Origin: an uncultured Pleurocapsa sp.
Lineage (GTDB): Bacteria; Cyanobacteriota; Cyanobacteriia; Cyanobacteriales; Xenococcaceae
NCBI GenBank assembly: GCA_938015355.1
Contig: CALLPS010000114.1
Span: 1-34,221, forward strand
Length of the DNA stretch: 34,221 bases
Direction: 5' to 3'
Of this stretch, positions 1-34,221 are shown one piece after another. A model generated the notes under the pieces. That model saw only the letters and a list, made by a program, of their open reading frames with translations. It had not been told where the DNA came from and made no database searches. The first letter of the stretch is position 1, and every line of letters begins with the position of its first letter. A program made the translations under genes and the position numbers.

Positions 1-73
1 TAATATGGATTACTGAATGATAAAAAAGTTAGACGAAGTTTTTAATTAGCGAGAAGTATCATAGCTGAGAACG

Positions 74-475
74 ATGAAAACCAATAAAGAATGCATCTAC
101 TCTTTTTCTAATGCTAGCTTTACCCTTCGGGTTATTCAGCATTTACGTAATAAATATCAATCACATTTAGAATCCGTAGTCGTTATTAATTTAATAGATC
201 GCTGGTTGGTTAAAATTTGCCTGAAAAATTCAACCTCCAATTACTTAGAAAACAATCTCCAGGCTTTTCTGTCGGAAATGGGAGTTTCCTCACAGCCATC
301 AGCCACCATAATTCATGCCTTGGCAAGCTTAGAGGGGGGAGAATCTCCCACTGTGGTCATGAATCGTTATCAGGTAGTAATAGTCGCTCATGGTCAACCA
401 GAAACCGAAGAAATTGAAATCTTTCGTGATCAGATTGTCGATCGCTTGGGTTACTGTCCACAAAACATGACCTAA
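74..475 (+). CDS. hypothetical protein (133 aa), no family recognised
   Basis: Complete ATG-to-TAA ORF at the window start. The overlapping 66-aa ORF is out of frame and less plausible. No motif recognised. Confidence 0.6.
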   Translation: MKTNKECIYSFSNASFTLRVIQHLRNKYQSHLESVVVINLIDRWLVKICLKNSTSNYLENNLQAFLSEMGVSSQPSATIIHALASLEGGESPTVVMNRYQVVIVAHGQPETEEIEIFRDQIVDRLGYCPQNMT

Positions 476-502
476 TACTAAATCCGTTTCGGATAGGTTA
501 CT
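474..502. repeat. Solo 29-bp terminal-repeat end related to the MITE-like element at 14365-14486
   Basis: AATACTAAATCCGTTTCGGATAGGTTACT has the same AATACTAAATCC-N11-GTTACT architecture as both ends of the 14365-14486 element. Confidence 0.7.
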
Positions 503-511
503 TAAAAAATT

Positions 512-543
512 AAGTATTAAGTAATGAGTAATGAGTAATGAGA
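512..543. repeat. Heptanucleotide tandem repeat (STRR-like), unit about (A/G)AGTAAT
   Basis: Read directly: aagtatt aagtaat gagtaat gagtaat gag. Confidence 0.8.
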
Positions 544-576
544 GACTCGATAAAATAACAAAAATATAAAATAGGA

Positions 577-1410
577 TTAGTCTTTAGATACCGCTCCGCC
601 TAATTCATAAATATTAAAAATAACGGCTGGATAGTCTTCATATCGCACTCCCATTAGTAATTTTTCTCCGTGGACAATCAGAGGAGATTTTGCCAAAGCA
701 CCAGATATTTTTCTTAGCTTATGTGCATTTTCTAGAGATTTAGCAATAGTTAAAATAGCCACTGTAGTGGTGGAAAACTTCTCTGGTTTCAAGTTGCAGA
801 TCGTTTTTTCCGCAGAAGTGTAGCAGTCATCTCTAAACTCGAATTGGCAAAAGAACTCTGACAACCACTCTTCTGGATAATGAAAATTATGTTCAAAAAG
901 GGTTTCCAGTTTAAAATCTGCAAACTCTAAAAGTACCTGAGCATTCATGCTAGTTTTCAAACCTAATAGCTTGGAGACTAAACTAGATTTGATAATTTTA
1001 TGGTTAGCAAAAACTTTGCGCCATGATGTGATTAACTGCCTTTTTTTATCTTGATTGAAGTATTCTTGGTATGAATTATAAAGAGGACGTTTTCGCTGCC
1101 ACCAGTTACAACTTTCAATTAATCCAATACGGTTGATTTTCCTAGTCACTATCGCTTCTGGCTCTTCTAATATTTTATTAATTCTGCCTCCAAACTCGTA
1201 AGGAAAGTTATGAGTTTTCTTTGTTTGTATATACTGATGATTTGAACCATTTATACCTCCAAGCTTCAATTCTATCTCTAAACCTTGATAGTTTCTTCCA
1301 TCAAAGTTTTTAATCTCGTCGGTTGGAAGTAGGAACTTGTTATTTTTAAATTTTGTTTCACTCATACTAGAATGGTACGAAAATTCAATACTTTTTTTGG
1401 TTGAGATCAA
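577..1410 (-). CDS. hypothetical protein (277 aa), no family recognised
   Basis: Long single ORF with no competing frame; AT-rich flanks. Confidence 0.65.
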   Translation of the reverse strand: MISTKKSIEFSYHSSMSETKFKNNKFLLPTDEIKNFDGRNYQGLEIELKLGGINGSNHQYIQTKKTHNFPYEFGGRINKILEEPEAIVTRKINRIGLIESCNWWQRKRPLYNSYQEYFNQDKKRQLITSWRKVFANHKIIKSSLVSKLLGLKTSMNAQVLLEFADFKLETLFEHNFHYPEEWLSEFFCQFEFRDDCYTSAEKTICNLKPEKFSTTTVAILTIAKSLENAHKLRKISGALAKSPLIVHGEKLLMGVRYEDYPAVIFNIYELGGAVSKD

Positions 1411-1819
1411 CTTTCTCTAAACTTTATAAATGCCGATCTTAATAATTTTTTTAATACTATAATATTACTTCAATCAAAGATATTGATATGTGAAGATTCA
1501 TGCAAAACTAATTTAACTATTTATAATAAAAACGGAGTCAAAATTGGATATTCTTTACAAAACAGTAGAAGTTGAGTAAATATGGTTGTTAGATTAAATA
1601 TGATTCTTATATAAAGGTAATTATTGAATAATTTCACCAATTTTGGCTATTTTATTCTTAATTATTAAGTCAATTTCACTGTTGTTTTTTATCAAAAAAG
1701 CTCTAAGCTCTAAGCCTTTTAGTTGAATCAATCACTTAGCGATCGCTATTAACAAAATCCCCATGAATAAGCTTTGAGAAACTAGACTACAGTTAATTCT
1801 TAAAAACCAATATATCTAA

Positions 1820-2794
1820 ATGAAAGCATTTGTAACTGGTGGGACGGGTTTTGTTGGGGCTAACTTAGTTAGATTACTATTGCAACAGGGTTATGAAGTT
1901 CGGGCTTTAGTACGTAATAGTAGTTCCCTGGATAATCTTAAGTCTCTGGATCTGGAAATTGTTACAGGAGATTTAAACAGTGGCGAGTTATCACAGCAAA
2001 TGTCTGGTTGTCAGGTATTATTTCATGTCGCAGCACAATATTCTTTATGGCAAGCTGATCGAGAATTGCTTTACCGTAACAATGTTTTAGGGACACGAAA
2101 TATTTTAAAATGCGCCCAGGAAGCAGGGATTGAACGCACTGTATATACTAGTTCGGTTGCAGCCATCGGAGTTAAGCAAAATGGTATTGCCGATGAGACT
2201 TATCAAAGCCCTGTCGATAAATTGATAGGTGATTATAAAAAGTCTAAATACTATGCTGAACAAGAAGCGATCAAGGCAGTACAGCAAGGACAAGACATTG
2301 TTATTGTTAATCCTAGCACCCCGATAGGTGCATTCGATCGCAAACCGACTCCCACAGGGGAGATTATTGTCCGTTTCCTGCAACGTAAGATGCCGTTTTA
2401 TGTTGATACGGGATTAAACTTAATTAATGTGAAAGATGTTGCCTGGGGACATATATTAGCTTTAGAAAAAGGGCAAACAGGCGATCGCTATATCTTAGGA
2501 AATCAGAACCTTACTTTTAAGCAATTACTAGGAAAACTAGCCACAATTACAGGCTTACCTGCACCTAAATACACTATTCCTTATTGGATTCCTTATACTG
2601 TTGCCTGGGTAGAAGAAAATGTCTTAGTTAAAGTAGGCAAACCTCCTACCGTTGCTATAGACGGAGTGAGAATGTCACAACAAAAAATGTTTTACGATGC
2701 CAGCAAAGCAGTGCATGATTTAGGTTTACCCCAGTCAGATCTAGATCAGGCTTTAATAGAGGCAACCAATTGGTTTTCTAATTTGGTTTTCTAA
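1820..2794 (+). CDS. hpnA: NAD-dependent epimerase/dehydratase, hopanoid-associated sugar epimerase (HpnA-like)
   Basis: N-terminal Rossmann motif VTGGTGFVGANLVRLLLQQGYEVRALVR, VYTSSVAAIG, and catalytic YxxxK in YKKSKYYAEQEA. Overall resembles HpnA. Confidence 0.8.
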   Translation: MKAFVTGGTGFVGANLVRLLLQQGYEVRALVRNSSSLDNLKSLDLEIVTGDLNSGELSQQMSGCQVLFHVAAQYSLWQADRELLYRNNVLGTRNILKCAQEAGIERTVYTSSVAAIGVKQNGIADETYQSPVDKLIGDYKKSKYYAEQEAIKAVQQGQDIVIVNPSTPIGAFDRKPTPTGEIIVRFLQRKMPFYVDTGLNLINVKDVAWGHILALEKGQTGDRYILGNQNLTFKQLLGKLATITGLPAPKYTIPYWIPYTVAWVEENVLVKVGKPPTVAIDGVRMSQQKMFYDASKAVHDLGLPQSDLDQALIEATNWFSNLVF

Positions 2795-2821
2795 TTTAGT
2801 TTCTAACAGTGACTTCGCCGT

Positions 2822-3544
2822 TTAACTTACAGTTTTTTTACGAATTAGAAAGCAAAACTGACCACAAAACATTAATTTAATCGAGTTTATAGTAGCGGAA
2901 TTCTTGTTAGTAATTTTACCAACTAAGCTAATTAGTGAATTTAACGGGGATTCTTTTTTCCACCAGCGCGAAAAAAACTTCGGCGTACCCAAAGCTCTTC
3001 TGATAATTAAAGTTAAAGCATCAATACTTGGTCTGATTTCTCTTACTTCCAGTCCAGCTTGGAGGGATATCTCTTTAAATCCGTAGGGAGTATAGTTCCA
3101 AAAACTAAAAGAATGATAAGGTTCTAAATAAGAGACAGAACCGATAAAATAAGCTCCTGGTTTCAAAACTCGATTGATTTCTTTGAGTAATGCTTCAGGA
3201 TACCTGACATGCTCAAAAACCTGATTAGAATAAATCACATCAAAGTAGTTATCGGCAAAAGGAATATTAATACCATCAAAAGTATAAAAATTGCCCTCTA
3301 CTTTGGTTCTAGAATTAACCTCTGGAGATTCATCAATATCTAACCCAAACCATTCAATATTTTGACCTTGATCATTAAATTTTGCTTCCGAATTACCTTC
3401 CCCACAACCCAAATCCAAAACTTTGATTTTTGATTCATTAGCTACTTTTAAAACATAGGGAATATAATACTCAGAGGTTATTTGCTGACTGCTATCTGAG
3501 GGAATCTGTTCTGCTAATAAATCGGAAAACTTTTGATTAGCCAT
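2822..3544 (-). CDS. class I SAM-dependent methyltransferase
   Basis: Motif [11 protein letters not shown], then [35 protein letters not shown] (Methyltransf_11-type). Confidence 0.85.
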
Positions 3545-3569
3545 TGAGTCTATTAAACAAATTATAGAG

Positions 3570-4856
3570 TTACTTTAGTTGATAAACATGTACGGCATAA
3601 GGTTCAAAAGTATCAGTCAATATTCCTTGATCAATATCAATAGAAAAATTAGTCTGCAAAACTTTTGCCCCATTAACCTTGATGTTTTCTTTGATTGCGA
3701 TCGCTGTTTTTAACTGATGACTACCGTGATTAATTGCAATTAATAGTAAATCCTGAGTGATAGAATTCTGGTAAAGACGGGCTTGAATCTCTGGGTTATC
3801 AGTCCTTAATGGATACTGTTGGCGACTATTGCTAATGGTAGATAAACAAGTTTTTAATTCCCTAACAATGGGGGTTAACACCGCATCAATCCACTGGGGT
3901 TGAGATAAATAGTGCGTCCAAAAAAATAAGCCATCAACTTGGGCAAGAATTGCACTATATACCATATATCTTTCTTCTTCCAGAGAAGGTAGTCGGCGAT
4001 TAAACTTAGTTGGTCTACCATATTTATCTTCGCCATAACCTTGAAGCACCATCCAAAAATGACTTTGATCTCTGGCAATAAAGGCGGCTGATTCGGCTAA
4101 CTTACGGAATATACCATCCTGCAAATTGCAAAATTTTGGAGAGTCATAATAACAGGGATATTTGAAATAGATTACCGCATCTAACGCTTTAAGATATCTT
4201 CTGACGTGGATCAGTTTACCAAAAGCCATGGCTACAGTATGACGCGGATCTTCCGTTTTTATGGCTCGATATACTCGCTCTAAAAGTCGTGGAGATAGCT
4301 TGATAAATTCTGGTTCATCGTATAAATACCAGCCAAAAACAGCAGGATGAGTTTTTAAGTTTTTGACAAACTGCGTAATTAGCCAGCGATGATCTCGTCT
4401 GACCTCGTCTCGGGGTATTTCTACCATAACCTTGATCCCTGCCGCTGCGGCTCGATCCAGGTAGGCTCTTACCTCTTTAATACTACTCTTACCTGTGTAG
4501 GGCATAACAATATTGATGCCCTGGTTAGCTATTTGAGCAGGAGTATCCAAATTATCAACACTGTCATACCATCCCAGAGGAAAGTTATCTGGTAGTGTTT
4601 GATTACTCCAGTTTTGGGCAATATCAGTAGTGGTTAAGGAAGAACTTACAACATCCGCCAAGTTCGATTCCGATGAAGTATTAGGATCTAACCCTGGAGT
4701 AGAATTTTTCCACTTATGGCTAATTGCCCAAAGTTCGCTTTTAGTTGTTCCGATATACCAGCTTACAAGAGAATCAGGATTAGAAATAAGTTTGGCGCTT
4801 AATAAAGTTACGACCAATGCCCCCGCAAAGAAAATAATCCTTAACTTTAGTTTCAT
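3570..4856 (-). CDS. glycoside-hydrolase-like TIM-barrel protein with N-terminal signal/anchor; start corrected from 4949 to 4856
   Basis: [15 protein letters not shown] and [11 protein letters not shown] resemble GH-like (beta-galactosidase-like) barrels. The ORF extension upstream of Met 4856 is translated heptad repeat. [25 protein letters not shown] looks like a signal/anchor. Confidence 0.6.
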
Positions 4857-4870
4857 TAACGATCTCAAAG

Positions 4871-4933
4871 GAGTAACGAGTAACGAGTAACGAGTAACGA
4901 GTAATAAGTAATAAGTAATGAGTAACGAGTACC
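4871..4933. repeat. Heptanucleotide tandem repeat (STRR-like), 9 units of (G/A)AGTAA(C/T)
   Basis: Read directly: four gagtaac, gagtaat, two aagtaat, gagtaac, then gagtacc. Confidence 0.9.
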
Positions 4934-4963
4934 AACCGGTTACCATCACAGTAAAATTAAATT

Positions 4964-6184
4964 TTAGACGATTGCGGTTGCTTTTAATTCAAACAATTTT
5001 TCGATCACATCCGCCACTACCTTATCAGGAGTAGAAGCCCCAGAGGTAACCCCGATGGTTATCTCGCCTTCAGGAAGCCAATTTTTAGCAATGGATATCT
5101 CCGCGTCCAAAGGCTTATGCTCCAAGCGATCGCGACTGAGAATCCGTTCAACACTATCAATATGATAGGAAGGAATATTATTTTCCACCGAAATCTCTTG
5201 TAAATGGGTGGTATTAGAAGAATTAAAACCACCAATAACGATCATTAAAGACAGATCTTCTTTTACCAAATCAAACATTGCATCCTGTCGTTCCTGGGTA
5301 GCATCACATATCGTATTGAAACTCATGAAATGCTCATTCAACTCAGTAGGACCATACTTTTTAAGCATAGTTTGTTCCAGAAGCTTACCAATATGTTCAG
5401 TTTCACTTTTCAGCATTGTGGTTTGATTAGCGATGCCAACTTTCGACAAATCCCGATCAGGATCAAAGCCTTCCGAACAAGCATATTTAAATTTAGCCAA
5501 AAACTCCGCTCGATCTCCGCCATGAAGAATATAGTCCGTAACATACTTTGCCTCTGCCAAATTCAGCACCACCAAATAGCGATCGGCAAATGAACTGGTA
5601 GCTACCGTTTCCTCGTGAGCATATTTACCATGAATAATTGAAGTGTAATCACGCTTTTTATGCTTTTCCACAGAATTCCAGACTTTCGATACCCAAGGAC
5701 AGGTAGTATCCACAATTTTGCAGTCTTTTTCGCTGAGTAACTGCATTTCGGGAATACTGGCACCAAAAGCAGGAAGAATGACCACATCACCCTGATTAAT
5801 GACGCTAAAGTCTTTTTCCCCGTCAATAAGTTCGATGAAGCCGACATTCATCTCTCGTAAACGCTGATTAACCGAGGGATTGTGAATTATTTCGTTTGTA
5901 ATCCAAATTTTTTCACTAGGAAAATGTTGCCGAGCTTCATATGCCATGGCAACCGCTCTTTCCACACCCCAGCAAAAGCCAAAAGACTCTGCCAACCGAA
6001 TGGTTACATCCCCTACTTGGAGACGATAGTTGCGATCGCGAATAGTTTGAATCAAATCACTTTGATACTCTGAATTCATAGTTCCTGCAACTTCAGCATC
6101 GTGTCCAAAACCTCGACGGTGATAATTTTCCGACTGCTGCAAAGAACGTTTAAAAGCTTTTGTATCTATTTTTTGATTGGTCAT
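4964..6184 (-). CDS. ispH: 4-hydroxy-3-methylbut-2-enyl diphosphate reductase
   Basis: Typical cyanobacterial Isp[64 protein letters not shown]. Confidence 0.97.
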
Positions 6185-6410
6185 ATGCTTTAAAAAAGTG
6201 ATTGTCCACCGTGATCAACTACGCAAACTTATTTTCGAGAATCTATTCCTCATTTTACAGTAGTAGCTATCCGTATTTTTGATAGTCTTTTTGCATATTG
6301 AAGCTTAGGGTAAATTAGGATGAGGGATTAAGGGATTAAGACATTAAAACTTGAACAGGATGTAATGAGATAGAATTTCTCAGTACCTTAATAGTTTAAG
6401 AAAAATTGTT

Positions 6411-6683
6411 GTGAGTTTACCAGAAGCAGATACTCCCCTCTATAATCATTCCCTGCCTACTATTGAAGACTGGCTCCGTAGTAAAGGCTGCTCCCAGGAC
6501 AAAGATAATGTTCACTGCTGGCATGTGCAGGAATCAGCTTGGAAAGCAGAAATATGTCTTGAGACAGAAGAACTTACGGTACGCTACTTTGATGCTGAAC
6601 CAGAAAGTCAAAATCTCAGTCGTTCCTTCAAATATTCTCTTAGCCGCCAGGATGTAGAAAATGCAGTTTTTTCAGGACCATAA
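6411..6683 (+). CDS. DUF3143-like small cyanobacterial protein (90 aa), GTG start
   Basis: Sequence LYNHSLPTIEDWLRSKGCSQD... resembles the DUF3143 family from recall; GTG start. Confidence 0.7.
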   Translation: MSLPEADTPLYNHSLPTIEDWLRSKGCSQDKDNVHCWHVQESAWKAEICLETEELTVRYFDAEPESQNLSRSFKYSLSRQDVENAVFSGP

Positions 6684-6790
6684 TCTCTCAACTTCAAAGA
6701 TCAAACTCTCTTATTTTGAACGATGTGGCTGAACGATGTGGCTATTTAAACTATTAGCTACTTAAACTATTAATTATCAATAAATAATCT

Positions 6791-7186
6791 TCAACTAAAC
6801 TGAATATCTAAATCTGGTCGGAGTGCTTGCGCTTGACGTAAATAGCGGTGAACGATCGCTGATTGGGGCTGCATCGTATTAACTTGAATTAAGATTCTGA
6901 TGCAGCGCTCCAGACTATTTTCAACCTTCATTTGTTGTAAATCTATTAGGGGAACATGATCCCAACCAGGACGCTTTCTCGCAGCAGCAGCAGGAAACAT
7001 CGCATCGAGATCGGTGGTGACAGTAAAAAATACACAAACCACATCTTCGGGTTTAAACAAATTATGAGCTTCAATTTCAGCGATTAGCTCATTAACGGCT
7101 ATGGCGATCGCCGTTTTCGTATTTTCATTAACCGTAGTCGCTCCACGGATGCCCCGTACTTTCCACTCCACTGTTTGCTTCTCCAC
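6791..7186 (-). CDS. aroH: chorismate mutase, AroH class
   Basis: WKVRGIRGATTVNENT, FTVTTDLDAMFPAAAAR, LRPDL at the C-terminus. Confidence 0.93.
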   Translation of the reverse strand: MEKQTVEWKVRGIRGATTVNENTKTAIAIAVNELIAEIEAHNLFKPEDVVCVFFTVTTDLDAMFPAAAARKRPGWDHVPLIDLQQMKVENSLERCIRILIQVNTMQPQSAIVHRYLRQAQALRPDLDIQFS

Positions 7187-7343
7187 TAATTGCGTTTTTA
7201 ATCATTTAAATACTTAACACCAGATTAAATTAATTATTGCAGAAGTCAAAAAAAGCCCAGAGTGGAAAACAAGACAAAGTAGTTTCAGGAGATGATTGAG
7301 GATCTCAGATTAATAGTAGCTCAACAGTACAAATTAACCATGT

Positions 7344-8168
7344 TTATGGACGATATAGCCACAGAGGCAAACCGCTAGTTGTTAACTCGAACTGGAGAGA
7401 ATCGATCGCCATCCCAATTCCTGACTGAGCTTGGCTTCTACCAGGAATAAAGCGATTAATAAAAGGTTTTGGCTCCTCAATATTAAAGTATTCAGTCTTG
7501 TCGGGGTCTAATCCAGCCAACTCTGCCGCCCAGCGACGGGCATCTTCTTCTGTGCCTAGGCGATCTACCAGACCTAATTCTAATGCTTGTTCTCCCGTAA
7601 ATACTCGACCATCAGCAAAAGTTCTTACTGTCTCTTCTTCCAAACCACGACCCTTTGCTACGGTGGCAACAAACTGACCATAGCTGACATCGATTAGCTG
7701 CTGTAAGATATGCTCTTCTTCTTTGGTCGTTTGGCGATCAAATGCCAAGATATCTTTATAGGGACCAGATTTAATTACTTTGAAAGAAACTCCAACCTTG
7801 TCTAGCAATCTTTCTAAATTGTTGCCCCGCAGAATCACGCCAATGCTGCCTGTGATTGTACCTGGATTAGAAACAATATGCTTTGCTCCCACTCCAATAT
7901 AAACTCCCCCCGAAGCAGAAATATTGCCAAAGCTGGCGACAACTTTAACATCCTTGTCTTCCTGTAGTCTTTGGAGTGCTGTGAATATTTCGTGAGAATC
8001 AGCTACCGTCCCACCAGGAGAATCAATTCGTAATAGTAGGGCAGGAAACTTCTTTTCTTCTATGGTTTTAAAAGCTTTCAAAACCTGTTTGCGAGTTTCT
8101 GAGGCGATCGCACCAGTAATTTCAATGCGCGCAATTTGTTTTTTAGTTTTATTAAACGGCCAAATCAT
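7344..8168 (-). CDS. sppA: signal peptide peptidase SppA (short, 36K-type)
   Basis: LLRIDSPGGTVADSHEI, SFGNISASGGVYIGVGAKHIVSNPGTITGSIGVI, ADGRVFTGEQALELGLVDRLG. Confidence 0.93.
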   Translation of the reverse strand: MIWPFNKTKKQIARIEITGAIASETRKQVLKAFKTIEEKKFPALLLRIDSPGGTVADSHEIFTALQRLQEDKDVKVVASFGNISASGGVYIGVGAKHIVSNPGTITGSIGVILRGNNLERLLDKVGVSFKVIKSGPYKDILAFDRQTTKEEEHILQQLIDVSYGQFVATVAKGRGLEEETVRTFADGRVFTGEQALELGLVDRLGTEEDARRWAAELAGLDPDKTEYFNIEEPKPFINRFIPGRSQAQSGIGMAIDSLQFELTTSGLPLWLYRP

Positions 8169-8213
8169 TCAGAATATCTATCTCATAACTTACAAAGAGC
8201 ATTTGATCTTGCA

Positions 8214-8248
8214 TTGTCAATTGTCTGTTGTCAATTGTCCATTGCTTA
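8214..8248. repeat. Heptanucleotide tandem repeat (STRR-like), unit TTGTCNN
   Basis: TTGTCAA TTGTCTG TTGTCAA TTGTCCA TTGCTTA. Confidence 0.75.
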
Positions 8249-8529
8249 TCCTTCGTTGAATTCTAACAGTTGTAAGTCACACAATTGGTAAATTGGTTGC
8301 CTTGGCTAGTTAAATGCAGCACAATCACTCCGTACTAATATCTCAAGAGACTGAAGGATGATGGGTTAAATTTGGTTAATGCGATCGCTGTCTTTTAAAA
8401 GTGTATTGAGTTATTAAAAAAAACCAAAGATATTTAATTGTGATGTAAATCATTTTAAATAGAAGTTATCTTGGAGCTTATTGATATATTTATTCCCACA
8501 GATCAGTTTATTTATCTTATTTTTCTATT

Positions 8530-10395
8530 GTGAAAGCTATTAATTCAACTATAGATATTTTGCTAATCGACAATAATCAAGTTGATAGTAGAGAACTTGA
8601 GTATTTCTTGAAAAATATCAAATCTAAGAGCTTTAAATTAACAAGAGTTAAAGACTTAAATGCCAGCTTAGAATTCATCAAGCAAGATCACCATGACCTA
8701 ATCTTCTACATTGTTACTCAACATGAATATAGTAACTTAAGTATCTTATTGAAGCTTCGAGAGACTAACAGTCGAGAGATTCCTCTGATCTTAATTTCTA
8801 CTATTAATGAATTTGATATCAACTTACTTAATGTTGCCATAGATGATTACTTAATCTGGTCAGATATATCCGCTACTTTGTTAGAAAAAACAATTTATTT
8901 AGCACTAAAAAAAGCTAATAATAGAAAAGAGAGTACATTAATTGCTCATGAAAATATTGAATTAGACTCACAATTATTAACAACAAAAAAATTATTTCAA
9001 ACAATTATTGATAATACTTCTACTTTAATTTGGATGTGCGATGAGCTAGGGAATAGTACATTTTTTAACCAAGCTTGGAATCGACTTTTAGGGCAAAATA
9101 TTGAAACTAGATTAAATAGTAAATGGATGTTGAATATTCATCCTCAGGATTTTGCTAAATGCGATCGCCAATTTAATCAAGCATTATCTGAAACTGAAGG
9201 ATTTAGGATTAGCTATCGTTTAAAATGTGCTGATAACCAATATCGTTGGATATCCAATTATGCCGTTCCCCAATTTTCCGTAAGTGGCAAATTTGAAGGA
9301 TTGGTGGGTTATTGTTTTGATATCACTAGCCATAAGACAATCGAGCAGAAGCTAATTCAACGGGCAGCGAGCGATCGCCTTTTAGCCCATATTACGCAAA
9401 AAATTCATGCTTCTCTCGATCTAGACCAAATTTTGCAAACAACTGTCGCCGAACTCCATCAGTTTTTACAAGCCGACAAGATTCAGATCAATCGATTACA
9501 GGAAGGTAAACTAACTTTACTGTTCGAGTCCAAGTTCAATAATCAACCCCTTAGCTGTGATATTGATCACCCTCAACGATTTCCCATATTATTATTTCAA
9601 AATAATCTTGCTCAGTTGGCTGCTGGTGAAATTGCTACTCAAGAGGAGGTTGATTCGCCAATGAGTAAGGGAGATCTTTGTTCAATCCTGATGATTCCGA
9701 TTCTTCCTGAGGACAAGTTATGGGGAATACTATGTATCGAACAATGTTCAATCTCTAGAGAGTGGAATACAGAAGAAATTAAACTACTGGAGCGAGTGGC
9801 ATTAGAATTGTCCGTAGCCATTAAACAGGCAAAACTTTATCAACAGCTAGAAGAAGCAAATCAAGAACTAGAAGCACTATCAGTAGTTGATGGTTTAACT
9901 AAGATCGCCAATCGCCGTAAATTTGACAACTATATTGCAGCAGAGTGGACTAGATTAGCCAGAGAACAAAATCCTTTATCGTTAATTCTCTGTGATATAG
10001 ACTACTTTAAACTATATAACGATACCTATGGTCATCAAGCAGGCGATCGCTGTTTGCAGGAAGTAGCCCAGGCAATTAGCAAAGTTATTAAACGTCCAGC
10101 GGATTTAGTAGCTCGATATGGGGGAGAAGAGTTTGTTTTTGTTTTGCCCAATACTCCCATGGCGGGAGCCAAATACTTAGCACAGCAAGTGCGCTTGCAG
10201 ATTGAAACCTTGAGACTTCCACATATTAATTCTCCTGTAGATCTTTATGTAACCCTTTCCTTAGGAGTATCCTGCTGTATCCCTAGTGCCAATTTTAGTT
10301 TTCATACCTTAGTAACAGCAGCAGACAAAGGTTTATATCAGGCAAAAGCAACGGGACGTAATCGAGTTGTAGAATATGAGATTGAGCCAGAATAA
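8530..10395 (+). CDS. diguanylate cyclase: N-terminal receiver-like (probably pseudo-receiver) + PAS/PAC + GAF + GGDEF, GTG start
   Basis: GGEEF signature with I-site RPAD placed five residues upstream (RPADLVARYGGEEF). PAS/PAC region WMCDELGNSTFFNQAWNRLLGQ...YRWISNYAVPQFSVSGKFEGLVGYCFDIT. GAF region DRLLAHITQKIHASLDLDQILQTTVAEL... Confidence 0.9.
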   Translation: MKAINSTIDILLIDNNQVDSRELEYFLKNIKSKSFKLTRVKDLNASLEFIKQDHHDLIFYIVTQHEYSNLSILLKLRETNSREIPLILISTINEFDINLLNVAIDDYLIWSDISATLLEKTIYLALKKANNRKESTLIAHENIELDSQLLTTKKLFQTIIDNTSTLIWMCDELGNSTFFNQAWNRLLGQNIETRLNSKWMLNIHPQDFAKCDRQFNQALSETEGFRISYRLKCADNQYRWISNYAVPQFSVSGKFEGLVGYCFDITSHKTIEQKLIQRAASDRLLAHITQKIHASLDLDQILQTTVAELHQFLQADKIQINRLQEGKLTLLFESKFNNQPLSCDIDHPQRFPILLFQNNLAQLAAGEIATQEEVDSPMSKGDLCSILMIPILPEDKLWGILCIEQCSISREWNTEEIKLLERVALELSVAIKQAKLYQQLEEANQELEALSVVDGLTKIANRRKFDNYIAAEWTRLAREQNPLSLILCDIDYFKLYNDTYGHQAGDRCLQEVAQAISKVIKRPADLVARYGGEEFVFVLPNTPMAGAKYLAQQVRLQIETLRLPHINSPVDLYVTLSLGVSCCIPSANFSFHTLVTAADKGLYQAKATGRNRVVEYEIEPE

Positions 10396-10401
10396 TCTAT
10401 T

Positions 10402-11511
10402 ATGCCTACTGGATATACTCTCCCTGTTTTCGCCTGTGGTAGTGCGATCGCAGCTCTACGCCATCTTCAGCAACAATCCCCTCAGAATCAAGTCACAGTC
10501 AACTTAATTAGACCTCCTCAACAGGCAAAGATTAAAATCGAACAGGTAGCCAAGATCGATCAAGATTCGGCGATCGCCATTACCCTAAGTGACCCTGGAG
10601 ATCATCTAGATCTCACTCGAAATACGCCGATCTGGGCAAAGGTAAGTTGGAATAGCAACTTTAGTAATCAAATTACCATTGAGGGAGGAGAAGGAATTGG
10701 CAAGCAGCAGGATAGTCAGCAGCAAGCGGCAATTTATAGTTATGCTCAAGAACTAATTAAAGCCAACCTCACGCCGTTATTACAGAGTAATGAAGGTATC
10801 GTGGTAACTATTATTTTGCCCGAAGGGATCAGATTAGCCAAGCGGACATCTAATGAAGCTTTTGGGGTGGTTGAAGGACTTTCATTGTTGGGGACGACTG
10901 GTATTGTTCAACCTTTAACTGCACCAAGTCAACTAGAAGTTTACCAAGAAGAGATTAAAACTAAGGCAGCTTTATTTGATTCTCTGGTATTTTGCATCGG
11001 CGAAAATGGCATAGATCTGGCACAAAAATCAGGCATCGATCCTCAAAGAATTATCAAGACTGCCAACTGGATGGGTTCAATGCTGGTTACTGCTGCTGCT
11101 GCCGAAGTCAAGTCTATCTTACTGTTTGGCTATCATGGCAAACTGATTAAGCTAGCAGGGGGAATTTTTCACACCCACAATCATCTTGCTGATGGTAGAA
11201 GAGAAATTATGACTGCCTATTGTGCCAAACTAGGCTTACCTCAATCTCAAATTGAGCAAATATTTAACTGTGCCACTACGGAATCTGCTCTCAGTATGTT
11301 GCGGGAAATCGATCAGACTAACCCAGATCATCCTAGTTGGGTAGATTTAGTTTATCAGGAATTAGCCCAGGCGATCGATGACAAGTGTGCAGACTATATT
11401 TATAAGTATATAGAGCAAAAACTTTGTGTCGGTTCAGTACTCTTTGATCGCAGTCGCCAAGTAATTTGTCAAAGCGAAAATGCCCTTCTTTTGCTATCTA
11501 AATTATGTTAG
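10402..11511 (+). CDS. cbiD: cobalt-precorrin-5B (C1)-methyltransferase
   Basis: GYTLPVFACGSAIAALRHL, ILPEGIRLAKRTSNEAFGVVEGLSLLGTTGIVQPL, LFGYHGKLIKLAGGIFHTHNHLADGRREI: CbiD hallmarks. Confidence 0.95.
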   Translation: MPTGYTLPVFACGSAIAALRHLQQQSPQNQVTVNLIRPPQQAKIKIEQVAKIDQDSAIAITLSDPGDHLDLTRNTPIWAKVSWNSNFSNQITIEGGEGIGKQQDSQQQAAIYSYAQELIKANLTPLLQSNEGIVVTIILPEGIRLAKRTSNEAFGVVEGLSLLGTTGIVQPLTAPSQLEVYQEEIKTKAALFDSLVFCIGENGIDLAQKSGIDPQRIIKTANWMGSMLVTAAAAEVKSILLFGYHGKLIKLAGGIFHTHNHLADGRREIMTAYCAKLGLPQSQIEQIFNCATTESALSMLREIDQTNPDHPSWVDLVYQELAQAIDDKCADYIYKYIEQKLCVGSVLFDRSRQVICQSENALLLLSKLC

Positions 11512-11519
11512 GGCATGAA
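11421..11519 (+). repeat. cbiD 3'-end repeat, copy A (within functional cbiD)
   Basis: actttgtgtcggttcagtactctttgatcgcagtcgccaagtaatttgtcaaagcgaaaatgcccttcttttgctatctaaattatgttaggg, matched by 12141-12218 and 12239-12340. Confidence 0.9.
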
Positions 11520-11658
11520 TCTTTACCCCACTTTTATTTCAGATATCTTATCCGTAACTTTCAGAATAATATTGTCGTAAAATCTTTATATTTATTTGGC
11601 GTAATACAAATTAACTAGCACGAGATAATTTTAATTTTGAGTATGAATCTTGTGGATT

Positions 11659-12132
11659 TCATTGATGCGGAATCCATTTCAAAAAGCATCGATTCCCATG
11701 CTGTTTGGTAATCTTTGCGCCTAATCGATGATAAAAGCTAAGTCCACGAGTGTTTCGCGCATCAGCATTCCAAGCAAGATGGGTACAGTCATTTGCTTTG
11801 GCAATTTGAGCAAGTTTATCCATTAATATTGCTCCTACTCCTTGACTTCTGTGAGCCTCATCTACGTATAGATCATCAAGCCAAATACTTGGCTGACCTG
11901 CAAATGATGAGTACCTAAATCCATATAGTGCAAAACCAACTTCATGTCCTGACAACTCTGCAAACAAAACGTAAGAAAAAGGAATTGTTCCGAAAAGTGT
12001 TTTGCGTATTTTGTCTTCAGATACTTGCAGTACCCCAGAGAATGCGCCAATGTTTCTGTCAAATTCTGACTTCTTCTGGATAAATGAAAAGATGAGCAAT
12101 ACATCATCAGGAATGGCAGATCTAACTTTCAT
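11659..12132 (-). CDS. GNAT family N-acetyltransferase
   Basis: IWLDDLYVDEAHRSQGVGAILMDKLAQIAKANDCTHLAWNADARNTRGLSFYHRLGAKI: acetyl-CoA-binding motif A and C-terminal GNAT pattern. Confidence 0.92.
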   Translation of the reverse strand: MKVRSAIPDDVLLIFSFIQKKSEFDRNIGAFSGVLQVSEDKIRKTLFGTIPFSYVLFAELSGHEVGFALYGFRYSSFAGQPSIWLDDLYVDEAHRSQGVGAILMDKLAQIAKANDCTHLAWNADARNTRGLSFYHRLGAKITKQHGNRCFLKWIPHQ

Positions 12133-12140
12133 TGATTAAA

Positions 12141-12221
12141 CTGTTTGATCGTAGTTTTCAAGTAATTTGTCAAAGCGAGAATGCTCTTCTTTTGCAATCT
12201 GACATTATGTTAGGTTGCTAA
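12141..12221 (+). pseudogene. cbiD 3'-end fragment, copy B
   Basis: Translates in the cbiD frame as LFDRSFQVICQSENALLLQSDIMLGC*; copy A reads LFDRSRQVICQSENALLLLSKLC*. Confidence 0.85.
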
Positions 12222-12238
12222 AAACATTTATATTATTT

Positions 12239-12368
12239 ACTTTGTATCGGTTTAGTACTCTTAGATCGCGATCGCCAGGTAATTTGTCAAAGGGAGAATG
12301 CTTTTCTTTTGCTATCTGAATTTATGTTAGGGTATTGGGAATATTTATACCGTTTTTGCTTTATATAG
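12239..12368 (+). pseudogene. cbiD 3'-end fragment, copy C
   Basis: Translates in the cbiD frame as LCIGLVLLDRDRQVICQRENAFLLLSEFMLGYWEYLYRFCFI*; copy A reads LCVGSVLFDRSRQVICQSENALLLLSKLC*. Confidence 0.85.
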
Positions 12369-12473
12369 TCCCGCCCAGGGGCATCATAACTTGCCAAATC
12401 TAAATTTGTAGTGAAAGCTTAAATTTCTTTACACTTTGTTACCTAATTACCTACCCAGATTTCCTAGAGTATA

Positions 12474-14102
12474 GTGACTATTCAGACAGAATCAATCTCT
12501 CCCCGTAGCGACGCTTTGGCTCCTAAGTCTCTAGTTGAGAATGCTAATCGTCAAAAAATTATTATTATCGATTTTGGTTCTCAATACTCGGAGTTAATTG
12601 CTCGCCGCATTAGAGAAACCCAAGTATATTCAGAAGTCTTGTCTTACAGGACTTCTGCTCAAGAGTTAAAAGAAATCGATCCTCAAGGAATTATCCTCTC
12701 TGGAGGACCCAATTCCGTATATGACGATTATGCTCCGAAATGTGACCCTGAAATTTGGAATTTAGGTATTCCCGTTCTCGGTGTATGTTACGGAATGCAA
12801 CTAATGGTTAAGCAACTAGGTGGCGCGGTTGAACAAGTGAAGTTAGGGGAATACGGTAAAGCAGAATTATATATCGAAGATCCTACCGACTTGCTGACTA
12901 ACGTTGAACATGGTTCAACTATGTGGATGAGTCATGGCGACTCTTGCACTAAACTACCAGAAGGATTTTCAGTTTTAGCCTATACCAAAAATACTTCTTG
13001 CGCCGCAATTTCTAATCCTACCAAAAAACTATTTGGAGTACAGTTTCACCCAGAGGTGGTGCATTCTGAGGGGGGAAGCGCCCTGATTCGTAACTTTGTC
13101 TATCATGTCTGCGAGTGTGAACCGACTTGGACGACAGAAACCTTTGTTGAGGAGTCAATTCGTGATATCAGAGCAAAAGTGGGGAAAAAGCGAGTATTAT
13201 TAGCCCTTTCTGGGGGAGTAGATTCTTCAACCCTAGCTTTTCTGCTGCATCGGGCAATTGGCGATCAACTCACCTGTATGTTTATTGATCAAGGCTTTAT
13301 GCGTAAAGGGGAGCCTGAAAGACTAGTAGAAATATTCAAAAACAAGTTTCATATTCCTGTAGAATATGTGATGGCGCGCGATCGCTTTTTGAAGCAGGTA
13401 GAGGGAGTAACAGATCCTGAACTAAAACGCCGTCGCATTGGACATGAGTTTATCCAGGTTTTTGAAGAAGAATCCAAGAAACTAGGCCCGTTTGATTATC
13501 TCGCTCAGGGAACTCTCTATCCCGACGTGATTGAATCGGCAGATAGTAATGTTGATCCGAAAACAGGAGAAAGGGTAGCGGTTAAAATTAAAAGCCATCA
13601 CAACGTCGGTGGTTTGCCCAAAGATCTTCGATTTAAACTGGTTGAACCTTTACGTAAGCTATTTAAGGACGAGGTGCGAAATGTGGCTCGTGCCATTGGT
13701 TTGCCTGAAGAAATAGTCCGTCGCCATCCTTTTCCTGGCCCTGGTTTAGCTATTCGGATTGTGGGGGAAGTTACTGCGGAAAGATTAAATATTCTGCGGG
13801 ATGCTGACTTTATTGTCCGTGACGAAATTAGTAAACAGGGTGTATACCACGATTATTGGCAGGCATTTGCGGTACTGTTGCCAATTCGCAGCGTTGGCGT
13901 GATGGGGGATAAACGAACCTATGCTCACCCCATTGTGCTCCGCTTTATTACTAGTGAAGATGGGATGACCGCAGATTGGGCAAGAGTTCCTTACGATATG
14001 TTGGAAACTATTTCTAACCGTATTGTGAATGAGGTTAAAGGGGTAAATCGTGTCGTTTATGATATTACTTCTAAACCCCCAGGAACAATTGAGTGGGAAT
14101 AA
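12474..14102 (+). CDS. guaA: GMP synthase (glutamine-hydrolysing)
   Basis: GATase motifs GVCYGMQLM and [12 protein letters not shown]-PPase SGGVDSS; C-terminus [15 protein letters not shown] start. Confidence 0.98.
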
Positions 14103-14339
14103 TTAGAGCCATAACTCTAGGAGATTAAATCTTCGATCTAATAGGCGATCGCCAAAGATATTGCTAAAGCGATCGCTTGTTTAATGAAACACAAAATATG
14201 GACTTTTGCTCAATTAAAGTTAACCTGAGTACGGGATAAGTTGAAACCCTTATTTGCCAAGAGTTTTTAAAACATTATTTTTTTAAACATTATTTTCTTG
14301 TTTAATATCTTGAAATAACTTACCAGAAAACTAGTTAAA

Positions 14340-14367
14340 AGCTAATAGCTAATAGCTAATAGCTAAT
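14340..14367. repeat. Heptanucleotide tandem repeat, 4 units of AGCTAAT, abutting a MITE-like element
   Basis: Read directly: agctaat x4. Confidence 0.9.
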
Positions 14368-14486
14368 ACTAAATCCGATTCATATAAGTTACTTTCACAA
14401 ATAAGTAAAAACTTCTTTAAGTCCCCCAGAATTGGGGGATTTAGGGGGCGAGACAAGAGTAACCTCCACGGAAAGGATTTAGTATA
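14365..14486. mobile_element. Non-coding MITE-like element, 122 bp, 29-bp imperfect terminal inverted repeats
   Basis: Left AATACTAAATCCGATTCATATAAGTTACT; right end reverse-complemented TATACTAAATCCTTTCCGTGGAGGTTACT. Internal hairpin CCCCCA-GAAT-TGGGGG. No transposase. Confidence 0.7.
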
Positions 14487-14508
14487 ATAGCTACGGCGAA
14501 GCCGTTTA

Positions 14509-17500
14509 CTATTTTGATTTTTGTAATAAAGCTTTTACTAGATGAGTCCAACGCTTGCGGGTAAAGAAAAGCACTAAACAGATTAAAGCTAAAAGATTGC
14601 CAATAATTTCGCTAGGTTCAGGTACACTCTGACTATTGCTACCAGAATTAGAAGGATAAGAAGATTGTCTACTTTGCTGGGAAAGGGGTACTTGCTGATT
14701 GAGTGTACTATTCGAGTTGGAATGAGATAGTAGTTGGTCAGCTTCTCTCAACTCTGGCTCATTGACAATGCTATCTTCTGGATTGAGGGATGATTGATGA
14801 TCATCAACTGCGACAAATGCCGTGTATTTAGACAAGAGATTATAATTTAACGCTGTTGTAGTTACTGCGGCGACTCCCTTGGTATTTTCTCGACCATACA
14901 TATCATTCATCAAATCCTTGATACGAGAACGTCCCCAGAGTTGTGCGATCGCATTATTGCCCCCTACCTGTTGGAAATTGACATCTAAGATCTGTTCGTA
15001 GGGTTGTCCTCCTGCAACTGTTCCAGTAATTTTTAATTTACCGCTATTGCTATCCTGTTTACGTCCATACAATACCAGAGGTTGACTAGCAAATAGATCT
15101 GGAGACTGGCGGGGATAGATTTCTGGGGGTTGACCATCCCCAAGCCATTCCAGTTCAATGTTTGTCACGACGGGTTTGTTGATTTCGCGGTAAAATTTTT
15201 CTGCCACTGACACGGCATCTTCATCGGGAGGCAAGATCGTAACTGTGCCGCGCCCCAACTCTGCTAGACGATTGAGTAAGAAACGATTAGTAGAAGATCC
15301 TACTCCAAAGCTATACAATCGATTACCTGGCTGGAGTTGATCTCGGATACGCCCGATAACTTCTTCGTCAGCACCGATTAAACCGTCGGAAAGTAGAACA
15401 ATGCTTCGCAACCGCCCATCCTCCGCAGCAGGAAAGTTAAGTACAGTGTTGATGCCATTCATTAATTCTGTCCCACCATTGGCATCGATGTTATTAATAT
15501 AAGCCAATGCTTGAGAACGATTTTCTCGGGTATTTGTTAAGGGTTGCTCTGCTAACTTGTTGCTCCGATTAGCAAAGTCAATAATATTAAAAGTATCTTC
15601 TTCATTTAACCCGCTAATAAACTGGCGCATCAGTTCTTTAGATTGAGCGATCGCAGCTCCCCGTTGTGAGCCTGAAGTATCCATTAAAAACACCACATCT
15701 TTCGGTACAACCTGTTCTGACTTATAATCCACGGCGGGAATCAAATAGGTTGCAAAATGTCCTCCTTGCTGATTCGATTGAGTTAATACTGTGGCTTGGG
15801 TGGCTGCTCCCGCAATTTGATAGCGCAAAATCAGATCTTGATTGGGAATAATGTCTTGGTTTACCAGGGCAACTTTGGTCGCGGAATTAGTATTTTGGAT
15901 GGTGATGCCATGAGAAGGCGACTCTACCCCAGAAATAGCCACTCCCGCATCAATTTCTACGGTAAGGTCAATGTCTTGCCCCGAACGAGTCTTCTGAACA
16001 TCTTTTGCCCAGGCGGGGGAAATTAAAGGATTGAAATTGCTGAAATTATTACTAGTTTTATCTGCTCCATAACGAGGTGCTACTACTAGGGGAAAAGCAA
16101 ACTCATAGTCACTACCAATAAATTGCAGAGTATTAGTGTAGCGAATGACTACCTCAACTTGTGCTCCTGGTTGGATATTCGCTAGGGATTGGGTAAAGAT
16201 ATTATCCTTTTGTTGTTCTAATAAACCAGCGGTTTTACCTTGGCGTTTCGCTTGTTGGTAGATTTGTTGCGCTTCTGCTTTCTCTTTAATGATACCGCGA
16301 ATAATGCGATCGCCAATCTGGATTTCCATGTCGTCTACCGCAGCATTGTCTGGGAGGGGAAATTGATAGATTGCTTCTAGAGGTTGATTATGAGGATTAG
16401 TAAAAGTTTGCTTGACTTCCACCCGCGCTAGATTCCCCGCAATTTTCGCTGTTACTGCCGTATGTTCTAAAGGAAATGTCTGCACTGGTTTCCCTGCTGC
16501 GTAGCCGTATAGCCCGCCGAAATCAGAATCAATTTTAGGAATAGAAGTAGATCGGGAAGATCTCGGCGATCGCTGTTGTACCCTAGAAGAAGTAACTTGA
16601 GGAGTAGAAACCTGCTTCGCCACAGGAGCTACTAAAGATCTTAATCCCAGTAATGCCAAAATAGCTACGGTGCTAACTCCAACTATTTTTTTACCTCGAT
16701 GCTGTTTCTTCACAGGTTTACTTTGCAGATCCTTGAGCACTTGCCCCGCCGACTGATAGCGTTGATTAATTGCTCCTTCTAGCATCTTGTCCAGAATCTG
16801 ACCCAACTGTTGGCTTACAGGCTGACTAAGATAATGCCGCCAATTCCAGCTATTTTCGCCACTATCAAATAAATTAAAAGGATGAACGTTCGTTAATAAA
16901 TGAACGCAGGTAACACCCAAACTATAAATATCGCTGGCAAATACCGCTTTACCTTTCAATTGTTCTGGTGCAGTGTAAGCCGCTGAACCAATCACTGTAC
17001 CTGTTCTAGTTCCCGTGGCTGCGGTAACCACTTTCGCCGCCCCAAAATCCACCAGGGTTAAGGAATTATTCTGCTGGCGACGCACAATATTTTCGGGTTT
17101 AAGATCTCGATGGATAACCTTGTGGCTATGGACAAATTCGATTAGGGGCAAAAGATATAACAAAAGTTGCCGTATTTTAGCTTCATCCCAAGTAGATTCC
17201 TGAGCCAAATTACTGCCGTTAATAAACTCCTGAACTAGATACTGTTCCTTGTCTGCCACAAAATAATCAATCAAAGTCGGAATATGAGGATGTTCCCCCA
17301 GCACCTCTAACCTTTGAGCTTCCTGTTCAAATAACTTGGCTGCTTTTGCTTGATCTCGACTATGGGGTTCAACCCAAAATTGCTTGATGGCGCAGTACGG
17401 GCGATCGCTCTGGGATTCATCGACACCTTTAAAAGTTTTGCCAAAACCCCCTTGTCCAATTAACTCCAAGGCTCGATAGCGATTTTGTAACAGCAAATTG

Positions 17501-17646
17501 GAGCCACAACTAAGGCAAATCCGAGCTTCATTAACATTCTTCGGTTGCTGACAATCCCGATTAAAACAGTAACAACTATCATTTTTGTGGCTGGAAGATT
17601 CTTGCGGTGCAGATTTAATCATGTTTACTTTTCCCTGATGATGCAA
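14509..17646 (-). CDS. zinc-ribbon + Ser/Thr protein kinase + TM + VIT + von Willebrand A domain protein with C-terminal PEP-CTERM-like tail
   Basis: Cys-rich N-terminus (CYCFNRDCQQ...CLSCGSN); kinase motifs GQGGFGKTF, AIKQF, HRDLKPENIV, DFGAAK, YTAPEQ; TM VGVSTVAILALLGLRSLVAP; VIT-like HTAVTAKIAGNLARVEVKQTFTNPHNQPLEAIYQFPLPDNAAVDDMEI; VWA MIDAS DVVFLMDTSGS; tail VPEPSEIIGNLLALICLVLFFTRKRW. Confidence 0.92.
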   Translation of the reverse strand: MHHQGKVNMIKSAPQESSSHKNDSCYCFNRDCQQPKNVNEARICLSCGSNLLLQNRYRALELIGQGGFGKTFKGVDESQSDRPYCAIKQFWVEPHSRDQAKAAKLFEQEAQRLEVLGEHPHIPTLIDYFVADKEQYLVQEFINGSNLAQESTWDEAKIRQLLLYLLPLIEFVHSHKVIHRDLKPENIVRRQQNNSLTLVDFGAAKVVTAATGTRTGTVIGSAAYTAPEQLKGKAVFASDIYSLGVTCVHLLTNVHPFNLFDSGENSWNWRHYLSQPVSQQLGQILDKMLEGAINQRYQSAGQVLKDLQSKPVKKQHRGKKIVGVSTVAILALLGLRSLVAPVAKQVSTPQVTSSRVQQRSPRSSRSTSIPKIDSDFGGLYGYAAGKPVQTFPLEHTAVTAKIAGNLARVEVKQTFTNPHNQPLEAIYQFPLPDNAAVDDMEIQIGDRIIRGIIKEKAEAQQIYQQAKRQGKTAGLLEQQKDNIFTQSLANIQPGAQVEVVIRYTNTLQFIGSDYEFAFPLVVAPRYGADKTSNNFSNFNPLISPAWAKDVQKTRSGQDIDLTVEIDAGVAISGVESPSHGITIQNTNSATKVALVNQDIIPNQDLILRYQIAGAATQATVLTQSNQQGGHFATYLIPAVDYKSEQVVPKDVVFLMDTSGSQRGAAIAQSKELMRQFISGLNEEDTFNIIDFANRSNKLAEQPLTNTRENRSQALAYINNIDANGGTELMNGINTVLNFPAAEDGRLRSIVLLSDGLIGADEEVIGRIRDQLQPGNRLYSFGVGSSTNRFLLNRLAELGRGTVTILPPDEDAVSVAEKFYREINKPVVTNIELEWLGDGQPPEIYPRQSPDLFASQPLVLYGRKQDSNSGKLKITGTVAGGQPYEQILDVNFQQVGGNNAIAQLWGRSRIKDLMNDMYGRENTKGVAAVTTTALNYNLLSKYTAFVAVDDHQSSLNPEDSIVNEPELREADQLLSHSNSNSTLNQQVPLSQQSRQSSYPSNSGSNSQSVPEPSEIIGNLLALICLVLFFTRKRWTHLVKALLQKSK

Positions 17647-17927
17647 TCAGCCAGTCTTAAACCGTTTGGTCGTGCTAACTAGCTGAGAAAAAATTATCTT
17701 TGTCCCTGTCGTTTTTTATATTAAAGATGTAACTACAGGTAGCACAATCGGGAAAAGTCGGATTTAGTCGGGAATTTTCTTAATTACTGATGTTACGCAC
17801 TAATCGATCTGTCAAGGTAGGTAGCACCATCTATAGCCGTACAAAGTTAGATTAGGACAAAGTTTAGCTATCTGCTCGTAAGGATAAAGAATGAAGGAAG
17901 AAGCTAATTATTCTAATGTAACAATTA

Positions 17928-18587
17928 TCAATTAGCTTTTCTCGCTTTGAATTCTAATAAGTTAACTTTTTTCTGTAGACTTTTGTTTTCAGTTTTTAAG
18001 ACAGCAAGTTTCTTTTGGGCTCTACGAAAATGACCTTTGTAAGCCCCTAAACTTTGATTGCTTGCCCCTAATTTCTGACGACGGGTTACTTCTTTGGCAT
18101 ATTGACGCTGGAGTTTTTTATATGCTGTTTGTAACTCTTTTAAGCCACCCTTGCACTCTGACTTAAGTTTTTTTAATTCTCGATCCCTGGTCGCCACCAT
18201 TTTATTTAGGAATTCAATTTTAACCAACATTTGTCGATCAAAATTATTACTTTTCACCTGTTTGATCAATCCCTCATAACTGTGATGAATCCAGTCATGT
18301 TGTGACTTAAAAGCTCTTCTCGTTACTTCATATTTAATAGTATTTAAAACTGCCTCTTTATAAATACCTTTATGTTTAGCTTTAATTTCGATTAGTAGCC
18401 TGTCGTAGTTAGTAGCATTATGTCGCAAACTATCGCAATTAGCTTCAATATATTTAACGCGATCGCCTGTACTAGAATTAATAATATAGGCTTCAGCACC
18501 TTCTCCCCGTGGAGGATGACAGACAATACGATCTTTCCAACTCTGAATAACTTCCTGTAACGAAAATTGTTGGGTATTAATACTCAT
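17928..18587 (-). CDS. hypothetical protein with long C-terminal coiled coil (219 aa)
   Basis: Single long ORF, Lys/Glu/Leu-rich second half (LVKIEFLNKMVATRDRELKKLKSE...AVLKTENKSLQKKVNLLEFKARKAN). Confidence 0.7.
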   Translation of the reverse strand: MSINTQQFSLQEVIQSWKDRIVCHPPRGEGAEAYIINSSTGDRVKYIEANCDSLRHNATNYDRLLIEIKAKHKGIYKEAVLNTIKYEVTRRAFKSQHDWIHHSYEGLIKQVKSNNFDRQMLVKIEFLNKMVATRDRELKKLKSECKGGLKELQTAYKKLQRQYAKEVTRRQKLGASNQSLGAYKGHFRRAQKKLAVLKTENKSLQKKVNLLEFKARKAN

Positions 18588-18850
18588 TTGCCTTCAAATT
18601 ACTAAATATTGGTAGCAATAAAATCGAAACTAATAAAAAAATAAATATTGGTATATCTGACCATAGCAATTACAATTGCTGATTTAACTAAAATTAGTAT
18701 TTTGCTATTTAGGTCACGTCAGTTTTAGCAAGCAAACTTAAAAATCGCCACTGTAATTTCAGTGAATATTAGCTATTTATTCTTTAGCAAAGGGGCACTA
18801 TTGATCTTAGATCTTTATCATAGTAATACTTGTGACTAAATTCTTTAAAA

Positions 18851-19846
18851 TTAGCCCCATTTAAAAATAGCTGAACCCCAGGTTAAACCTGCCCCAAAAC
18901 CAGAAGCCGCAATTGTATCTCCAGGCTTAACTCTACCGTCTCTTACCGCAGCATCAAGGGCGAGGGGAATAGAAGCCGCAGAGGTATTACCATACTCAGC
19001 TATATTGCTTAAAATCTTCGATGAGGGAATCTTGAGCCGTTTGGCGACAGCATCCATAATCCGTTGGTTTGCCTGATGCAACAATAGCCAATCAATATCA
19101 TCAGCAGTGAGATTTGCTTGAAACATTGCCTTACTAATTGCTTCAGGGACTTTTGCTACAGCGAAACGATATACTTCTCTACCATTCATGGAGATGGGAT
19201 TATATGAACCCTGTTGCGCAGTAATACCATCTACCAAAGGTTTGTCTTGTCCATGATAGTTAAGGTTGAGAGAATCATTTTGGCTCCCATTACTATACAT
19301 ACCAAAACTTAGTAAACTGTTTTCCCTAGCCCTTTGGCAAACCACTGCCCCTGCACCATCACCAAACAAAATACAGCTAGTGCGATCGCTCCAATCTACC
19401 CACCGAGACATCACATCTGCCCCAATGACTAGTACATTTTGATGAACTCCAGTATTGATAAACTGGGAAGCCGTAATCAAAGCAAAGAGAAATCCTGAAC
19501 AGGCAGCGGTAAGATCGAATGCCACAGCGCTACTGGCTCCAATTAAGCCCTGAATCTTGCAAGCACTACCAAACATATCATCGGGAGTGGAAGTAGCCAA
19601 AATAATCAAGTCAATGTCGATGGGGGAAATTCCTGCCATGGCGATCGCTTTATTAGCAGCGATCGCTGAAAGCTGACTCAAAGATTCTGTGGGTGCAGCG
19701 ATGTGACGGTTTTTCATCCCGGTGCGGGTATTGATCCACTCATCGTCAGTTTCTACCATCTGAGCTAGATGATGGTTAGTCAAAATAGACTCTGGTGCAG
19801 CCGAGCCACATCCAGTAATTGCAATACCCGCCCCCATATTATTCAA
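18851..19846 (-). CDS. fabH: beta-ketoacyl-ACP synthase III
   Basis: DLTAACSGFLFAL (catalytic Cys), LLLHQANQRIMDAVAKRL (His), NIAEYGNTSAASIPLAL (Asn). Confidence 0.97.
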   Translation of the reverse strand: MNNMGAGIAITGCGSAAPESILTNHHLAQMVETDDEWINTRTGMKNRHIAAPTESLSQLSAIAANKAIAMAGISPIDIDLIILATSTPDDMFGSACKIQGLIGASSAVAFDLTAACSGFLFALITASQFINTGVHQNVLVIGADVMSRWVDWSDRTSCILFGDGAGAVVCQRARENSLLSFGMYSNGSQNDSLNLNYHGQDKPLVDGITAQQGSYNPISMNGREVYRFAVAKVPEAISKAMFQANLTADDIDWLLLHQANQRIMDAVAKRLKIPSSKILSNIAEYGNTSAASIPLALDAAVRDGRVKPGDTIAASGFGAGLTWGSAIFKWG

Positions 19847-19884
19847 TGTTTCACTCCGTTATTTGTTTGGCTATCTACTTACCA

Positions 19885-20940
19885 TTAGTTGGCAGAAGTC
19901 GCTTCAGTATGTGTTTCTGTTTCTAATCGCTGCTGATTATTAGCTTTGATTTTCTCTAACACTTCATTATCGATCGCCTCTTTTGCTAAGCGAATAGCAT
20001 TGAAAATCGATCCTCGACGAGAACTCCCGTGACTAATAATACAAATTCCTGCCACCCCAAACAATAATGCGCCTCCATGCTCAGCGCGATCGATACGGCG
20101 CTTAATATTCATCAAGTTGGGCTTGAGTAAAGCTGTTCCTACTTTACCGTGTAATCCTTGGGGTAGTTCTTCTTTCATAATTTGCATCATTACTTCCCCA
20201 ATTGCTTCGGCAAACTTGAGAACAATGTTACCGACAAAACCATCACAAACAATAATGTCAAATTCACCAGATAAGACATCTCTACCTTCGGCATTCCCCA
20301 CAAAGGGAATTTGCGGGTTTTCGGTCAGTAGTTTGTGGGTAGCTAATGCTAATTCATTACCTTTAGAAGATTCTTCGCCGATGTTGAGCAAACCCACCTG
20401 GGGCTCTGCGTTGCCTAAAACATATCGACTATAAATTGTCCCCATCAGGGCAAACTGTTCGAGGTACTTGGGCTTACTATCAACATTTGCCCCCACATCT
20501 AAAACGATTACTGATTTGCCAGGAATAATAGTAGGTAACACTGCACCAATTGCAGGGCGTTCAATACCTTTTAAGCGACCTAATTTCAGCAGTGCGGCTG
20601 CCATCGCTGCTCCCGAATGTCCCGCGGAAACTACAGCATCAGCCTCTTTTTGCTTAACTAACTTCATTGCTACATTGATCGAGGCTTTCGGCTTACGACG
20701 AATACCCGTTAAAGGTTCTTCTTTCATGGTAATTACATCTTCAGCATGAACCACCTTAATGTGTTCCGAATCTTTGCCGCCGTGTTTTTTTACCAGAGAG
20801 TTGATCTGTTGCTCATCTCCTACTAGTAGAACATCTAGATCTAATTCCGCCGAAGCCTGAATTGCTCCTGCGACAATTTCCTCTGGGGCAAAGTCGCCCC
20901 CCATAGCGTCTACTGCAATTTTTGCGCGCATTAATCCCAT
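19885..20940 (-). CDS. plsX: phosphate acyltransferase PlsX
   Basis: KIAVDAMGGDFAPEEIVAGAIQA, SAGHSGAAMAAALLKLGRLKGIERPAIG, NIGEESSKGNELA, CDGFVGNIVLKFAEA. Confidence 0.97.
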   Translation of the reverse strand: MGLMRAKIAVDAMGGDFAPEEIVAGAIQASAELDLDVLLVGDEQQINSLVKKHGGKDSEHIKVVHAEDVITMKEEPLTGIRRKPKASINVAMKLVKQKEADAVVSAGHSGAAMAAALLKLGRLKGIERPAIGAVLPTIIPGKSVIVLDVGANVDSKPKYLEQFALMGTIYSRYVLGNAEPQVGLLNIGEESSKGNELALATHKLLTENPQIPFVGNAEGRDVLSGEFDIIVCDGFVGNIVLKFAEAIGEVMMQIMKEELPQGLHGKVGTALLKPNLMNIKRRIDRAEHGGALLFGVAGICIISHGSSRRGSIFNAIRLAKEAIDNEVLEKIKANNQQRLETETHTEATSAN

Positions 20941-21129
20941 GTAGCAAATTTTATTATAAGCCTTACAAATTTTAACAGTCTGAGGTCAAAGATCCCTAAT
21001 ATCTATCGGAAATGACATTAGAAATTGCTCTTTTTACCTACACCTAAAACAAAAAAGTTATAAATGATCTTGATGTTAATAGTGTCATTTTAGCTGTCAA
21101 CTGCAAGTAATTCTCATTTTGGTTGTTTT

Positions 21130-22431
21130 ATGCTGGATTTTATGGCTATGAGTGCGATCGCTTGGTTAAATGGGTTGAGACAAGTAGACCACAATTTAGC
21201 GCCTTTGGAGTCATTTCCCTGGGAACAATCGGCGATCTTTAAGCTTCCTCCTCAGACTCAGGATTTAGTTAGCGAACAAGTCGTTCAAGCTTATCTGCAA
21301 AATTTAGCCCATCAGAAATTTGATGCTAATCGTCAAGGAATATGGGTGCAATCAGGCTGGGTGACTCCCATTAGTAATCAAGGAAAAATATCTCTTCCTG
21401 CTGCGTCTCTGACTAAAATTGCCACAACCCTAGCTGCCTTGAGTACCTGGGGCGCAAAACATCAATTTTCGACGGATATTTACCACACTGGAGAAATTGT
21501 TGACGGTATTGTTACAGGAGATCTAATTATTAAAGGTAGTGGCGATCCGTTTTTTGTCTGGGAAGAAGCGATCGCTTTGGGAAATGCTCTGAATCAATTA
21601 GGGATCAAAGAAGTTCAGGGAAATTTGTTAGTTACAGATAAGTTCTATATGAACTATCAGGAGCAACCCCTGAAGGCAGGAGAGTTGTTGAAACAGGGAT
21701 TAGACCGCAAACGATGGTCAAGAGAAATCACTACGCAATATTTGCAAATGCCCCCAGGGACAAAACAACCAGAACTTGCGATCGCCAAAGAAGTCAAGTT
21801 AATTAACCAAGTACCTACTAAGGCTTCATTATTAATCCGCCATCGCTCATTACCCTTAAGTGAAATCCTGAGACAGATGAACATCTATAGTAATAATAAA
21901 ATGGCGCAGATGTTAGCCGACTTAGCAGGGGGTGCAAATCAGGTTGCTGAAACTAGTGCCAAGCTCGCAGGCTTTCCCCTCACAGAAATCGAATTAGTCA
22001 ATGGCTCAGGTTTAGGAGAAGAAAATCGCATTTCTCCCCGTGCTGTCTGTCAGATGATGATCGCGATTGATCGCTTAGTTAAGTCAGATTTCTTGAGTGC
22101 TGCCGACTTATTCCCCACCGCAGGTAAAGATATTGTGGGCACAGTGCAGAATCGAGGTTTACCCAGAGGGACAACTATCAAAACGGGAACCCTAGATAAT
22201 GTTAGTGCTTTAGCAGGAGTTATTCCCTCCCAACACAACAAAGTCTATTTCAGCATCATCAACTATGGTCGTCCAGTTAAGTATTTCCGCCAACAGCAGG
22301 ACATATTATTAAACGAATTAGCCCAAAGATGGCAGTTAATACCGAATAATTTGAATAATTTAAATTTAGCTCCAGAAAATAACTGGTATCTCGGCGATCC
22401 TCAAAGAAATAAACTGAATATGATCAATTGA
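21130..22431 (+). CDS. dacB: D-alanyl-D-alanine carboxypeptidase (PBP4/DacB family)
   Basis: SLTK (SxxK), YSNNKMAQML (SxN), KTGTLDNVSALAG (KTG); LIIKGSGDPFF. Confidence 0.88.
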   Translation: MLDFMAMSAIAWLNGLRQVDHNLAPLESFPWEQSAIFKLPPQTQDLVSEQVVQAYLQNLAHQKFDANRQGIWVQSGWVTPISNQGKISLPAASLTKIATTLAALSTWGAKHQFSTDIYHTGEIVDGIVTGDLIIKGSGDPFFVWEEAIALGNALNQLGIKEVQGNLLVTDKFYMNYQEQPLKAGELLKQGLDRKRWSREITTQYLQMPPGTKQPELAIAKEVKLINQVPTKASLLIRHRSLPLSEILRQMNIYSNNKMAQMLADLAGGANQVAETSAKLAGFPLTEIELVNGSGLGEENRISPRAVCQMMIAIDRLVKSDFLSAADLFPTAGKDIVGTVQNRGLPRGTTIKTGTLDNVSALAGVIPSQHNKVYFSIINYGRPVKYFRQQQDILLNELAQRWQLIPNNLNNLNLAPENNWYLGDPQRNKLNMIN

Positions 22432-22613
22432 ATTTACAGATAGTTAATTAAATAATTTTATTCTTAAATTATTAGATAGAAAATTCAATATGGAGTCCCC
22501 TGCTATTATCATTGGGCTAATCTTGGTCTTGAATTCCATCTCTCATATAACTCTCATACAATGCATTATCTACCCCGCAAAATTCACTCCTATGAGACTG
22601 TGAGCAAATTATT

Positions 22614-24311
22614 ATGCAACTGGTAAACGGTTTACACTCGAAAAATATTCGAGGTGATCTATTTGGTGGCATTACTGCCGCAGTAGTAGCATTGCCTCTG
22701 GCATTGGCTTTTGGTGTATCTTCTGGGGCTGGAGCGATCGCCGGTCTTTATGGTGCCATAATTGTCGGCTTTTTTGCGGCTCTATTTGGGGGGACTCCTT
22801 CACAAATTTCTGGGCCTACTGGTCCGATGACGGTAGTGATCGCCACGGTATTTTCTAGCATAGCTGCTAACGACTCTAATAGTAGTTTCGCCCTGGCTTT
22901 TACCGTAATTATGTTAGGGGGAGTATTTCAAATTATCTTTGGTTTGATGGGGTTGGGTAAATATATTACCTTGATGCCCTATACGGTAATTTCAGGCTTT
23001 ATGACTGGGGTTGGTGTGATTATTATCTTGTTACAAATTGGCCCATTTTTAGGACATCCTGCTTCGGCAAATGTGGTTCAGTCCATCAGAATGTTCCCTG
23101 AATTTGTCAAGACTGTCAATCTTGCTGCCTTGGGTTTGGGAATTCTCACTTTGGCGATCGTTTTTGGTTGTCCAAGAAAAGTAACTCGCATCATTCCTTC
23201 TCCATTGCTGGCACTAATCATCGGCACTATCGTGGCGATTATCATTGGTAATTATAATCCTGATCATGGTCTACTCTTAATTGGGGATATTCCTAGTGGA
23301 TTACCTAGTTTACATCGACCCCACTTTGACGTGAATCAATTGAGGGCGATCTTTGGTTACAGTCTCATGTTGGCAGTTTTGGGATCGATCGACTCTTTAT
23401 TGACTTCTTTAGTCGCCGATAGCATCACTCAAACAAGTCATGATAGCGATCGCGAATTAATTGGCCAGGGCATTGGTAATTTGATTTCGGGTTTGTTTGG
23501 GGGGCTTCCAGGGGCAGGAGCCACCATGCGCACCGTAATTAACGTTAAAACTGGAGGAAAAACTCCGATTTCGGGGATGGTTCATGCCGTAGTTTTATTA
23601 ATTATTGTCTTGAAAGCTGGAGAATTCACTTCTAATATTCCCCATGCAGTTTTGGCAGGAATCTTAATTAAAGTCGGGATTGATATTATTGATTGGAGTT
23701 TTTTGAAACGGGCACATCAAATTTCTCTCAAAGCCACGGGCTTAATGTACTTAGTCATATTTTTGACGGTATTTGTTGATTTAATTACTGCCGTAGCGGT
23801 GGGAGTATTTTTTGCCAACTTATTAACCATTAAAAGTTTGAGTGATATTCAAAGTGCTCATATCCAGACTATTAGCGATCCTGATGATGATAATGATGAT
23901 ACTCATTTAACTACGGAAGAAAAATACATTATCAAAAGGGCTAAAGGTAAAATTCTTTTATTTAATCTTACGGGCCCCATGAGTTTTGGAGCCGCAAAAA
24001 CCATTTCTCAAAGGATGGGAATTGTCAGGCAGTATGATGCTTTGATTTTAGATCTGAGTGATGTACCTTTGTTGGGGGTAACTGCTTCTTTAGCGATCGA
24101 AAATATGGTAAAAGATGCCTGTGAAAACAATCGTCAAGTATTTATTGTCGGGGCGAAAGGGAAAGTCCAAAAAAGATTACAAAAAATGAATATTCTCAGG
24201 TTACTATCTCCTCAGAATCCTTTTAACGATCGCCTGTCTGCTCTGCAAGAAGCGATCGCTTATATTGAAAAACCTGATATTAAGCTTAAAAACAAAAAAC
24301 CCAAAAATTAA
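22614..24311 (+). CDS. bicA: SulP-family anion transporter with STAS domain, BicA-like bicarbonate transporter
   Basis: IRGDLFGGITAAVVALPLALAFGVSSGAGAIAGLYGA, PTGPMTVV, LGSIDSLLTSLVADSITQTSHDSDRELIGQGIGNLISGLFGGLPGAGATMRT; C-terminal STAS. Close to recalled cyanobacterial BicA. Confidence 0.85.
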   Translation: MQLVNGLHSKNIRGDLFGGITAAVVALPLALAFGVSSGAGAIAGLYGAIIVGFFAALFGGTPSQISGPTGPMTVVIATVFSSIAANDSNSSFALAFTVIMLGGVFQIIFGLMGLGKYITLMPYTVISGFMTGVGVIIILLQIGPFLGHPASANVVQSIRMFPEFVKTVNLAALGLGILTLAIVFGCPRKVTRIIPSPLLALIIGTIVAIIIGNYNPDHGLLLIGDIPSGLPSLHRPHFDVNQLRAIFGYSLMLAVLGSIDSLLTSLVADSITQTSHDSDRELIGQGIGNLISGLFGGLPGAGATMRTVINVKTGGKTPISGMVHAVVLLIIVLKAGEFTSNIPHAVLAGILIKVGIDIIDWSFLKRAHQISLKATGLMYLVIFLTVFVDLITAVAVGVFFANLLTIKSLSDIQSAHIQTISDPDDDNDDTHLTTEEKYIIKRAKGKILLFNLTGPMSFGAAKTISQRMGIVRQYDALILDLSDVPLLGVTASLAIENMVKDACENNRQVFIVGAKGKVQKRLQKMNILRLLSPQNPFNDRLSALQEAIAYIEKPDIKLKNKKPKN

Positions 24312-24313
24312 GT

Positions 24314-26779
24314 TTAATTCAAAATATCCCCACCCATCAGACGACGATAACGAATTTCTAATTCTTGTTTCAAAGAAGGAGAATTCTCCAGCATCTTGTC
24401 CGCAGCAATAATCTTTTCTGCTGCTTCCCTGGCTAAACTAAGCACCTCTTGATCTTCCACCAGACTGGCTAAGGCAAAATCTGGGAGTCCTGACTGACGA
24501 GTCCCTAATACGGCTCCTGGTCCCCGAAAACGCATATCTGCCTCAGAGATAAAGAAACCATCTTGAGATTCTTCTAGCACTGCTAAACGCTGTCTGGCTT
24601 CAATATTTTTGGTACTACTCATTAAAAAGCAATAGGACTTGCTGCTGCCCCTACCTACTCGTCCTCGCAACTGGTGTAATTGAGATAAACCAAAGCGTTC
24701 CGCATTTTCAATGACCATGACTGTGGCATTGGGGACATCTACCCCCACTTCAATTACTGTGGTCGAGACAATGATCTGACATTGGTTATCGCGGAAAGAG
24801 TTTAACGCGGCATCTTTATCGGCTGAATTCATACGACCATGTAAGAGGGCAATCTGAAATTCAGGAAATATAACTTCTGATAGGCGTTGATGTTCTTCTG
24901 TTGCCGCCTTTAGATCGAGTTTTTCTGATTCTTCTACTAAGGGGAAAATAATATAAGCCTGTCTCCCCTGAGCAATTTCTCGCCGAATCAGATCATAGAC
25001 TTTTTTACGATCCTTGCCTTTTTTTGCCATGGTACTAATTGCCTGTCTACCAGGGGGTAATTCATCAATTTGACTGACATCTAAATCACCATGGAGAGTT
25101 AACGCCAGAGTACGGGGAATCGGCGTAGCAGTCATAGTTAAAACGTGGGGAGACTTTCCTTTGCCTAACAAACGTGCTCGCTGGTGTACCCCAAAGCGAT
25201 GTTGTTCATCAATTACCGCCAAGCCAAGCTTATGAAACTTAACAGGGTCCTGAATTAAGGCATGAGTCCCCACTAGTAAAGGTAATTCACCGTTTTCCAG
25301 TTGAGAATGAATTTCTCGCCGTTTCGCGGTTTTAGTTGACCCTGTAAGCAACTCCACAGGTAAATGCAACATGTTAAACCAAGGGACTAACTTACGGTAA
25401 TGTTGTTCTGCTAATACTTCCGTGGGAGCCATTAATGCCGCCTGATAACCAGACTGAATTGCCGCCAGGATCGCATACACTGCCACAATGGTTTTTCCTG
25501 AACCCACATCTCCCTGTACTAAACGATTCATCGCCGTATCAGATGTACCTAAATCCTGAAAGATTTCTCCCACTACCCGTTGTTGGGCATTGGTTAAGGT
25601 AAAGGGGAGGATCTGATTAAACTGTTCAATTAATTTTCCTTGGGGGGCAAAACTAGCACTGGGTTGATTTTGTTTCAATTGTTGACGACGTTGTAAAAAC
25701 CCGAGCTGAAGATAGAAAAATTCGTCAAAAACCAGTCTGCGTCGCGCATGAGTTAGTTCTTCTCGGTTTTCGGGATAATGCAAACAGGCGATCGCATTTT
25801 TTAGTTTTACTAAGCCATATTGATTCCGTAGTTCACTGGGTAAAGGATCGGCTAACTGTGCCGCAGCGGGTAAGACAGCAATGACAGATTTCCTCACGGT
25901 GTCCGCTGGGACTCCCTCTGTTAAAGGATACACGGGTAACAGCCGACCAATTTTGATCGATTCGATACTTGCCCCCGCACCATCTAAAACTTCGATTTCT
26001 GGCTTATCTAAAGTAATGCCGTATTTATTTTGCTTAACTATGCCTGAAGCCGCAACAATTGAGCCGACAGGATACCGACGTTTATAGCTTTCTTGGGCAC
26101 CCCGATGACTAAATCTTGCTCCCATTAAAAAGCGATTGAGTTTTAATCTACCTGTAGCATCACTCAAAATTAACTCAAAGATGGTTAATTTCTTATTCTT
26201 CGGGCTACTAAAACATTTACAGCTTCTAACTGTTCCAATTACCGTTACCGTCTCCCCTGGCTCAAGATGGGTGATTTGTACCTGACGGGCATAGTCTAGA
26301 TGATCGCGGGGATAATAAAATAACAGATCCCTGACTGTATATAGTCCTAATCGCTCCAGGTAATTACTTCTGCGTCCAATATCAATCACCTCACTTAAAG
26401 GCTGATCTAGGGAAAGAGTTTGGTTAAAATAAGTCTTAGCTTTCGGGCTGCTTAGAGTTGCGGTGCGGGGAGCCTTCGGCGGGGGTGGGGTGCTGGGAGT
26501 TTCGACAAGAGCTTTTTGTTTATGTAAAAAATTACGGGTGCTGATTATTAACTGCTTTCTCTGAGACGAACTTAAGCTTTCATAGCCAGCAAACTTTTGA
26601 GCAATATCATGCCATTGGATCTTATCCCCAGCAGGAATATTTCTCGGTGGTTTGCCTAAACTAAGACAGAGAAACTCACTAAAGCGAAATTGGTTACCGA
26701 CTAAATCGATGTATCCTCTTTCTGCTTCTACCGATAATGCTTTCTGCAACCTCACCCAATCTAGCGCTTGTTCCGTCAT
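24314..26779 (-). CDS. recG: ATP-dependent DNA helicase RecG
   Basis: Wedge/OB region, RLVQGDVGSGKTIVA, VIDEQHRFGVHQR, TATPIPRTLALTLHGDLD, STTVIEVGVDVPNATVMVIENAERFGLSQLHQLRGRVGRG. Confidence 0.97.
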   Translation of the reverse strand: MTEQALDWVRLQKALSVEAERGYIDLVGNQFRFSEFLCLSLGKPPRNIPAGDKIQWHDIAQKFAGYESLSSSQRKQLIISTRNFLHKQKALVETPSTPPPPKAPRTATLSSPKAKTYFNQTLSLDQPLSEVIDIGRRSNYLERLGLYTVRDLLFYYPRDHLDYARQVQITHLEPGETVTVIGTVRSCKCFSSPKNKKLTIFELILSDATGRLKLNRFLMGARFSHRGAQESYKRRYPVGSIVAASGIVKQNKYGITLDKPEIEVLDGAGASIESIKIGRLLPVYPLTEGVPADTVRKSVIAVLPAAAQLADPLPSELRNQYGLVKLKNAIACLHYPENREELTHARRRLVFDEFFYLQLGFLQRRQQLKQNQPSASFAPQGKLIEQFNQILPFTLTNAQQRVVGEIFQDLGTSDTAMNRLVQGDVGSGKTIVAVYAILAAIQSGYQAALMAPTEVLAEQHYRKLVPWFNMLHLPVELLTGSTKTAKRREIHSQLENGELPLLVGTHALIQDPVKFHKLGLAVIDEQHRFGVHQRARLLGKGKSPHVLTMTATPIPRTLALTLHGDLDVSQIDELPPGRQAISTMAKKGKDRKKVYDLIRREIAQGRQAYIIFPLVEESEKLDLKAATEEHQRLSEVIFPEFQIALLHGRMNSADKDAALNSFRDNQCQIIVSTTVIEVGVDVPNATVMVIENAERFGLSQLHQLRGRVGRGSSKSYCFLMSSTKNIEARQRLAVLEESQDGFFISEADMRFRGPGAVLGTRQSGLPDFALASLVEDQEVLSLAREAAEKIIAADKMLENSPSLKQELEIRYRRLMGGDILN

Positions 26780-26949
26780 TCCTCATTTTTAGCGTTGGTA
26801 ATTAACTGCCATTTTAAATACTATTTCCCCCCTTGCACATTTAGTGTGAATCATTTTAGTTTGTACTCTGGTTGCCTGATTCTTAGTCTTTAGTTTTTGG
26901 GGACTATTGATGTTATGCCCTTGCCTATCACGGATACCGCGACCCATAT

Positions 26950-27023
26950 GGCTTGCCCTCGAATGGGGGTACTGTTGTCCTAAAGGATTCCCTAAAGGGC
27001 TTGCACTCGAATGGGTGTACACC
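26950..27023. repeat. Short duplicated GC-richer repeat, GGCTTGC(C/A)CTCGAATGGG(G/T)GTAC x2
   Basis: GGCTTGCCCTCGAATGGGGGTAC (~26950) and GGCTTGCACTCGAATGGGTGTAC (~26998), with CCTAAAGGATTCCCTAAAGGG between; ends in the palindrome GGTGTACACC. Confidence 0.7.
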
Positions 27024-27054
27024 TTCGGATAAGCTTCGCGTCACTGTTAACTGT

Positions 27055-29385
27055 TCAAGTTTCTGTTGCAATTTGAATTACTTGCATTAAATCTTCAACA
27101 CGACAATGTTTAGCAGGAAGTAAACAAGGATAAACTTTTAAGCCTTCAATTTGATTTGCTGCTTCTGTGGTTTTGGTGTCTAAGGTGATTAAAGGTAACG
27201 CAGCCAAATATTCAGACTCTTGGAGCGATCGCAAGTATTGAGCGGGATTAACTATCTGGTAACTATCTAAAACAATTACGTCCAGTTGCCAGATACGAGC
27301 TAGAGTATGAGCTTGCTCCAGACTATCTGCTTCAATAATGCGGTGTTGATAATTTACCTGCTGCTCGTTATCATCTGACCAGCTTTTGAGATCGAAATTA
27401 GAACTATTGTCGTGATTATTGTCAGGAATAGTAACCTCTGATTCAGGATAAAGACAAAGAATCGTCACATTCCGATTATCAGTTTTATTTAAATTGCTCG
27501 GGGTTGTTGTCTCATTATCAGATAATTGATGATGGTCAACCGTTTTCTTGGGTAGCAGTAGGGTGAATTGACCGCAATCTGATGAATAATTACTGGTTAT
27601 ACTCCCCTGAAGAAACTTCGCCAAATATTCCGCAATAATTAAATCTAGTCCCGAATTTGGCAGAGACGAACCTGAGCTTTCTGAAATTGAAGACCAAGCA
27701 CTTGGGTTGATTCGGTTGCTACTGATTGAAATCGCCGTCAATCCTGACAAATTACGAATTTTGATATTAAGATTTTCTAGGGATTCAGAAACCCGAATTG
27801 TCTCCAAAATTAGATGAGAAAGTACTCCAGACAAGATTGATTTATTGGCGATCGCCATCTCACTTCCCAATTCTATATGCAACTTGATCCCAGCGGCGGC
27901 AACTACCAAGTCAGGGACTATTTCTCCGTCAAAAGACCGATAGGTGCGGCTCAAGCTTTTGTGCTCTGAGGATTGGTCAGAATTGGCGGAAATATTTGGT
28001 TTAACTTTAGCTAAAGCCTGTTGATAAAGTTGTCGACACAAAAACTCCAAATTAATTAATTCTGGCTCTAATAGCTCTTCAGTAGCTAAACTAGTTAGTT
28101 TTAATAGATTTTCGACAATATCCACCATTTTTTGTCCACTGCTATGGATTAGCTTTACATAACGAGCCTGTCGCTGATTTAGTTGACCTAGTTTTTGTTC
28201 TTGCAGCAGACTGGATAAGCCGACAATACCTGTCAGAGGGGATTTAAGTTCATGGCTCACCGTTGCTAGTAATCTACTAGTGACTGTTTCGGAAATCTGA
28301 GATGAAGAAGTTTCTTCGGAGTCTGAAGGGTCTTTAAAAGCGGCTTTAGTGCCTAAGACCAACCAATATGGGGTGTTCTTTGTAGAAAACCTGGGTTCAG
28401 CAACCAACGGGAATTTAAGATAATTCCAATCTGCTGTCCGTTCTATTTCTATGGCATGAGATGAATCGTTCTCATTCAACTTTTCTGGTGTCAAATTTTG
28501 GTTTGGAGAAGATGACACGGCATTTGTTAGAGATCTTTCAGGGTCAGAGTCTAAGCTACAGATCTTCGATATAAGACTAGACACAGATATAGGATCGTTA
28601 TGGTGCTGTTCATGATGATCTTTATGATCGGGTTGTATGGGCGATCTCTGTTGTCCTCTTTCCCCCGTCCCCTGCTGAATAGTCGTCTGACTCACTGTTG
28701 CTGGGGAACAACTATTCTCCGTGATTAACTGTTGCCAACACTTATTCTGATAAAGATCTTCCCCTGCCACCGTTTTTATTTTTAAAGGTAAAGCGATCGC
28801 GTCAATTAAATTACGGAGGGAAGTGAGAGAATTTGAGCCTTCGAGAGTGTTGCTAGATAGATCTTTAGATTCATGTTTAGATTCATGGGCTAGATGGTTA
28901 ATTACTTTAATTTTATCTAGTCTTCCCTGTAGCTCTCCTAACTCATTAACAATTAAACATTCGCTTTGATTATTAAGTACCGAAGCGTATTGTAAATGAT
29001 TCAAAAATTCATCAATTTTCGTATCTGCTTGATAAACCATCGCTGGTTTAATTAATGAATCAAAATTTTGAGTCGTTACATGGGCAATATTTTGCTGAGA
29101 GGGGATCTGACGTGGATGGCTCGCTAATACCATTTGTTTTCCCAACCATATTTCTGCAATCAGGGAGAGCAAATCCTCTGCATTGATTATGCCCCAACCC
29201 CCACAGCGTTGGGGAATTGCCAATATTTTACAGTTTAAATGCTGAAAAATATTCAGGACACTCCCTAAATCTGCCTCTGGTTGACAAATCGGAATTGGAT
29301 AGACAAAATCTTTAAGAGAAGTATAATTACTAACCATGATTGTCGAGTTCTTGTCCCTGAGATCAATATACCCAAAATCAAACAT
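27055..29385 (-). CDS. sensor-histidine-kinase-like protein: N-terminal CBS-like pair, HisKA, degenerate HATPase_c, C-terminal receiver-like domain
   Basis: H-box SRLLATVSHELKSPLTGIVGLSSLLQEQ; ATPase remnant LPNSGLDLIIAEYLAKFLQGSITSNYSSDCGQFTLLLP; receiver-like QLDVIVLDSYQI...PLITLDTKTTEAA. Alternative start at 29337 (MVSNYTSLKDF). Confidence 0.82.
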   Translation of the reverse strand: MFDFGYIDLRDKNSTIMVSNYTSLKDFVYPIPICQPEADLGSVLNIFQHLNCKILAIPQRCGGWGIINAEDLLSLIAEIWLGKQMVLASHPRQIPSQQNIAHVTTQNFDSLIKPAMVYQADTKIDEFLNHLQYASVLNNQSECLIVNELGELQGRLDKIKVINHLAHESKHESKDLSSNTLEGSNSLTSLRNLIDAIALPLKIKTVAGEDLYQNKCWQQLITENSCSPATVSQTTIQQGTGERGQQRSPIQPDHKDHHEQHHNDPISVSSLISKICSLDSDPERSLTNAVSSSPNQNLTPEKLNENDSSHAIEIERTADWNYLKFPLVAEPRFSTKNTPYWLVLGTKAAFKDPSDSEETSSSQISETVTSRLLATVSHELKSPLTGIVGLSSLLQEQKLGQLNQRQARYVKLIHSSGQKMVDIVENLLKLTSLATEELLEPELINLEFLCRQLYQQALAKVKPNISANSDQSSEHKSLSRTYRSFDGEIVPDLVVAAAGIKLHIELGSEMAIANKSILSGVLSHLILETIRVSESLENLNIKIRNLSGLTAISISSNRINPSAWSSISESSGSSLPNSGLDLIIAEYLAKFLQGSITSNYSSDCGQFTLLLPKKTVDHHQLSDNETTTPSNLNKTDNRNVTILCLYPESEVTIPDNNHDNSSNFDLKSWSDDNEQQVNYQHRIIEADSLEQAHTLARIWQLDVIVLDSYQIVNPAQYLRSLQESEYLAALPLITLDTKTTEAANQIEGLKVYPCLLPAKHCRVEDLMQVIQIATET

Positions 29386-30162
29386 AATGATTCTGGGGTA
29401 TACCGCTGAAAAATTTTCAATTAATCTTTGAAACCAGAAATTAAGAGCTTAATTTTTGGCTGCTAATCCTGAACTTTAGGCTTAATTTTACCTGGCTTAA
29501 GTTGCTGCAATATAGATAATACTTAAGTTTAATAATTATTAATTACCAACTATAAATTATCAAGTAAACGGCAGGATAAACTTTAGAATACCATCATGTC
29601 AGCTCTTAAGTAAGATCATAATTTCGGACAATTTAATATATATCTAAACTAATAAAAAATAAATATCCCTCAGAGATCTCTTCTTACTTGTTCTTACTAA
29701 TGAAGGGAAAATGACAAAGCTTGCTCTAACTTCAAATTTTTTCAATAAGTACTTTCGTCACCGAAATAATTCTTAATCTAACTTTTGATGACCAACCACA
29801 AAATGAGCATGACACAATAATATTGTCAACAATTAACTAATGGATATCTAAAATCTCTTATTCTCTCACTCTATGTTCTTCACCCTAAATAATTGCTAAC
29901 CTCATTTGATTTAATGACTATAAGCCTAAGATCCTTATTCTCTATAGAATACCGAACTCTTGGGGATGAGAAACTCAAACCAATTAAAATTTAATATTAA
30001 CAATATAAATATATTTCACAAGTAAAATAAGTTTAATTTAAGTTATATTTTGTTAAAATCCGCAAAATGACTCAATAAATGTTAACTTTTTATTAATAAA
30101 GACTCTTTAACAGTTTGGTCTAGGATGTCACTAAATCTTAAGCTAGGGAAGCAATCTATTCT

Positions 30163-30180
30163 TGCACAATAACCCGTGCA
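30163..30180. promoter_or_regulatory. Inverted repeat TGCAC-N8-GTGCA upstream of kaiA (candidate operator or hairpin)
   Basis: Perfect 5-bp arms, ~89 bp upstream of the kaiA ATG. Confidence 0.3.
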
Positions 30181-30268
30181 GTTGATGCTGTTTATCTTTA
30201 TTGAGATTTTGAAGCCAATATTTGTCCCCTAAGGACAGAGGCAGCCTCAACATATAACCCACTCAGCA

Positions 30269-31213
30269 ATGTCAGATTATCAAGATTCCCCTTTAAGTAG
30301 AGAAGCTACTCCGACTAAATTGTATATCTGCTTATTTTCCACTCAACAGCAGCTATCTAATTCAGTAATCAAACTATTAAATCGCGATCGCTACGAGTTT
30401 AAGTGTCTTAGTCTGGTGGAAGAGCTGATTGATTTTGTGGTAAAAAATCACGGGGGAATAGATTGCTTAATTCTATTGGGAGACTTCCAGTCAACCTCAG
30501 TCATAAAACAACTGAGACAATCAGAAATTTTGCTGCCTACGGTAATAGTGCAAAGTGATGAGCATATAAATACTCTGAGCACAACCAAAGCAGACTATGG
30601 CAAAATTTTAGCAGAGACAGCCGCCAACACTTTTTATCATCAGGCTGAGCTGCGACTATATTTTCCTCAGCTTGCGGAACTTAACTCCTATATTAACCTC
30701 GCAATTACTAAGTTTATTAGTCTTGCTCATAGTTCAAAAACTAAGCAGCATTCGCCACAAGTAAGAAAATCTCTAATTGCCCAGCAGCGTCGATTAACAG
30801 AAAAGCTCAAAGAGAGATTAAGTTATCGGGGAATTTACTATAAGCGCAATTATGATGCTTTTTACATTAACTTAACTTCCGAGGAACAAGAAAAACTTCA
30901 TTATAGATTAAGCCTCGTTTACCGCCAGATTTTGCTTGACTACTTTGACAATGACTCTCAGATAAACAAGTTAATTGATGAATTTGTTGATCAAGCTTTT
31001 TTTGCTGATATTTCTACTTCCCAGATTTTGGAAATACATATGGAGCTAATCGATGATTTTTCCTACCAGCTAAAAATCGAAGGTAGGAACGACGATATTC
31101 TACTTGATTACCGTTTACCACTGATTGATGTTATCTCTCATCTATGCGAGATGTATCGCCGTTCAGTTTCTGGACAAGATATCTCTTTAGAAATGCTATT
31201 TACAGTAGAATAA
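30269..31213 (+). CDS. kaiA: circadian clock protein KaiA (full length)
   Basis: N-terminal pseudo-receiver (LYICLFSTQQQLSNSVIKLL...) plus C-terminal helical KaiC-stimulating domain (LSYRGIYYKRNYDAFYINLTSEEQEKLHYRLSLVYRQILLDYF). Followed by kaiB and kaiC. Confidence 0.97.
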   Translation: MSDYQDSPLSREATPTKLYICLFSTQQQLSNSVIKLLNRDRYEFKCLSLVEELIDFVVKNHGGIDCLILLGDFQSTSVIKQLRQSEILLPTVIVQSDEHINTLSTTKADYGKILAETAANTFYHQAELRLYFPQLAELNSYINLAITKFISLAHSSKTKQHSPQVRKSLIAQQRRLTEKLKERLSYRGIYYKRNYDAFYINLTSEEQEKLHYRLSLVYRQILLDYFDNDSQINKLIDEFVDQAFFADISTSQILEIHMELIDDFSYQLKIEGRNDDILLDYRLPLIDVISHLCEMYRRSVSGQDISLEMLFTVE

Positions 31214-31314
31214 ATATTCGAGTTTACATTAAATAATTTAAAATAAACTGGTATTTTCTTAAGCAAAATTTTAGATTTATCAACTAATTTAAATTTGATG
31301 AATTACCTTATACT

Positions 31315-31626
31315 ATGGATCAATTTAGAAAGACTTACGTACTAAAATTGTATGTTGCTGGAAATACACCAAATTCAGTCAGAGCGCTGAAAACGCTCAA
31401 AAACATCTTAGAAAAAGACTTTCAGGGAGTATATGCTCTTAAAGTAATTGATGTTTTGAAAAATCCGCAACTAGCTGAAGAAGATAAAATATTGGCAACT
31501 CCAACCTTATCCAAGGTGTTGCCCCCTCCTGTTCGGAAAATTATTGGCGATTTGAGCGATCGCGAGAAAGTATTGATTGGGCTAGATTTGCTCTATGAGG
31601 AAATTCGTGAACAAAGATTATTGTAA
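31315..31626 (+). CDS. kaiB: circadian clock protein KaiB
   Basis: [88 protein letters not shown]. Confidence 0.98.
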
Positions 31627-31633
31627 AATCGAA

Positions 31634-31662
31634 TTGGCAGTTGGATGTAAAATATTATACTG
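31634..31662 (+). promoter_or_regulatory. Candidate sigma70-type promoter within the kaiB-kaiC spacer
   Basis: TTGGCA (31634-31639), 17-nt spacer, TATACT (31657-31662). Confidence 0.4.
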
Positions 31663-31724
31663 TTACCCGAAATATGCTCCCTACTGCTATAACGTAAGAC
31701 TTGAGACTCCCTACTGTGTATTAG

Positions 31725-33311
31725 ATGAACGAACTAAATCCCCATAATCAGCCACCACAGCAAGAAATAATGACCAAGGGAGTCCGAAAAATCCGTACCA
31801 TGATTGAAGGATTTGATGAAATCACTCATGGCGGCTTACCTATTGGCAGAACCACTTTAGTTAGTGGAACTTCTGGAACAGGAAAAACCCTATTAGCAGT
31901 GCAATTTCTTTATCTGGGGATCGAATTTTTTGATTGCCCAGGAATCTTTGTTACTTTTGAAGAATCTCCCAAAGACATTATAGAAAATGCCTTTAGTTTT
32001 GGCTGGGATTTACAGGGTCTAATTGATCGGGGCAAGCTTTTTATTTTAGATGCTTCCCCTGATCCAGAAGGGCAGGAAGTTGTGGGTAATTTCGATTTAT
32101 CGGCATTAATTGAGCGCATCCAGTACGCAATTCGCAAGTATAAAGCAAAGCTAGTTTCGATTGATTCTGTAACGGCAGTATTCCAGCAATATGATGCCGC
32201 TTCAGTTGTGAGGCGGGAAATTTTTCGCTTGGTGGCTCGTCTCAAGCAATTAGAAGTCACCTCGATCTTGACCACAGAAAGAGTTGAAGAATACGGCGCA
32301 ATCGCCCGTTTTGGAGTTGAGGAGTTTGTTTCCGATAACGTGATTGTGCTGCGTAATGTTCTAGAAGGAGAACGTCGTCGTCGCACCATCGAAATCCTCA
32401 AATTGCGAGGAACCACTCATATGAAAGGAGAATATCCTTTTACCATGACTAATGATGGTATTAATATTTTTCCTTTGGGGGCAATGCGTCTTACTCAGCG
32501 TTCTTCTAATGTTCGTCGCTCTTCGGGAGTTAAAACTCTAGATCGACTCTGTGGAGGAGGTTTCTTCAAAGATTCGATTATTCTAGCTACTGGAGCCACA
32601 GGGACAGGTAAAACTTTGTTGGTGAGTAAATTTCTGGAAGAGGGCTGTCGTCAGGGAGAAAAAGCCGTATTGTTTGCTTATGAAGAGTCTAGAGCACAGC
32701 TATCTCGTAATGCATCTTCTTGGGGGGTAGATTTTGAGGAAATGGAGCGCAAAGGTCTACTCAAACTACTCTGTTGCTACCCTGAATCAGCAGGTTTAGA
32801 AGATCATTTACAAATGATCAAATCGGAGATTACAGACTTTAAACCGTCGCGGATCGCGATCGATTCTCTTTCGGCATTGGCTAGAGGAGTCACGAATAAC
32901 GCTTTTCGTCAGTTTGTGATTGGAGTCACTGGTTATGCCAAACAAGAAGAAATCACAGGCTTTTTTACCAATACAACTGATCAGTTTTTGGGAGCTAATT
33001 CCATTACTGAATCCCACATTTCTACTATTACCGACACCATTATTCTCTTACAATACGTAGAAATTCGCGGGGAGATGTCCCGTGCGATGAACGTTTTCAA
33101 AATGCGTGGTTCTTGGCATGATAAAGGTATTAGAGAATATGTAATTAGTTCCGAAGCACCAGAAATTCCCTTTATTAAAGAATCTTTCCGCAATTACGAA
33201 GGTATAATCAGTGGCTCGCCATCTCGCGTATCCTTCAACGAGAAAAACGAATTATCGAGAATTGCTCGTAACGTAAAAGATATTAATCTCGATTTGAAAG
33301 ATGAAGAATAA
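31725..33311 (+). CDS. kaiC: circadian clock ATPase/kinase KaiC
   Basis: Two RecA-like domains, Walker A GTSGTGKT and GATGTGKT; conserved phosphosite context ESHISTITDTIILLQYVEIRGEMSRAMNVFKMRGSWHDKGIREY. Confidence 0.99.
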   Translation: MNELNPHNQPPQQEIMTKGVRKIRTMIEGFDEITHGGLPIGRTTLVSGTSGTGKTLLAVQFLYLGIEFFDCPGIFVTFEESPKDIIENAFSFGWDLQGLIDRGKLFILDASPDPEGQEVVGNFDLSALIERIQYAIRKYKAKLVSIDSVTAVFQQYDAASVVRREIFRLVARLKQLEVTSILTTERVEEYGAIARFGVEEFVSDNVIVLRNVLEGERRRRTIEILKLRGTTHMKGEYPFTMTNDGINIFPLGAMRLTQRSSNVRRSSGVKTLDRLCGGGFFKDSIILATGATGTGKTLLVSKFLEEGCRQGEKAVLFAYEESRAQLSRNASSWGVDFEEMERKGLLKLLCCYPESAGLEDHLQMIKSEITDFKPSRIAIDSLSALARGVTNNAFRQFVIGVTGYAKQEEITGFFTNTTDQFLGANSITESHISTITDTIILLQYVEIRGEMSRAMNVFKMRGSWHDKGIREYVISSEAPEIPFIKESFRNYEGIISGSPSRVSFNEKNELSRIARNVKDINLDLKDEE

Positions 33312-33314
33312 GTG

Positions 33315-34221
33315 ATGGAGGATTGGCTTCATACTAATCAGACGATAGAGTCTTGGCTAAAAAAAGAAATAGAACCTTTTGCCAACGAAATAGATCGCTC
33401 TCCCCAAGCTTTGACAAAAGCCTTACAGGGAATGAAGGATCGTTCTTTGCTAGCCTTAAAAGTTCCCCTAGAACTGGGAGGGAAGGGTTTAACAGAATTA
33501 GAATATCATCGTTTGCAAATTAAACTAGCAAGATTTTCTGGTGCTTTAGCTTTTTTGCAAACTCAACATCAAAGTGCTGCAATGATGTTAGCCAATAGTG
33601 AAAATACTTTTCTCCAGCAAGATTGCCTACCTCATATGGGGACAGGAAAAATATTAATTGGAGTTGGTTTTTCTCATTTGCGTCGCCAGGGAATACCAAT
33701 GGTATCGGCTAGAAAAATAACTCAAGGTTATGAGATAACTGGGGAAGTACCTTGGATTACTGGATATAGTTTCTTTAGTAATTTTGTTTTGGGCGCAACT
33801 TTAGCAGACGGTAAAGAGCTTTATGGCATATTACCTTTGCAAAACCAACTTCAAGATCGACGGGGTAGCATAAGTATAAGTCCACCAATGGATTTGATGG
33901 CGATCTCTTCTACTAATACTGTTAGTGCTAAAATCGAGCGATGGTACTTAGATAATTCCCAGATAATTAGTATTAAGCCAAGAGGATCGATTCACCAAAG
34001 TAGTCGGCGTAATGTTCTCAATCACGGATGGTATGCTATCGGCTGTGCCTATGCTGCTTTGGAGATTTTATCAACTTTAGCAGAAAAGAAACAGCTAGAC
34101 TTTGTACACGAATCTTGGCACACTCTTAATTTAGCAGTAAAACAATCCGAAAAACGAGCGATCGAGCTAACTTCCCAAAAGACAACATCCTACGAGCAAA
34201 AGCTTCAACTTCGTAGCGATG
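33315..34221 (+). CDS. acyl-CoA dehydrogenase-like protein (partial, runs off the window)
   Basis: ORF open to the window end, absent from the track because no stop is present. MEDWLHTNQTIESWLKKEIEPFANEIDRSP...VPLELGGKGLTELEYHRLQIKLARFSGALAFLQTQHQSAAMMLA...YEITGEVPWITGYSFFSNFVLGA resembles the ACAD N-terminal and middle domains. Confidence 0.75.
   Translation, partial: MEDWLHTNQTIESWLKKEIEPFANEIDRSPQALTKALQGMKDRSLLALKVPLELGGKGLTELEYHRLQIKLARFSGALAFLQTQHQSAAMMLANSENTFLQQDCLPHMGTGKILIGVGFSHLRRQGIPMVSARKITQGYEITGEVPWITGYSFFSNFVLGATLADGKELYGILPLQNQLQDRRGSISISPPMDLMAISSTNTVSAKIERWYLDNSQIISIKPRGSIHQSSRRNVLNHGWYAIGCAYAALEILSTLAEKKQLDFVHESWHTLNLAVKQSEKRAIELTSQKTTSYEQKLQLRSD

Follow-up and report, generated by a model that had tools for sequence, protein, structure and literature searches.

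The analyzed window, a 34,221-nucleotide stretch of one contig from an uncultured Pleurocapsa sp., carries kaiA, kaiB and kaiC in this order on the forward strand and, 883 bp from kaiA, a divergently oriented open reading frame (ORF) encoding a histidine kinase-like protein (Table 1). The original prediction had placed this gene divergent from kaiABC, an arrangement that was borne out, and all of the motifs it quoted were present in the encoded protein. The exact extent of the ORF was confirmed and it contained no internal stops, although its true start is likely M17 (window position 29337), judging from the N-termini of orthologues. A same-strand ORF downstream of the kinase gene (24314-26779) was named RecG-like from its sequence. 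The source assembly (4.0 Mb, 81% complete, about 46 HisKA places) had Pleurocapsa, Myxosarcina and Hyellaceae/Xenococcaceae as its nearest named relatives.

Table 1. Features of the kinase gene and the neighbouring kai locus (window positions; res, residues of the 776-aa protein; CTD, C-terminal domain).
Feature	Position	Strand	Basis or remark
ORF of the kaiA-divergent predicted pseudo-histidine kinase	27055..29385	-	776 aa
CBS-pair-like N-terminal module, res 20-170	28876..29328	-	CBS matches of homologues; alpha/beta pattern, pLDDT mostly 80-90
PAS-like region and long disordered insert, res 185-347	28345..28833	-	secondary structure
HisKA dimerisation/phosphoacceptor domain, res 366-433	28087..28290	-	PF00512, E 6e-16
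Phosphoacceptor His378 codon	28252..28254	-	H in 105/105 family members
Degenerate HATPase-like domain, res 434-615	27541..28086	-	HATPase_c match absent; N, D and G boxes lost
N-box position, reads LSGVLSHLILETIRVS	27787..27834	-	alignment
D-box/lid position, without DxGxG	27655..27726	-	alignment
G2-box remnant NSGLDLIIAEYL	27622..27657	-	alignment
C-terminal pseudo-receiver domain (CTD), res 638-776, family hallmark	27058..27474	-	
Asp707, beta3 Asp position	27265..27267	-	D 82, N 11, E 11 of 105
Cys754 of the near-invariant Pro-Cys at the receiver Lys position	27124..27126	-	C in 104/105
Intergenic region common to kaiA and the kinase gene	29386..30268	.	883 bp
Congener-conserved block 5' of kaiA, CGCAAA-N6-CAATAAATGTTAA	30061..30085	+	congener comparison
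kaiA	30269..31213	+	PF07688, PF21714
kaiB	31315..31626	+	TIGR02654
kaiC	31725..33311	+	TIGR02655

Within the intergenic region, the sequence GCAAA-N6-CAATAAATGTTAA was exact and single-copy in 3/3 congener genomes, each time upstream of kaiA. In the window this block (30061-30085) lies about 185 bp 5' of kaiA, and is a probable promoter or regulator site of that gene.

HisKA (residues 370-433, E 6e-16) was the sole Pfam domain found in the window protein, HATPase_c, CBS and REC giving no Pfam match even at E <= 10. The CBS, ATPase and receiver domains that had been proposed earlier turned out to be right by homology, since family homologues match the corresponding Pfam domains (CBS in 23/28, HATPase_c in 25/28 and Response_reg in 23/28, with HisKA in 28/28); PAS_8 and PAS_4 gave weak matches in a few homologues. 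The predicted model of the window protein (mean pLDDT 65, with good domains and poor linkers) comprised a CBS-pair, a PAS-like region, a two-helix HisKA, an ATPase-like domain and a (beta-alpha)5 topology, i.e. the fold series of the family minus its first receiver, and agreed with the CBS-pair, ATPase-like and receiver-type calls. The CBS pair fold was supported by both the family Pfam matches and the model, but the T/S...D positions of nucleotide-binding CBS motifs were unconserved in the family alignment, so that the adenylate sensing suggested earlier is unsupported. Compared with a functional histidine kinase, the phosphoacceptor His of the H-box was present, as predicted (H378, within HisKA), whereas the N-box Asn, the D-box DxGxG and the G boxes were absent. 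Under the definition of a pseudo-histidine kinase as a histidine kinase homologue without one or more histidine kinase functions (PMC12632262), the window protein is a candidate by its sequence, with a predicted loss of activity.

Modelled alone, the CTD adopted a (beta-alpha)5 receiver fold (pLDDT 82), and its Foldseek matches were REC domains (probability 1.0, TM about 0.5-0.6); HMM comparison with receivers gave weak matches. The earlier description of a receiver-like tail with an Asp held for the Asp, but the tail is missing the Lys and the remaining acidic residues of a working receiver: the acidic pair after beta1 was absent and Pro-Cys was found in place of Lys, with the Asp and the beta4 Thr (kept in 96/105) retained. 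This corresponds to the published definition of a pseudo-receiver (PMC12632262). The Pro-Cys (residues 753-754, window 27124-27129), standing where receivers have Lys, is a possible redox or ligand site. The first receiver of the family, in turn, showed Asn at the phospho-site in 97/100 members. An origin of the CTD from the N-terminal pseudo-receiver of KaiA was unsupported (hhalign probability 1%), and the 50 CTD Foldseek matches listed did not include CikA.

Judged by sequence, the window gene belongs, as a derived form, to a large family of cyanobacterial proteins with the usual order CBS-PAS-HisKA-HATPase-pseudoREC-CTD, the long members of which have an additional receiver-like tail. Orthologues were retrieved from the window sequence at E values down to 1e-220, and strong matches were found in 28 genomes (the window's own included) of the 120 genomes of the order searched; in 23 of the 27 surrounding stretches, kaiA and the kinase gene were divergently oriented, one KaiA match being weak. 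A CTD profile was then compared with GTDB r220, which gave 258 relatives, of which 80 were kept; because this profile was seeded from sequence similarity and not from the kaiA neighbourhood, the linkage obtained with it is not circular. The window CTD, itself part of the profile, matched profile A1/A3 at E 5.5e-53, as a single copy in its genome. In named GTDB genomes, 75 relatives lie on contigs that continue upstream, and 70 of them are divergent from kaiA, nearly always with kaiB and kaiC present. At the level of the class, the family CTD was carried by 122 of 195 genomes, and kaiA was found in all 122 carriers. The place of kaiA was listed for 112 of these, and in 101 of the 112 placeable orthologues the gene was divergent from kaiA within 6 kb, several of the 11 remaining cases having kinase and kaiA on separate contigs of fragmented assemblies. 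The family occurred in 122/174 genomes with kaiA vs. 0/21 genomes without it (Fisher p 1e-10, phylogeny ignored). A recognisable member was missing from the other 52 of the 174 kaiA-carrying genomes, no family match came from the S. elongatus-like genomes in the sample (2.7-2.8 Mb, KaiA of about 290 aa), and some members from Crocosphaera, Spirulina and Tychonema do not adjoin kaiA.

Across the class, the gene has kept its linkage to kaiA. Orthologues lay beside the kai genes both in the class-wide set and in named genomes, and were missing from genomes without kaiA; the outcome named as speaking against the original prediction, orthologues lying away from kai genes, did not occur. Of the clock component that it had put forward, the linkage is strongly supported by synteny (101/112, 70/75 and 0/21), and adenylate sensing is the part left unsupported. 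Since relatives adjoin kaiA in most cyanobacteria carrying them, the product of the window gene is very likely a clock-linked signalling protein, so far uncharacterised. Synteny alone is no proof of clock function, and the gene could act in a non-clock pathway, its position beside kaiA being due only to a shared regulatory region. The linkage exceptions and the variable kaiA-to-kinase spacing (about 0.1 to 1.7 kb across relatives) would suit such an origin, which nevertheless appears improbable, as the linkage together with the absence from all sampled kaiA-less genomes exceeds the expectation from promoter sharing alone, and the conserved intergenic block lies near kaiA and not near the kinase gene.

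Canonical N and D boxes were present in 89 of the 105 family members and absent in 16 rows (12 without duplicate genomes), while the His was invariant, every decayed member included. The canonical ATPase is probably ancestral in the family, and the decay in the window lineage would be derived, because the family consists mostly, and probably ancestrally, of canonical hybrid kinases. The earlier reading of the protein as a pseudokinase consequently applies to the window lineage but not to the family as a whole. Decayed members grouped in the tree within Xenococcaceae/Pleurocapsa, plus separate single lineages, which corresponds to at least three state changes, with details made unsure by long branches and a weakly supported deep placement. 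The window protein, L039, L040 and L068 were without the first receiver, which all remaining decayed members have; its absence in the window's clade is read as a derived loss. Alignment with congeners confirmed the predicted loss of the N-box and DxGxG and the survival of a G2-like remnant. Assembly error or frameshift as the cause of the decay was rejected: several congeners were without the same boxes, including the isolate Pleurocapsa sp. CCALA 161 and a one-contig genome, and the decay is therefore real.

At equal CTD identity (45-55%), the average HATPase identity was 28% in decayed pairs vs. 63% in canonical pairs. Between the window gene and a congener, dN/dS values were 0.05 for HisKA, 0.13 for the CTD and 0.28 for HATPase, with synonymous sites near saturation, and the ranges over decayed pairs were similarly ordered (0.05-0.14, 0.13-0.23 and 0.28-0.41, respectively). 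HATPase values in canonical pairs were mostly 0.06-0.13, with one canonical Xenococcaceae pair at 0.30. Based on the identity gap and on these ratios, the ATPase has been relaxed while the phosphoacceptor helices and the tail were kept; HisKA with its His and the C-terminal pseudo-receiver are under purifying selection. HATPase ratios of 0.28-0.41 also indicate that some constraint is left, and residual nucleotide binding is therefore possible.

The same data bear on a slow decay of the whole gene, in which the ATPase and the first receiver were lost, the rest is heading to a pseudogene, and the kaiA linkage is a historical remnant. Such a course would account for the relaxed HATPase, the fast drift of the PAS-like region, the split ORF in G046 and the broken ORF in L067, but it is unlikely in view of the long open ORFs kept in the window, L039 and L068 despite deep divergence, the dN/dS of HisKA and CTD far under 1, and the fact that separate lineages show decay in this one domain but never lose the His; moreover, the L067 break comes from a metagenome-assembled genome (MAG) of 4x coverage. 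Continued kinase activity from an unorthodox ATP site, with the Bergerat fold retained and nucleotide bound via diverged motifs, was considered very unlikely: the protein has lost the Asn of the N-box and the Asp of the D-box, residues that in known histidine kinases coordinate Mg and adenine, and the lid region is of low confidence and different in each congener, even though the ATPase-like secondary structure is kept, Foldseek matches to whole kinases were obtained, and HATPase dN/dS is below 1.

In a one-contig congener genome, an in-frame TAA behind the CBS module interrupts the orthologue (L040:8270-10314), and the segment from HisKA to the CTD can be read from an ATG of its own; in the split gene of G046, this open segment amounts to 449 aa.

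Among known systems, CikA is, like the window protein, a soluble hybrid histidine kinase with a terminal pseudo-receiver and a link to the Kai clock, and it works partly via non-catalytic contacts, by analogy similar to the role proposed below. CikA has a GAF domain, whereas the family has CBS and PAS (GAF in 0/28 members), and the CTD sequence forms a family of its own; CikA is not known to be encoded next to kaiA. SasA is also a HisKA kinase and belongs to the Kai output pathway, but its KaiB-like N-domain and intact ATPase are both absent from the window protein. The source genome encodes a separate intact SasA (507 bits), so the window protein does not replace it. Orthology to CikA or SasA was rejected on domain make-up. 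Foldseek matches of the window protein included structures of DivL (a pseudokinase), RetS and NifL, a type in which the HisKA/HATPase fold persists with catalysis partly lost and signalling proceeds by protein contact; DivL lost its His, whereas the window protein keeps the His and lost the ATP site, and the input domains differ. Canonical family members (Nostoc, Fischerella, Spirulina, Coleofasciculus) share the CBS pair, PAS, HisKA, CTD and the kaiA-divergent position, but keep the N/D/G boxes and the first receiver (phospho-site Asn), both lost in the window protein.

The window protein combines loss of the ATP-site motifs, retention of the His and the pseudo-receiver, and kaiA linkage. The favoured explanation, with a probability of roughly 0.55, is that a member of the kaiA-linked family has here turned into a pseudo-histidine kinase serving as a clock input/output adaptor and not as a kinase. 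Given the lost ATP-site motifs, autophosphorylation would no longer be possible; HisKA dimers would form, their state being set by the CBS/PAS-like input module, and the H-box would exchange phosphate (accepting and returning it) with a clock-pathway response regulator of the RpaA/RpaB class or, alternatively, act as a docking and phosphatase surface. The pseudo-receiver would be a conserved contact, perhaps to Kai proteins as in CikA, by which the protein would modulate clock input/output as an adaptor. Precedents are the pseudo-receivers of CikA and KaiA, which bind KaiB or quinones (PMC12632262). A putative scaffold role or phosphorylation in trans, as originally suggested, is compatible with these data; the genome held no close paralogue as a trans-kinase (best 35% identity over the HisKA region).

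A catalytic sub-version of the adaptor explanation is a sink for reverse phosphotransfer or phosphatase activity, in which HisKA would take phosphate from, or dephosphorylate, RpaA/RpaB charged by SasA. H378 and the H-box sequence HELKSPLT rank with the best-conserved features of the window's clade, and the genome has an intact SasA, but HisKA phosphatases often require the ATPase domain for regulation, and this sub-version is considered rather unlikely. More broadly than the adaptor explanation, and only tentatively, the whole family might be a widespread clock component, the pseudo-receiver of which, with its near-invariant Pro-Cys, would contact the Kai oscillator or RpaA, and which would operate free of catalysis in Pleurocapsa-type cyanobacteria.

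Pseudo-histidine kinases are already known as a class, and the main novelty lies in the kaiA synteny of the family. No description of a kinase upstream of or divergent from kaiA was found in the open papers searched, and term searches of Schmelling 2017 (PMC5520375), Dvornyk & Mei 2021 (PMC8113500) and Koebler 2024 (PMC11372060) returned no kaiA-linked kinase. The probable Anabaena orthologue is all2883, from its tag order beside kaiA (alr2884); its sole mention in the papers searched was among predicted CRP targets (PMC2633013). The kai genes of Cyanothece 51142 are reported to belong to a larger conserved cluster (PMC11065991). The clock has mostly been studied in S. elongatus; if the family is a clock factor, most cyanobacteria would carry a component missed by work on the model strain, and Anabaena, for example, is a tractable relative in which it could be tested directly. 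The decayed lineage would then be a natural experiment, suggesting that HisKA and the C-terminal pseudo-receiver matter once the kinase chemistry is gone.

Two further loci were atypical. One family member has as its neighbour a KaiA-like N-terminal match (L044:2994-3359) that is strongly diverged, at 29% identity, and KaiC is present nearby as a fragment match only. A Hydrococcus-like kai locus lies on contig L074, which was deposited as Candidatus Gracilibacteria and is probably a misbinned MAG contig.
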